Positions 1-64,000 of a stretch of 64,000 nucleotides of DNA are shown here, piece after piece. Numbering within the stretch: position 1 is the stretch's first letter; every line of letters starts with the position of its first letter. The notes below the pieces were generated by a model. It was not told where the DNA came from. It did no database searches and was given only the letters and a program-made list of their open reading frames with translations. The position numbers and the translations under genes were made by a program. The DNA comes from Oscillospiraceae bacterium (GTDB lineage: Bacteria > Bacillota > Clostridia > UBA1212 > UBA1255). Location: NCBI GenBank assembly GCA_015069185.1, contig SVJB01000001.1:141037-205036 (forward strand). The letters are read 5' to 3'.

Positions 1-1
1 T

Positions 2-1432
2 GATGGCACAAGAAAAGTAACAGGTTTTAAGATTTTTCAAGCTGATACTCCTTGGACAAATAACCAGGGCTTTGATGTTCAGTATCAGAACGGAAGCGAC
101 GAATGGAAGACTGCTTTGTCAGTAACAGCTTCAGACCTCGGAATAACAGATGGTAGCAAGTGGAAAGAGTACTCATATACCTTCGCTCAGACTCTTGAAC
201 TTACAGCATTCAGAATTTACGTTCCTACAGCTATGATAGGTGCAGGTGTGTCTGCTGTTGAATTATCAGAACTTGAGATTTATTCAAACGAAGAGCCAAA
301 GGTTAATCCTAATGCTAAGGTAAACCTTGCTCAAATGCTTGGTGTTACATATCATTGGTCCGGTACATGGGGCAACCAAGAGGATGACAACGCAGGTAAT
401 AATAATGGTCTTAATTGCTTCGACGGCAGAATCGGCGGAGACGATAACAAATGGGGTAGTGCTAATCTTAAAGAAGAGGCTCAGTATGTTGGTGTAGAAT
501 TTGCCTGGGCACAGAAAGTTGAAGGAATAAAAGTATGGCAGGCTAATACAACATGGACAGACAACCAAGGATTTGAGATTCAGTATCAAAATGGTACTGA
601 TGAATGGAAGACTGCTCTGACAGTAACAGCTGATGAGCTGGCATCTCTAGAGAAACACGGTACAGGTATTTGGAGTTACTTTGCAAAGGATTTTGATACT
701 CCGATAGAAGCTACAGCTATTAGAGTTTATGTAGCATCTGAATTTGTTGGTAGCAAAGATGCTGTTGAGCTTACAGAATTTGCTGTTTATGGTGTTGCTC
801 AATTCGGCGGCAAGGGTACAGGTAAGAATGATAGTAACTACGATATCGGTACAGTTACTCAATTAGATCTCTCAGGCGCTAAGGCGTATGCTACAACAAT
901 TGGTAGTGGCGCTGCTCAGTCTGCAATTGATGGTGATATTAATAGTAAATGGGGTGCACAACAGGGTATTATGCCACAGTCCTTATTAATCGATCTTGGT
1001 ACAGCTCAGAATATTGCAGGCTTTATTATAAATCAGGATCATAACTGGACAGACGTTACTGCATATACTTTAGAAGCAAACGTAAATGGCGAATGGATTG
1101 AGATTCTTTCCGAAAAGGATATAGATATGGATGAGGAATATCAGAAATATCTTGAGAACATTTGGAATACGTCTTTAATTCGTTTTACATTCACAGCCGT
1201 TGGTGACGGATGTAACCGTGGTGACGGCAATCAGCCTACAACAAGTGTTGATATGAAGGAAGTTAAGATTTTAACAGCTGAACCTGTTAACGATACACCT
1301 GATACACCTGACACACCTGATACTCCTGATACACCTGACACAGGAGATAACGGTCTTGTATTTGTTGCTATGATCGCTGTATGTGCTATGTGCGCAGCTA
1401 CATTAATTATTAAGAGAAAATCTGAAAATTAA
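2..1432 (+). CDS. Surface protein, 3' part (5' end outside window): repeated F5/8 type C (discoidin)-like modules, PDT linker repeat, C-terminal TM anchor
   Basis: Frame is open from base 2 (DGTRKVTGFKIFQADTPWTNNQGFDVQYQNGSDEWKTALSVTA), upstream of the listed ATG at 116. The same motif recurs (VEGIKVWQANTTWTDNQGFEIQYQNGTDEWKTALTVTA), and a third related module contains SAIDGDINSKWG. C-terminus is PDTGDNGLVFVAMIAVCAMCAATLIIKRKSEN. Confidence 0.8.
   Translation, partial: DGTRKVTGFKIFQADTPWTNNQGFDVQYQNGSDEWKTALSVTASDLGITDGSKWKEYSYTFAQTLELTAFRIYVPTAMIGAGVSAVELSELEIYSNEEPKVNPNAKVNLAQMLGVTYHWSGTWGNQEDDNAGNNNGLNCFDGRIGGDDNKWGSANLKEEAQYVGVEFAWAQKVEGIKVWQANTTWTDNQGFEIQYQNGTDEWKTALTVTADELASLEKHGTGIWSYFAKDFDTPIEATAIRVYVASEFVGSKDAVELTEFAVYGVAQFGGKGTGKNDSNYDIGTVTQLDLSGAKAYATTIGSGAAQSAIDGDINSKWGAQQGIMPQSLLIDLGTAQNIAGFIINQDHNWTDVTAYTLEANVNGEWIEILSEKDIDMDEEYQKYLENIWNTSLIRFTFTAVGDGCNRGDGNQPTTSVDMKEVKILTAEPVNDTPDTPDTPDTPDTPDTGDNGLVFVAMIAVCAMCAATLIIKRKSEN
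1292..1342 (+). repeat. 9-bp tandem repeat (GATACACCT-like, about 5.7 units) encoding DTP repeats
   Basis: gatacacct gatacacct gacacacct gatactcct gatacacct gacaca read directly. Confidence 0.9.
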
Positions 1433-1450
1433 TTAATATTTTAACCCCCA

Positions 1451-1496
1451 AAAACAGCCTCGGCTATTTTCATTAAATAGCCGGGCTGTTTTTTAT
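1451..1496 (+). terminator. Rho-independent terminator after surface protein gene
   Basis: AAAACAGCC-t-CGGCTATTT-tcatt-AAATAGCCG-GGCTGTTTT followed by T-rich sequence. Confidence 0.9.
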
Positions 1497-1536
1497 TTAT
1501 AATTTAATTGTTCGTGTTCCTCTTTGTATCTTTTTA

Positions 1537-1545
1537 TGATATAAT
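1537..1545 (+). promoter_or_regulatory. Candidate extended -10 promoter element upstream of uvrB
   Basis: TGATATAAT (TGnTATAAT); no good -35 hexamer at 17 bp. Confidence 0.45.
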
Positions 1546-1616
1546 AAATTTTCGCCTGATACACATATTATATATGTTTAATCAGAGAGAATACTTTCAC
1601 AAGAGGAGGTCTTGCT

Positions 1617-3626
1617 GTGAATAATAAGTTTGTTTTACATTCTGATTTTCAACCGACAGGTGATCAGCCTGAGGCAATAGAGAAGCTTACAGAAGGCATA
1701 GAAGATGGACTTCGAGAGCAAGTATTGCTGGGCGTTACCGGTTCCGGTAAGACATTTACAATGGCAAATATTATCGCAAAGCTAAATAGACCTACTCTTG
1801 TATTGGCTCATAACAAAACTTTGGCTGGACAGCTATATTCTGAATTCAAAGAGTTCTTTCCTGAAAATTGTGTGGAGTACTTTGTATCCTACTACGACTA
1901 TTATCAACCTGAAGCATATATCCCAATTTCGGATACATATATAGAAAAAGACTCAAGTATCAACGATGAGATAGATAGATTGAGGCATAGCGCCACTGCT
2001 GCACTGTTTGAGAGACGAGATGTTATTATAGTTGCCAGTGTATCATGTATATATGGGTTAGGTGATCCGGAAGATTATGTTGATCTGATGCTTTCGCTAA
2101 GGCCCGGTATGAATGTATCTATTCAAAGTATTGCAATGCGTTTGGTGCAGATGCATTATACACATGACAAATCGGATTTTAGTACTATTAATGCATTTAA
2201 GATTGCCGGAGATACACTGCTTGTAAAGCCGGCAGGATATAAAGATACAATAATGAAGATAAGCTTCTTTGGTGATGAGATTGAGAAAATAACACAACTG
2301 AGAGCTGCAGATTATAAGGTTGTAGGTACATTGTCACATTTGGCTATATTTCCTGCTTCACATTACTCGACGACTGACGCAAAAATGGAAAGAGCAATCA
2401 AAAGCATTTTAGAAGAACTGGATATCAGAGTAGCGGAGTTAAAAGATAATAACAAAATGTTAGAAGCTTATCGATTAGAGCAACGTACCAGATATGATAT
2501 GGAAATGCTTAAGGAAACAAAATTCTGTAGTGGTATTGAGAATTACTCAAGGCATATCAGCGGAAGACTCCCGGGAAGCGCACCATATACATTATTAGAT
2601 TATTTTCCAAAAGATTTTATAATGTTTATAGACGAATCGCATACAACCGTGCCACAGGTAAGAGCAATGTATAATGGTGATAGAGCACGTAAAGAATCTT
2701 TGGTTGAGTATGGTTTCAGACTTCCATCTGCTTTTGATAATCGGCCACTTAAATTTGATGAATTCTGCAATAAAATTAATCAGGTTATTTATGTCAGTGC
2801 TACGCCGGCTCCGTATGAAATGGGTCTTGCATCACAAGTTGTAGAGCAAATTATAAGACCGACAGGATTAATAGATCCGATAATAGAAGTAAGACCTATT
2901 GATGGACAGATAGATGATCTGGTAGGTGAGATAAGAAAAACAGCAGAGAAGAATGAAAGAGTACTTGTTACTACACTTACGAAAAAAATGGCTGAAGATC
3001 TGACTGAATATTTCACCAATATTGGCATAAAAGTAACATATCTGCATTCTGATATAAAAGCTTTAGAGAGAATGAAAATCATAAAGGACCTGAGAATGGG
3101 TGAATATGATGTGCTTGTTGGCATCAACCTGCTTAGAGAAGGTCTTGATATTCCGGAGGTATCACTTATAGCAATTCTTGATGCAGATAAGGCAGGATTT
3201 CTCAGAAGTGAGACATCGCTGATACAGACAGTTGGCAGAGCAGCAAGAAATGTAAATGGTAAAGTAATTATGTATGCCGACAGTGTTACGGAAGCAATGG
3301 CAAATGCTATCAGAGAGACTGCAAGACGAAGAGAAATACAAATTGAGTATAATACTCAGAATAATATTACTCCACGCAGTATACAGAAAGATGTGCGCGC
3401 TATTATCGAGACAGTACACAGAGAAGATGATTCGGTAGATGTATATGAAACAGACGCAGCGCTCAAGTCCGGCTTGATATTAACTGATGAAGAACTTGAC
3501 ATGGATGTATACGCATTGATTGATAAATTAACTGAGAAAATGGCTGAGGCTGCTTCGCAGCTTAAATACGAAGAAGCTGCTGCTATCAGAGATGCAATTC
3601 GTAAACTTAAGAAGGAGCTTATGTAA
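1617..3626 (+). CDS. uvrB: Excinuclease ABC subunit B
   Basis: GTG start with GAGGAGG upstream; [55 protein letters not shown]-terminal UVR motif ([20 protein letters not shown]). Confidence 0.98.
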
Positions 3627-3627
3627 A

Positions 3628-6468
3628 ATGAAAGATAATTATATTATCATAGAAGGCGCCAAAGAAAATAATTTAAAAAATATAAATGTTACGATTCCTA
3701 AAAACAAATTAGTTGTTTTCACAGGACTTAGCGGTAGTGGTAAATCATCACTTGCTTTTGAGACTATCTATGCAGAGGGCCAGAGACGCTATATGGAGTC
3801 TCTGTCATCGTATGCAAGGATGTTTATCGGACAGATGGAAAAGCCTGATGTAGAACGTATAGAGGGCTTATCGCCGGCTATATCAATCGACCAGAAGACT
3901 ACATCCAAGAATCCAAGATCTACAGTAGGCACTGTAACAGAGATATACGACTACCTCAGATTATTATATGCCAGAGTCGGCACTCCGCACTGTCCTGTCT
4001 GTGGCAAAGAAATCAACGCTCAAACAGTAGATCAGATGACGGATACCATTATGAGTCTCAAACCGGGTACACGTGTACAGTTAATGGCACCGGTTGTTCG
4101 CGGACGCAAAGGCGAGTATACAAAATTACTGGAAGTGTTACGTAAGAATGGCTATTCCAGAGTACGGGTTGACGGTGAGATGTACGACCTAGACGAAGAG
4201 ATTACTCTGGAGAAATATAAGATTCATAATATTGAGGTAGTTGTAGACCGACTTATCATCAAGGAAGACATAGAAAGTAGAATCAGCGAATCCTTAGAAA
4301 CTGTGCTCACTTTAGCTTCCGGCTTAGCACTCGTATATGTTATGCCACATAGCGAGAATGACGAGGAGCCACAGACTGCGCCATATGAAATGCTTTTCAG
4401 CAGAAACTTTTCATGTAGCAAGTGTGGTGTCAGCCTGCCGGAGGTAAGTCCCAAAATGTTTTCCTTTAACAGTCCGCTTGGTGCTTGTGACAAGTGCGGC
4501 GGTATTGGCAGAGTAATGCAGTTTGATGAAAAATATTTTGAGAGCAAGATAGAACATAGATCTTTTAGCGACTTAGGACAGGCTATGCTTCTCAATAACA
4601 GTATGACAGAGAGAAGAGCTATTGTAGACGCTGTCAGCGAAACATATGGATTTGATCCGATAATGGAATTTAACACTTACAGCCGAGAAGTTAAGGATAT
4701 GATAATCAATGGTAGCGGAGATAAAGTTATAAAATATACAGGTGGATACATTACGCATGAAGAGCCTTTCCCCGGACTGTTACATGTGTTAGAGTCAAGA
4801 TATGAAAGAAAAATGCAGGGCAAATTTGAGGTATATCCTATTGAGTATTACATGCATGAGGATACATGCAGACAATGTGAGGGTAAACGCCTCAATAATA
4901 ATGCTTTGGCATTTACTGTAGGTGGAAAGAATATTTATGAATTTACAAGTCTACCTGTAAATGAAGCGTATGAATTCGTTACAAATCTAAAATTAAGCGA
5001 AGAAAAGACTATGATTGCTGCTGCAATTATAAAGGAACTCAAAGGTAGACTCAATTTCCTTATGAATGTTGGTCTTGGATATTTAACTTTATCAAGATCA
5101 AGCGGTACGTTATCCGGCGGAGAATCTCAGCGAATCAGATTGGCGACACAAATAGGTGCAGGCCTTGCCGGCGTTATATATATTCTGGACGAGCCAAGTA
5201 TCGGACTACACCAGAGAGATAATGCAAAGCTTCTCAAAACACTTACTGATCTACGTGATCTGGGTAATTCACTTATTGTAGTAGAGCATGATGAGGAGAC
5301 TATCAGAGCTGCTGACTATATTGTGGATATAGGTCCCGGAGCAGGTGTTCACGGAGGAAAGGTTGTAGCCTGTGGTACACCGGAAGAAATAATGAGTTGC
5401 CGAGATTCAATTACAGGTAAATACTTATCAGGAGAACTAAAAATCGATGTACCTACGCAGAGAAGAAAAGGTAATGGCAAATTTATTAGTATTAAAGGTG
5501 CCAGAGTTAATAATCTTAAGAATGTTAACGTAAATATACCATTAGGAACATTTACCTGCGTTACAGGTGTATCAGGTTCCGGTAAGAGCTCGCTTGTAAA
5601 CGAGGTGTTAGCAAAGGCAATTTTAAATGGTAGTTATGGCAAAGGCGATGTGTATGATGAGATTGTAGGCTTGCAGAATATTGATAAATTAATATTAATA
5701 GATCAGACACCTATAGGTCGTACACCAAGATCCAATCCCGCCACGTATGTTGGTCTTTTCACACCGATAAGAGAATTATTTGCTATGGTACCTGAAGCAA
5801 GGGCAAGAGGTTATAAGGCATCAAGATTCAGCTTCAATGTCAAGGGTGGCAGATGTGATGCCTGCGATGGAGACGGTATTAAGAAAATAGAAATGAACTT
5901 CCTGCCTGATGTATTTGTACCATGCGAGGTTTGTAAAGGTAAACGCTACAATAGGGAAACATTGGATATACGTTATAAAGGAAAGAATATAGCAGAGGTC
6001 CTTGATATGACGGTTGATGATGCTCTTGAATTCTTTGAAGATGTGCCACAAATAAAACGTAAAGTAGAGATGTTGTCGCAGGTAGGTCTTGGATATATAA
6101 GATTAGGTCAATCATCTACATCGTTGTCAGGCGGCGAAGCGCAGAGAGTAAAGCTTGCAGATGAATTATCAAAGGTTAGCACATCCAGAACCCTTTATAT
6201 ACTAGATGAGCCTACTACAGGACTTCACACACATGATGTAAAGCAGTTGATTGAGATTCTGCAAAGGTTGATAAATGGCGGAAATACAGTTATAGTTATA
6301 GAACATAATCTTGATATTATAAAGAATTCGGATTATATTATAGACATGGGTTACGAAGGTGGCAGCGGAGGCGGCAATGTTGTTGCATACGGTACACCTG
6401 AAGATATCGCAAAAGACACACGTTCTTATACGGGTCAGTATTTGAAAGGATTGCTTAAAAATGAGTAA
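3628..6468 (+). CDS. uvrA: Excinuclease ABC subunit A
   Basis: [66 protein letters not shown]; zinc motifs CPVCGKE and [11 protein letters not shown] signature LSGGE. ORF track start is 3592, but ATG 3628 fits the family N-terminus. Confidence 0.98.
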
Positions 6469-8794
6469 TGGAGAATTATGCAGTATATGTAAGAAAAGAA
6501 TAGCAACTGTGTTTATGACACAGATAGATAAAGACGGAAACCAGATAAACAAAGGTTTATGTCTGGTTTGTGCAAAGAAAATGGGACTGCCTCAGGTAAC
6601 TAAAATACTTGAGCAGATGGGTATATCAGACGAGGAACTGGAGGCGATGAGCGACAACATCAATTCTCTTATGGCTCCGGGTGAAGAGGGTGAGATTTTA
6701 GAAAGTGCCGGGGATGACAGCAATGCTGCGCCATCCGGTACAAATACGCCCAACCTTTTCAACATGTTTAATAACTTGAGCTCTATGTTCCCACATTCAT
6801 CAGAGCCACCACGCAGGCCTGATAATCAGAAGGGCGGTAAGGGCGCTAAGGGTGAAAAGGAGCAGAAGCCTCAATATAAGTTCTTATCTGCTTACAGCAC
6901 AGACTTGACAAAGAAAGCTACAGACGGAAAGATTGATAATGTTGTTGGTCGCGACAGAGAGATACAACGTATGATTCAGATACTGAACAGACGAACCAAA
7001 AATAATCCTGTACTTATAGGTGAGGCCGGTGTAGGTAAGACTGCAATCGCAGAAGGTCTGGCTCTTGCCATATCCAGAGGACAGGTGCCCAGTAAACTAT
7101 TGGGGCTTCGTGTACACCTACTGGATTTGACTGCTATGGTAGCCGGCACACAATTCAGAGGTCAGTTTGAGTCAAGAATGAAAGGTGTTATAGATGAGGT
7201 CAAGAGCGCAGGTAATATAGTGCTTGTTATAGACGAGGTTCATAATATTATGGGCGCAGGAGAAGCAGAAGGTTCTCTGAATGCAGCAAACATACTCAAA
7301 CCTGCTTTGTCACGCGGTGAGATACAGGTAATTGGCGCTACAACACTCAAAGAGTATAGGAAGTTCATTGAGAAAGACAGCGCCTTAGAGAGACGTTTCC
7401 AGCCTATATACGTAAATGAGCCGACTATATCAGAAGCAATAGAGATATTAAAGGGAATCAAGGTACATTACGAGGTGTACCATAAGGTAAGGATTAGTGA
7501 CAGATTAATTGAAGATGCCGTACGTATGTCAGAAAGATATATAGCTGATAGATTCTTGCCTGATAAGGCTATTGACGTAATTGATGAAGCTGCGTCACGC
7601 GCTAACCTACGCAATCCGGTGCTGCCTCAAATAGCTGAAGTAAATAAGAAAATTGCTGAAGTAAATCAACAAATTGCTGATACAGAAGCAAAAGAATTTA
7701 AGACAGATGAGGAGCGGAACGAAGGCTTCCGTGAGATTGCAGAACTCAAAAGTCAGCTTGCAGTACTACAGAATCAATTAAATGAGCTGTCAGAACATGA
7801 ATATGTAGATATTATTTACGACGATATTGCAAAAGTAATTGAGACATGGACCGGAATACCTGTGAAAACAATTTCAGCTGACGAAGCTCAAAGATTGCTT
7901 ACATTAGAAGAGAGGTTAAAGCAAAAGGTTATTGGTCAGGATGATGCAATATCATCACTGGCAAAGGCTATCAGACGCAATCGCTCGGGCTTCAAAAACA
8001 AGTTTAAACCATCGTCATTTATATTTGTAGGACCAACAGGTGTAGGTAAGACAGAGCTTGTAAAGCAGCTTACAATTGAAATGTTTGGTACTATTGAGGC
8101 TTTAGTCAGACTGGATATGTCTGAATACATGGAAAAGCATACTGTCTCAAAGCTTATCGGTTCACCACCCGGATATGTAGGATTTGATGAAGCAGGACAG
8201 CTTACTGAGAAAATAAGACGCAGACCTTATTCTGTAATACTACTTGATGAGATTGAGAAGGCACATGCAGATGTATATAATATGCTATTGCAGATTTTAG
8301 ATGACGGCAGACTGACTGACAGTCAGGGTAGGACTGTTAATTTTGAAAACACAATAATTATAATGACATCTAATGCAGGTACATCTATCAAGAGTGTTTC
8401 TTTGGGCTTTAATGCAGATGAGAATAATTCTATGTCCGAAATGGCATTGGATGCTCTTAAAAACATATTCAGGCCTGAATTCCTCAACCGTGTTGACAAG
8501 ACCATTGTTTTCAACAGATTAACACGCGATAATCTTATTGATATATCAAAGATCCTTGTAGGCGAAGTTATTGGACAATGCAAGGATAAGGGTATTGAGA
8601 TGACTGTAGAGGATAGTGTATATGAGTATCTGGCTGAAAATGGCTATGATGAAAAGTATGGAGCAAGACCTCTTGCAAGGCTCATCGAGAAAGATATAGA
8701 AGATGAGCTTGCAGATATGTATTTGCAGGGCAAGTTGACATCGGGATCAACACTTAAACTAAAAGTAAAAGAAGGTAGGATTGTTATATCTTGA
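6461..8794 (+). CDS. clpE: ClpE-like Hsp100 unfoldase with N-terminal CxxC-x23-CxxC zinc motif
   Basis: [12 protein letters not shown]...GLCLVCAKK, then two AAA+ modules ([29 protein letters not shown]). Overlaps uvrA by 8 bp. Confidence 0.85.
7631..7680 (+). repeat. Tandem 21-bp repeat in the ClpE-like middle domain encoding heptads [14 protein letters not shown]
   Basis: ATAGCTGAAGTAAATAAGAAA ATTGCTGAAGTAAATCAACAA ATTGCTGA read directly. Confidence 0.7.
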
Positions 8795-10821
8795 TTAAGG
8801 ATAGATACAGCGATTTTGAGCAAGACTATCTGGGAAGAACTCAAAATGCTATAAATGTAAATATAAATGAAGAGTTGGAGTCTCTTAAGAAAAAACGTGA
8901 GCTTATACTAGAAGAACGTCAATATCTTGGTGATTATAACTATGAGCTTAAAGATGACGAGATTTACAATCTTATGAAGGTTGAGCATGTAGATACAAAT
9001 GCGTATGTTTATTCGCTGCACCGTTTAGATAAGTTGGGAAAGCTTATGAAAGAGCCGTATTTTGCACGCTTTGATTTTGCAGAGATTGACGAAGAGGATG
9101 AAGACGAAGATGACCTTCCTGAGCCGCAGGATGCAGATAATTACTATCTTGGCATCACAACTCTCAGGGATCCGGATAGCGGTTATATACTTGTATATGA
9201 CTGGAGGACTCCTATTGCTTCTTTGTATTACGAATCAAATCCCGGTCCGGCTGCTTATACAGCTCCCTCCGGAGATATTAAGGGATTGCTGTTTGGCAAG
9301 CGAAGATATACCTTCAATAATGGTAAGTTGCTTCGTTTCTGTGATGTTGACATGCCATCAGATGATGAGTTCTTAAATGACGCATTGGCCAGCCATGCGG
9401 ATAGCCATATGAAGACTATTATCAATACTATACAGACACAGCAATATAAAATAATGCGTGATTATATTGACGGCGTATCAATACTGCAAGGTTGTGCAGG
9501 CAGTGGCAAATCATCTATTGCTCTCCATAAGATAGCGTATATCATGTATCATTTTAGAAATAAGTTAGAGAATAAGAAAATAATGATTGTGTCACCAAAC
9601 GGCATCTTTTCTGACTATATATCTACTGTGCTTCCTGATCTCGGAGAAGAGAATGTTGACAGTGTACTTCCTGAAGATATGGTAAATGAAATATTGAAAA
9701 TACACGAGGGTTACACATATTTCTCACGCGAGCAAGCTATCGAGGCAGGATTATCGTCGATTCCGTATAAAGCAACCATGGAATTCAGAAACGCTGTTGT
9801 TGATTATATCAAGTACCTGTCAAAAACTATTTTTTCACCGGAAGATCTAATAATTGAACAAGCTGACAAAGAAATTACTGTTGGTGAAAATGAACTCAGA
9901 GATCTTTTTTATTCTGTTTATGCAGACATATCGCTTATGGATAGGACTGCTAAGGTGGCAGAGCATGTTTGTGACAAGTACCGTATCAGAGCAAATGAAC
10001 AGAGGCAGCAGATTTTCTATGAGTTACAATATATGATGAAGTCATTATCAATGACAGTATTGTACAAAATGATGTATACAGATGATGTATTTGCTGACAA
10101 GTACGGATATAATTTATCGGAAGATATGATTACAAAAGAAAATTCATGGGAAGACGCATGTGCTCTTGCTTTGATGACATTAAATATGTGCAATACAGAC
10201 GAGCTATCCAAAGATGTTTTCTATATTATTGCAGATGAAGCGCAGGATCTTATACCGGTATTTATTGATGTTTTAAAAACGTTTTACCAAGGATCAAATT
10301 ATCTATTCGTAGGCGATAAGAATCAGATGGTTTTCAACGGAACAGGTAATTTTGTAGAGGATATCAAGACTATTGTACTGAAGCGTCCACTTAGAGTATA
10401 CACGCTTGACACAAACTATAGATCAACAATAGAAATCTCAGACTATTCTGTGCGATATCTTACAGATAACAGCACTGTGACGTCTGTGCGTCACGGCGCA
10501 GACGTTATTGAAGAGACAAATCTCACAGGTGATGTGTGTCGCGAAGCTGTTATAGAACACATTCGTAAAATGGTAGATAATGGCTTTACCAGCGTTACTT
10601 TACTATGTAATACGCTCAAAGAGGCACAACGAATAAGAAATATGCTTAGACTACCAATGGCTATTGAGAATAAAATAACATTTAAGGCGCTGCCTGTTTA
10701 CCTGGCTAAGGGCTTAGAATATGATTGTGTTATCACTTATAACGTATCTGATGACTTAATGTATACTGCGTGCACAAGAGCTATGCACCAGCTGGTTGTA
10801 CTTAAAGATTGTTCGCTATAA
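8791..10821 (+). CDS. UvrD/HelD-like superfamily 1 helicase
   Basis: TTG start overlapping clpE stop (TTGA). Walker A GCAGSGKSSIALHKIAYI, DEAQDLIP, long N-terminal coiled-coil region as in HelD. Confidence 0.8.
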   Translation: MIKDRYSDFEQDYLGRTQNAINVNINEELESLKKKRELILEERQYLGDYNYELKDDEIYNLMKVEHVDTNAYVYSLHRLDKLGKLMKEPYFARFDFAEIDEEDEDEDDLPEPQDADNYYLGITTLRDPDSGYILVYDWRTPIASLYYESNPGPAAYTAPSGDIKGLLFGKRRYTFNNGKLLRFCDVDMPSDDEFLNDALASHADSHMKTIINTIQTQQYKIMRDYIDGVSILQGCAGSGKSSIALHKIAYIMYHFRNKLENKKIMIVSPNGIFSDYISTVLPDLGEENVDSVLPEDMVNEILKIHEGYTYFSREQAIEAGLSSIPYKATMEFRNAVVDYIKYLSKTIFSPEDLIIEQADKEITVGENELRDLFYSVYADISLMDRTAKVAEHVCDKYRIRANEQRQQIFYELQYMMKSLSMTVLYKMMYTDDVFADKYGYNLSEDMITKENSWEDACALALMTLNMCNTDELSKDVFYIIADEAQDLIPVFIDVLKTFYQGSNYLFVGDKNQMVFNGTGNFVEDIKTIVLKRPLRVYTLDTNYRSTIEISDYSVRYLTDNSTVTSVRHGADVIEETNLTGDVCREAVIEHIRKMVDNGFTSVTLLCNTLKEAQRIRNMLRLPMAIENKITFKALPVYLAKGLEYDCVITYNVSDDLMYTACTRAMHQLVVLKDCSL

Positions 10822-10837
10822 TTCGTAGGAGATAAAT

Positions 10838-11674
10838 ATGTCATATGCAGGAGATGTAAAATTACAGATTGCACAAAGTCGATTGGCCTCAGAAGAGTCT
10901 GTTTTAGGCGAGAAACTTGCATATACTATTCTTCATGGAAATACAGCCTATAGTGAAAATAAATCATATATAGAACGAATTTGTGCTGTGTATGAATACA
11001 ATGATGAAAAATCTTTTGTAAGAAGGTTTGTTAGAAAAATTAATGGAGGTACTCTTTTGTATGGTGCTGAGTTCTCTGCATATTTTCATAAAGAGGCCGT
11101 TTTCAGCCCGGAGTTTGCAATAGGCTTTATAAGAGCTTGCTTTATAAAAAATGGTTTTGTTTCTGCTCCTGATAAGCCTGCTCATTTTGAGATTACATTT
11201 GACGACGAGGATGCCAAAGATGTGTGCATAAGATCTTTTACAGAAATACAATGCGAACCAAGAGAATCAATGCGATCAGGTAAATATCTTATATATATGA
11301 AAGATGCTGCTAAGATTTCGGATTTATTAGCAAGACTTGGCGCAGTAAAAGCTATGCTTGAATATGAAAACGGCAGAATAATGAGAGTGGCTAATAATAT
11401 GGCAAACAGAGGATTTAACTGCGATATGGCCAATCTGAATAAATCACTTAATTGTGCACAGAAACAAACAGAGATGATTAATAACTTTTCAAAAATGCGT
11501 CAGTTTGCTTTACTTCCTGCTGAACTAAAAGAAATGGCGCGTATCAGAATGGAAAATCCGGAAAAGAATCTTAGCGATTTGGGACAGCTTTTCAACCCGC
11601 CGTTATCAAAATCAGGAGTATCACACAGACTTAAGAAATTAGAACAGCTATATCAGAGCTATATCAAAAAATAA
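10838..11674 (+). CDS. whiA: DNA-binding protein WhiA
   Basis: N-terminal LAGLIDADG-like fold region (GAEFSAYFHKEAVFSPEFAIGFIRACFIKNGFVSAPDKPAHFEITF) and C-terminal HTH (LSDLGQLFNPPLSKSGVSHRLKKLEQL). Confidence 0.93.
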   Translation: MSYAGDVKLQIAQSRLASEESVLGEKLAYTILHGNTAYSENKSYIERICAVYEYNDEKSFVRRFVRKINGGTLLYGAEFSAYFHKEAVFSPEFAIGFIRACFIKNGFVSAPDKPAHFEITFDDEDAKDVCIRSFTEIQCEPRESMRSGKYLIYMKDAAKISDLLARLGAVKAMLEYENGRIMRVANNMANRGFNCDMANLNKSLNCAQKQTEMINNFSKMRQFALLPAELKEMARIRMENPEKNLSDLGQLFNPPLSKSGVSHRLKKLEQLYQSYIKK

Positions 11675-11767
11675 ATTTTCAAATTATTTCCCAAAATCAA
11701 ATATTGCCCGGGTAATAATAGTATCATTAGTTTTGAAATACTTAAGATAAACTAAGGAGGATATACT

Positions 11768-12094
11768 ATGAAATTCGGGTTAGCTCATACCGGCAATACG
11801 CTTATTGTAAGAATTGCCGGTGAACTTGATCATCATTACACAGATGAAATTCGCATACGTATAGACAGCGAAATAATGAAGCCTTATGTGCAGAATGTTG
11901 TGTTTGACTTTAACAAACTTACGTTTATGGACAGTTCGGGTATTGGTATGATTGTTGGCCGCTATAAGAAAATTAAAGCAGTTGGTGGTAATATTTATAT
12001 CATGTGTGGTAATAAAACAGTAAAGAAAATACTTGAGATGTCAGGTGTGTTTCAATTTGCAAAAATATGTGATGACATAAATGATGCCGTATAA
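11768..12094 (+). CDS. spoIIAA: Anti-sigma F factor antagonist
   Basis: STAS domain with FMDSSGIGMIVGRYK; followed by spoIIAB and sigF. Confidence 0.95.
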   Translation: MKFGLAHTGNTLIVRIAGELDHHYTDEIRIRIDSEIMKPYVQNVVFDFNKLTFMDSSGIGMIVGRYKKIKAVGGNIYIMCGNKTVKKILEMSGVFQFAKICDDINDAV

Positions 12095-12113
12095 CAGAAA
12101 GGATGTACATAAA

Positions 12114-12560
12114 ATGAAGAAAATAAACGAATTTTCAATGAAATTTCTTGCAAAATCAAATAATGAGAGTTTTGCCAGAAGCATAGTTGGTGTATTTGCA
12201 TCTCAACTGGATCCAACAGTAGATGAAATATCAGATTTAAAGACGGCTGTCAGCGAAGCAGTAACAAATTGTGTAGTACATGCTTACGGTACTAAAGCGT
12301 ATGAAAATAAAGAAAACATGATAGATATGCACTGTGTTTTATATGATTCCGGGATAGAAGTTACTATTCAGGATACAGGTAAAGGCATAGAAGATGTGGA
12401 GCTTGCCAGACAAGCTTTGTATACTACTGCACCTGAGAGCGAACGCTCAGGGCTTGGATTTACAATTATGGAGTCTTTTACAGACAACATTACTGTTACA
12501 TCCAAACCGGATGAAGGTACGAAAGTAACTTTGCTCAAACTATTCAAGCACCTTCAATAA
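12114..12560 (+). CDS. spoIIAB: Anti-sigma F factor (serine kinase)
   Basis: AVSEAVTNCVVHAYG...IQDTGKGIEDVELARQALYTTAPESERSGLGFTIMESFTD; start moved from 12081 to ATG 12114. Confidence 0.95.
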   Translation: MKKINEFSMKFLAKSNNESFARSIVGVFASQLDPTVDEISDLKTAVSEAVTNCVVHAYGTKAYENKENMIDMHCVLYDSGIEVTIQDTGKGIEDVELARQALYTTAPESERSGLGFTIMESFTDNITVTSKPDEGTKVTLLKLFKHLQ

Positions 12561-12575
12561 CCGGGAGGTTCTTGT

Positions 12576-13274
12576 ATGGAGCATATTGACAGTAATACTA
12601 TGCGTGAGCTTATATATTGCGCGCAGCAGGGGGACGAGAGTGCTCTGACACGAATTATTGAGAATAATATAGGACTTGTGTGGAGTGTTGTCAGACGTTT
12701 CACCGGTAAAGGGACAGAGATTGATGATCTGTATCAGTTGGGTTCTATTGGTCTTATAAAAGCAGTGCGTAATTTTAACACAGACTATGATGTTTGTTTC
12801 TCTACGTATGCAGTTCCGATGATCGCCGGAGAGATACGTAGATATTTAAGAGATGACGGTATTATTAAAATATCAAGAGCTGTGAAAAGCAATAGCATTA
12901 AGGTTAAAAATTATATAGAAGAATATAAGAATATTACAGGTAATGAACCCAGCATCTGTGAGATTGCAAGCGCCCTTAATCTGGATAACGATGAAGTAAT
13001 CAGTGCCCTTGAATTAAAACTTACTTGTGAATCAATTGATGATCATGAAAATGTAAGAGTTCAGAACGACACAGAGGATTTGCTACTTGATTGTATTTCT
13101 GTAAGAGGAGAATTAAATAAATTGGAACCTGATGAGCGACAATTGATTATTCTTAGATATTACAGGGAAATGACTCAATCAAATGTAGCAAAGGTTATGG
13201 GCATGACTCAAGTACAGGTCTGTAGAATGGAGAAACGAATACTAACAAAGTTAAAAAAAGGCATTGAGGAATAA
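12576..13274 (+). CDS. sigF: RNA polymerase sporulation sigma factor SigF
   Basis: sigma70 regions 2-4 (GTEIDDLYQLGSIGLIKAVRNFNTDYDVCFSTYAVPMIAGEIRRYLRDDG; RQLIILRYYREMTQSNVAKVMGMTQVQVCRMEKRIL). Confidence 0.95.
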   Translation: MEHIDSNTMRELIYCAQQGDESALTRIIENNIGLVWSVVRRFTGKGTEIDDLYQLGSIGLIKAVRNFNTDYDVCFSTYAVPMIAGEIRRYLRDDGIIKISRAVKSNSIKVKNYIEEYKNITGNEPSICEIASALNLDNDEVISALELKLTCESIDDHENVRVQNDTEDLLLDCISVRGELNKLEPDERQLIILRYYREMTQSNVAKVMGMTQVQVCRMEKRILTKLKKGIEE

Positions 13275-13334
13275 GCTGAATATAATAAAGCCAGTCGGTT
13301 AAAAATATAGAGTATTAATCATGTGGAGGTTCTT

Positions 13335-13808
13335 ATGAGTGATAATCTTAATAAATTAACTGAAAAACAATATCAAACCATGAGTGACAAACGAAGTGGT
13401 AAATCAAATATAGTCAAGAATTGTTTTATGGCTTTCTTGTTTGGCGGACTTATTTGTACAATAGCACAGGCTTATAGCGACCTGCTTGTTTGCAGACCGG
13501 TAAAGTCTCTGATAGGTGAACTGGATGAGTCTGCGGTAGGCGCTTTGACAGTACTGTTTATGGTTTTCTTAGGTGCACTCCTTACAGCTCTTAATGTCTA
13601 TGACAATATTGGCAATATTGCAGGTGCAGGTTCTATTGTACCGATTACCGGATTTGCAAATTCAGTTGTATCTCCGGCTATGGAATACAGAAGTGAGGGA
13701 TTAATATTAGGGGTTGGTGCACAAATGTTTCAGGTGGCAGGGCCTGTGTTGGTATATGGCACAGCATCCAGTGTGCTTGTCGGGCTGATTTATTATCTTA
13801 TAAAGTGA
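13335..13808 (+). CDS. spoVAC: Stage V sporulation protein AC
   Basis: Membrane protein in conserved AC-AD-AE order; GGLICTIAQAYSDL, GAGSIVPITGFANSVVSPAMEYRSEG. Confidence 0.93.
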   Translation: MSDNLNKLTEKQYQTMSDKRSGKSNIVKNCFMAFLFGGLICTIAQAYSDLLVCRPVKSLIGELDESAVGALTVLFMVFLGALLTALNVYDNIGNIAGAGSIVPITGFANSVVSPAMEYRSEGLILGVGAQMFQVAGPVLVYGTASSVLVGLIYYLIK

Positions 13809-13825
13809 TAAGGAGGTAATAAGAT

Positions 13826-14848
13826 ATGGCAATTAAGCACGGTAAGCAGACATATATGTTAAGCAAAAAAATATATATTAATGAAACAGCAGCAATTGTG
13901 GGCCCGAGAGAAAAAGATGGTCCACTTGGAAAGTATTTTGATCAAAGCGAACGGGAAGACTTTGGAGAAGACACCTGGGAAAAGGGAGAAGCTCATTATG
14001 TAAATGCTACATTCAACAAATTGATGAGTAAAATAGATGTTGATACAGAAAAGATTGATTGTATTTTTTCGGGTGATTTATTAAATCAATGTATGGCCAG
14101 TGCTATTGGATTAAAAAACAGTGGTGTACCTTATTTAGGATTATACGGAGCTTGTTCTACAATGGTGGAATCTATGCTTTGTGCTAGCTTGTGCATAGAT
14201 GGTGGTGGTATGACAAATGCTGTGGCGATTACATCAAGTAACTTCTGCTCTGCAGAAAAACAATACAGATTTCCTATGGAACTTGGTTGTCAAAGAACAC
14301 CAACTGCACAATGGACAGTTACAGCATCAGGTGCAGTGTATCTATCTTCTCAGAAAAGTGGGGCACCTGCCGATATGAAACCTTATATTAATGCAGTAAC
14401 AACAGGTAAGATTGAGAATTATAAAATTAATGATGTTAATAATATGGGCGCAGTTATGGCACCTGCGTGTGCTTCTACAATCATTAGTCACTTAAATGAC
14501 TTATCAAGACAGCCTGATTATTATGACATGATTCTGACAGGTGATCTTGGTGAGACCGGCAGTAATTTGTTATGTGATATTCTCAGAATGCATGATATTA
14601 ACATAGAAGATAAACATCAGGATTGTGGTAAATTGATTTTTGACTCTGTTAGACAAGGTACAAAAGCAGGCGGTAGTGGATGTGGTTGTGCAGCTGCCGT
14701 TTTTACAAGCTATATTTATGAGCTTCTTAAAACATTACAAATACATCATTTATTATTTGTAGCAACAGGAGCCCTCATTAGCCCTGTTATGGTGAAACAA
14801 AACGAAGATTTACTTGGTATAGCTCATGCGGTGTCAATTGAAATATAA
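13826..14848 (+). CDS. spoVAD: Stage V sporulation protein AD
   Basis: Thiolase-like fold sequence; GPREKDGPLGKYFD, YLGLYGACSTMVESM, GSGCGCAAAVF. Confidence 0.95.
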   Translation: MAIKHGKQTYMLSKKIYINETAAIVGPREKDGPLGKYFDQSEREDFGEDTWEKGEAHYVNATFNKLMSKIDVDTEKIDCIFSGDLLNQCMASAIGLKNSGVPYLGLYGACSTMVESMLCASLCIDGGGMTNAVAITSSNFCSAEKQYRFPMELGCQRTPTAQWTVTASGAVYLSSQKSGAPADMKPYINAVTTGKIENYKINDVNNMGAVMAPACASTIISHLNDLSRQPDYYDMILTGDLGETGSNLLCDILRMHDINIEDKHQDCGKLIFDSVRQGTKAGGSGCGCAAAVFTSYIYELLKTLQIHHLLFVATGALISPVMVKQNEDLLGIAHAVSIEI

Positions 14849-14866
14849 GAAAGGATGGTCTTATAT

Positions 14867-15235
14867 ATGGATTTCTTTGTGAAATATCTGTGTGCATTTA
14901 TCGTTGGCGGACTGATATGTGTTGTGGCACAGATTTTAATAGACAAAACAAAACTTACATCTGCAAGGATTCTTGTTCTCTTTGTAGTGTGTGGCGTATT
15001 TCTTACAGCTATCGGTTTATATGATTATGTAGTTGATTTTGCTGATTATGGGGCCAGGATACCACTTACAGGCTTTGGGTATTCGTTGTGTAAAGGTGTT
15101 ATAAAGGCAGTGGATGAATATGGATTCAGAGGTATCTTTACAGGTGGACTGGCAGATGTGGCAACCGGTGTAGTAATGGCAGTCGTATTTGGGTTAATTG
15201 CATCAATTGTATCAAAACCGAAAAGTAAAAAATGA
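14867..15235 (+). CDS. spoVAE: Stage V sporulation protein AE
   Basis: Small membrane protein after spoVAD; GGLICVVAQILIDKTKLTSARILV, ARIPLTGFGYSLCKGVIKAV. ORF track start 14855. Confidence 0.93.
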   Translation: MDFFVKYLCAFIVGGLICVVAQILIDKTKLTSARILVLFVVCGVFLTAIGLYDYVVDFADYGARIPLTGFGYSLCKGVIKAVDEYGFRGIFTGGLADVATGVVMAVVFGLIASIVSKPKSKK

Positions 15236-16527
15236 TATTAAAACGAAATGCATTTTTGATTTTATGTGTATTGATGATATTATTAAGTTTATTAAGATGT
15301 AATATTATTAAAAAAAATTCTTGCAGAGTACCTGATTCGGGTATCTGCAGGGGATACATATATAAAAGTACATGGAATAAACAAGGGCAGTATATTGTTA
15401 AAACTGAGCAGGGAAATGTGCTATTGACAATTTACGGCAATATTAATAATGAGATTGATAACTTGGCATCAGGCGGAGCCGATGTTGTGGTTAACAAGAG
15501 TATCACTGTGCTTCTTGATAATTCATATGGTGATTATTTACGTTCAAAAGGTATACAGTACATACTTAACGCATCAATTAATGATGTGGAGCTAGGTAAA
15601 GAAAAATACAATATTAAGAGTTTGTTTGCAAAAGCACGTGTGTATATACGCTCGACGCTTTTACGTGTCATGCCTGAGCAAAATACATTTACAGCTCTAG
15701 CAGTAATGACCGGTGCCAATAGTGAAATGGACGAAAATATATCAGAACAATACAGAACTGCAGGCATATTACATGTAACGGCTGTATCAGGAATGCACGT
15801 AAATATTATGATGAAGCCTGTAAACATTTTAATAAAGAGAAAGTACCTCGGATACAAGGGAAGAACTATATGTAGAATTGTAGCTGCAATTATATTTATG
15901 ATTCTTACGGATTTCTCCCATAGTGTAGTACGAGCCGTATTAATGTTTATATACATACAGATCGGTAAGCTGTGTGATAGACAGGCAACATTTGCAAATA
16001 GTATTTATTTTGCAGCGATTATACAGCTTATATGCAATCCATTTGTTATATATTCTGTTGGATTTGTACTTAGCTACAGTGCGGTACTGTCTATTTGTTA
16101 TATTGTACCTGTTATTCCGATTCGCCGCAAGAGTCTGAATGGTATCCGTAGTGGTATAGGTGTAAATATTGGTATGATGCCATTATTAATGTATTATTTT
16201 GGTGAAATATCTTTGATTGCCATTGTTATAAATGGCATTGCAGGTTTTCTGTCAGGTGGCATATGTATAACAGGATATGCTTGTTGTCTGTTAATGGCTA
16301 TTCCTGTTGTGTCATATATAGGCAAATTCATAGGATATATCTGTGTTTTTTTTACAACCATACTTAACAAATGTGCATATATGGCTTCCTGGTTACCTGC
16401 ACCTATTGGTAATATGAATGTAAAAATAAAAAACGTATGGATCTTGATCGGAATATATACTGTTTTGATTGTTGTTATATTATTACAACGGAAGAGAACT
16501 ATCGTATTGCAAACAAAATTTAATTAA
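15232..16527 (+). CDS. ComEC/Rec2-family protein, short form without C-terminal metallo-beta-lactamase domain
   Basis: NTFTALAVMTGANSEMDENISEQYRTAGILHVTAVSGMHVNIM is the ComEC competence-domain motif; ORF ends after TM segments at 431 aa. Confidence 0.85.
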   Translation: MILKRNAFLILCVLMILLSLLRCNIIKKNSCRVPDSGICRGYIYKSTWNKQGQYIVKTEQGNVLLTIYGNINNEIDNLASGGADVVVNKSITVLLDNSYGDYLRSKGIQYILNASINDVELGKEKYNIKSLFAKARVYIRSTLLRVMPEQNTFTALAVMTGANSEMDENISEQYRTAGILHVTAVSGMHVNIMMKPVNILIKRKYLGYKGRTICRIVAAIIFMILTDFSHSVVRAVLMFIYIQIGKLCDRQATFANSIYFAAIIQLICNPFVIYSVGFVLSYSAVLSICYIVPVIPIRRKSLNGIRSGIGVNIGMMPLLMYYFGEISLIAIVINGIAGFLSGGICITGYACCLLMAIPVVSYIGKFIGYICVFFTTILNKCAYMASWLPAPIGNMNVKIKNVWILIGIYTVLIVVILLQRKRTIVLQTKFN

Positions 16528-16586
16528 TGTATACTTCGGTCATTATTAAGAAAATATTATATGTAATGATAAAGGAGAATATATAA

Positions 16587-17558
16587 ATGAGTAAATTTAA
16601 GTTTGAACCGTTAAAAGAAGTTAAGAGAAGTATAATTGTTGATACAGATATAGGTCCTGATTGTGATGATGTAGGTGCACTTGTTATATTATATACATAC
16701 GCAAAGAAATATAATATTCCTATAGCAGGAGTGATTAACTGTACATCTAATCCATATGGCGCCGGTGCCATAGATATTATAGGTAAATATTGCGGCTGTG
16801 AAAACATTCCTGTTGGTATGTGGTCAGGAGAAGGTTTCTTATGGGATGAAACAACAATGCAATATAATAAATATATTTCCGAACGATTTAATACAATATA
16901 TAAGCCTGTTGGTAATAGCAAAGTGGAAAATTCACTTGATTTGTACAGACATGTTCTGGCAAATGCAGAGGACAAAAGCATCGTGATAGTAACAATAGGT
17001 CCATTAAATACAATCAGTGAATTATTGTCCAGTAAAGGTGATGCGATCAGTCCTGAAGACGGACGTACATTGATAGAGAAAAAGGTACATGCAGTTGTTA
17101 CTATGGCAGGTTGTACTTCGTGCAAGCAGAGAGAATATAATATTGTTTGTGACGGTAATGCTGCTGAAAACTTTATAAATAATATGCCCGTTCCTGTTAT
17201 TTACAGCGGAGTTGAACTCGGTGGCAAAATTGATTCTGGCTTTGATTCAGATAGTATTCCTGATAATGCAAATGAAAATCCTGTGTATTTATCATATAAA
17301 ATGTATACCGAATTCAGAAAAATGCAACCATGGTTTAATAAGAGTTATGATCTTACAGCTGTACATTTTGCCTTTGAAGGGGAAGGCGAGTATTATAAAT
17401 TATCAGACTGTGGACGTATGTTGATAGATAGAAGTGAAAATGATGCAACTGAATTTGTCTTAGATGAAAACGGCAATTCATACTATATGACTAATAACTG
17501 TTCTGTTGAGAAAATATCAAATGATTTTTCACAAATGTTAAGAAAAGCCGGAAAGTAA
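16587..17558 (+). CDS. Nucleoside hydrolase (inosine-uridine preferring family-like)
   Basis: N-terminal SIIVDTDIGPDCDDVGALVIL (DxDxxxDD motif) and VIVTIGPLNTISELL. Confidence 0.85.
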   Translation: MSKFKFEPLKEVKRSIIVDTDIGPDCDDVGALVILYTYAKKYNIPIAGVINCTSNPYGAGAIDIIGKYCGCENIPVGMWSGEGFLWDETTMQYNKYISERFNTIYKPVGNSKVENSLDLYRHVLANAEDKSIVIVTIGPLNTISELLSSKGDAISPEDGRTLIEKKVHAVVTMAGCTSCKQREYNIVCDGNAAENFINNMPVPVIYSGVELGGKIDSGFDSDSIPDNANENPVYLSYKMYTEFRKMQPWFNKSYDLTAVHFAFEGEGEYYKLSDCGRMLIDRSENDATEFVLDENGNSYYMTNNCSVEKISNDFSQMLRKAGK

Positions 17559-17584
17559 TTTTAATAGCGTGACGAGGTTAATTG

Positions 17585-17593
17585 TGGTATACT
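17585..17593 (+). promoter_or_regulatory. Candidate extended -10 promoter upstream of holA
   Basis: TGGTATACT (TGnTATAcT); no clear -35. Confidence 0.4.
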
Positions 17594-17625
17594 AACCGGA
17601 GATATTTATCATTGGAGGGAGCAGT

Positions 17626-18597
17626 ATGCCGGATAAAGATACAAAGAGACTTTATGTTTTCTATGGCACAAATGAATATCTTAAAGATCTAAACGTACGT
17701 CGGGCAAGACAGCATGTTAAGTGTGACAGTATGAATATCTATAGTTTTACTGCTTCTGATGATATGACCCAGGTGTTGGCTGAGATGGCAGAGCCTTCGT
17801 TGTTTGGTGAGGATAAGCTATTGCTTTTCACCAATACAGGTCTGTTTGGAGCCAAAGCACAGGCCACGGACAAAGAAGATAAAATATCAGATTATTTTAT
17901 ACAGCTTTGCGAAGACGAACATTTTACATTGATTTTTAAGGAAAATGACTTTGATAAACGCAAAAAAATCAGTAAAGTAGCACAAAGCTACGGGGATATT
18001 GTCCAATGTGATAAAATGGAGCAACCGGAGAAGCTCAAAATTATTAACAGTTTTGTTAAGTCCAGAGGCTGTAGCATACAGACTCCGGCAGCAGTTTTTT
18101 TATTAACCAACACTGTAGATGATATGCAGTGTGTATTACAAGAGTTAGAAAAGCTATGCTTGTTCGTTGGTGTCGGTAATGAAATATCAGTAGATACTGT
18201 GAAAAAAGTTTGCACATTAACAGTTAATGCAAGAATATTTGACCTTAATGATGCACTTGCAGAACGGAAAACAGAGACAGCATTGTCAATTATGAATTCT
18301 TTGATGGAAGATAAGCAGAATATTTCTATGATGCTTGTTATGATCCCTCGCAATTGGATGATGATGTATGATGCCAAGTTATTATCACAGAATAAAATAA
18401 ATAACCAAGAGATCGCTGCTCATTTAGGAATAGCACCAAATATGAGTTTTATTGTTCAAAAGCTTATAAAGCAGGCGAGAAATTACTCCTTTGAAGAGCT
18501 GGAAGATAAGATTAAAAGATGTTGCAAATTGGATGAAGCCTTAAAAAACGGATCTATAAAAGATATACAGGCATTAGAACTTATGATATTTGCTTAA
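17626..18597 (+). CDS. holA: DNA polymerase III subunit delta
   Basis: LYVFYGTNEYLKDLNVRRAR, EPSLFGEDKLLLFTNTG, three-domain delta organisation. Confidence 0.9.
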   Translation: MPDKDTKRLYVFYGTNEYLKDLNVRRARQHVKCDSMNIYSFTASDDMTQVLAEMAEPSLFGEDKLLLFTNTGLFGAKAQATDKEDKISDYFIQLCEDEHFTLIFKENDFDKRKKISKVAQSYGDIVQCDKMEQPEKLKIINSFVKSRGCSIQTPAAVFLLTNTVDDMQCVLQELEKLCLFVGVGNEISVDTVKKVCTLTVNARIFDLNDALAERKTETALSIMNSLMEDKQNISMMLVMIPRNWMMMYDAKLLSQNKINNQEIAAHLGIAPNMSFIVQKLIKQARNYSFEELEDKIKRCCKLDEALKNGSIKDIQALELMIFA

Positions 18598-18617
18598 AAT
18601 TATTTATGGAGGAATAA

Positions 18618-21205
18618 ATGAATTCTTTTTTACAAAACATGTACAGTCCGAAAGATATACAATTTTCAAAAGAGGCAGATAAGGTTTTAGAAAACAGCAT
18701 AACACAAGCTATGCTTATGGCTTCTGATGATGTTGGTACAGAACATATAATGCTTGCAATGCTCTTTTGTGAAGATTGTATTGCATACAATATATTATGT
18801 CACAGAATATTGATTTTATTACTTATAGAAATGAAGTTCTGCATATGACAAAGATTGATAATATTGAGGACTATCAACTTGTTAAAGAAACTGATATTAA
18901 TTATAAGATTGATTTTACTATTTCTGCAAAACGTGTTATTACAAGAGCATTGGATATTGCAGTTAAATATAAACACGAAAAAGCAGGCACGGAAGATATA
19001 CTTTATGCTATGTTCAAAGAAGTTGATTGTGTGGCAATGCGCGTCCTTATTGATTTGGGTGTGGATCTTCATGGAATGTTTTTAGATGCAGTCAGATATT
19101 TGCAAGGCGATGATTTTTTGCAACGTCTTGCAGAAAAAGACGAGAATAGTCTTGAGAATCTAGCCATTGAGATGCATGCACAGGTTGTGCATGGACAGTC
19201 TAATAATCAGAATCAATCCGGTGAGAATATGCCACAACCTGCATTGTCAGCACTGGCAACATACGGTAAAGATATGACTGAAAAAGCTGCTTTGTTAGCA
19301 GCAGAAGGTAAAGAAATTCCGGTTTTATGTCGTGAAAATGAAATAACGAGAGTTATGCAGATTCTATGTCGTAAAACAAAAAATAATCCTTGCCTTGTTG
19401 GTGAACCAGGTGTAGGTAAGACTGCAATTATTGAAGGTTTGGCACAAATTATTGCATCAAATAAAGTTCCGGCTATTGTTAGAAACAAAAAAATAATTCA
19501 ACTTGACTTATCTGCTATGTTAGCCGGCGCTAAATACAGGGGTGAGTTTGAAGAGCGACTTAAAAAAGTAATTACAGAAGCTCAGGCAAATCCTGATATA
19601 ATCCTTTTTATAGATGAGATTCACACAATTATAGGAGCAGGATCATCTGAGGGAAGTCTTGATGCGGCCAATATACTTAAGCCGGCTTTGTCGCGCGGTG
19701 AGATACGCCTGATTGGCTCTACAACAACCAAAGAATATAGGAAATATATGGAAAAAGACAGCGCGTTAGAAAGACGCTTTGAGGTCGTACAAGTAGAGGA
19801 GCCAACAGAAGAACAAGCATATAAGATCCTTCAGGGTGTTAAACATTTATACGAAGAACATCACAATGTTAGTTATCCTGATGATGTATTAAGATATACT
19901 GTATATTTATCAAAAAGATATATATCTGATCGATTTCTTCCCGATAAAGCAATTGATCTCATAGATGAAGCTGCTGCTTTATTGCATGTATCAGGTGATG
20001 CCGTACAAAACGCAAAGAAGAATGATGCAGTAGTACAAAAAATTTCAAAACTTAAAGCAAGTCGGGATGAAGCTATGTTAAAAGGTGATTTCGAACTTGC
20101 TGCAAGCATCAATAAAGAATATGAGAAGCTGAATAATAGTACAAATTCTTTAAAACGCATTAACCAACAAAGAGCTTTTCACAGGATAACTAAGGAGGAT
20201 ATTGCCAATTGTGTTTCTGTGAAAACACATATTCCTGTATCGCGTCTTACTGAAGATGAACAAAAAAAACTGCTTAGACTGGAAGAAACTATTCACAAAC
20301 GTGTTATTGGTCAACATGAGGCAATTTCTGCCGTGGCCAAAGCTATCAAGCGTGGCCGTGTTGGTATTAAGGAGCCAAAGAAACCGGTGGGGTCTTTCAT
20401 GTTCCTGGGGCCAACAGGCGTAGGTAAGACGGAGGTAAGCAAGGCTCTTGCCGAGGCTTTGTTTGGAGACGAAAAAGCGCTGATTCGTTTTGATATGTCT
20501 GAATATATGGAGAAGCATAGTGTGTCACGCCTGATAGGTTCACCTCCCGGATATGTAGGCTTTAACGAAACTACACAGCTGACAGACACGATAAGGAGTA
20601 AGCCGTATTCTGTGGTGTTATTTGATGAAGTTGAGAAGGCACACCCTGATGTGTTTAACATATTGCTTCAGATTCTGGAAGACGGACAGCTAACTGATAC
20701 CAAGGGTAGGACTGTTGACTTTAAGAATACAATTATTATTATGACTTCTAATATTGGTGCCAATAATATAACGACTCCCAAATACCTTGGTTTTGGCAGC
20801 CCATCTACAGATGCACAGAAGCATGAGCACATGGAAAAGGCGATAAAAGAAGAGTTAAAGAAAGCTTTTAGGCCAGAGTTTATAAATAGAATAGATAACA
20901 TACTAGTTTTCACAGCCTTGAACAAAGATGAGATAAAACAAATTGCAGGTCTTATGTTATCTAATCTTGTAAAACGTGCGAAAGAAAGCTCTCTTGATAT
21001 TAAAATTGATAACACAGTAAGCGAGTATGTTGCTGAAAAAGGTTATGATCCGACCTTTGGCGCCCGTCCGCTTAAGAGAATCATTCAGACAGAGATTGAG
21101 GATCAGATCGCTGATTGTGTACTGAGTGAAGGTAGTAGCAAGTTAAATATTACTGTCAAAGATGGTCAGATAAGGATTAAAGCTGCTGCAAAGACTAAGA
21201 AGTAA
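18618..21205 (+). pseudogene. clpC: ClpC-like Hsp100 ATPase, reading frame split near 18791-18800 (ORFs 18618..18848 and 18776..21205)
   Basis: First Clp N-repeat (FSKEADKVLENSITQAMLMASDDVGTEHIMLAMLFCEDCIAYNIL) is in one frame; its continuation (MSQNIDFITYRNEVL...), the second N-repeat (FTISAKRVITRALDIAVKYKHEKAGTEDILYAMF) and both AAA+ modules are in the -1 frame. Whether it is a real lesion is unknown. Confidence 0.75.
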
Positions 21206-21215
21206 AGGAAATAAT

Positions 21216-22595
21216 ATGGCTAAGGTTAAGACTGTTTTTTTCTGTAAGGAATGTGGATATGAGTCAGGCGGATATATGGGAAAATGTCCGGCTTGTCAAG
21301 AGTGGAATACCTTTGTTGAGAAGAAGATTACAAATGACAAGACAAAGGATGTTTTTGCCAGTAAGTCACCATTTGGTGCGAAGAAAGCACAAGTGATCAA
21401 TGATATTGAATCTATGTCGCACACTCGTGTAAAGACCGGATACAACGAATTTGACCGGGTGCTTGGCGGTGGCATCGTACCGGGCTCTCTGGTGCTTATT
21501 GCAGGTGATCCGGGAATTGGTAAATCTACATTAATGCTTATGTTATCAGGCTTTGTATCACAGCAGGAAAAGGTTTTATATGTTTCAGGCGAGGAGTCAG
21601 AGGCTCAGATTAAAATGCGTGCAGGGCGTCTTAATATTACCGGTGAAAATCTATTTGTTTTTTCAGAAACATCTATTACAGATATTTTAGAGCAAGCTGA
21701 CGAAATATCACCGTCTTATATAATTATTGATTCTGTACAGACATTATACGATAGTAATATCGACTCTGTGCCAGGCAGTGTGACACAAATCAGAGAAATA
21801 ACTGCTACCTTGATGCGCATATCTAAACAGAACAAGATAACTATATTTATAGTGGGACATGTAACGAAAGATGGTGGTATTGCAGGGCCCCGCGTACTGG
21901 AGCATATGGTAGATACTGTCTTGTATTTTGAAGGCGAACGACACATGAGCTTTAGAATATTAAGATGTGTAAAAAATAGATTTGGCTCTACAAGAGAAAT
22001 AGGTGTCTTTGAGATGCGAGATACCGGCCTTGTTCAGATTGAGAACCCATCTCAGGCTATGTTAACAGGTAGGCCACTTGATACACCCGGTACTGCTGTG
22101 GTATGTACAATGGAAGGTACACGTCCTATGCTTGTTGAGATACAAGCACTTATATCTAATTCAAACCTCACAAATCCACGTAGAATGGCAACAGGTTTTG
22201 ACTATAATCGTGTTGCACTATTACTTGCGGTTTTGGAGAAAAGAGTAGGACTTAAGATGTATGACGCAGATGCTTTTGTTAATGTAATCGGCGGCATTAA
22301 AATATATGAACCTGCTGCTGATCTTGGGCTTGCTGCTGCCATAATATCCTCGTATACAAACAAAGTCATACCTCATGATTACATATTCTTTGGAGAGATT
22401 GGCCTTACCGGAGAAGTGCGGGCAGTATCAAATATAGAAAAGAGAATCAATGAATCTATAAGACTTAGCTTCAAAACCATTGTCGTACCTACCGGTAATA
22501 AAGATGCTATAGAGAGTGCTATTACCAACAAGAATTTTGATCTCAATGGTGTAGAGATCAGATATGTAGGAAATGTAAAGGAGTTGATATGGTAA
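21216..22595 (+). CDS. radA: DNA repair protein RadA
   Basis: CKECGYESGGYMGKCPACQEWNTF zinc finger; GDPGIGKSTLMLM; KNRFGSTREIGVFEM. Confidence 0.97.
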   Translation: MAKVKTVFFCKECGYESGGYMGKCPACQEWNTFVEKKITNDKTKDVFASKSPFGAKKAQVINDIESMSHTRVKTGYNEFDRVLGGGIVPGSLVLIAGDPGIGKSTLMLMLSGFVSQQEKVLYVSGEESEAQIKMRAGRLNITGENLFVFSETSITDILEQADEISPSYIIIDSVQTLYDSNIDSVPGSVTQIREITATLMRISKQNKITIFIVGHVTKDGGIAGPRVLEHMVDTVLYFEGERHMSFRILRCVKNRFGSTREIGVFEMRDTGLVQIENPSQAMLTGRPLDTPGTAVVCTMEGTRPMLVEIQALISNSNLTNPRRMATGFDYNRVALLLAVLEKRVGLKMYDADAFVNVIGGIKIYEPAADLGLAAAIISSYTNKVIPHDYIFFGEIGLTGEVRAVSNIEKRINESIRLSFKTIVVPTGNKDAIESAITNKNFDLNGVEIRYVGNVKELIW

Positions 22596-22600
22596 GATTT

Positions 22601-22627
22601 AAGAGAAATTATTCAATAATTTCTCTT
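22601..22627. repeat. Perfect 12-bp inverted repeat spanning the galK stop codon, between convergent radA and galK
   Basis: AAGAGAAATTAT-tca-ATAATTTCTCTT. Confidence 0.8.
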
Positions 22628-23802
22628 GCTCCATCACCTATGCTACATACATAGAATTCAGGTGCGATTCCTGTTTTTTCGGTATATAGTCTACCTGTAA
22701 TCTCAATAAATTTATCTACATAGTTTTCTTTTACGATATTAACAGTACAACCGCCAAAACCTGCGCCTGTCATTCGACTGCCAAGTACGTTTCCGTCGTC
22801 TGTTTGAGTCATTGCGGCATCATACATTGCGTCCAGTTCATCGCCGGTTACTTCATAGTTGTAACGAATTGAATCATTTGCCTGGCATAGAATCTTTCCA
22901 AATTCTGTAAGTTTTCCTTCTTTTAATATGTTCACAGCAGTCTTTACACGTTCATTTTCTGAGATAACATGATATACACGACGATAAATTAATGAATCTT
23001 CAAACTTATCCTTGACAGCTTCAAGCTCAAATAATGAGTACTCACAAAGATTTTCATAGATACGTCCATACAATGCATTCATAATCTCAAGGCCTTTTGT
23101 AACTTCTGCTCTTCGTTCGTTGTATTTAGAAGCACCCAAAGAGTGTTTCTTACATGTATTTGCCAGTACTAATACGTATTCGCCAAGAGTCAAAGGTATA
23201 TATTCGTAGTCCAAAGTCGCACAATTGAGAAGTATAGCGTGATCTTTCTTTCCCATTGCAGAAGCAAATTGATCCATAATACCGCAATTGACACCGCAAA
23301 AATTATTTTCACAAGCTTTACCACATACCGCAATATCTATATTGGATAAGTTAATTTCATTTTTATTAACAGCCATGTTGACTAGGGCGATACCTGTTGC
23401 CATCTCTATGGAAGCAGAGGATGAAAGTCCGGAACCAAAGGGAAGTGTACCAGTGAAAAGCATATCCATTCCGGAAAATTTATATCCACGGAGACTTAAT
23501 TCCTTAATCATACCGGCTTGATAGTTGCCCCAATTCAGATTTTTTGCAGCATCACAATCGTTCAAATTGCATACATATATGTTATTCAGATCGGTAGCAG
23601 CCATACGAACAGTGTTAGTTCCGTTGTATCTTACGGCAACAGTTGTTGACAGAGTCAGAGCTGCCGGAAATACATAGCCACCGCAATAATCTATATGCTC
23701 GCCAATAAGATTCACTCTTCCGGGGGAAGTAAAAAAACGAATTTTTTTATCAGATTCTCCAAATATTTTTATGAATTTTTCTGTTAAATTTTTAAGATTC
23801 AT
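22609..23802 (-). CDS. galK: Galactokinase
   Basis: SPGRVNLIGEHIDYCGGYVFPAAL, LPFGSGLSSSASIEMATGIAL, GSRMTGAGFGGCTVNIV. Confidence 0.96.
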   Translation of the reverse strand: MNLKNLTEKFIKIFGESDKKIRFFTSPGRVNLIGEHIDYCGGYVFPAALTLSTTVAVRYNGTNTVRMAATDLNNIYVCNLNDCDAAKNLNWGNYQAGMIKELSLRGYKFSGMDMLFTGTLPFGSGLSSSASIEMATGIALVNMAVNKNEINLSNIDIAVCGKACENNFCGVNCGIMDQFASAMGKKDHAILLNCATLDYEYIPLTLGEYVLVLANTCKKHSLGASKYNERRAEVTKGLEIMNALYGRIYENLCEYSLFELEAVKDKFEDSLIYRRVYHVISENERVKTAVNILKEGKLTEFGKILCQANDSIRYNYEVTGDELDAMYDAAMTQTDDGNVLGSRMTGAGFGGCTVNIVKENYVDKFIEITGRLYTEKTGIAPEFYVCSIGDGAREIIE

Positions 23803-23826
23803 GTTAAGTCCTCCAGGTAATAAATC

Positions 23827-23855
23827 TTGAATTTTGACTTAGTTTAGTATATAAT
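23827..23855 (+). promoter_or_regulatory. Candidate sigmaA-type promoter for the carD-like gene
   Basis: TTGAAT-N17-TATAAT. Confidence 0.7.
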
Positions 23856-23912
23856 AAACCGGTAAATAAGTACAGCATTTTTGCTGTTATTTTAATTAGT
23901 AGGAGATATAAA

Positions 23913-24404
23913 ATGTTTTCTGTAGGAGATAAAATAGTACATCCTTTTCACGGAGCCGGTGTGATACAGGATATTGTAGACATTGAGGTTTTAGGAGAAG
24001 TTAAGAAGTATTATACTCTTGCTCTGCCGTTTACTAAGCTTAAGCTTGATATACCTGTTGACACTGCAGAGAGTATTGGTGTTAGACCAATTATGCAGGC
24101 TGATAAGATTGAGCAGCTCTTTGAGCAACTCAAGAAACCCCTTGAGTTTCAGGAACTTAATTGGAATCGCCGTCACAAGGAAAACCTTGACAAATTGCGT
24201 GGTGGTGATATTTTTCAGGTTGCTGAAGTATACAAATATTTGAGAATTCGTGACAAGAAACGCAGTTTGTCTACCGGTGAGAAGAAGTTATATATTAATT
24301 CCAGAAATGCTTTGATCAGTGAGATTATTCTGTCTGTCGGCATGGATCAGGATGCAGTTACGGAAAGATTTGACAGTATATTCAAAGAATGTCATAATGA
24401 ATAA
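23913..24404 (+). CDS. CarD/CdnL-like transcriptional regulator
   Basis: MFSVGDKIVHPFHGAGVIQDIVDIEVLGEVKKYYTLALPF; helical C-terminal half. Confidence 0.9.
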   Translation: MFSVGDKIVHPFHGAGVIQDIVDIEVLGEVKKYYTLALPFTKLKLDIPVDTAESIGVRPIMQADKIEQLFEQLKKPLEFQELNWNRRHKENLDKLRGGDIFQVAEVYKYLRIRDKKRSLSTGEKKLYINSRNALISEIILSVGMDQDAVTERFDSIFKECHNE

Positions 24405-24429
24405 GATAAATTAAACTCGGAGGCTTGTT

Positions 24430-25047
24430 ATGGTAGATCCAACGAAGCTGAATCAAGATAAGAATAGGAAAAAGAAAACAAAGGAACATATTACTTTAAA
24501 TGTTTTTTTGTTTTCGTTTATTGGGGCATTGGCAGGTAGCGCTGTTACTATACTTATACATTACTTTTTTGTCAGATCTTCCATATTTTTCTTCTTGGGC
24601 GGTATGGGGGCATATGCACTTTACTTATACTTTGTCGAAGAATGTGACAGAAAAAAGTCTCACATAATTTTATTATTTTTATCTACTTTGCTTGCTACTA
24701 TAATAGTGACATTTTTTGACTTTATGTTATTAGATCCATCTATCACAAATGCAGAAGGAAACTCATTTGCAGTTACTTTTCAAATGTATATAGATAATAT
24801 TTCAACAAACTTTTTTAGTAATACTGTAGACAGAGTTACTATTGAGGGTAACACAACTGAAGCTATGAATTTTAGTGTTTTATTCATAAATACAGTTAAT
24901 TACTTTTTTGCTCTTATTGGTTTATTCTTTTCGTGGTTATTTGTTAAGATAGCCACTTCAAAACATGAAAAGAAGTATGGAAAAGCAGCCCCGGGTACCA
25001 GCTACGGATATGCGTCAAGAAAGAAAAAAACAAAAAAACGTAAATGA
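24430..25047 (+). CDS. Membrane protein of unknown function
   Basis: 205 aa, several hydrophobic segments, basic C-terminus (SRKKKTKKRK); overlaps truA start by 4 bp. Confidence 0.7.
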   Translation: MVDPTKLNQDKNRKKKTKEHITLNVFLFSFIGALAGSAVTILIHYFFVRSSIFFFLGGMGAYALYLYFVEECDRKKSHIILLFLSTLLATIIVTFFDFMLLDPSITNAEGNSFAVTFQMYIDNISTNFFSNTVDRVTIEGNTTEAMNFSVLFINTVNYFFALIGLFFSWLFVKIATSKHEKKYGKAAPGTSYGYASRKKKTKKRK

Positions 25048-25829
25048 ATTCATCCAGAAATATAAAGCTTATTATTCAATTTGATGGTACAGATTACAGC
25101 GGTTGGTTATACCAAAGCGGTCGTAAAACATTACAAGGCACTGTAATGCAGAGTATTTATATGCTTACAGGAAATGAAGTAGAAGTTATTGGTTGCAGTC
25201 GTACTGACAAAGGGGTACATGCGGTAGGGTATGTACTTAATTTTATTGATAATTCTAATATACCTATTGAGAAATACCCAATTGCTCTTAATTCTTTTTT
25301 ACCGGAAGATATTTGCGTTAAGAGCGCCTGTGAGGTTCCAATGGACTTTCACGCAACATATTTAACATCTAAGAAAACTTATAGATATTACTTTTATACT
25401 GCACCATCAAAAGTCCCCATGCTAAACAATAGAGCGTGGTATATTGGTAATAGTTGCAATTATTCTTGTGAAAATTTAAATACACTTAATAAGAATCTTT
25501 CTGCCCTTTGTGGTAAACATGATTTTTCTGCATTCAGAGCTATGGGTGGTATGTCAAAAACTACGGTACGTACGATTTACGACATATATGTTGCATGCGA
25601 TGATTATTACAGCACTAAAATGTATTGTTTAGAAATTACCGGTAATGGTTTTTTGTATAATATGGTACGCATAATTGCAGGTACAATAGCTGATATTATG
25701 AGAGGAAGAATACAAGTTGATTCGATAGATAAAATTTTAAAATCTTGTGATAGAAATAAAGCGGGACAAACTGCTCCTGCAGGCGGACTTTATTTGTGGA
25801 AAGTTGATTATTCGTCTTCTCAACATTAA
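25044..25829 (+). CDS. truA: tRNA pseudouridine synthase A
   Basis: FDGTDYSGWLYQSGRKTLQGTV, GCSRTDKGVHAVGYVLNF, GNGFLYNMVRIIAGT. Confidence 0.96.
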   Translation: MNSSRNIKLIIQFDGTDYSGWLYQSGRKTLQGTVMQSIYMLTGNEVEVIGCSRTDKGVHAVGYVLNFIDNSNIPIEKYPIALNSFLPEDICVKSACEVPMDFHATYLTSKKTYRYYFYTAPSKVPMLNNRAWYIGNSCNYSCENLNTLNKNLSALCGKHDFSAFRAMGGMSKTTVRTIYDIYVACDDYYSTKMYCLEITGNGFLYNMVRIIAGTIADIMRGRIQVDSIDKILKSCDRNKAGQTAPAGGLYLWKVDYSSSQH

Positions 25830-25837
25830 AAAATAGT

Positions 25838-25846
25838 GGTATACTT
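25838..25846 (+). promoter_or_regulatory. Candidate extended -10 promoter for the secreted protein at 25880
   Basis: TGGTATACT, same 9-mer as upstream of holA; weak -35. Confidence 0.4.
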
Positions 25847-25879
25847 GTTATATAAAATTTATAGGAGGGCAAAGTTTGT

Positions 25880-27820
25880 ATGAAACGTTTTGTTTTGATT
25901 TTGGTTGCTGTTATCATTGCATGTTTAAGTATACCAATGCAAATTTTTGCTGAAAATACAGAAGATAAAGACAGCAGTGTTTATGAAGTTAATAATTATC
26001 CTTTTGTTGATACTGTAAATGGTGAGGGAGATTCAAAGATACCATATATAGTCACTGACAAAGGGGATTTTACAGGTAAGGTGTTTAAAGTAAATATTAC
26101 AGACTATACACAGCTTGCCTTTGATATGTGCCCTGTAAATTCAATGTATGAGATTATTAATGTAGAATGTATAATTTTTATTTTCAAAGCTAATAGCGAA
26201 GATAATACAAAATTTGATTTGATAGATTCCTATTATGATGTTGCGTGGCATGCACCTGTTATTACGTTTGAGAATCCTGGTGAGTATTATGTATATTGCT
26301 GCAATTATTCTGATAATACATCATCTTGTGTTGTTAGTATTGATGACGCAACAGATGAGATTATAATGCCTGATTTTAGAGATGCTGAGGTAAGACTTCC
26401 CCATGAGGACGAGCTGTGGTCATGGGATGCTACATCTAAGACATTGACTCTTAAAAATGGTTTTACATTGACTTCGTTTGAGGAAACAGCGATTTATTTG
26501 CCGGATGGCGCTACTGTTGTGATAGAAGGTACTGTTGCTATATTATGCTGGACAGATGCCTTGTATTCAGAAGGCGATATGTTAATACAATTGCAACCTG
26601 GTGCTGATCTTTATATCAAAACTTTTTCAGAACATGCTATGTACACTAATAATGGTAGTATTACAATTACAGGTACAGCTGACGATATTGGTAATAAACC
26701 GTCAATAGAGATACTCTCATCTCATTATGCTATATACGTCGGTGAAGAGGGAGATGTAACAATCTCAGATTGTGATATTGATTTGTGTGCTTATGAGGCA
26801 GCAATATATAATAATAACGGAAAGATACAAATTAGTAATGTTAATATGAATATATACAATAGTCTTGAAGGCATTATTAATATATATGATGTGGATTTTA
26901 TTACAGATTCAACAGAATATTTTATATTGTTTAATAATTCTGTGATCAATATAGCCGCATACGGCAATGCAATCAAATCTCTTTACGGTAATGTAGATTT
27001 TATAGATTGTATTACTGATATTTCTTCAAAGACGGGAAGAGGTTTGATCAGTACACAGAATTCTTCGCTGACTGTTAGAAACGGTAAATTTAGTATAGTT
27101 GCTGCCAGTGAAGCTATTATAATAAATGACGGTAGTGCTACTTTTGATAAGGTACCATTTTCTTTGAGAACAGAAAGTGATGAAAAGCTGTTGTATGTTA
27201 GTTCAGAAATAATTTGTAGTGATAATATTAGAATAGCTTCATCTGGTGATTTATCTTATGTAGGTGTATGGGATAATTCATATCACAAAGGTGGCAATAT
27301 TATATTAAGAGATGAGAATGATACAGAGATTTCTGCGATGGTTTTAATGTCAGTACAGCAAGGAAACAAGGACAAGAACACAGTAACAGGCATTAATGAT
27401 ACTGTTTATGAGCGAGATGCCCTGGTTTCGTTTATAACAAATGTTGGCGAATTGCAATATAAATATTACAATATAGGAGACACACGTTGGCGTGCTGTGT
27501 CATGGGAAGTAGTTGATACACAACTTGGAGGTAGCTTAGAAGATGTTCCACAAAGTTGGGGTGAATTCTATGCAAATGAATTAACTGGTGGAGCATATAT
27601 TCTTCGGGTAAGGTTTGAGAAGCAGACATACGATGGAAATAACTGGCAATATGCAATAGAACCTAAAGAAGAAGATCTCCATTTTGTTGATATTGCGTTT
27701 CAGGTCAAAGAACCTCCGAAGGTCCCGGAGGTAGGGGATTGTTGTACATATTTCTTACCTATAGTTGTTGTGATCGGATGCGCGATTACCATATTAAATA
27801 AGAAGGTTCTTAAGGATTAA
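25880..27820 (+). CDS. Secreted/surface-anchored protein with right-handed beta-helix-like repeats, unknown function
   Basis: N-terminal signal peptide (MKRFVLILVAVIIACLSIPMQIFA), repeats of N/D/G-rich strands (ITITGTADDIG..., VTISDCDIDL, IQISNVNMNIYN), C-terminal TM segment VGDCCTYFLPIVVVIGCAITILNKKVLKD. Confidence 0.65.
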   Translation: MKRFVLILVAVIIACLSIPMQIFAENTEDKDSSVYEVNNYPFVDTVNGEGDSKIPYIVTDKGDFTGKVFKVNITDYTQLAFDMCPVNSMYEIINVECIIFIFKANSEDNTKFDLIDSYYDVAWHAPVITFENPGEYYVYCCNYSDNTSSCVVSIDDATDEIIMPDFRDAEVRLPHEDELWSWDATSKTLTLKNGFTLTSFEETAIYLPDGATVVIEGTVAILCWTDALYSEGDMLIQLQPGADLYIKTFSEHAMYTNNGSITITGTADDIGNKPSIEILSSHYAIYVGEEGDVTISDCDIDLCAYEAAIYNNNGKIQISNVNMNIYNSLEGIINIYDVDFITDSTEYFILFNNSVINIAAYGNAIKSLYGNVDFIDCITDISSKTGRGLISTQNSSLTVRNGKFSIVAASEAIIINDGSATFDKVPFSLRTESDEKLLYVSSEIICSDNIRIASSGDLSYVGVWDNSYHKGGNIILRDENDTEISAMVLMSVQQGNKDKNTVTGINDTVYERDALVSFITNVGELQYKYYNIGDTRWRAVSWEVVDTQLGGSLEDVPQSWGEFYANELTGGAYILRVRFEKQTYDGNNWQYAIEPKEEDLHFVDIAFQVKEPPKVPEVGDCCTYFLPIVVVIGCAITILNKKVLKD

Positions 27821-28980
27821 ACATAAGGCCGATCAATCTTAATTACACACTGATATTTTGGATTTAATTTATTAACCTTATCATTTAATGTTTTTACTAT
27901 TTCTGATGGTTTCTCTTGACAATCAAAAGGTACAACAACATCAAATATAAGGTTAATTCTGTTTTCACCATTTACCATGCGAAAATCATGTATTGAACAT
28001 TCAGGATAGTACTGTTCTATAATATTGTCCACATCTTGTTTGGCAGCAGAAATGAGTACGTTATTTACTTCCACGGGATCCATGTGAATTACTGCCTGCA
28101 AGTGAAATGTTTTATATAAAGCCGATTCTATTTCATCAATTTTTTCATGAATATACAGTATATCATTATCGCATGAGACTTCAGCATGGAGAGATATCAA
28201 TTCTCTTCCTATTCCATAATTGTGCACAATAAGGTCGTGAATATCTAGTACAACATCGTAAGAAGTAACAAATTCTGTTATTTTATCTAACATTTCTTTG
28301 TCGGGAGCTTTTCCTAAAAGAATATCAATAGTTTCTTTTGCTGTTTTAATTCCTGTGAAAAGAATAAATGCTGCTACCAAAACGCCAATATATCCATCAA
28401 TGTTATATGATATGAAATGTGATATAAGAGCGCTGATTAATACAATAGATGTAGCAATTGCATCGTTAATACTATCAATGGCAGTTGCCTTCATGCCTAA
28501 TGAGTTAATACGTTTCGCAAACTTATAATTATATAAAAACATCCAAATTTTTATTAATACTGATATAACTAAAATTACAATTGTCAATGTGGTAATATTT
28601 GTATCTGCCTGAGTGAATATCTTTTTTAAAGAAGAAGAGGCTAATTCGATACCAATAAACAGAATTATGGCTGATACGAGTAAGCTTGATAAATATTCTA
28701 TTCTGCCATGTCCAAAAGGGTGATCTTTATCTACAGGTTTATTAGCAAGCTTCAATCCCATCATTGATATTATCGAAGATGCAGCGTCTGTTAGATTATT
28801 GAAAGCATCGGCGCTGATAGCTGTAGAATTGGATAAAAGGCCTATAAGGAACTTGGCTGTGAATAATATAAAATTCAATATAATACCAAGAATACCGGAC
28901 AGAATGCCATATTGCTCCCGTACTTTATTGTCTGATGTATTTTTATAATCTTTTATAAATAACTTTGTTAAGAAATCCAT
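27817..28980 (-). CDS. Cation diffusion facilitator family transporter
   Basis: LSNSTAISADAFNNLTDAASSIISMMGLKLANKPVDKDHPFGHGRIEYLSSL and HDLIVHNYGIGRELISLHAEV. Confidence 0.95.
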   Translation of the reverse strand: MDFLTKLFIKDYKNTSDNKVREQYGILSGILGIILNFILFTAKFLIGLLSNSTAISADAFNNLTDAASSIISMMGLKLANKPVDKDHPFGHGRIEYLSSLLVSAIILFIGIELASSSLKKIFTQADTNITTLTIVILVISVLIKIWMFLYNYKFAKRINSLGMKATAIDSINDAIATSIVLISALISHFISYNIDGYIGVLVAAFILFTGIKTAKETIDILLGKAPDKEMLDKITEFVTSYDVVLDIHDLIVHNYGIGRELISLHAEVSCDNDILYIHEKIDEIESALYKTFHLQAVIHMDPVEVNNVLISAAKQDVDNIIEQYYPECSIHDFRMVNGENRINLIFDVVVPFDCQEKPSEIVKTLNDKVNKLNPKYQCVIKIDRPYV

Positions 28981-29007
28981 ATAATATTTAATCTTTCTTT
29001 TAGAACA

Positions 29008-29949
29008 TTATAACATTGCGGCACCCACAATACCGGCATCATTGCCCAGTGCTGCACATTCGATTTTAGTACGGTTTAAAAATTTACATCCATATGCGTA
29101 TCTGTTAACATAACGGCGAAGAGGTTTTAGAAGATATTCGCCCTCTTTGGAGATGCCACCACCGATAAGAATAATATTAGGTTGGAAGATATTTATGTAA
29201 TTTATGATTGCTTCGCCTAAATATTTAATATAATCATTAACAACTTTAGTGGCATGTTTATCTCCTGCTCGCTTAGCATCAAAGGCTGTTTTGCCGTTTA
29301 TCTTTGATAAATCTCCGTCGACAAGTTGATTGATTAGAGAATCTGGATGTTTTACAGCAGCTTTCTTCGTTTCTCTTATGATTGCAGTTGCAGAGGAGTA
29401 GGCTTCAATACAGCCACGACGACCGCATGAGCATTTTTCTCCTTTTGTACGAATTACCATGTGACCCAGCTCTCCGGCAGCACCATTGCTACCTGTGTAA
29501 ATTTTTCCGTCTATAATGATGCCTCCGCCAACACCTGTGCCAAGAGTAATTGTAAGGGAAGTGTTATATCCTTTGGCGCTGCCGCATATTACTTCGCCTA
29601 ATGCAGCACAGTTTGCGTCATTTGACATGTGTACGGGTATCTTCATATATTCTGAGAATATTTTGCTTACGTTTGTTTTGCGAAAAGGCATATTTACTGT
29701 ATATTCAATAATACCTTTCTTGTTGTTACATACGCCAGGAACTCCTATACCAATAGAGATAATGTCATTTTCATTTAGTGCACAATCATTTATGAATTTA
29801 AGAGTTGTTTCTGCTATGGTTTTGGTAAGAGTAATATCATCTGAGCTTTTATCTACAGGAAAAGAAACTTTCTTTATTAATTGTCCATCTGCAGTAACAA
29901 GACCATATGCAAGATTAGTCCCTCCAATGTCAATACCAATTCTATACAT
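29008..29949 (-). CDS. ROK family sugar kinase (glucokinase-like)
   Basis: GIDIGGTNLAYGLV, GTGVGGGIIIDGKIY, GELGHMV..CSCGRRGCIEAYSS zinc motif. Confidence 0.93.
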   Translation of the reverse strand: MYRIGIDIGGTNLAYGLVTADGQLIKKVSFPVDKSSDDITLTKTIAETTLKFINDCALNENDIISIGIGVPGVCNNKKGIIEYTVNMPFRKTNVSKIFSEYMKIPVHMSNDANCAALGEVICGSAKGYNTSLTITLGTGVGGGIIIDGKIYTGSNGAAGELGHMVIRTKGEKCSCGRRGCIEAYSSATAIIRETKKAAVKHPDSLINQLVDGDLSKINGKTAFDAKRAGDKHATKVVNDYIKYLGEAIINYINIFQPNIILIGGGISKEGEYLLKPLRRYVNRYAYGCKFLNRTKIECAALGNDAGIVGAAML

Positions 29950-29992
29950 TTTAGTAAAACTCCTTCGGTTAGATTTAATAAATATCTGGATA

Positions 29993-30001
29993 AGTATATC
30001 A
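29993..30001 (-). promoter_or_regulatory. Candidate extended -10 promoter for the ROK kinase
   Basis: Minus strand TGATATACT (TGnTATAcT). Confidence 0.4.
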
Positions 30002-30103
30002 TATAAAAAATGAAATGAAACACAAGAAAATGAGAGAAAACGAGAAAAAACAAGAGAAATAAAGTGAAAGAGCGATATATTCTAAAAATACGGTTATTTA
30101 GTG

Positions 30104-30132
30104 TTGACATCATAATATTTTTATATTACAAT
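30104..30132 (+). promoter_or_regulatory. sigmaA-type promoter for rplM-rpsI
   Basis: TTGACA-N17-TACAAT. Confidence 0.8.
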
Positions 30133-30137
30133 ACGCC

Positions 30138-30180
30138 AGGTCGCGTTAAATGCGCCTTAAAATTAATTACGGAGGTTTTT
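30138..30180 (+). promoter_or_regulatory. Candidate ribosomal protein L13 leader hairpin in rplM 5' UTR
   Basis: AGG-t-CGC-gttaaat-GCG-CCT hairpin between promoter and rplM RBS, where L13 leaders occur; not tested with a covariance model. Confidence 0.5.
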
Positions 30181-30182
30181 AT

Positions 30183-30620
30183 ATGAAAACATATGTACCA
30201 AATGGTGAAGCTATCAATCCTTCAAATAAAAAATGGTATATAATCGATGCTAAAGGTAAGACTCTCGGCAGACTCTCTACTGAAGTTGCTATGATTCTTA
30301 TGGGCAAGAGAAAGCCAACATATACACCTAACCTTGATACGGGAGATTTTGTAATTGTTATCAATGCTGCAGAAGTTGTACTTACAGGCAACAAATACAA
30401 TAAGAAATTATACCGTCACCACACAGGTTATCCGGGTGGACTCAAAGAAGTTAATTACAAGAATATGCTTGCAAAGCATCCTACACATCCTGTAGAGGCT
30501 GCTGTTAGAGGAATGCTTCCAAAGAATGCTTTGGGTGATGCAATGTTTAAGAAGTTAAAGGTATATGCGGGATCAGAGCATGTTAATCAAGCTCAGAAGC
30601 CCGAAGTATATGACTTTTGA
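30183..30620 (+). CDS. rplM: 50S ribosomal protein L13
   Basis: [62 protein letters not shown]. Confidence 0.98.
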
Positions 30621-30639
30621 TTGACTGGAGGTACAGATT

Positions 30640-31029
30640 ATGGCAGAACAGTATATCGGCACAGGACGTAGAAAGAAGTCAGTTGCAAGAGTTAGACTCG
30701 TTGCAGGAACAGGCGTTGTTACAATCAACGATAGATCTATTGACGAGTATTTTGGATTAGAAACATTAAAGATTATCGTTAACCAGCCTTTTGCTGCTAC
30801 AAATACAGAGAATAAATTCGATGTAATTTGTAATGTTTCAGGCGGTGGATTTACAGGTCAGGCAGGCGCTATCAGACATGGTATCGCTCGTGCGTTACTT
30901 GAATATGATGAGTCACTTCGTCCTGAATTAAAGCAGGCAGGCTACCTCACAAGAGACCAGAGAATGAAGGAAAGAAAGAAATACGGTCTCAAGAAAGCTA
31001 GACGTGCTCCTCAGTTCAGTAAGAGATAA
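30640..31029 (+). CDS. rpsI: 30S ribosomal protein S9
   Basis: [17 protein letters not shown]...[24 protein letters not shown]. Confidence 0.99.
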
Positions 31030-31035
31030 TTGCAT

Positions 31036-31482
31036 ATGCAATTTATTTCTGATTCTGAGTTACAGACAGAAGAATACGGCAGAATGCTTGGTTTATCAGT
31101 AAAGTGCGGTGATATTATTTGTCTCAATGGAAACCTTGGAGCAGGTAAGACTCATTTTACAAAGGGCATTGCAAAAGCGTTGGGCATTGGTGATGTAATC
31201 ACCAGCCCAACTTTTACAATTGTCAATGAATATAGATCGAATAGCATTCTGCTTTTGCATTTTGATTTATATCGCTTAGAGAGTTTTGATGACCTGGAAA
31301 ATATCGGATTTGACGAATATATGGATCAAAATGCAGTAAGCGTAATTGAATGGAGCGAAAAAATACCGGAACTGCATACAGTGTATTCATCCAGAATTAT
31401 TAATGTGAATATATTAAGATGTGATGATATAAGTCCGGTGAGACGTATTATTAAAATTAACGGAGCTGACTTAAGTGTTTAA
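31036..31482 (+). CDS. tsaE: tRNA threonylcarbamoyladenosine biosynthesis ATPase TsaE
   Basis: GNLGAGKTHFTKGIAKALGIGDVITSPTFTIVNEY; LLHFDLYRLES. ORF track start 31030 (TTG). Confidence 0.95.
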   Translation: MQFISDSELQTEEYGRMLGLSVKCGDIICLNGNLGAGKTHFTKGIAKALGIGDVITSPTFTIVNEYRSNSILLLHFDLYRLESFDDLENIGFDEYMDQNAVSVIEWSEKIPELHTVYSSRIINVNILRCDDISPVRRIIKINGADLSV

Positions 31483-32191
31483 GAATAGATTTCTTATAAT
31501 GACAATAGATACATCATGTAAGACAACAGCTTGTGGACTCGTTTTAGATGGTGTTACTATTGCCGATTTTTCTGTATGTGATAATAAAACACATTCTGTA
31601 AAATTGATGCCTCTTATAGATAAGGCACTTAACTATTGTGGAGCTATAATTGAGAATGTTGACCTTATCGCTGTAACAAACGGTCCGGGTTCTTATACAG
31701 GTTTGAGAATAGGTGTTGTTACAGCCAAAACATTTGCGTATATTAACAACATACCGGTTATCGGGGTTAATACTTTAGATGCATTGGCACATGGATTTAT
31801 TTGTGGAGAACAAGTACTCACTGTTCCTGTCATAGATGCCAGAAATACTCGTGTTTATACAACTTGTTATCTTGGCTCTGAACAAATCTTTGATTATAAT
31901 GCTCTGACAATCGCAGAACTTTGTTCCTTTGTTACAAATGATAATAAGATCAACAAAGATAGCACATCTGTTATTCTTTGTGGTGATGGTTTAACGGAAG
32001 CGAATAAAATGATAATTGATCAATTATTACCAGGATACAATTTATTTTACAAAGATATTATCGCGCCTACACCTGCCTCGATTGCTGCTATTGCCATGAA
32101 TGAATATGCCAAGTCCGGCTCCGACAGTAGCATGTATACAGGTGAAAAGCTTGGCGTAAATTATATGAAAAAATATAACGCTGTAATATGA
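31475..32191 (+). CDS. tsaB: tRNA threonylcarbamoyladenosine biosynthesis protein TsaB
   Basis: MTIDTSCKTTACGLV, VTNGPGSYTGLRIGVVTAKTFA. Confidence 0.95.
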   Translation: MFKNRFLIMTIDTSCKTTACGLVLDGVTIADFSVCDNKTHSVKLMPLIDKALNYCGAIIENVDLIAVTNGPGSYTGLRIGVVTAKTFAYINNIPVIGVNTLDALAHGFICGEQVLTVPVIDARNTRVYTTCYLGSEQIFDYNALTIAELCSFVTNDNKINKDSTSVILCGDGLTEANKMIIDQLLPGYNLFYKDIIAPTPASIAAIAMNEYAKSGSDSSMYTGEKLGVNYMKKYNAVI

Positions 32192-32628
32192 TTATTATAA
32201 AAGTTAATGAAAACATTGATTATAATGCAATAAAGAAAATAGAAGATATGTGTTTTGATGATGCATGGTCTGAACATATGATCCGAAATGAAATGTCTAA
32301 TGATTTTTCACATATATATATTGCAAAAAATAATGACGAAATTATTGGATACATAATATATCGGGAATTATTTGAAATTGCTGAAATAATGCGAATCGCA
32401 GTATTGCCTGAGTACCGCAAGAAAGGCTTGGGTATGGGATTGATTAAGTGTATGACAGACAATTTAAATACTTCTGAACAGGTTCTTTTAGAAGTGTCTG
32501 CTGATAACCCGGCTGCGATAGCACTATACAAAAAAGTAGGGTTTGAGGAACTGGATATACGCCCTGGATACTATAAACATTCCGATGGAACATTTTCAGA
32601 CGCTATTAATATGCGTTTGATTTTATAA
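32188..32628 (+). CDS. rimI: Ribosomal protein alanine N-acetyltransferase RimI-like (GNAT)
   Basis: IMRIAVLPEYRKKGLGMGLIKCM acetyl-CoA motif; downstream of tsaB. Confidence 0.9.
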   Translation: MIIIKVNENIDYNAIKKIEDMCFDDAWSEHMIRNEMSNDFSHIYIAKNNDEIIGYIIYRELFEIAEIMRIAVLPEYRKKGLGMGLIKCMTDNLNTSEQVLLEVSADNPAAIALYKKVGFEELDIRPGYYKHSDGTFSDAINMRLIL

Positions 32629-32645
32629 TATAAATATCGTATAAT
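32617..32645 (+). promoter_or_regulatory. Candidate sigmaA-type promoter for the phosphosugar mutase gene
   Basis: TTGATT-N17-TATAAT, overlapping the 3' end of rimI. Confidence 0.65.
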
Positions 32646-32675
32646 TGTAAGACTTAATTTGAAGAAAGAGGAGAA

Positions 32676-34391
32676 ATGCGAATGGATATAATGACTACTT
32701 ACAAACAGTGGAGAACTGGTTATTATTTTGATAAGAAAACCAGAGATGAGTTAGGTGCTATTGAGAATAACCCGGAGGAGATCAGAGATAGATTTTATAG
32801 AGAACTGGATTTTGGTACAGCAGGGATCAGAGGAGTTATAGGAGCAGGCACTAACAGAATTAATCTGTATGTAGTCAGGAAAGTAAGCCATGCTTTAGCA
32901 ACGTATATTTCAAATTTAGGACCTGCCGCTCGTACAGGTGGTATAATCATCGGATATGATAGCCGTAATTTCTCAAAGGAATTTGCAATGGAAGCAGCTT
33001 CTATTTTTGCCGGGTATGATATAAAGACTCTTATGCATCCGGATATTTGTCCTGTACCTGTACTATCTTACTCAATTGTCAAATTTAAATGTACAGCAGG
33101 TGTTATGATTACGGCCAGCCACAATCCCAAAGAATATAACGGTTACAAAGTATATGGTTCAGACGGTGCGCAGCTGAATCCTGAAGCAAGTAAGGCTGTG
33201 TCAGATATAATGAAGACTTTTAATGATTATACAAAACTTGCTACTTTCAGCTTTGATTATTTGAAGCAGGGTAACAAGATAAAAATACTTGATAATCAAG
33301 TGAAGAAGGTATTCCAGACAACTTTGTTACAAACAATTGTTAATAAAAAAGAATTTGCTGAAAATGCAAAGAATTTATCTGTTGTATATACACCTCTTCA
33401 CGGTTGCGGAGCTAAATGGGTGCCGGAATGTTTGACTGCATGTGGGGTATCAAAGGTATATACTGTTGATGCACAAATGATACCGGACGGCAACTTCCCG
33501 ACAGTGAAGGTACCAAATCCTGAAAATGCAGAGGCTCTTACTATGGCTCTGGCGCTAGCAAAGGAAAAGAATGCTGATATCGCTATTGCGACTGATCCTG
33601 ATAGTGATAGAGCTGGTGTATATGCTAAGGATAAAGACGGCAAATATGTATTACTAACAGGAAATCAAATCGGTGTGATACTTCTTGATAGAGCAATAAA
33701 CAGTCGTATATCTGCGAAGAAATCAATAGAAAATGCACTGGTTATTTCATCTATTGTTTCAACTCGTGTGGCAAAGAAAATATGCGAGGTAAATAATATA
33801 ATGTATCGTGATGTTCCTGTAGGCTTCAGATATATCGGTGACCTTGCATCTAACTTAGAAGCAAATGACGGGCGTAAGTTTATATTTGGATTTGAAGAGA
33901 GTTGTGGATATTTATTTGGGAATTATGCAAAGGACAAAGATGCAATTGGTGCATGTGTATACCTTGCTGAAGCTGCAAGTTATTACAAAGCTCAGGGCAT
34001 GACGCTTGTAGAGGCTCTTGATAGTATTTATGCTAAATATGGATATCAGCATGAAATACAAGTATCACTTGTTCTTAAAGGTGAATCCGGACTTATTAAA
34101 ACAAAAGAATTAATGGATACTCTCAGATGCAAACAAGGCCGCATTGGAAATATTGAGCCGGTTGTATATGCTGATATGTTGGTAGATGGTAATGATATAC
34201 CTAAATGTGATATGGTAAGTCTTTCTTTTGCCAGTGGATACTGCATGGTACGTCCTTCAGGCACTGAGCCCAAAGTAAAGGTATATTTTGGAGCAGAGGG
34301 CAATTCAAGACTGGAAGCATATACTAATGCAATTGAACTTAAAAAACAGATAATGGAAGCAATTGTTGAGATTGTAGAAGATAAAGACTGA
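32676..34391 (+). CDS. Phosphoglucomutase/phosphomannomutase family protein
   Basis: LDFGTAGIRGVIGAGTNRIN, VMITASHNPKEYNGYKVYG, ATDPDSDRAGV, VRPSGTEPKVKVYFG. Confidence 0.96.
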   Translation: MRMDIMTTYKQWRTGYYFDKKTRDELGAIENNPEEIRDRFYRELDFGTAGIRGVIGAGTNRINLYVVRKVSHALATYISNLGPAARTGGIIIGYDSRNFSKEFAMEAASIFAGYDIKTLMHPDICPVPVLSYSIVKFKCTAGVMITASHNPKEYNGYKVYGSDGAQLNPEASKAVSDIMKTFNDYTKLATFSFDYLKQGNKIKILDNQVKKVFQTTLLQTIVNKKEFAENAKNLSVVYTPLHGCGAKWVPECLTACGVSKVYTVDAQMIPDGNFPTVKVPNPENAEALTMALALAKEKNADIAIATDPDSDRAGVYAKDKDGKYVLLTGNQIGVILLDRAINSRISAKKSIENALVISSIVSTRVAKKICEVNNIMYRDVPVGFRYIGDLASNLEANDGRKFIFGFEESCGYLFGNYAKDKDAIGACVYLAEAASYYKAQGMTLVEALDSIYAKYGYQHEIQVSLVLKGESGLIKTKELMDTLRCKQGRIGNIEPVVYADMLVDGNDIPKCDMVSLSFASGYCMVRPSGTEPKVKVYFGAEGNSRLEAYTNAIELKKQIMEAIVEIVEDKD

Positions 34392-34398
34392 TTAAATA

Positions 34399-37300
34399 AT
34401 GGATTTTGTGCACCTCCACGTTCATACAGAATATAGCTTACTTGATGGTGCTTGTCGCATAAAAGAGATTGCACAGGCAGCGCTTGACCTTGGCATGCAT
34501 TCTTTAGCGATAACAGACCACGGAGTAATGTACGGAGTCATAGATTTTTACGAAGAATGCAAACGTGTGGGAATTAAGCCGATATTAGGCTGTGAAGTCT
34601 ATACAAGTCCGCGTACACGTTTTGATAAATCACCCGGGATTGACAGCAATTACGGGCATCTTTTGTTGTTGGCAAAGAACAATACAGGATACCATAATCT
34701 GGTGAAAATCGTTTCAAAAGCCTTTACAGAGGGTTATTATTATAAGCCACGTGTGGATATGAAGCTGCTGCGTGAATATTCAGAGGGCATCATATGTGCA
34801 TCTGCCTGCATCGGTGGTGATATTCCTCAAAAAATTCTTGCCGGAGACATGGAAGGTGCCAAGGCAATGGCTCTGGAATTCCTGGATATTTTTGGCGAAA
34901 ATAACTTTTATCTTGAACTTCAGAATAACAATATAGAGGAGCAGATGACTGTTAACCGCGGGCTCATTGAGATTCATAAAGAGACAGGTATACCACTTAT
35001 TGCTACTAATGACGTTCACTTTATAAAGAAAGAGGATGCCAGAGCTCAGGATATTCTTATGTGTGTACAGATGGGTAAGAAATATGCAGATGAAGGACGT
35101 ATGCGATTTGAATCTGATCAGGTTTATCTGAAGTCTCCTGAAGCAATGACAGCACTTTTCACAGGATATCCAGAAGCTATCGAAAATACAGTCAAGATTG
35201 CAGAAATGTGTAATGTTGAGCTTGAATTTGGCAGGAGTGTATTACCACAATTTGATATTCCCGGAGGACTGAGTGCTCCTGAATATTTAATAAAACTTTG
35301 TATGGAAGGAGCCAAATTCAGGTATCCTGACGGGATACCACAGGTTGCCCTCCAGAGGATTGAATATGAGCTTGATGTTATCATCAAAATGGGATATGCA
35401 GAATATTACCTGATTGTATGGGATTTCATAAAATATGCCAAAGATCATGGGATCACTGTTGGACCGGGACGTGGTTCCGGTGCAGGTAGTCTTGTTGCAT
35501 ATTGTCTTAAAATAACAAATATTGATTCACTTAAATATAATCTTGCTTTTGAACGTTTTCTTAATCCGGAACGAATAAGTATGCCGGACTTTGATGTGGA
35601 TTTCAGTGATGAGAGACGTAAAGAAGTAATTGAATACGTAATTAGTAAATACGGCGCGGATATGGTGGCACAGATTGTTACGTTTGGTACTATGGCGGCC
35701 AGAGGCGCCATAAGAGACGTGGGAAGGGTACTTGATATTCCGTATGCTGATGTAGATTCGATTGCCAAAATGGTGCCTATGATGCCGGGAAAAGCATCAA
35801 CAATAAAAGGCGCTATAGATTTTAATGCAGAGCTTAGAGGACGATACGAAGCTGATCCGGTAGTTAAAGATTTACTTGATACTGCAATGCAGCTAGAGGG
35901 TATGCCAAGAAATGTATCTACTCATGCAGCGGGTGTTGTTTTAACGAGGAATCCCGTAACAGATTATGTTCCTGTTCACAAGACAGGAGACAGTGCTGTA
36001 ACACAATTTCCTATGGTTACATTAGAGAAATTAGGTTTGCTCAAGGTTGATTTCCTTGGTTTAAAAACACTTACTGTAATACAGGATGCTCTTGCGTTGA
36101 TTAAGAGTCAACATGGAATATCAGTGGATTTTGATAATATGGTAATGGATGATCCAGCTGTATTTAAAACAATATCCGATGGAAAAACATCCGGTATTTT
36201 CCAACTTGAGAGTGCAGGCATGACAAGATTTATGATGGAACTGGAGCCATCATCGCTGGAGGATATTATCGCAGGTATTGCGTTATACAGACCGGGCCCT
36301 ATGGATCAGATACCGACATATATAGAAAATAAGAAGAATCCTGAAAATGTACAGTATTTACATCCAAAGCTCAAACCCATATTGGATGTAACATATGGAT
36401 GTATGGTATATCAGGAACAGGTAATGCAGATAGTTCGTGATCTTGCTGGATATACAATGGGACAGTCAGATCTGGTGCGCCGTGCTATGGCAAAGAAGAA
36501 GCACGATGTAATGGAGAAGGAACGTGTGAATTTCATTGCAGGAGGTCTTAAAAACGGTGTCAGTGAAGATATATCCAATAAGATATTTGACCAGATGATT
36601 GATTTTGCCAGTTATGCATTCAATAAAGCTCATGCGGCTTGTTATGCTGTCGTAGGATATGAAACAGCTTGGCTTAAAACATATTATCCTGTTGAATACA
36701 TGTGTGCATTGATGAACAGCAACATAGATAATCCGAGTAAGATAGCTCAGTATATAACAGAATGTAAGCAAATGAGCATCGAAGTACTGGCACCTAATAT
36801 TAACCAGGGATATGCAAAATTCACTGTGAAAAACAACAGGATTTATTTTGGCCTTGGTGGTATTAAGAATATCGGACTGCACGTTGTAGATACAATTACA
36901 AACGAAAGGGAAAATAACGGAAAATTCAAATCATTTGATGATTTCTGTTACAGATTAGCAGGTACAGAAGTCAATAAACGTCATACAGAACACTTTATAA
37001 TGGCGGGCTGTTTTGATGAGTTTGGCCAGACAAGAGCCACACTTCTTTCATGCTTTGAATATCTCTTTGAGACTGCTGTGTCAGAGAATAAACACAAAAT
37101 GGAAGGGCAAATAAACATATTTGATATGTTTGGAGAAGAGGACGAGCTTGCTGCAAATAAAGCTTTTGACTACCCTGTGATACCTGAATTTGATGCACAC
37201 CAACTTCTTAAAATGGAAAAAGATGTTATAGGAATATATTTTTCAGGACATCCTCTTGAGAAATATATAAATGATATTAACAGGATTTCTACAATAAAGA

Positions 37301-37860
37301 CAACAGATCTGATGCAGAATTTTGACGATAATAACGGAGATTTTTCAGGAGAAGTTCAGTCAGAACTCAAGGATAATATGACTGTTAATATCGCAGGTGT
37401 TATTAGTGGAGTCAAGAAGAAAATAACGAAGAATAACAGCATGATGGCATTTGTTACATTAGAGGATATGTATGGTTCCGTAGAACTTATAATTTTCCCA
37501 AAGACTCTTGATAGATTTGCCGCTATTATTGTGCCAGACGGTATAATCGGAATTAGGGGTAGGCTAAGTATCAGAGAAGACGAGAATCCTAAAATAATAC
37601 CTGAAGAGATTATGCCGATACATCAATATGTAATGGGCGTTGATGTTAAGAAGAAAGAGACATATAGTAATGATGATATTAATATAAGATGTTCCGGCTG
37701 CATGGTGGACCAGGCTATTGCGTTCGTTAAATATTTTGAAGGACGAAAAAAGGTAAACATCTATAATAGTGAAACAGGAAATCTTGTTTTCTCAGGCAAT
37801 ATAGATGCTTCGAAAGAAATATTAGAGGAGCTGTACAAATTTGAAACTATTGGAAAATAA
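34399..37860 (+). CDS. dnaE: DNA polymerase III subunit alpha
   Basis: FVHLHVHTEYSLLDGACRIKEI PHP domain; VGPGRGSGAGSLVAYCL; PDFDVDFSDERR; ALYRPGPMDQIPTYIENK. Confidence 0.98.
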   Translation: MDFVHLHVHTEYSLLDGACRIKEIAQAALDLGMHSLAITDHGVMYGVIDFYEECKRVGIKPILGCEVYTSPRTRFDKSPGIDSNYGHLLLLAKNNTGYHNLVKIVSKAFTEGYYYKPRVDMKLLREYSEGIICASACIGGDIPQKILAGDMEGAKAMALEFLDIFGENNFYLELQNNNIEEQMTVNRGLIEIHKETGIPLIATNDVHFIKKEDARAQDILMCVQMGKKYADEGRMRFESDQVYLKSPEAMTALFTGYPEAIENTVKIAEMCNVELEFGRSVLPQFDIPGGLSAPEYLIKLCMEGAKFRYPDGIPQVALQRIEYELDVIIKMGYAEYYLIVWDFIKYAKDHGITVGPGRGSGAGSLVAYCLKITNIDSLKYNLAFERFLNPERISMPDFDVDFSDERRKEVIEYVISKYGADMVAQIVTFGTMAARGAIRDVGRVLDIPYADVDSIAKMVPMMPGKASTIKGAIDFNAELRGRYEADPVVKDLLDTAMQLEGMPRNVSTHAAGVVLTRNPVTDYVPVHKTGDSAVTQFPMVTLEKLGLLKVDFLGLKTLTVIQDALALIKSQHGISVDFDNMVMDDPAVFKTISDGKTSGIFQLESAGMTRFMMELEPSSLEDIIAGIALYRPGPMDQIPTYIENKKNPENVQYLHPKLKPILDVTYGCMVYQEQVMQIVRDLAGYTMGQSDLVRRAMAKKKHDVMEKERVNFIAGGLKNGVSEDISNKIFDQMIDFASYAFNKAHAACYAVVGYETAWLKTYYPVEYMCALMNSNIDNPSKIAQYITECKQMSIEVLAPNINQGYAKFTVKNNRIYFGLGGIKNIGLHVVDTITNERENNGKFKSFDDFCYRLAGTEVNKRHTEHFIMAGCFDEFGQTRATLLSCFEYLFETAVSENKHKMEGQINIFDMFGEEDELAANKAFDYPVIPEFDAHQLLKMEKDVIGIYFSGHPLEKYINDINRISTIKTTDLMQNFDDNNGDFSGEVQSELKDNMTVNIAGVISGVKKKITKNNSMMAFVTLEDMYGSVELIIFPKTLDRFAAIIVPDGIIGIRGRLSIREDENPKIIPEEIMPIHQYVMGVDVKKKETYSNDDINIRCSGCMVDQAIAFVKYFEGRKKVNIYNSETGNLVFSGNIDASKEILEELYKFETIGK

Positions 37861-39382
37861 AAAAACAGAGATTTTTAAATATAGTTTTTTTGCACTTTCA
37901 TCGTTTTTTATAACGTCATTCTGCTCTATGTGTTCTTTCTTATTTCCGCTCCATAATAGAGTAGACCAGAATGCCTTTTTCACAATAGGACGTGAGATGT
38001 TAGCAGGAAAAGAGATGTATACAGAACTGTTTGATCATAAGGGGACTATTACATATCTTATGCATGAATTTGCAGCTAGTTTCTCTACCAAATCAATGAT
38101 TGGCATTTTTTTAATAGAACTTGTTTTCATGTTTATATATATGGTTTTTCTATATAAAATTGCCACTCTTTACTTAAAGCCTCTGCCGTCTGTTATGGTA
38201 AGTTTGATTACTACTGCACTTACAGCCACAACACAATGTTTCCTCAGAGGTAATAATTGTGAAGAATACGGATATGTATTGCTTACAATTTCTTTGTACT
38301 ATATGCTCCGTAGCGAAGAACAGGATAATAAAGTTTATATTCTTAACGGCATTTTCACAGCTTTTGTCTTATGGTCCAAATTTACATTACTTGGTTTTTG
38401 GATAGGATGGGCTTTGGTATCGTACATTCCATTACTGGTGAAAAGGGATTTTCGTAAATTTTTCAGATACGTCTTGATGTTTTTAATAGGTTTTGCTGCC
38501 ATAACAGGTCCACTGTTTATTTACCATATTATAAAAGGAACTACATATGACTTCTTATATACTTACATATATTGTAATGTTTTCCTGTATGCAAAAGAGA
38601 TTACGTTAGCAGATCGTATTGAACAAATATTGTGGACTATTGGTAAAAATAATTCGCAAAATCCTACCTGGATGCTTGTGACAATAATTGGTATTGCAGG
38701 TTTCTTCAGAAATGACAAATATGTGAAAAAAGTAGGAAAACGTATAGCTGTTTTAATTACATTTTGCGTAACATATATTGTTAATTATTGGGGCGGCGTC
38801 TGGTATGACTATTACTTGCTTATACTGGCACCATTTGTAATTTTTGGAGTAATATATATAATTGATGTATTGCTTAATATTAGGTCTATTAAAAGGATTT
38901 ACAATAATTATCGCCCTATAGTTGCAGCGACATTAGTGCCTATCGTGTTTGTTGGGGTTATTTTTTATGCAAATACATATCCTTATCTTGGAAAGAAAGC
39001 TGAGGAATATCCTCAATATATATTTGCTTCTAAGATACATGCGGTATGTCAGGAAGAGGATATTGATAATCCAACAATGCTTAATTATAATTTTATAGAC
39101 CAGGGGTTCTATCTTGCCGCAGATATCGCCCCAATAAATAAGTACTTTTTCCGTCCTAATATTAAGAAATCAGAGCTTCCGGAATTGTACGAGGAGCAAA
39201 TGTCTATGGTTAGGAATAAGGAAATTGATTTTTTAATCACCCGGACTTATAATAATCGCGATTTGATCAAACATATTGGTCAGGAAGAGATTGATCTTAT
39301 AAATAGTAATTATAAGATTATTGCAACAGCCGAAGATGAAATTGATAATTATCAATTTACATTATGGCAGAAAATAGATTGA
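37841..39382 (+). CDS. Polytopic membrane protein, GT-C/ArnT-like glycosyltransferase fold (putative)
   Basis: DQNAFFTIGREMLAGKEMYTELFDHKGTITYLMHEFAA near the N-terminus plus many TM segments; TTG start overlapping dnaE end. Confidence 0.65.
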   Translation: MKLLENKKTEIFKYSFFALSSFFITSFCSMCSFLFPLHNRVDQNAFFTIGREMLAGKEMYTELFDHKGTITYLMHEFAASFSTKSMIGIFLIELVFMFIYMVFLYKIATLYLKPLPSVMVSLITTALTATTQCFLRGNNCEEYGYVLLTISLYYMLRSEEQDNKVYILNGIFTAFVLWSKFTLLGFWIGWALVSYIPLLVKRDFRKFFRYVLMFLIGFAAITGPLFIYHIIKGTTYDFLYTYIYCNVFLYAKEITLADRIEQILWTIGKNNSQNPTWMLVTIIGIAGFFRNDKYVKKVGKRIAVLITFCVTYIVNYWGGVWYDYYLLILAPFVIFGVIYIIDVLLNIRSIKRIYNNYRPIVAATLVPIVFVGVIFYANTYPYLGKKAEEYPQYIFASKIHAVCQEEDIDNPTMLNYNFIDQGFYLAADIAPINKYFFRPNIKKSELPELYEEQMSMVRNKEIDFLITRTYNNRDLIKHIGQEEIDLINSNYKIIATAEDEIDNYQFTLWQKID

Positions 39383-39398
39383 CAAGGAGGCTGTGTAA

Positions 39399-40367
39399 AT
39401 GGCTGTAAAAAGAATCGGAGTGTTAACATCAGGAGGAGATGCGCCAGGCATGAATGCTGCTATAAGAGCGGTAGTACGTTCCGGAATATATAGAGGTTTT
39501 GAAGTGTATGGTATCCGCAAAGGATATGAAGGCTTGCTTGCAGGCGATATGTTTGAAATGAATCTAAGATCAGTTTCAGACATAATAAGCAGAGGTGGTA
39601 CGATACTGCAAACCACAAGGAGTAAAGAATTTTCAACAGATGAAGGCGTTAAGAGAGCTGCACGTATGGCAAATGTATTCAAGCTTGATGCCATTGTTGT
39701 AATAGGTGGTGACGGTTCGTTCAGAGGTGCCAGAGCATTGTCAAAAGAAGGTGTGAATGTTATATGCATACCTGCAACTATTGACAATGATGTGTCCAGT
39801 ACGGAATATACAATTGGTTTTGACACTGCTCTTAATACCGTTAAGGACGCCATTGACCGTATTAAGGATACTGCTTATTCACATGAAAGATGTAGCGTTA
39901 TTGAGGTTATGGGCAGAGAAGCAGGGTATATTGCTCTTAATTGTGCGATTGCTGACGGCGCAGAAGCCTGTATATTGCCGGAAAAAGAATTTAATATTGA
40001 TACAGATATTATTAAACCTATTATAGGTTGTCGTAACAGAGGTAAACACCACTATGTCGTTATTATTGCAGAAGGCATTGGCGGTACACTTGATATTGCA
40101 AAACAAATTAAGGAAATTACAGGAATTACAACTACTGCAACAATTTTAGGCCATCTTCAAAGAGGTGGTAGCCCTACTGTAAGAGATCGTGTTGCTGCAT
40201 CTCTCATGGCAGTAAAGGCAACCGAACTTCTGGAACAGGGAGAAATGAATAAAGTTATCGCCGTAAAACATGACCAATATGTTGCTTATGATATTGATGA
40301 GGCGTTAAATATGGTTAAATATATTGATGAATCAATGATTGAGACCAGTAAAATGCTTTCTCTGTAA
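39399..40367 (+). CDS. pfkA: 6-phosphofructokinase
   Basis: GVLTSGGDAPGMNAAIRAVVR, IVVIGGDGSFRGA, PATIDNDVSSTEYTIGFDTALNT. Confidence 0.98.
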   Translation: MAVKRIGVLTSGGDAPGMNAAIRAVVRSGIYRGFEVYGIRKGYEGLLAGDMFEMNLRSVSDIISRGGTILQTTRSKEFSTDEGVKRAARMANVFKLDAIVVIGGDGSFRGARALSKEGVNVICIPATIDNDVSSTEYTIGFDTALNTVKDAIDRIKDTAYSHERCSVIEVMGREAGYIALNCAIADGAEACILPEKEFNIDTDIIKPIIGCRNRGKHHYVVIIAEGIGGTLDIAKQIKEITGITTTATILGHLQRGGSPTVRDRVAASLMAVKATELLEQGEMNKVIAVKHDQYVAYDIDEALNMVKYIDESMIETSKMLSL

Positions 40368-40373
40368 AGGAGT

Positions 40374-41288
40374 TTGATTGAAATATTCGGTTATGTAATG
40401 CCGCTTAAGCCTGAATTAAAGATACGCGAATATGAAGTATACAGAGCATATTACTGTGGTGTATGCAAGAGTATTGGCAAATATTTTGGACAATTACCAA
40501 GATTTGGATTAATAAATGAAGCTGCATCTTTGGCAATTGTACTGACTTGTTGCACTGAAAAAGATGTTAGACCAACAATTAAAATGCAAAAGTGTATCGC
40601 TCATCCGGTGAGAAAACGCCAGTGCGTGACAAGTGGTGAAGCAATAAAATACGCAGCTTGTGTCAATGTATTGTTAGAGTATCATAAACTCATGGATTCG
40701 TATTATGATAATCATAACATTATATCAAAGACTGCTGCAGTTAGTATCAAAAGAGCATATAGAAAAGCAAGACGATTTGCACCGATTTTATGTGATTTAA
40801 TTGAAATTTACATGAATGATCAACAAATTCTTGAGAAAAATAATTGTGATTCTATTGACAAGGTTGCAGAACCGACTGCAAAAATGCTGGCTGAAATATT
40901 TACATGGAAAGATTCAGAGTATTTTGACTGCAATCCTGTACTTGTCGAAGCACTTAATTCCTTTGGTTATAATATGGGGAAATGGATATATATTGTAGAT
41001 GCCATTACTGATATAGAAGAGGATATGAAGAAAAAACAATATAATGTATTGTTGAATAATAGTGATTATTATAAAGAAAAAGAAATTAGTGAAAATGTTA
41101 TTTTCACAATTAATATGTGCCTTGCTAATGCAAGTAGTAGTTGGGAACGAGTAAAACAAGCTGTTAATCTTAATGAAAATACAAAAATTAGAGATTTATT
41201 TGCAATTATTGACAATTTAGTATATCTTGGTATGCGTAACGTTTCCGAAAAGGTAACAGGAGGAAAGATTTGTGAAAGATCCGTATGA
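40374..41288 (+). CDS. DUF5685-like family protein
   Basis: [53 protein letters not shown]; start codon uncertain. Confidence 0.8.
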
Positions 41289-41877
41289 AGTACTTGGTGT
41301 ATCAGAAGATAGCACTGATGAAGAAATAAAAAAAGCATATAGAGAACTGGTTAAGAAATATCACCCGGATCAATACGGGAATAATCCTTTGTCAGAACTT
41401 GCTTCAGAGAAACTGAAGGAAATAAATCTTGCATATGATACGATAACTAAGAATCGTGCGGCAGGTAAGACCGGTGGTAGCAATACATATACTGACTCCA
41501 CAACACAAGCTGAATTCTCATCGATTGTCAGTCTGATACGTGCAGGTAGATTGGATGAAGCGCAGATGGCACTTGAGTCTATGCCCGGAAATAAGAGAAC
41601 GGCATATTGGTATTATCTCATGGGTGAGGTGGCGAAGAGAAAAGGTTGGTATGATCAAGCCAGACAGTATTTTCAGACAGCCATTAATATGGAACCAAAT
41701 AATGCTGCCTATAGACAGGCTTATCAATCACTTAATATGAATGCCCGTGCATATCATACTCAGTCAGATGGACGTGGTTACAGAGAAGCTGATAATGCTT
41801 GTAGCTGTTGTCAATCTCTCATTTGTGCAGACTGTTGTTGCGAATGTATGGGAGGAGACTTGATCGCGTGTTGCTAG
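41272..41877 (+). CDS. DnaJ-domain protein with TPR-like segment and Cys-rich C-terminal tail
   Basis: J domain [37 protein letters not shown]-like [26 protein letters not shown], tail [25 protein letters not shown]. Confidence 0.9.
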
Positions 41878-44243
41878 AAAAGACGTTAAAAATACTTGAA
41901 TTTGACCAGATAATTAATAAAATTACCAGCCTTACTACTTGTGAGATTGCGAGAAGTTATGCATCGGAGTGTATGCCTCTTACAGATAAAGAAGAGATAG
42001 AAAAGCTCTTAAATGAAGTTGATGATGCATGTGTTATTTTATCACGCAAAGGAATGCCGCCCTTAGCCGGTATTAAGGATATACGATATTCTGTCAAGAG
42101 AGCTGTAAGTGGCAGTGTGCTGAGTCCGGCAGAACTTATGTCAATAAGCGCTGTACTCAGAGCCACAGGCAGGACTATTGATTATTGCAATAGTGCCGCT
42201 CAGGATATTGAGAATAGCGTGTCTGCGTATATTTATAGATTAGTTGAAGATAGATATCTGATGAGCGAGATTACAAGATGTATTCTTTCTGAAGATGAAA
42301 TTGCTGATGATGCCAGTCCTGCTTTATTCAGTATAAGAAAACAAATTGCACACACACAGAATCAGATCAAAGATAAATTGAATGAGATGATCCGTTCGTC
42401 TCAGTATTCAAAGGCAATTCAAGATAATATTGTTACTGTACGAGCTGACAGATATTGCATTCCGGTAAAGGCCGAGTACAAATCGTCTTTTGATGGACTT
42501 GTACACGACACATCATCTTCCGGACAGACTGTTTTTATTGAACCTGCTTTTGTTGTTGAAGCAAATAATAAAATAAGACAGCTAAGAGGAGAAGAAAGCA
42601 GGGAAATCGAGAGGATTCTTGCAGAACTTTCTGCTATGACAGCACAAAGCGAAGAGATAATCATTTGTGATTGTGAAGTGTTATCATATCTTGATTTTCT
42701 GTTTGCCAAGGCTCGTTATGCACTTGATATAAAGGGCGCTAAGCCTGTGATTAATGAAACAGGTAAGATTAATTTAATCAATGCAAGGCACCCTTTGATT
42801 GACAAGAACAAAGTAGTCCCAACAACCTTTTATTTAGATAGCGGCGAAGCGATGGTTATCACAGGGCCAAATACGGGAGGAAAGACAGTAACGCTCAAAA
42901 CTGTTGGATTGCTTACCTGCATGATGCAGGCAGGTTTGTTGATACCGGCAGATGAAAAGTCAGAATTATCCATTTATACCGGCATATTTGCTGATATCGG
43001 TGATGAACAAAGCATTGCTCAAAGCCTCAGTACCTTTTCATCACATATGAAAAATATTGTTGAGATTTTATCTGAATGCGATTACAGAAGCCTTATATTA
43101 TTTGATGAGCTTGGTGCCGGTACAGATCCTACAGAAGGATCATGCTTAGCTATATCAATATTAGAATGTGCGCATCAAATGGGAGCGACTGTGGTAGCTA
43201 CTACCCATTATAGTGAACTCAAAGTATATGCATCTACAACAAAAGGATTTATAAACAGTTGTTGTGAATTTGATGTAGAAAAATTAGCGCCAACATATAG
43301 ATTGCTTATTGGAGTGCCTGGTAAGAGTAACGCATTTGCAATCTCACAGAAACTTGGTCTTGATCCGCAGATAATCTCCAGAGCAAAGGAATTTCTAACA
43401 GGAGAAGATCTTCGCTTTGAAGATATGCTTCAAGATATAGAACGCAATAGACTTGAGATAGAGCGTGCAAGAAGCGAAGCTGCCCGTTTACGTATTGAAT
43501 CTGAACAAATGACTGAAAATATACGTAAAGAAATGGAAAAGCTTGATAACAAGAAAGACGAGATTATTCTCAAGGCTCGTGAAGATGCTCAGAAGATAGT
43601 AAATAAAGCTAAGGTCAGTGCTGATAAAATGCTTTCTGAGATTCGTAAGGCTCAGGTAAATGTTAATAACGGAGCTCTCAAAGATGCTCAAAACGCAAAA
43701 GCACAATTCATGCAGGATACAGACGATATTAATAGTGGTATTAAAATCAGTGATGATAGATATGCACAGATGCCAGTACCAAAGACACTCAGAGAAGGCG
43801 AGAGTGTACGTATTATAAGTATTGCAGCCAATGGTACAGTTCTCAAAGCACCAAACAAGAACGGAGAATGCTATGTACAGGCGGGAATTATGAAGCTTTA
43901 TTTACCTCTTAGTGATTTAAGACCGCTTAAAGACGATTCCGGTGAAAAGGTTCAAGCCGCCGGTAGTAAACAAGCGGCTCCGTCAATGAGAGCAATGAAT
44001 ATAAAATCAGAGCTTGATGTAAGAGGCACCACTGTAGATGAAGCTATTACAATGATTGAAAGACACTTAAGCGATGCACATCTGGCACATCAGGATCGTT
44101 TCACAGTAATACATGGAAAAGGTACAGGAGCGCTGCGAAAGGGAATACACAAATATTTATCAGGAAATAAAACAATCAAGTCATTCAGAATCGGAGAATA
44201 CGGTGAAGGTGACGCAGGTGTTACAGTAATACAATTAAGATAA
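41868..44243 (+). CDS. mutS2: Endonuclease MutS2
   Basis: [17 protein letters not shown] Walker [23 protein letters not shown]-terminal Smr domain [20 protein letters not shown]...[17 protein letters not shown] start at 41868 with GGAGGAG upstream (ORF track 41808). Confidence 0.96.
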
Positions 44244-44268
44244 TTATTGATATGTTTTGGAGGAGAAA

Positions 44269-45852
44269 ATGTTAGAAACAATTGATCTTGAACTGCAATT
44301 TGGTGGCAGAACACTATTTAAGCACGCAGATCTTAAATTTACACCGGGCAATTGCTATGGGATTATAGGTGCTAACGGCGCCGGAAAATCCACTTTCTTA
44401 AAGATTTTATCAGGTGATGTAGAGGCTACAAGTGGCAGGGTTGTCAAATCAGAAACAGACAGAATGTCAGTTCTTAAACAAGATCACTATGCTTTTGATG
44501 ATGTGACTGTACTCAGATGTGTACTTATGGGCAACCAGGAACTTTGCGATATAATGGACGAAAAAGAAATTTTATACGCAAAGGATAATATGACAGATGC
44601 AGAAGGAATTCGTCTTTGCGAGCTTGAAGATCGTTTTATGGAAATTGATGGTTGGAGTGCAGAGAGTAACGCAGAGATTCTCTTGAATGATCTTGGTATA
44701 ACAGGTGAATACCATTATATGCTTATGAAAGATATTCCGGGAAGTATGAAAGTCAAAGTTCTCTTAGCTCAGGCATTATTTGGCAATCCTGACATACTAC
44801 TTATGGACGAGCCTACAAACAACCTTGATCTTGCTACTATAAGCTGGCTTGAAGAGTATATTATCAATCTTGATTCTATTGTACTTGTTGTATCACATGA
44901 CAGACATTTTCTTAATAAAATTTGTACATATACAGTCGATGTTGACTTTGGTAAGATAACAATGCTCAGCGGTAACTATGACTTCTGGTATTCATATACA
45001 CAGTTAAGACAGCGTCAGATTAAGGAACAGAATAAGAAAGCTGAACAGAAAATACGTGAAATGCAGGAATTTATATCACGCTTCAGTGCGAATGCTTCTA
45101 AATCAAAACAAGCAACCAGTCGTAAGAAAATTCTTGAAAATATTAATATAGAAGAAATGCCTGTTTCATCACGAAAGTTCCCATATGTTGCATTCAAACC
45201 GGACAGAAACATTGGAAACGAATTGCTTACGGTTGAGAATCTTACTAAAATGTATGACGGAAAGAAAATACTTGATGATGTTAGCTTTACATTGCACCCA
45301 GGGGACAAAGTTGCATTTGTTGGCAGTGACCCTATTGCAATCACTACGCTTTTTAACATTTTATTTGAAGAGGATACAGCAGACAGCGGTAGCTTCAAAT
45401 GGGGTGTCACAACGACAAGATCATACGTACCAGCTGATAATTCTGCTTTCTTCGAAGATTGTCCGGATACATTAGTTGATTGGATAAGACGTCACTCTAC
45501 ACTTACTTTTGAATCAGATGTAAGAGCAATACTTGGTAGAATGCTTTTCTCAGGTGATGAAGTAAATAAGAAGGTTAGCGTTTTATCAGGAGGCGAAAAG
45601 GTTCGATGTATGTTATGTAAAGCGATGCTTTCCGGCGCTAATGTAATCTTACTCGATGAGCCTACCAACCATCTTGATCTTGAATCAATAGAGGAACTTA
45701 ATGACGCTTTGATCAGGTTTGAAGGATCAGTTCTTTTCACCTCAGCAGACCATCAGTTTGTACAGACAATTGCGAATAGAATTATTGATTTGACTCCGGG
45801 ACAATTTGCTGATAAACAGATGACTTATGATGAGTATCTCGAATTAAACTAA
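44269..45852 (+). CDS. ABC-F family ATP-binding protein (YkpA/YbiT-like)
   Basis: Two NBDs on one chain with no TM domain; NBD1 GANGAGKSTFLKIL and LLMDEPTNNLD, NBD2 LSGGEKVRCMLCKAML and ILLDEPTNHLD. Confidence 0.92.
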   Translation: MLETIDLELQFGGRTLFKHADLKFTPGNCYGIIGANGAGKSTFLKILSGDVEATSGRVVKSETDRMSVLKQDHYAFDDVTVLRCVLMGNQELCDIMDEKEILYAKDNMTDAEGIRLCELEDRFMEIDGWSAESNAEILLNDLGITGEYHYMLMKDIPGSMKVKVLLAQALFGNPDILLMDEPTNNLDLATISWLEEYIINLDSIVLVVSHDRHFLNKICTYTVDVDFGKITMLSGNYDFWYSYTQLRQRQIKEQNKKAEQKIREMQEFISRFSANASKSKQATSRKKILENINIEEMPVSSRKFPYVAFKPDRNIGNELLTVENLTKMYDGKKILDDVSFTLHPGDKVAFVGSDPIAITTLFNILFEEDTADSGSFKWGVTTTRSYVPADNSAFFEDCPDTLVDWIRRHSTLTFESDVRAILGRMLFSGDEVNKKVSVLSGGEKVRCMLCKAMLSGANVILLDEPTNHLDLESIEELNDALIRFEGSVLFTSADHQFVQTIANRIIDLTPGQFADKQMTYDEYLELN

Positions 45853-45918
45853 AGAAAAATATAACTTTACAGAAGTAAGAAAAGCCTTGTATGAAGTTCA
45901 TTATGAAGAAATAAAATA

Positions 45919-45947
45919 TTGACATAAACTTTCTTCTGGCGTAACAT
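45919..45947 (+). promoter_or_regulatory. Candidate promoter for aspS
   Basis: TTGACA-N17-TAACAT. Confidence 0.6.
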
Positions 45948-45980
45948 TATAAGGTTAAATCTATTGAGGAAGGTGTTATC

Positions 45981-47780
45981 ATGGCACAGTTCATGAATGG
46001 TATAAAGAGAACAAATTATTGCGGCGAGGTTACAAAAGCAAATGTTAATCAGACCGTTGTACTTACAGGTTGGGTGGCTAAGGTTCGTAACCTTGGAGGC
46101 CTTATGTTTATATGGCTTCGTGACAGAACAGGACGTATTCAATTGTTTTTCAACGAAGATACAGACAAGGAACTCTTTGAACTGGCAGCTAATGTTAAGA
46201 ATGAGTATGTTGTCGCAGTCGAAGGTATTGTTTGTGCACGTAACGAAGCTGATGTTAATAAAGATATGAAAACAGGTGAGATTGAGGTTAAGGTTACAAA
46301 ACTTGTAGTACTTAATGAAGCAAAATTGCCACCCTTTCACATTGAGGACAAGGCTAACATCAGTGATGTTAATCGTCTCAAATATAGATATCTTGACTTA
46401 AGACGTCCGTCTATGCAAAATATAATTTTAATGCGTCATAAGATTGCAAAGATTGCCAGAGATTATTATGACGAAAATGGATTTATTGAAGTTGAGACTC
46501 CGATTCTTACCAAGAGTACACCGGAGGGGGCGCGCGACTATCTTGTACCAAGTCGTGTTCATCCTTCAAAGTTCTACGCATTACCACAGTCTCCGCAAAT
46601 ATTCAAACAACTTCTTATGGTAGCCGGCTTTGACAGATATATGCAAATCGCAAAGTGCTTCCGTGATGAGGATCTTCGTGCGGACAGACAGCCTGAATTT
46701 ACACAGATAGACTTAGAGATGTCTTTTGTTGATATAGATGATGTTATTACAATTAACGAAGGATTTATGGCACGGGTATTTAAGGAAGTACTTGGCGTTG
46801 AACTTAAGACACCGTTCTTGCGCATGTCATATGCAGATGCAATGACAAAATATGGTTCAGACAAGCCTGATATCAGATTTGGTTATGAGCTAATTGATCT
46901 GGCTGATACACTGACAAACTGCGGATTTAAAGTATTTAGTGATGCGCTGGCAAATGGCGGAGCTGTGAAGGCTGTATGTTTCCCTGCAGGACATTATTCC
47001 AGAAAAGAAATTGATAAGTTAGGTGAATTTGTTAAGACTCACGGTGGGTCAGGTCTTGCATGGATTGTTGTTGGTGAGAATAACGAGATCAGAACATCTT
47101 TAGGTAAAGTTCTCACACCAGATGAGATCAGCGCTGTGGTTGCAAAATGCGAGGCAAAGCCAGGTGACCTGATTTGTATCGTTTCGGGTAAAACAAACGT
47201 CGTTTACACAGTTTTAGGCGCTTTGAGATGCGAACTTGCAAATAAACTCGGTCTTATTCCTGAAAATGAATTTGCATTCCTGTGGATTACAGAATTTCCT
47301 CAGTTTGAATACTCAGAAGAAGAAAACAGATATGTTGCAGTACACCACCCATTTACATCTCCTATGGAGCAGGATATCGACAGAATCGAATCTGATCCCG
47401 GTAGCGTAAGAGCAAAAGCCTATGATATTGTTCTCAACGGTTACGAACTTGGTGGCGGTAGTATCAGAATACATGACAGTGAGCTTCAGGGCAGAATGTT
47501 TAAGGCACTTGGATTATCCGACGAAGATGTTTCTGAGCGGTTCGGATTCCTTATTGAGGCCTTCAAATATGGCACACCACCTCATGGCGGTATGGCATAT
47601 GGTCTGGATAGACTCTGTATGCTTATGGCCGGAGCTACAAATATCAGAGATACAATTGCGTTCCCAAAAGTACAGAATGCTTCATGTCTCATGTCCGGTG
47701 CTCCTGACTTTGTAGATGATATTCAGGTAAAAGATTTGCATATTTCAATAAACAAAGAGGACGTAAAGGTTGAAGAATAA
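45981..47780 (+). CDS. aspS: Aspartate--tRNA ligase (bacterial type)
   Basis: VVLTGWVAKVRNLGGLMFIWLRDRTGRIQLFF; FIEVETPILTKSTPEGARDYLVPSR; PPHGGMAYGLDRLCMLMAG. Confidence 0.98.
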   Translation: MAQFMNGIKRTNYCGEVTKANVNQTVVLTGWVAKVRNLGGLMFIWLRDRTGRIQLFFNEDTDKELFELAANVKNEYVVAVEGIVCARNEADVNKDMKTGEIEVKVTKLVVLNEAKLPPFHIEDKANISDVNRLKYRYLDLRRPSMQNIILMRHKIAKIARDYYDENGFIEVETPILTKSTPEGARDYLVPSRVHPSKFYALPQSPQIFKQLLMVAGFDRYMQIAKCFRDEDLRADRQPEFTQIDLEMSFVDIDDVITINEGFMARVFKEVLGVELKTPFLRMSYADAMTKYGSDKPDIRFGYELIDLADTLTNCGFKVFSDALANGGAVKAVCFPAGHYSRKEIDKLGEFVKTHGGSGLAWIVVGENNEIRTSLGKVLTPDEISAVVAKCEAKPGDLICIVSGKTNVVYTVLGALRCELANKLGLIPENEFAFLWITEFPQFEYSEEENRYVAVHHPFTSPMEQDIDRIESDPGSVRAKAYDIVLNGYELGGGSIRIHDSELQGRMFKALGLSDEDVSERFGFLIEAFKYGTPPHGGMAYGLDRLCMLMAGATNIRDTIAFPKVQNASCLMSGAPDFVDDIQVKDLHISINKEDVKVEE

Positions 47781-47801
47781 TTAGTCAGAAGAAGGTATTA
47801 C

Positions 47802-50800
47802 ATGCAAAATAATACATTAGCAGTAGGTCTCGACGTAGGTTCGACAACTGTTAAGGTTGTTATAATCAACAGTGAAGGCGAGATTTTATATAACAAATAT
47901 CAGAGACACTATTCAGACATCAGAAGAACAATTTATGATGTTCTGGTTGAAGCGTTAGAACTTTATAAAGATTGTCGGGCTACATTTACAGTTACAGGCT
48001 CAGGTGGTATGTTGGTGTCTCAGTGGTTAGGTCTTCCTTTTGTTCAGGAAGTGGTTGCATCTACACAGGCTGTATCCAAACTGATTCCCGAGACAGATGT
48101 TGCCATTGAGCTTGGAGGCGAGGATGCAAAGATTACATTTTTCTCAAATCCTGTAGAGCAAAGAATGAATGGTACTTGTGCAGGAGGTACAGGTGCATTT
48201 ATTGATCAAATGGCTATATTGCTTAAGACAGATGCACAAGGTCTTAATGAATATGCTAAGAAACATAAGATTATATATCCCATTGCAGCAAGATGCGGTG
48301 TATTTGCAAAGACAGACATACAGCCTTTGCTGAATGAAGGTGCATCAAAAGAAGATGTGGCAGCATCCGTTTTCCAGTCTGTTGTAAATCAGACTATAAG
48401 CGGACTTGCTTGTGGTCGCAGAATTACAGGTAAGGTTGCATTACTTGGAGGTCCTCTTAACTATTTATCAGAATTACGTGCCAGATTTATTGATACACTT
48501 GGTCTTACGGATGAGACACTTATATTTCCTAAGAATTCACATTTATTTGTTGCTCTTGGTGCCGCTTATGTTTCACAGGGAAGAAAAGGCTATGAGAGCA
48601 ATGTAAAGATTTTCAACGTATCTGATATAATTGCAAGTCTAGGTAAGGTGTTTGAACAACATGATACAGAAGTTGGTAGATTGATGCCGTTGTTTGAGAG
48701 TGATGAACAATTAGCTGCGTTCAAAGAACGTCATGCAAAGGCACAGGCTAAGCGTGGCGATTTAAGAACATATAAAGGTAATTGTTATCTTGGTATTGAT
48801 GCCGGATCTACTACGACAAAGGCTACTGTTACCGGTGAAAATGATGAAATACTTTATTCATGGTACGGAAGTAATTTTGGTAATCCATTTAAATCAGCTG
48901 CTACAATACTCAGAGACATTTATTCTATTCTGCCGGAGGATGCACATATTGTATATTCTTGCGTTACAGGATACGGCGAGGGCCTTATTAAGACAGCTCT
49001 CGGTGTTGATCACGGAGAGATTGAGACAATCGCACACTATACTGCAGCAGAGAAATTCCTGCCTGGTGTAGATTTTATTCTTGATATCGGTGGACAGGAT
49101 ATGAAATGCCTTAAGATTAAGAATGGTGTTATTCAGAGCATTATGTTAAATGAAGCTTGCTCGTCTGGTTGTGGCTCTTTTATAGAAGCTTTTGCTACTT
49201 CTCTTAGTCTTGATGTGTCTACTTTTGCCGGTGCAGCAATGAAAGCTGAAAATCCTGTTGATCTTGGCTCTCGTTGTACAGTATTCATGAATTCCAGAGT
49301 AAAACAAGCTCAGAAAGAAGGAGCAAGTGTTGCTGATATTTCTGCCGGTTTATCATACTCAGTTATCAAGAATGCTCTCACAAAGGTTATAAAAATTAAA
49401 TCTCCTGAAGAAATGGGTGATAAACTTATTGTTCAGGGTGGTACTTTCTTAAATGATGCCGTTCTAAGATGCTTTGAGATTGTTTCTGAAAGAGAAGCTG
49501 TAAGGCCTGATATTGCAGGTCTTATGGGTGCATATGGCTGTTCTCTTATAGCGCATAAGAAATATATTGAGAATACTGAGTATAAGTCAACATTGCTTAA
49601 TCGCGAAGATACTGATAAAATTTCTTGTGACATTAAGAGAGTACGATGTGGTAAATGTACCAATAATTGTTTACTTACTATAAATTGTTTCTCAAATGGC
49701 TCCAGATTTATAACAGGTAATCGTTGTGAACGTGGGTCTCTTAAAGAGTCTGAAGCCGCAAGAGAAGTTACAGATCTAAATTTATTTAAATATAAATACA
49801 ACAGATTGTTTGACTACTATAAGCCGCTGGAAGAAAAAGATGCTCCAAGAGGCACAATTGGTATACCGAGAGTACTTAATATGTATGAAAATTATCCTTT
49901 CTGGTTTACTTTTTTCACAAAGTTAGGATATCGTGTTGTTCTTTCTGACCCAAGCTCCAAAGATATATATAATCTTGGTATAGAAACAATACCAAGTGAA
50001 TCTGTTTGCTATCCTGCTAAGCTTGTACACGGACATATTGTTAACCTGCTTAACAAAGGAATTAAAACAATTTTCTATCCATCAATTCCTTATGAACATA
50101 AGGAAGATAATAAAGCAGATAACCATTATAATTGTCCTATTGTAACTTCATATCCTGAAGTAATTGCTGTTAATGTAGATAGAATCAAAGAAGAAAATAT
50201 CACATATATGAATCCTTTCTTACCAATTTTTGACAAGAAAGGTATGCTTCTGAGACTTGTTGAAGAGCTTAAGGCTTTTGACATTCCTAAGGCTGAGATA
50301 CGTGTAGCTTTAGATGAGGCTTATACAGAGAATGAGCTGTTTAAGGACGACATTCGAGGAGAAGCACAGCGTATTATAGAATTTTCAAAATCTCACGGTT
50401 ATCATATTATTTGTCTGGCCGGTAGACCGTATCATTTGGATCCGGAGATTAACCATGGTATTCCGGAACTGCTGTCTACTTATGATTTTGCAGTAATTAC
50501 TGAGGATTCAATATCTCATTTAGGAAACCTGGAGACTCCTATCAGAGTAGTTAACCAGTGGGCATATCATTCAAGACTTTACAGAGCTGCTGACTATATT
50601 AAGGTTGATCCATGCATTGACATGATACAGCTTAATTCTTTTGGATGCGGACTTGATGCAGTAACAACAGATCAAGTTGAAGAAATACTTAAATCTTCTG
50701 ATAGAATATATACTTGCTTCAAAATTGACGAAGGTAGTAATTTGGGCGCTATTAGAATAAGAGTACGCTCGCTAAAAGCGGCGCTGGAGAATAGAGACAA

Positions 50801-52076
50801 ACAAGACAGTAAAATAGGTACAACAAGGAAATATAGTTTCCCTAAGGTAACATTTACAAAGGAAATGCGTAAAAATTATACAATTCTCGCTCCACAAATG
50901 TCTCCGATACATTTTGAACTTGTGCAAACTGTTTTCAACAAGCATGGATATAATCTTGAAGTATTGCCATCCAATGACCGTAAAGCTATTGATTGGGGTC
51001 TTAAGTACGTTAATAACGATGCTTGTTTCCCATCGATTATAGTTGTGGGACAGTTTGTTGAGGCTCTCAAATCAGGAAAATATGATTTAAATAAAGTTGC
51101 TTTGTTGATTACACAAACAGGCGGAGGATGTCGTGCCACCAACTACATTGCATTTATCAGAAAAGCACTCCGCGACATGGGCCTTGATCATATACCGGTT
51201 ATATCACTTAGTGCTACCGGATTAGAGAGTAATCCGGGATTTAAGCCTACATTACCGCTACTTAACAGTGCTATTAAGGCAATTGCATACGGCGATCTAT
51301 TGATGCGTGTTTTATATAGAACTCGACCTTATGAAAGTGAACCTGGTTCTGCAAACAAATTATATGAAAAATGGAATGAAAAGTGTAAACAGGCACTTAT
51401 GAGTTCTTCTTTTGCAGTATATAGTCATACAATTCGTGATATTGTACATGATTTTGATAATTTACCGCTACGCGATGTGATGAAACCTAAAGTAGGACTG
51501 GTAGGAGAGATTCTTGTTAAGTTCCATCCTACTGCAAACAATAATATTGTTGATATTGTCGAGAGTGAAGGTGCCGAAGCTGTAATGCCCGATTTGGCAG
51601 ATTTCTTCCTGTATTGTGCTTATGGTTCTATTGAGAAGAGAGTTAGGCTAAAGCAAAGCAGGACTGCCGAGAAAGTCGCGAGAATTGTAATTTCATATAT
51701 AGAACGTTACCGCAAACCTATGAGAAAATACTTAGCACAGAGTAATCGTTTTGATCCGCCACCATCAATATATGAGCTGGCAGATCTGGCTAAGGATGTT
51801 TTATCATTATCACATAATACAGGCGAAGGTTGGTTCCTTACTGCAGAAATGCTTGAGTTGATTCACAGCGGCGCTTCAAATATCGTATGTATGCAGCCAT
51901 TTGCATGCTTACCAAATCATGTGACAGGAAAGGGTATGATTAAGGAGTTACGTCGGCAACATCCTAAAGCAAACATTGTGGCAGTTGACTATGATCCTGG
52001 TGCCAGTGAAGTTAACCAGTTAAACAGAATTAGACTCATGATGTCTGCTGCGTTTGATAATATGGAGGAAAAATAA
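47802..52076 (+). CDS. 2-hydroxyacyl-CoA dehydratase activase-related fusion protein (two ASKHA activase domains plus C-terminal dehydratase-like region)
   Basis: GLDVGSTTVKVVIINSEG and GIDAGSTTTKATVTGEN; ELGGEDAKITFF..GTCAGGTGAFIDQMA and DIGGQDMKCLKI..EACSSGCGSFIEAFA. Confidence 0.93.
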   Translation: MQNNTLAVGLDVGSTTVKVVIINSEGEILYNKYQRHYSDIRRTIYDVLVEALELYKDCRATFTVTGSGGMLVSQWLGLPFVQEVVASTQAVSKLIPETDVAIELGGEDAKITFFSNPVEQRMNGTCAGGTGAFIDQMAILLKTDAQGLNEYAKKHKIIYPIAARCGVFAKTDIQPLLNEGASKEDVAASVFQSVVNQTISGLACGRRITGKVALLGGPLNYLSELRARFIDTLGLTDETLIFPKNSHLFVALGAAYVSQGRKGYESNVKIFNVSDIIASLGKVFEQHDTEVGRLMPLFESDEQLAAFKERHAKAQAKRGDLRTYKGNCYLGIDAGSTTTKATVTGENDEILYSWYGSNFGNPFKSAATILRDIYSILPEDAHIVYSCVTGYGEGLIKTALGVDHGEIETIAHYTAAEKFLPGVDFILDIGGQDMKCLKIKNGVIQSIMLNEACSSGCGSFIEAFATSLSLDVSTFAGAAMKAENPVDLGSRCTVFMNSRVKQAQKEGASVADISAGLSYSVIKNALTKVIKIKSPEEMGDKLIVQGGTFLNDAVLRCFEIVSEREAVRPDIAGLMGAYGCSLIAHKKYIENTEYKSTLLNREDTDKISCDIKRVRCGKCTNNCLLTINCFSNGSRFITGNRCERGSLKESEAAREVTDLNLFKYKYNRLFDYYKPLEEKDAPRGTIGIPRVLNMYENYPFWFTFFTKLGYRVVLSDPSSKDIYNLGIETIPSESVCYPAKLVHGHIVNLLNKGIKTIFYPSIPYEHKEDNKADNHYNCPIVTSYPEVIAVNVDRIKEENITYMNPFLPIFDKKGMLLRLVEELKAFDIPKAEIRVALDEAYTENELFKDDIRGEAQRIIEFSKSHGYHIICLAGRPYHLDPEINHGIPELLSTYDFAVITEDSISHLGNLETPIRVVNQWAYHSRLYRAADYIKVDPCIDMIQLNSFGCGLDAVTTDQVEEILKSSDRIYTCFKIDEGSNLGAIRIRVRSLKAALENRDKQDSKIGTTRKYSFPKVTFTKEMRKNYTILAPQMSPIHFELVQTVFNKHGYNLEVLPSNDRKAIDWGLKYVNNDACFPSIIVVGQFVEALKSGKYDLNKVALLITQTGGGCRATNYIAFIRKALRDMGLDHIPVISLSATGLESNPGFKPTLPLLNSAIKAIAYGDLLMRVLYRTRPYESEPGSANKLYEKWNEKCKQALMSSSFAVYSHTIRDIVHDFDNLPLRDVMKPKVGLVGEILVKFHPTANNNIVDIVESEGAEAVMPDLADFFLYCAYGSIEKRVRLKQSRTAEKVARIVISYIERYRKPMRKYLAQSNRFDPPPSIYELADLAKDVLSLSHNTGEGWFLTAEMLELIHSGASNIVCMQPFACLPNHVTGKGMIKELRRQHPKANIVAVDYDPGASEVNQLNRIRLMMSAAFDNMEEK

Positions 52077-53110
52077 TGAAGAAAACAAATCTTCTCCCAC
52101 TGATTTTAGTTGTAATAATACTAGGACTCCTTGTTGCTATAATAGTAAAGGGGACTTTAGAAAAATCAGAGAACTCTGATCCGGAAGCAACACCTTTATT
52201 ACATGTAGATATAACTGCAGGTCCTGATACCGGAGAAGATAAAGTTTTTAGATTTTCTTTTTCAGATAATGGATATTCCATTGAAGCCAGCTATGATACA
52301 GGTAATAATGTTTCAGGAATTAAATATAATTATCTGACAAAATCATATATATCAAAAGCAAAAACAACTACACGAATTGGTTTTTTGAAAATTGTAAATA
52401 GCTTTGTTCCTGAAGATATAAAACTTGATGAGGTTTTTGAACAGCCACTCAAAATTGATAGAAATCGTGACATTCTTATTTATCATGTTCACGCTTTAGA
52501 AGGATTTTGTGCTAGCGATGAAGATAAAACTAATTTGTCGATGAATGAGATTCCTGGAAATAAAAATAATGTTGTTTATCTTGGTGATATAATGAAAGAG
52601 GTTATTGAAGAAAAGACCTCTATTGATGTAATAAGGAATGCAACTGTATTTGACAGAACAGGCGGATCTGATGCTACATATTTAAGCGCATTGCCAATGC
52701 TTAATCAAGCAATCAATGAATATCAGGACATAGGATTAATTATTGATGTGCATAGAAACGCAATAGATGTTACAAAAGAAAAGTATGGTCCGGTTATTAA
52801 ATATAATAATGTTAATTACGCGCCTATTTCTTTTGTCCTTGGCATGGATTGGTCATATGAGGGTGATAGGAACAGTGATGTAAATCCATATTGGAAAGAC
52901 AATTTAAAGCTTATAATGCTGGTTGCAAAAAAATTAGAAGATCGCGTTCCGGGAATAGTAGATAATATTGGCTTGAGACGCAATCCTTATAATCAGAATA
53001 TAGCAGCAAACTCTCTATTGGTTGAGATAGGATTTGATGGCAATTTAACATCTGAGGCAGAAGCTACGGCAAGACTGCTGGCAGAAGTATTAGGGGAAAT
53101 ATATGGATAA
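52076..53110 (+). CDS. spoIIP: Stage II sporulation protein P
   Basis: [55 protein letters not shown]. Confidence 0.93.
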
Positions 53111-54899
53111 AATAAGAAACTTTTGTATTATAGCTCATATTGATCACGGTAAGTCCACACTTGCAGACAGAATTCTGCAGGAAACTGGTGTGCTTACTGA
53201 TCGTGAGATGGAAGAACAAGTTCTTGATAATATGGATATAGAACGTGAACGTGGCATAACTATCAAGGCTCAGTCTGTTAGATTAAATTATAAAGCTGAT
53301 GATGGTAATGAGTATATTTTCAACTTAATAGATACTCCCGGTCATGTTGACTTTAACTATGAAGTATCCCGTACCTTGGCAGCTTGTGAAGGCGCAATCT
53401 TAGTTGTAGATAGTTCGCAAGGTATTGAGGCACAAACGCTTGCTAATGTATATCAAGCAATAGATAACAATCTTGAGATTGTTCCTGTAATCAATAAAAT
53501 TGATTTACCGTCTGCAAGACCTGATGAGGTCAAGAAAGAAATAGAGGATATTATTGGTTTGCCTTGTGATGATGCACCTTTGGTGTCTGCAAAGGTAGGT
53601 ATTGGCATACATGATGTGTTAGAGGCTATTGTTAATAAGATTCCTGCTCCGACTGCCACTCCGGGTAGCCCTTGTCGTGCGCTTATATTCGATTCCTTTT
53701 ACGATGCTTACAAAGGCGTTATTGTGTATTGTCGTGTTATGGATGGATCTATTAAGAAAGGTGATACAATCCGTTTTATGGCAACTGGAAAAGAATATAC
53801 TGTTACTGAAGTTGGTTGGTTTAAGCCGGGAATTACTGTACAATCAAAAGAAATTTCAGCAGGTGAAGTTGGATATATCGCTGCAGCAATAAAAAACATT
53901 ACAGATGCAACTGTAGGTGATACTGTTACATTGGCTGATAATCCTGCCACTGAAGCATTACCGGGATATCAAGAAGTACAATCTATGGTATATTGCGGTT
54001 TCTATCCTATAGATGGTTCTGATTATGAAAATCTTCGCGATGCACTTTTTAAGCTTCAGCTTAATGATGCAGCTCTTACATTTGAACCGGAAACATCTCA
54101 AGCTCTGGGATTTGGATTCCGATGCGGATTTCTGGGTTTGCTTCACTTAGAGATCATACAAGAAAGATTATCAAGAGAATACGACATTGAGTTAATTACA
54201 ACTACACCTAGTGTTATTTATCATATTTATAAGAATGATGGTTCTATGGAGACTCTTGATAATCCTACAAATATGCCAAATCCTTCAGAGATACTTCGGA
54301 TAGAAGAACCAATTGTAAAAGCTTCTATCATGACACCTACAGAATATGTAGGTAATATTATGGAACTTACTACTGAGCGAAGAGGAATATTCATAAATAT
54401 GGATTATCTTGAGGAGAAGAGAGTTGTTATGACATACGAGCTTCCGCTTAATGAGGTAATATATGATTTCTTTGACGCTCTAAAATCTCGTACAAGAGGA
54501 TATGCATCTTTGAACTATGAGCTTATTGGTTATAAACCGTCAAAGCTTGTTAAATTAGATATTGTAATGAACAATGAGCTTATAGATGCACTGTCTTTTA
54601 TCGTTCATGAAGAAAAAGCTTATACCAGAGGACGTAAAATTGCAGCTAAGCTTAAAGAATCTATTCCGAGACATCAGTTTGAGATTCCAATTCAGGCATG
54701 TATCGGTGGTAAGATTATTGCACGTGAAACAGTCAAGGCATACCGCAAGGACGTGCTTGCCAAATGTTATGGCGGCGATATTACCCGTAAGAAGAAGCTC
54801 CTTGAGAAGCAGAAAGAAGGTAAGAAACGTATGCGTGAATTTGGTAGCGTAGAGGTACCGCAGGAAGCTTTCTTAAGTGTTCTTAAGCTTGATGATTAA
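53103..54899 (+). CDS. lepA: Elongation factor 4
   Basis: [39 protein letters not shown]-terminal [43 protein letters not shown]. Confidence 0.98.
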
Positions 54900-54900
54900 A

Positions 54901-56025
54901 ATGAAAAAAGCAGGTCTTTATATCCACATACCATTTTGTATCAGAAAATGTTTTTACTGTGATTTTAGTTCTTTTTCTGATAAATATCAGTATGTGGATA
55001 TTTACTTTGAGAATCTATTAAATGAATTGAAATTTATATTAAATAAGTATCCTGATGTTTACTTTGATACGGTATATATAGGCGGTGGCACACCATCTTC
55101 TGTTGATTCAAAATACATTTGTAAGCTTGTTGATGCATTTTTACCAAGATTATTAACTGGCAGCGAAGTAACAATTGAAGCGAATCCGGCAACTGTTGAT
55201 ATAAAGAAACTACAGGACTATCTATCATGTGGTATTAATCGTATTAGCATAGGCGTGCAAAGCTTCAAAGATGATACATTAAAATCTCTGGGTAGAATTC
55301 ATAACAGAAGCCAGGCAATAGATACGATTAATTTAGCTAAAAGTGTAGGCTTTAATAATATAAATATCGATTTAATATATGGCATTCCCACCATAAATAA
55401 TACCACCCCACAAACAGTTGAAGATTGGGAAGATACACTTAAAACAGCTCTTAGCCTGGATGTTGATCATATTTCTGCATATTCATTAATTATTGAAGAA
55501 GGTACCAAGATATATGATTGGGGAACAGAATATATAGAGGACGAAATCGACAGAGAAATGTTCTATAAGTGCAAATCAATGCTGGAAGAAAAGGGATATA
55601 TGCAATATGAAATATCAAATTTTTCAAAGCCAGGATTTGAATCACGACATAATCTTAAATATTGGAATTGTGATGATTATATCGGTGTCGGTCTAGCTGC
55701 AGCTTCTTGTATTGACGGTGTAAGATATAAGAATACAGAAGATTTTTCACAATACAACAAAGGAAAATATTGCAACGAACAAGAAACTATTGTTTTATCT
55801 CGTGAAGATCAAATGAATGAATTTATGATGCTTGGCTTCAGAAAAATTAAAGGACCTGCTCCTGAACATTTTCGTTATAAATTTAATTCTGAATATGAAG
55901 AAATTTTCGGTGAAAAATTAACTTTATTAGTAAGTAAAAAACTTATAAAAAAGGAAAAAAACAGATATTTTTTAACTAAAAAAGGTTTGGATTTTGCTAA
56001 TATTGTTTTTAGGGAGTTTATATAA
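54901..56025 (+). CDS. hemW: Coproporphyrinogen III oxidase-like radical SAM protein HemW
   Basis: GLYIHIPFCIRKCFYCDFSSF (CxxxCxxC), YIGGGTPSSVD, ISIGVQSFKDDTLKSLGRIH. Start moved from 54877 to 54901. Confidence 0.94.
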   Translation: MKKAGLYIHIPFCIRKCFYCDFSSFSDKYQYVDIYFENLLNELKFILNKYPDVYFDTVYIGGGTPSSVDSKYICKLVDAFLPRLLTGSEVTIEANPATVDIKKLQDYLSCGINRISIGVQSFKDDTLKSLGRIHNRSQAIDTINLAKSVGFNNINIDLIYGIPTINNTTPQTVEDWEDTLKTALSLDVDHISAYSLIIEEGTKIYDWGTEYIEDEIDREMFYKCKSMLEEKGYMQYEISNFSKPGFESRHNLKYWNCDDYIGVGLAAASCIDGVRYKNTEDFSQYNKGKYCNEQETIVLSREDQMNEFMMLGFRKIKGPAPEHFRYKFNSEYEEIFGEKLTLLVSKKLIKKEKNRYFLTKKGLDFANIVFREFI

Positions 56026-56045
56026 ATATCTGCGGTTATTTCGAT

Positions 56046-56074
56046 TTGACGCATCTGACAATGTATGGTATCAT
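56046..56074 (+). promoter_or_regulatory. Promoter of the lipoprotein cluster
   Basis: TTGACG-N17-TATCAT with extended TGG immediately before the -10. Confidence 0.75.
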
Positions 56075-56118
56075 AAAACGATTGAGGGCAACTCAAATAA
56101 ATTAAAAGGTGACCAGTA

Positions 56119-58950
56119 ATGAAAACATTTAAGAGAACAGTTACACTACTTTTGGCATTATGTATGATCACAGCACTTATGGTTGGTATAGTTGGATGTG
56201 ACAATGGAAACACTCCTGATTCAAACATCACACCGGCTCCTTCTGAGGGACCAGGAAGTAGTGAGAATGGTACATATAATATTAGTGTCAAGTCTTTTGC
56301 AGGAATGGTATTGTCTGATATAGACGTATATGTATATGCAGATAATTCACTTACTGATTTAAAAACCTTAGGAAAGACAGATGCTAATGGATATGTAAGC
56401 TTTGACCTCCCAAAGAATGATAATTATGCAATAGAGCTCAGAGGACTACCTAAGGGATATAATGTTGAGCCTTATTATTCTTTCACAGGAAACACTGCAT
56501 TAATTACATTGTCTACTTCTGTTGTGAAGGAAGAATTACCGGGAAATACTTTATTAAAAGCCGGTGATGTTATGTATGACTTTACATTTACAACTCCCGG
56601 TGGAGAAAAGATCAATCTTGCTGAAATATTAAAAGAAAAAGACGCTGTACTACTTAATTTCTGGTATGTAAATTGTCCTGCTTGTGTTCTTGAATTCCCA
56701 TATATGCAAGAGGCATACGAAATGTACGGTGATGATATAGAGATTGTTGCCGTGTCACCGATGGATGCTGACCATGATATTACAAAATTCCAGAACGATA
56801 ATAAGCTTACATTTAAAATGGCCTCTTGTTCATTTTCTTGGCCGACTGCATTTTCTGTAACAGGCTATCCGACTTCAGTACTTATTGACAAATATGGAAT
56901 GATTTGTCTTGTTGAGGTAGGCGCATTAACAAGTTTGAGGCCTTTTACATCAATGTTTGATCATTTTACTGCTGATGATTATAAACAGAAAATTTGTACA
57001 AGTATTGACGATCTTATAACAAAGATTAAACCCAATAAAGAAATGGATACATCTGAGAATATTGGAAATGCCATCAACAGTGGTTCGATTAATGTTACAT
57101 ATCGTCCGGAAACAGAGAGCTCTAACGCAGAGTATGCATGGCCTTTTATAATCGATGAGAAATATGGCAGAAAATGTATCTATGCATCTAATAAAGGTAT
57201 TGAGGATTCATATGCAGCCATTTATGCTGATATCGAATTAAAGAAAGGACAGGCAATCGGATTTGATTATATTATATCTAGTGAAGCATATTCTGATATA
57301 ATGTTTGTTATCGTTCAAAAGGATGATATTTATTCCATTTCAGGTCTTAAAGAAGCCGAGGGTTGGAAGTCTTGTTATCCTTGGGTTGCTCTGGAGGATG
57401 GTACATATGAGCTTGCACTTGTATTCTCTAAAGACAGTGATACAAACGAAGGTGATGATACCGTATACATTTCCAATATGCGTGTAATAGATGCAAAAAA
57501 CATTGATAGTGACGCATATATTTCAAGAAATGCGGCTACCGAAAAAGATGGTACTTTTGAATATGCTGATATAGTCTTTAATTCAAATGATGGTTACTAT
57601 CATGTTGGTTCAGAAAACGGCCCACTTCTTCTGGTTGATCTTATGAATTTAACATTATTTAATGAAGAGAAATCAATATTTGATTTAACATATGAGGATG
57701 ATGCCACCATTAACGGAGTGAAAATATATGAGGCAATGATTAATTATTTCTCATATGCATCAAATTCATCTCTCAATGGAGTATGTACCGTAAATGGTGA
57801 ATTGGCAGAATTCCTTAAAGAAGTTGCTAATATATATGGTTTTGATAATAATGAAAAAGAATGGCTCAAAGCCTGCCGTTATTATCAATACTATGGACCT
57901 ATTGAAGGCAAACAACTTGTAGACCCGATTCAAGGACTTGCTACGTTCTCAGCCACAACAGTTGTAGAAGGCAAAGATAATCCTGATAACTACTTCTATT
58001 ATGATAGAGTAATAATCCCGCGTGGTGTTCTTAAGAAATTTGTTCCGACAAAAACAGGTGTGTATAGAATTACATCCAAAAGTACGTCTATCCAAGGTGT
58101 TAATGGCTGGATATTTAACGAACAAGGTGAGATTATTTATACATATGAACATTTTGAGAGATTATATGAAGATACCCTTAATGTGTCGATGGTTTACTTT
58201 ATGGAGGCCGGAAAATCGTATTATATCGATATAGCATTCTGGGATGTTTATGAAGTTGGTTCAATTTATTTTGATATTGAATACATTGGAAGAACTTTTG
58301 ATTTATTCCAGGTTTGTTCTCCGGGATATTATACATATGATACTGATGCAACAGGGGAAGCTATGTATGAAACAATAAGCGGTGGTATCAAAGCTGTATT
58401 AGGAAATGATGGATATTACTATCATGACTTGGGTAAGGATGAAAATGGAAATCAGATTTATGGAAGTAAGATTTATGCTGATTTTACAGGCCTCACTGTT
58501 ATGAGCCATCCGATAGCATCTGTAACGGTTAATGGAAAAACAGAAAAAGGTATTATCGATCTTGGCGGATTTGATTTTAGTAAATCAGAGGGCGATCAAG
58601 AGATACTTACTTATTTGGCAAATCGTAACAATGATGTTGAAGCTACCAAATCATATTTAAAAGAGCTTTGGGGAGAGCAATATGAGACATATGCTGCTCA
58701 ATATAAAATTGATGAAGTTTTTGCAGGTAAATATCATGGCGCCGGTTCAGATTGTACTGAAGCTATGAAAAAATATTTGTCCAAGATAATTGAAAATGGA
58801 AAAGATGAACTTATCGGTTGTGTTGCAGTTGATGAAGAACTTGCTGAAATGTTACAAATGTTGGCAGATAAATATGTTAACCCGATGGATTACAGTGTAG
58901 AATTTGGTTGGCTCAAGCTTTGTTATTATTATGAATATCTAGGAGCATAA
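56119..58950 (+). CDS. Lipoprotein P1: Ig/SdrD-B-like domain, TlpA-like thioredoxin domain (CPAC), beta-rich region, two copies of an unrecognised C-terminal module
   Basis: Lipobox IVGC; LLNFWYVNCPACVLEFPYMQEAY, cis-Pro loop GYPTSVLIDKYG; NDGYYHVGSENGPLLLVDL...WLKACRYYQYYGP and NDGYYYHDLG...WLKLCYYYEYLGA. Confidence 0.8.
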   Translation: MKTFKRTVTLLLALCMITALMVGIVGCDNGNTPDSNITPAPSEGPGSSENGTYNISVKSFAGMVLSDIDVYVYADNSLTDLKTLGKTDANGYVSFDLPKNDNYAIELRGLPKGYNVEPYYSFTGNTALITLSTSVVKEELPGNTLLKAGDVMYDFTFTTPGGEKINLAEILKEKDAVLLNFWYVNCPACVLEFPYMQEAYEMYGDDIEIVAVSPMDADHDITKFQNDNKLTFKMASCSFSWPTAFSVTGYPTSVLIDKYGMICLVEVGALTSLRPFTSMFDHFTADDYKQKICTSIDDLITKIKPNKEMDTSENIGNAINSGSINVTYRPETESSNAEYAWPFIIDEKYGRKCIYASNKGIEDSYAAIYADIELKKGQAIGFDYIISSEAYSDIMFVIVQKDDIYSISGLKEAEGWKSCYPWVALEDGTYELALVFSKDSDTNEGDDTVYISNMRVIDAKNIDSDAYISRNAATEKDGTFEYADIVFNSNDGYYHVGSENGPLLLVDLMNLTLFNEEKSIFDLTYEDDATINGVKIYEAMINYFSYASNSSLNGVCTVNGELAEFLKEVANIYGFDNNEKEWLKACRYYQYYGPIEGKQLVDPIQGLATFSATTVVEGKDNPDNYFYYDRVIIPRGVLKKFVPTKTGVYRITSKSTSIQGVNGWIFNEQGEIIYTYEHFERLYEDTLNVSMVYFMEAGKSYYIDIAFWDVYEVGSIYFDIEYIGRTFDLFQVCSPGYYTYDTDATGEAMYETISGGIKAVLGNDGYYYHDLGKDENGNQIYGSKIYADFTGLTVMSHPIASVTVNGKTEKGIIDLGGFDFSKSEGDQEILTYLANRNNDVEATKSYLKELWGEQYETYAAQYKIDEVFAGKYHGAGSDCTEAMKKYLSKIIENGKDELIGCVAVDEELAEMLQMLADKYVNPMDYSVEFGWLKLCYYYEYLGA

Positions 58951-58970
58951 GAATATTAAGGAGAATTTTA

Positions 58971-60251
58971 ATGAAAAAGACTATTTTAGGTAAATTATTT
59001 ACTTTTGCTGCGTTGCTTTTATGCTGCGCAGCGTTTTTATGTTCTTGTGGGGGGAATGATGACAATACTCCTACTCCCGAACCAACATCAGTAAACGCAG
59101 ACTACACAGTAAATGTTGTTGATGCAACAGGCAAGCCTGTAACTGATGGTGTTGTTGTTAAATTTTTACAGGATGGAAAGCAAATTTCCATGCAGATTGT
59201 AAATGAAAACGGAAGTGTTACTAAAAACATGCTTCGTGGCAATTATGATGTTGAATTATTATTCACAGCTGGAGAAGAGAGTTTTTATTACAACAAAGAA
59301 AATAATAAATTATCAGCAGAACGGACCTCTCTGGAAATACTTGTAGCGAATCGTATATCGGGAGAAGTTCGTGAACTTGGTGTGGGTGATAAGAGATATT
59401 CTGCATACTCAGTATCTGAAGGTGGCACTTATACTACTTTAGATAAAGGAAATAGAAACTACTTTTTATTCTGTCCGGATAAGCCTGGTCAGTATAAATT
59501 TTACCTAAAAGCCGGGGAAGGAACTATAGGATATTATGGATCTCCTCATTTTGTTCAGTCAGACAATGTTGCTGAAACAAAAGATGATGTTTCTTTTTCG
59601 ATGAATATATATGGATCAATGATTAGTTCTCAAGGTGGCGGCACAGTTGAAGTTGTAATTGGTATTGATCCGTCAGAGAATACCAATGATTGTATAATTT
59701 GCATCGAACGTATAGGCGATCCTGAACTTTCTTATGATAATGAACCTTTTGATATTTATAATCCGACAGTTTCATTAAATAAATATACTTTGCCTGCGGA
59801 TGCTGAATTGAAACAATTTGACTTAACTGCTTCAACTGATAATTATAATCTGGTTTTGAATGAAAACGATGGATTTTATCATCTCGGTAGTAAAGATGGC
59901 CCTTTAGTTTTAGTTAGTTTGACAGAGAAAAATGATTATCTCGCCTCATTTAAGACAATTCTTGAAACATCAGGAGTTGTTAGATATTTCTTTGATGAAG
60001 AAGGAAATTTCTTAAAAAAAGAGTCATATTCAGAATGTTTACTTAAATATATAGAAAACGCTGATACGGATAAAGGTGTTTATCCGTTAACAGCAGATCT
60101 TATGTATATAATTCAGCAACGTGGTGATTATGTTGGGTGGTTTGATTCTGAACGTGATTTGTACTTATTTAAAGATACTAATGGAATAAATATTCCTGGC
60201 ATCAACAAGGAAATTTCATGGTTATTTATGTGTTGTTACATTGAAGCATAA
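58971..60251 (+). CDS. Lipoprotein P2: Ig-like domain, beta-rich region, unrecognised C-terminal module; no thioredoxin domain
   Basis: Lipobox LCSC; DYTVNVVDATGKPVTDGVVVKFLQDGKQ; NDGFYHLGSKDGPLVLVSL...ISWLFMCCYIEA. Confidence 0.8.
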   Translation: MKKTILGKLFTFAALLLCCAAFLCSCGGNDDNTPTPEPTSVNADYTVNVVDATGKPVTDGVVVKFLQDGKQISMQIVNENGSVTKNMLRGNYDVELLFTAGEESFYYNKENNKLSAERTSLEILVANRISGEVRELGVGDKRYSAYSVSEGGTYTTLDKGNRNYFLFCPDKPGQYKFYLKAGEGTIGYYGSPHFVQSDNVAETKDDVSFSMNIYGSMISSQGGGTVEVVIGIDPSENTNDCIICIERIGDPELSYDNEPFDIYNPTVSLNKYTLPADAELKQFDLTASTDNYNLVLNENDGFYHLGSKDGPLVLVSLTEKNDYLASFKTILETSGVVRYFFDEEGNFLKKESYSECLLKYIENADTDKGVYPLTADLMYIIQQRGDYVGWFDSERDLYLFKDTNGINIPGINKEISWLFMCCYIEA

Positions 60252-60254
60252 GGG

Positions 60255-63197
60255 ATGATAATAATGTTAATTAAAAAATATTTTAAATATTTTATAGTTG
60301 TTGCAATTGTTATAATTTGTATTTTAGGTGTTGCTTGTGAAAAATCAGATGATAATTTAAAGCCATCTGCCGTTCCATCAGCTTCGCCAGAAACAGGCAC
60401 ACCGCAAAATTATACAATTACTATAAAGACAGAAGGTGGTATGCCGCTACCAGATATAGATGTTTATGTTTATACAGATAGCTCCATGACGGAGATTGTC
60501 TGGGCAGAAAAAACAGATTCAGATGGAAAAATGCAATTCAGTGATTCTATTACTGGCGATGCTGTTGTAGTTTTAAAAAAAGTTCCAATTGGATATTCGT
60601 ATGAAGATACATATAAAATTACGTCAACAGAATTTGTGATAGCATTAAAAACAAATATTGTTGAAGCCGATATACAATCCAGTTCTTTTAAGCCAGGACA
60701 AATAATACCCGATTTTGTTTTCACAGATTCTGAAAATAATACATATAAGGTTTCGGACATTCTCAAAGAAAAGAAAGCACTTGTACTAAATTTCTGGTAT
60801 GCTGCCTGCAAACCTTGTGAGATGGAATTTCCTTATATGGATGCTGCATACAGTCAGTTTTCCGATAAACTTTCATTATTTGCAATGAATCCTGTTGACA
60901 CATCCAATCAAATTGTTCAGCAGTTTAAGACGGATAACAATTTAACAATTCCAATGGGCGTTTGTAGCAATCAGTGGGAAAAGGCATTGCCGATTACTTC
61001 TTATCCTACAACTGTTATTATTGATAGATATGGAATGATCAGCTATATTCACAATGGATATATTACAAGTACAGAAGTATTTGAGAACATATTTGCATAT
61101 TATACATCAGATGAATATATCCAAAAGATTATAACTGATATAGAAGAAATTACTCCTGTAGAGGAAGAGCTGGGTACCGCAGGTAATCCTTATGAATTTG
61201 GTGGTGTGACAGAATTTGAGGTTGAAGTTCCTGCAGGCAAGACTGTTTACTGTGATGTATATAAAGTTTCAGGCATGATTATGGAGATTAATAGTGAAAA
61301 TATTAGTCTTAAGTATCAGAATGAGATATATACTCCAAATAATGGTAAGATTTCTTTTGTAGTTACATCAGCAGATACTTTTACTCCTGTACAATTAGAA
61401 ATTACAAATACTTCAAATTCCGATGAGACTTATAAGTTTTCTTTTAAAAGTATTGAAGGAACTCCTGAAAATCCGTATAAATTTGAGCTTGGAGAGTTTA
61501 CAACTAATACTGATGCAGGAGACAGTCAAGGAAAGTATTATACATATACTGCTACAGCAGATGGTACAATTAAAATTACATGTAAATCTGTAACATCAGG
61601 TATTTCATATGAATATGTGTTATATAATCTTAATTCATATGCCTACAACACAATGTCAACTGATGGTGTAGAAGAAAATGGTTTGATGACAGTATCTGTA
61701 AAAGTAAAGAAAGATGATATTATACAAATTTCTTTGGCAGTATTACCGGATGGAACTAATAATATAGCCGCAGGTAGTTTTGTTTCTGTTGCTGAATTTA
61801 TTGAAGGTAACGATGATAACAATACAGAAGTAAAGCCCGAGAAAATTACATATAAAATCACTGTAACCGATAATAAAGGAAACAAATTAAAGAATGTAAA
61901 TGTTTCTTTTATAGCAGGCTCTGATATTACAAAGTTAACAACAAATTCAAATGGTGAAGCATCAATTGAATTTGAAGAAGGCGACTATAGTTTTAAAATA
62001 ACTATTCCTGATGGTTATGAAGCTGATAAAACATCTTTTGATGTTTCAAAAGAAAAGAACCAGATAACTGTAACGATAAATAAGAAAGTTATTGTTGAAA
62101 ATGTTACAAAGAATTATGTAGTACGCATTATTGATGTTAATGGTAAGCCTATTACAGGTATAACTGTTAAGTTTTTACAAGAAAATGTTATAAAAGCTAC
62201 AAAACAGACAGATAATAATGGTAAAGCAACAGAATCGTTAATTAGCGGAGAATATACTGTTAGTCTGGAAGGAATACCGGAAGGCATGTTCTACAATAAT
62301 GGTATGGCTGTTTTATCAAACGAAAAAACAGAAACAACATTTGTGATCGCACCTAAAGTTTCAGAGGAATTTACAGAATTATATGTGGGTAATGCAAATA
62401 TAATTACTACGAATTCTGTTTATGTTGATCTACCTTCAGATGAAATGAATTATTTTATTTTCACACCGGAGGCTTCAGGATTATATAGAATTACACTATC
62501 CAATACATATGCACAGCTTAGTTATTGGGGTGGTAATGAGTTTTATATTGCGAATATAACTGAAACTACTGATATGAATAATAATTCTTTTACTTTAAAT
62601 GTTAAAGAAGGAAATCTTGGTATATGTTGTATACTAGGTGCAGTAGGTGATTTAGGTGCTATATTGACTGTTGAACGTACAGGTGATGCACTTCTTGATA
62701 TTAGTGATATTGATTATATTATTTATACTCCATCAGAAACACCTACAAAAATCACAATAAATGGCTCTCCTAAATTAACTTTTGTTGATATTACAGGAGC
62801 TACAAATGATTATAAACTTTATTATAATGAGACTGATGGTTATTATCATATAGGCTCTGAAAATGGACCGGTGGCATATGTTTCTTTTGGAGAATCTACA
62901 CCCTATATCTCATATAAAAAATTACTGGAGACTACGGGTGTCAAATCGTTTATATATGATAAGAATGGCAATCTCGTGAAAAAAGAGGATTATACAAATT
63001 GTATAATTGACTATGTTTCATGTGCTGATGAAACAACAGGAATATATCAGCTTGATCAGGATTTGATTTATATTTTATCAAATCATATTGATTATATGGG
63101 TTGGTGTGATTCATCTGATGCGGCATATTTATTTAGTAGTATTGATAATGTGAATGATGAAATATCATGGATGTTTTTGATTTGTTATATTCAATAA
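60255..63197 (+). CDS. Lipoprotein P3: Ig-like, TlpA-like thioredoxin domain (CKPC), further beta and Ig-like domains, C-terminal half paralogous to P2
   Basis: Lipobox GVAC; LVLNFWYAACKPCEMEFPYMDAAY, SYPTTVIIDRYG; NYVVRIIDVNGKPITGITVKFLQEN; TDGYYHIGSENGPVAYVSF...ISWMFLICYIQ. Confidence 0.8.
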   Translation: MIIMLIKKYFKYFIVVAIVIICILGVACEKSDDNLKPSAVPSASPETGTPQNYTITIKTEGGMPLPDIDVYVYTDSSMTEIVWAEKTDSDGKMQFSDSITGDAVVVLKKVPIGYSYEDTYKITSTEFVIALKTNIVEADIQSSSFKPGQIIPDFVFTDSENNTYKVSDILKEKKALVLNFWYAACKPCEMEFPYMDAAYSQFSDKLSLFAMNPVDTSNQIVQQFKTDNNLTIPMGVCSNQWEKALPITSYPTTVIIDRYGMISYIHNGYITSTEVFENIFAYYTSDEYIQKIITDIEEITPVEEELGTAGNPYEFGGVTEFEVEVPAGKTVYCDVYKVSGMIMEINSENISLKYQNEIYTPNNGKISFVVTSADTFTPVQLEITNTSNSDETYKFSFKSIEGTPENPYKFELGEFTTNTDAGDSQGKYYTYTATADGTIKITCKSVTSGISYEYVLYNLNSYAYNTMSTDGVEENGLMTVSVKVKKDDIIQISLAVLPDGTNNIAAGSFVSVAEFIEGNDDNNTEVKPEKITYKITVTDNKGNKLKNVNVSFIAGSDITKLTTNSNGEASIEFEEGDYSFKITIPDGYEADKTSFDVSKEKNQITVTINKKVIVENVTKNYVVRIIDVNGKPITGITVKFLQENVIKATKQTDNNGKATESLISGEYTVSLEGIPEGMFYNNGMAVLSNEKTETTFVIAPKVSEEFTELYVGNANIITTNSVYVDLPSDEMNYFIFTPEASGLYRITLSNTYAQLSYWGGNEFYIANITETTDMNNNSFTLNVKEGNLGICCILGAVGDLGAILTVERTGDALLDISDIDYIIYTPSETPTKITINGSPKLTFVDITGATNDYKLYYNETDGYYHIGSENGPVAYVSFGESTPYISYKKLLETTGVKSFIYDKNGNLVKKEDYTNCIIDYVSCADETTGIYQLDQDLIYILSNHIDYMGWCDSSDAAYLFSSIDNVNDEISWMFLICYIQ

Positions 63198-63213
63198 AGA
63201 AAGAGGTATTATA

Positions 63214-63633
63214 ATGAGAAATTGTAAATTATTAATTGTATTAATAATAGTTTTAGGTGTTATTATGATGTTTGGCTGTGGCAGTGAGAACAATCCAACT
63301 GCTACAAGTACTCCTTCTGCTAATGAACCGACACCGGAAGCATCACCAACAATTGCACCAACAGAAGAGCCTTTAACTGATGGTTATAAAGTAACAGTTG
63401 TTGATGAGACAGGTAAGGGATTAGAAAATGTATTTGTTCAACTCTGTAAAGATACTTGTGTTCCATCAAAAACCGATAGCAAGGGAGTTGCTACATTTAA
63501 TTTACCTGAAGATGAATACAAAGTAGCTATTCTACAGATGCCAGAAGGATATACATATTCCGGAGATGAAACAGAGTTCTATTTTGAATCAGGTTCAAAA
63601 GAAATGACTATAGTTCTTAAAGCGGCTGAATGA
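63214..63633 (+). CDS. Lipoprotein P4: small, single Ig/SdrD-B-like domain with CKDTC motif
   Basis: Lipobox MFGC; Pro/Thr/Ser-rich linker; YKVTVVDETGKGLENVFVQLCKDTCVPSKTDSKGVATFNLPEDEYKVAILQMPEGYTY. Confidence 0.8.
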   Translation: MRNCKLLIVLIIVLGVIMMFGCGSENNPTATSTPSANEPTPEASPTIAPTEEPLTDGYKVTVVDETGKGLENVFVQLCKDTCVPSKTDSKGVATFNLPEDEYKVAILQMPEGYTYSGDETEFYFESGSKEMTIVLKAAE

Positions 63634-63705
63634 TATTTGTGATAAATAAAAACTGCGGAAAATTCTCTCTGCATTCTTAGCGGAGAAATAGGCGGGCACA
63701 AAACT

Positions 63706-63733
63706 TCGGCAGAGAACTTGTTTTCTCTGCCGA
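63706..63733. repeat. Hairpin: perfect 11-bp inverted repeat
   Basis: TCGGCAGAGAA-cttgtt-TTCTCTGCCGA. Confidence 0.85.
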
Positions 63734-63757
63734 TATGTGTTGTAATGGAGTTAATAG

Positions 63758-63784
63758 AAAGGCTCCCTCCCGGAGGGAGCCTTT
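63758..63784. repeat. Hairpin: perfect 12-bp inverted repeat
   Basis: AAAGGCTCCCTC-ccg-GAGGGAGCCTTT. Confidence 0.9.
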
Positions 63785-63803
63785 GGATACACGCAACCTT
63801 AGG

Positions 63804-63841
63804 GGTATGGGCTTTGCCCTATGCCTTTGTAATACAAAGGC
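63804..63841. repeat. Two overlapping, mutually exclusive hairpins
   Basis: GGTATGGGC-ttt-GCCCtATGCC (one bulge) and GCCTTTGT-aat-ACAAAGGC share bases 63823-63825. Confidence 0.75.
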
Positions 63842-63918
63842 GAAACTAGCAATAAACAAGCAATAAACAAGATTTTTTTGAACAGTTAAAAACTTGAATC
63901 TATTGAGAGGAGAAGAAA

Positions 63919-64000
63919 ATGAAAAAAGTAGCTATTCTTTTGATATGTGTGCTTTATTTGCTAACATTGTCTAGTTGTGGACTTGTTTATATGGATGATT
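63919..64000 (+). CDS. N-terminus of a further lipoprotein, truncated by window end
   Basis: AGAGGAGAAGAAA RBS then ATG; MKKVAILLICVLYLLTLSSCGLVYMDD, lipobox LSSC. Confidence 0.7.
   Translation, partial: MKKVAILLICVLYLLTLSSCGLVYMDD

Follow-up and report, generated by a model that had tools for sequence, protein, structure and literature searches.

A four-gene lipoprotein cluster as a candidate extracytoplasmic arm of a thiol-redox relay in anaerobic gut Clostridia

The window analysed here, a 64,000-nucleotide stretch of contig SVJB01000001.1 from an uncultured Oscillospiraceae bacterium of the gut, carries towards its end four lipoprotein genes on the plus strand, which also holds the domains and motifs located below. 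These genes, P1 (56119..58950; 943 aa, lipobox C27), P2 (58971..60251; 426 aa), P3 (60255..63197; 980 aa) and P4 (63214..63633; 139 aa), are separated by gaps of 20, 3 and 16 bp in an ORF check. An earlier sequence-only reading had placed the co-directional frames at exactly these coordinates, and the signal peptide and lipobox that it assigned to each product are indeed present, as a hydrophobic signal followed by a lipobox-like cysteine. The start of the fifth lipoprotein that it had noticed was also found (63919..64000, plus strand; MKKVAILLICVLYLLTLSSCGLVYMDD...), although only as a 5' part, since the frame is cut by the end of the contig (C53 of genome G000, 205036 bp), which coincides with the end of the window 367 bp past P4. 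An inverted repeat with an 11-bp stem lies 3' of P4 (63706..63733, unstranded) and might act as a bidirectional terminator. Upstream of P1, the promoter described as good is there, as a plus-strand sigma-70-like TTGACG-N17-TATCAT with an extended -10 TG (56046..56074; 10/12 match), but matches of this type are no commoner in the sequence than in shuffles (41 found against 43.6 expected) and the P1 promoter is hence plausible rather than demonstrated.

The four products are assembled from a limited set of modules. Following its signal and lipobox, P1 comprises an Ig-like domain, a TlpA/ResA-like domain (56551..56988; residues about 145-290), a jelly-roll-like domain delineated from AF2 strands (57046..57498; residues about 310-460), a first copy of a module here called YYH (57538..57900; residues 474-594), a probable PPC-like beta domain and a second YYH copy (58318..58947; residues 734-943). 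In P2, an Ig-like domain is followed by a PPC/collagen-binding-like beta domain (59358..59717; AF2 model, Foldseek match to 5sv5 with E 2.8e-4 and prob 1.0) and by YYH (59793..60245), and in P3 the Ig-like and TlpA domains precede an extra Ig-like domain, other repeats and a PPC/YYH tail (YYH at 62763..63194). The N-terminal halves of P1 and P3 are 36% identical over 298 aa (8e-54), the C-terminal halves of P2 and P3 34% over 388 aa (3e-63), and P4 matches one Ig module of P3 at 28% (6e-8). The resemblances previously proposed between these halves thus hold, but the proposal had overlooked the two copies in P1 of the C-terminal module of P2 and P3. The recurrence of the same modules across P1-P4 supports the suggestion that the cluster was built by domain reshuffling. 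The P3 counterpart in a sister species consists of the Ig and TlpA domains only (311 aa). YYH has no Pfam match common to its members and no match among PDB sequences; its AF2 model is fair (pLDDT 79.6), with Foldseek matches that are convincing for the PPC part only. In a wider search for P1, a profile of its C-terminus run against a sample of the phylum recovered only jelly-roll fragments. No Pfam family scores above cut-off in P2. Its relatives show no conserved CxxC, so that P2 is still a candidate for the redox-free role that it had been given.

The TlpA domains mark P1 and P3 as candidates for redox chemistry. Both score above the Pfam AhpC-TSA/Redoxin cut-off (1.7e-12 for AhpC-TSA in P1) and retain an intact CxxC within the TlpA domain, CPAC in P1 (56674-56685; C186/C189) and CKPC in P3 (60807-60818), the two cysteines of the former being invariant in 10/10 P1 homologues. 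The P1 domain is predicted by AF2 to adopt a ResA-like fold, and ResA structures are matched in the PDB. The NCBIfam ResA model reaches 1.1e-18 in P1, below its cut-off, and the curated ResA/StoA models score P1 and P3 at 67.7 and 78.1 bits (NF002854, cut-off 170) and at 35.8 and 37.3 (NF041202, cut-off 210). Hence, P1 and P3 carry TlpA-like domains and are not ResA or StoA orthologues. The intact motifs are consistent with the earlier view of P1 and P3 as the likely suppliers of redox chemistry.

The description of P4 as a lone, redox-free Ig-like module requires revision. The Ig-like fold stands, as a SpaA/prealbumin-like domain (Pfam SpaA 28.2 bits, cut-off 23.1), but P4 also contains a cysteine pair, C78-x3-C82 (QLCKDTC; 63445..63459), both columns of which are invariant in 9/9 aligned homologues, mostly as QLC-x3-4-C and with 3 to 10 residues between the cysteines. 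This conservation argues against a plain redox-free Ig module. No C-terminal LPxTG of the kind expected in a sortase-anchored pilin or adhesin occurs in the 139 aa, which start with a lipobox instead. An HMM search with P4 also retrieved Cys-pair genes in three other genomes (G099, G245, G364), where they adjoin NapH, TlpA and CD1871A genes; a match in G349 has no Cys pair and is a generic Ig repeat inside a giant protein.

Conservation in related genomes indicates that the cluster behaves as a unit. P1 orthologues were found at 65% identity in L044 (genome G008) and at 52-56% in L045-L049, and more distant full-length homologues (27-33%) in L050-L052. The order P1-P2-P3-P4 is intact in L044, L045 and L049 and nearly so in L046, where one gene is inserted; L047 has P1-P3-P4, and L048 has P1-P2-P3 up to the contig end. 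The cluster members come from ruminant-hindgut MAGs, across which the gene order recurs, and the alternative outcome of single homologues scattered without a shared neighbourhood did not occur. The flanks vary: lepA-hemW flanks the cluster in the window and L044 and lies about 3 kb off in L045, other genes are found there in L046 and L052, and a GH32 enzyme adjoins the cluster in L044.

The sequence-only reading had anticipated an electron donor such as a CcdA-like membrane protein. CcdA was rejected as the donor, neither PF02683 nor PF13386 being detected in G000 or G008 (85% and 79% complete), nor DsbD_TM or DsbD_2 in 40 of the 56 CD1871A-bearing genomes tested, but a 4Fe-4S redox partner, which that reading had proposed to look for, is adjacent in three relatives. 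There (L044/L016, L045 and L052/L034), the cluster adjoins a NapH-type [4Fe-4S] membrane protein with a fused TlpA domain, together with a CD1871A-family membrane protein (NCBIfam NF040920) with a CxxC at its extreme C-terminus, that is, in 3/4 of the relatives having enough flanking DNA; in L049, no NapH lies within about 7.6 kb downstream of P4. The chance of such adjacency between P1 and the putative donor module is roughly 4e-6 if shared ancestry is ignored. In the G000 assembly no NapH-TlpA was found at E 1e-8 and no CD1871A match; given 85% completeness and a contig that stops 367 bp past P4, this genome may nonetheless carry the module, as the proposed relay presumes. A subtilase (S8) neighbouring the cluster in L044 and L045 was considered as a bridge to the missing piece and set aside, its search of the window's own genome giving repeat-region matches only. 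Within the class, CD1871A occurs in 66/382 genomes, NapH adjoins it at 59/60 loci, and 45/60 CD1871A loci have a TlpA gene no more than 2 kb from NapH, always on the same strand. Most CD1871A-NapH-TlpA loci are without P1-P4, which makes the core relay independent of these lipoproteins; no P4-like proteins were found at generic CD1871A loci, nor any consistent Cys-pair family among other lipoproteins near NapH. Our literature search found no paper that names CD1871A.

Adjacency to an iron-sulfur/thioredoxin module in related genomes suggests that P1-P4 probably form the outward-facing end of a thiol-redox pathway that dispenses with CcdA, the usual membrane carrier. On the evidence of domains, motifs and neighbourhoods, we favour the view that the cluster supplies the extracytoplasmic part of such a relay in anaerobic gut Clostridia, much as had been surmised of an extracytoplasmic thiol-redox or envelope system. 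In our best reading, P1 and P3 would be extracytoplasmic TlpA lipoproteins coupled to a CcdA-independent carrier, with P4 as thiol partner and P2 as binding accessory. The NapH-type protein, together with CD1871A, would receive electrons from a cytosolic donor of the ferredoxin or quinol type and hand them to the TlpA domain outside the membrane, which would exchange thiols with the CxxC of P1 and P3; these would in turn act on disulfides of surface proteins. P4 might, through its Cys pair, be a small protein dedicated to this exchange, as redox partner or as substrate, and P2 and the YYH, PPC and jelly-roll modules of P1 and P3 may tether the enzymes to a surface ligand or target. The stronger proposition, that the Fe-S membrane protein and CD1871A directly reduce an extracytoplasmic thioredoxin domain without CcdA, with P4, P1 and P3 as outer relay and the new YYH module targeting it, is put forward tentatively.

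Beta-rich, binding-type domains make up most of the mass of P1-P3, neither P2 nor the YYH modules contain a redox motif, the middle domain of P2 is PPC/collagen-binding-like and Ig domains of the SpaA/Cna type are characteristic of surface proteins in Gram-positive bacteria. It could thus be argued, also from the hindgut origin of the members and the GH32 neighbour in L044, that P1-P4 are mainly adhesion lipoproteins for host or plant polymers, with ancillary TlpA domains tending their own disulfides. We regard this as unlikely, because 10/10 P1 homologues have a TlpA domain with CxxC, the NapH/TlpA/CD1871A neighbourhood is consistent at P1- and P4-bearing loci of several families and the Cys pair is the most conserved feature of P4.

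The direction of electron flow in the preferred relay could also be reversed. TlpA-fold proteins may serve as oxidases or isomerases, a single thioredoxin fold serving both directions, and in a Dsb-like pathway the TlpA domains would make or shuffle disulfides while NapH and CD1871A returned electrons to the membrane. The nearest solved relatives of the P1 domain are of the ResA type, reductive in known cases, and we accordingly deem this improbable, even if NapH-like modules have been described alongside both oxidases and reductases (PMC8238504). We give similarly little credence to the idea that the Cys pair of P4 does no more than form a structural disulfide or bind a metal, and that the association of P1-P4 with the redox module has an unrelated cause, such as shared horizontal transfer. 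In secreted Ig domains such pairs often have a structural role, and the variable spacing in P4 homologues would fit such a role, but P4-like genes were retrieved with an HMM of P4 alone, and the three outside P1 clusters all lie beside NapH/CD1871A.

DipZ is a single protein that includes a CcdA-like membrane part. In the Mycobacterium tuberculosis protein (PDB 2hyx, 5cyy), this part is fused to a C-terminal Trx and CBM beta-sandwich, in the same order as the TlpA and jelly-roll domains of P1, whereas P1, a lipoprotein, has additional modules and lacks a polytopic domain. The 2hyx structure is among the top Foldseek matches (340 columns), but the high rmsd (17.8) limits the likeness to domain order. 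The CcdA-Etrx-MsrAB2 relay of Streptococcus pneumoniae (PMC3914529) likewise combines TlpA-type surface lipoproteins with a membrane electron carrier, and Etrx2 structures match the P1 TlpA domain in Foldseek. Its carrier is CcdA, fed by cytosolic thioredoxin, and it includes MsrAB2; the system described here has an Fe-S protein in place of CcdA, and the cluster has no MsrAB. NapH-like proteins have been proposed to carry electrons across the membrane to partners outside the cytosol (PMC8238504), and those with FMN-binding domains share with the P1/P4-linked module an iron-sulfur membrane protein with a fused or adjacent extracytosolic redox domain, a TlpA thioredoxin domain occupying here the place of the FMN-binding one.

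The closest parallel is the three-gene 4Fe-4S/CxxC/TlpA operon of gut Clostridia described in a 2025 bioRxiv preprint, which reports it to mark immune side effects in patients with melanoma but names no substrate and tests no mechanism (PMC12637426). Judged from its description, the CxxC protein of that operon is presumably CD1871A, and the same NapH-type 4Fe-4S protein, CD1871A and TlpA stand beside P1 and P4 homologues. The cluster offers concrete candidates for the outer partners of this operon, namely two TlpA lipoproteins and a tiny Cys-pair protein found next to the module in several families. With them, a loosely defined redox operon becomes a relay that can be tested, bearing on how strict anaerobes without CcdA deliver reducing power to surface thiols. 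The system differs from the operon in that most P1/P4-linked loci encode TlpA as a C-terminal fusion to NapH, and in its additional lipoproteins, which are the two large ones with TlpA domains, P2 and the Cys-pair protein P4.

The cluster of four co-directional lipoprotein genes on the forward strand, P1 (56119-58950), P2 (58971-60251), P3 (60255-63197) and P4 (63214-63633), is real and conserved. ORF checks and sequence comparison bear out its coordinates, gaps and common halves as the sequence-only reading had described them, and the interpretation placed on it there proved right in part. The promoter proposed upstream of P1 is plausible, but matches of this kind show no enrichment in the window. 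Searching 84,980 species genomes with an alignment of the P1 C-terminus yielded nine real homologues (loci L044-L052), at least six of them in MAGs from the hindgut of sheep, goat, cattle and roe-deer; among the 16 genomes of the family, P1 occurs only in the window's genus. L044, L045 and L049 keep the full P1-P2-P3-P4 order and L046 nearly so; P2 is missing from L047, L048 breaks off after P3, and in L050-L052 a P4-like gene adjoins P1. P3 is the most variable member in length, from short forms made of the TlpA part (a thioredoxin-fold domain with CxxC), alone or with an Ig-like part (311 aa in L044, 291 aa in L047, 208 aa in L049), to the long forms of the window (980 aa) and L045 (about 1060 aa), and this variation supports the earlier idea of module reshuffling.

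P1 runs from a lipobox through Ig-like, TlpA (CPAC) and jelly-roll-like domains to a YYH module, a beta domain and a second YYH; position and predicted strands make the beta domain probably PPC-like. P2 comprises Ig-like, PPC-like and YYH modules, and P3 Ig-like and TlpA (CKPC) domains, more Ig-like and other repeats, and then PPC/YYH. The shared YYH module (D-G-Y-Y-H-x-x-S-x-x-G-P-L ... W-L-x-x-C-x-Y) matches no Pfam family or PDB sequence, occurs in the source genome in P1-P3 only and is rare across the class (2 of 391 genomes). For the C-terminal part of P2, only the first half of the AF2 model resembles a known fold convincingly (PPC/collagen-binding). The P1 model is fair (pLDDT 74.7, pTM 0.48), with the DipZ ectodomain and ResA as its closest structural matches in the PDB. 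The P1 homologue at L049:516-3368 carries an N-terminal membrane helix in place of the lipobox, and hence the family does not require lipidation.

P4 is a single SpaA-type Ig domain, previously taken for a plain Ig module. This is contradicted by an alignment of nine P4-like domains from P1-bearing loci, in which two of the five invariant columns are Cys; apart from its lipobox Cys and a further one in the signal peptide, C78 and C82 are the only Cys of P4, a pair with no counterpart in the Ig modules of P1-P3.

In the sister species (G008; L016/L044), a NapH-type [4Fe-4S] membrane protein of 500 aa that ends in a TlpA domain (CTSC) and a CD1871A CxxC-family membrane protein of 144 aa (43.2 bits against a cut-off of 32) are encoded on the strand opposite the cluster, directly downstream of a GH32 gene. 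L045 has the same pair next to its cluster, and L052 (G204) next to its distant P1; the pair is thus found at three of the four P1 loci with sufficient flanking DNA, L049 being the exception. A P4-only scan of the class turned up P4-like genes in three genomes, G099, G245 and G364, each with NapH, TlpA and CD1871A adjacent; in G245 the Cys-pair P4-like ORF overlaps a YYH-bearing one. At L068:1540-3968, beside a NapH-TlpA and CD1871A pair, P4-like and YYH-bearing ORFs overlap by 4 bases (ATGA), and are either coupled genes or fragments of one gene interrupted by a frameshift. In two relatives (L016:1-5548, reverse strand; L045:21294-21908), CD1871A is flanked by the start of a large subtilase-like secreted protein with leucine-rich-type repeats, possibly a client or an unrelated neighbour.

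The NapH/CD1871A donor was not found in the source assembly, which is 85% complete and ends 367 bp past P4. The contig (C53) is 205036 bases long and the window spans G000:C53:141037-205036, so that no readable DNA lies downstream; of the fifth lipoprotein gene, this end leaves a fragment of 27 codons. Shortly upstream lie a terminator-like hairpin (63706-63733) and a near-perfect palindrome, AAAGGCTCCCTCCCGGAGGGAGCCTTT (63758-63784), of which no second copy was found within the window and which may be a dispersed repeat where assembly broke.

CD1871A is present in 66 of 382 class genomes. A NapH-type gene accompanies it at 59 of 60 fetched loci, the remaining one being a sub-threshold CD1871A match, and TlpA lies less than 2 kb from NapH at 45 of the 60, always on the same strand. 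DsbD_TM was not found in 40 of 56 CD1871A genomes and DsbD_2 added no positives above cut-off among the 56; hence, the module commonly occurs without CcdA.

Genes, motifs, module association and this absence of CcdA are direct observations, and we propose a relay around them. Electrons from a cytosolic or quinol donor would enter the NapH Fe-S clusters, which together with CD1871A would hand them to the TlpA domain, and from there P1/P3 would relay them to a disulfide at the surface; P4 is a putative partner or substrate. We infer the direction of the electrons, the contacts and the target; the donor is presumably present in the window's own species. Elsewhere in the source genome (L008:9219-9749, on G000:C35), a separate 176-aa TlpA lipoprotein (CPPC), with neither CcdA nor NapH close by on its contig, is a possible second client of the NapH/CD1871A carrier.

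Transmembrane electron carriage by NapH-like proteins has already been proposed (PMC8238504). The single literature report found of a 4Fe-4S/CxxC/TlpA operon is a 2025 preprint on melanoma immunotherapy, in which its mechanism was not examined (PMC12637426). That operon appears to have the same make-up as the module beside the P1 and P4 homologues, and the cluster is a new variant tied to this recently described, uncharacterised operon type.
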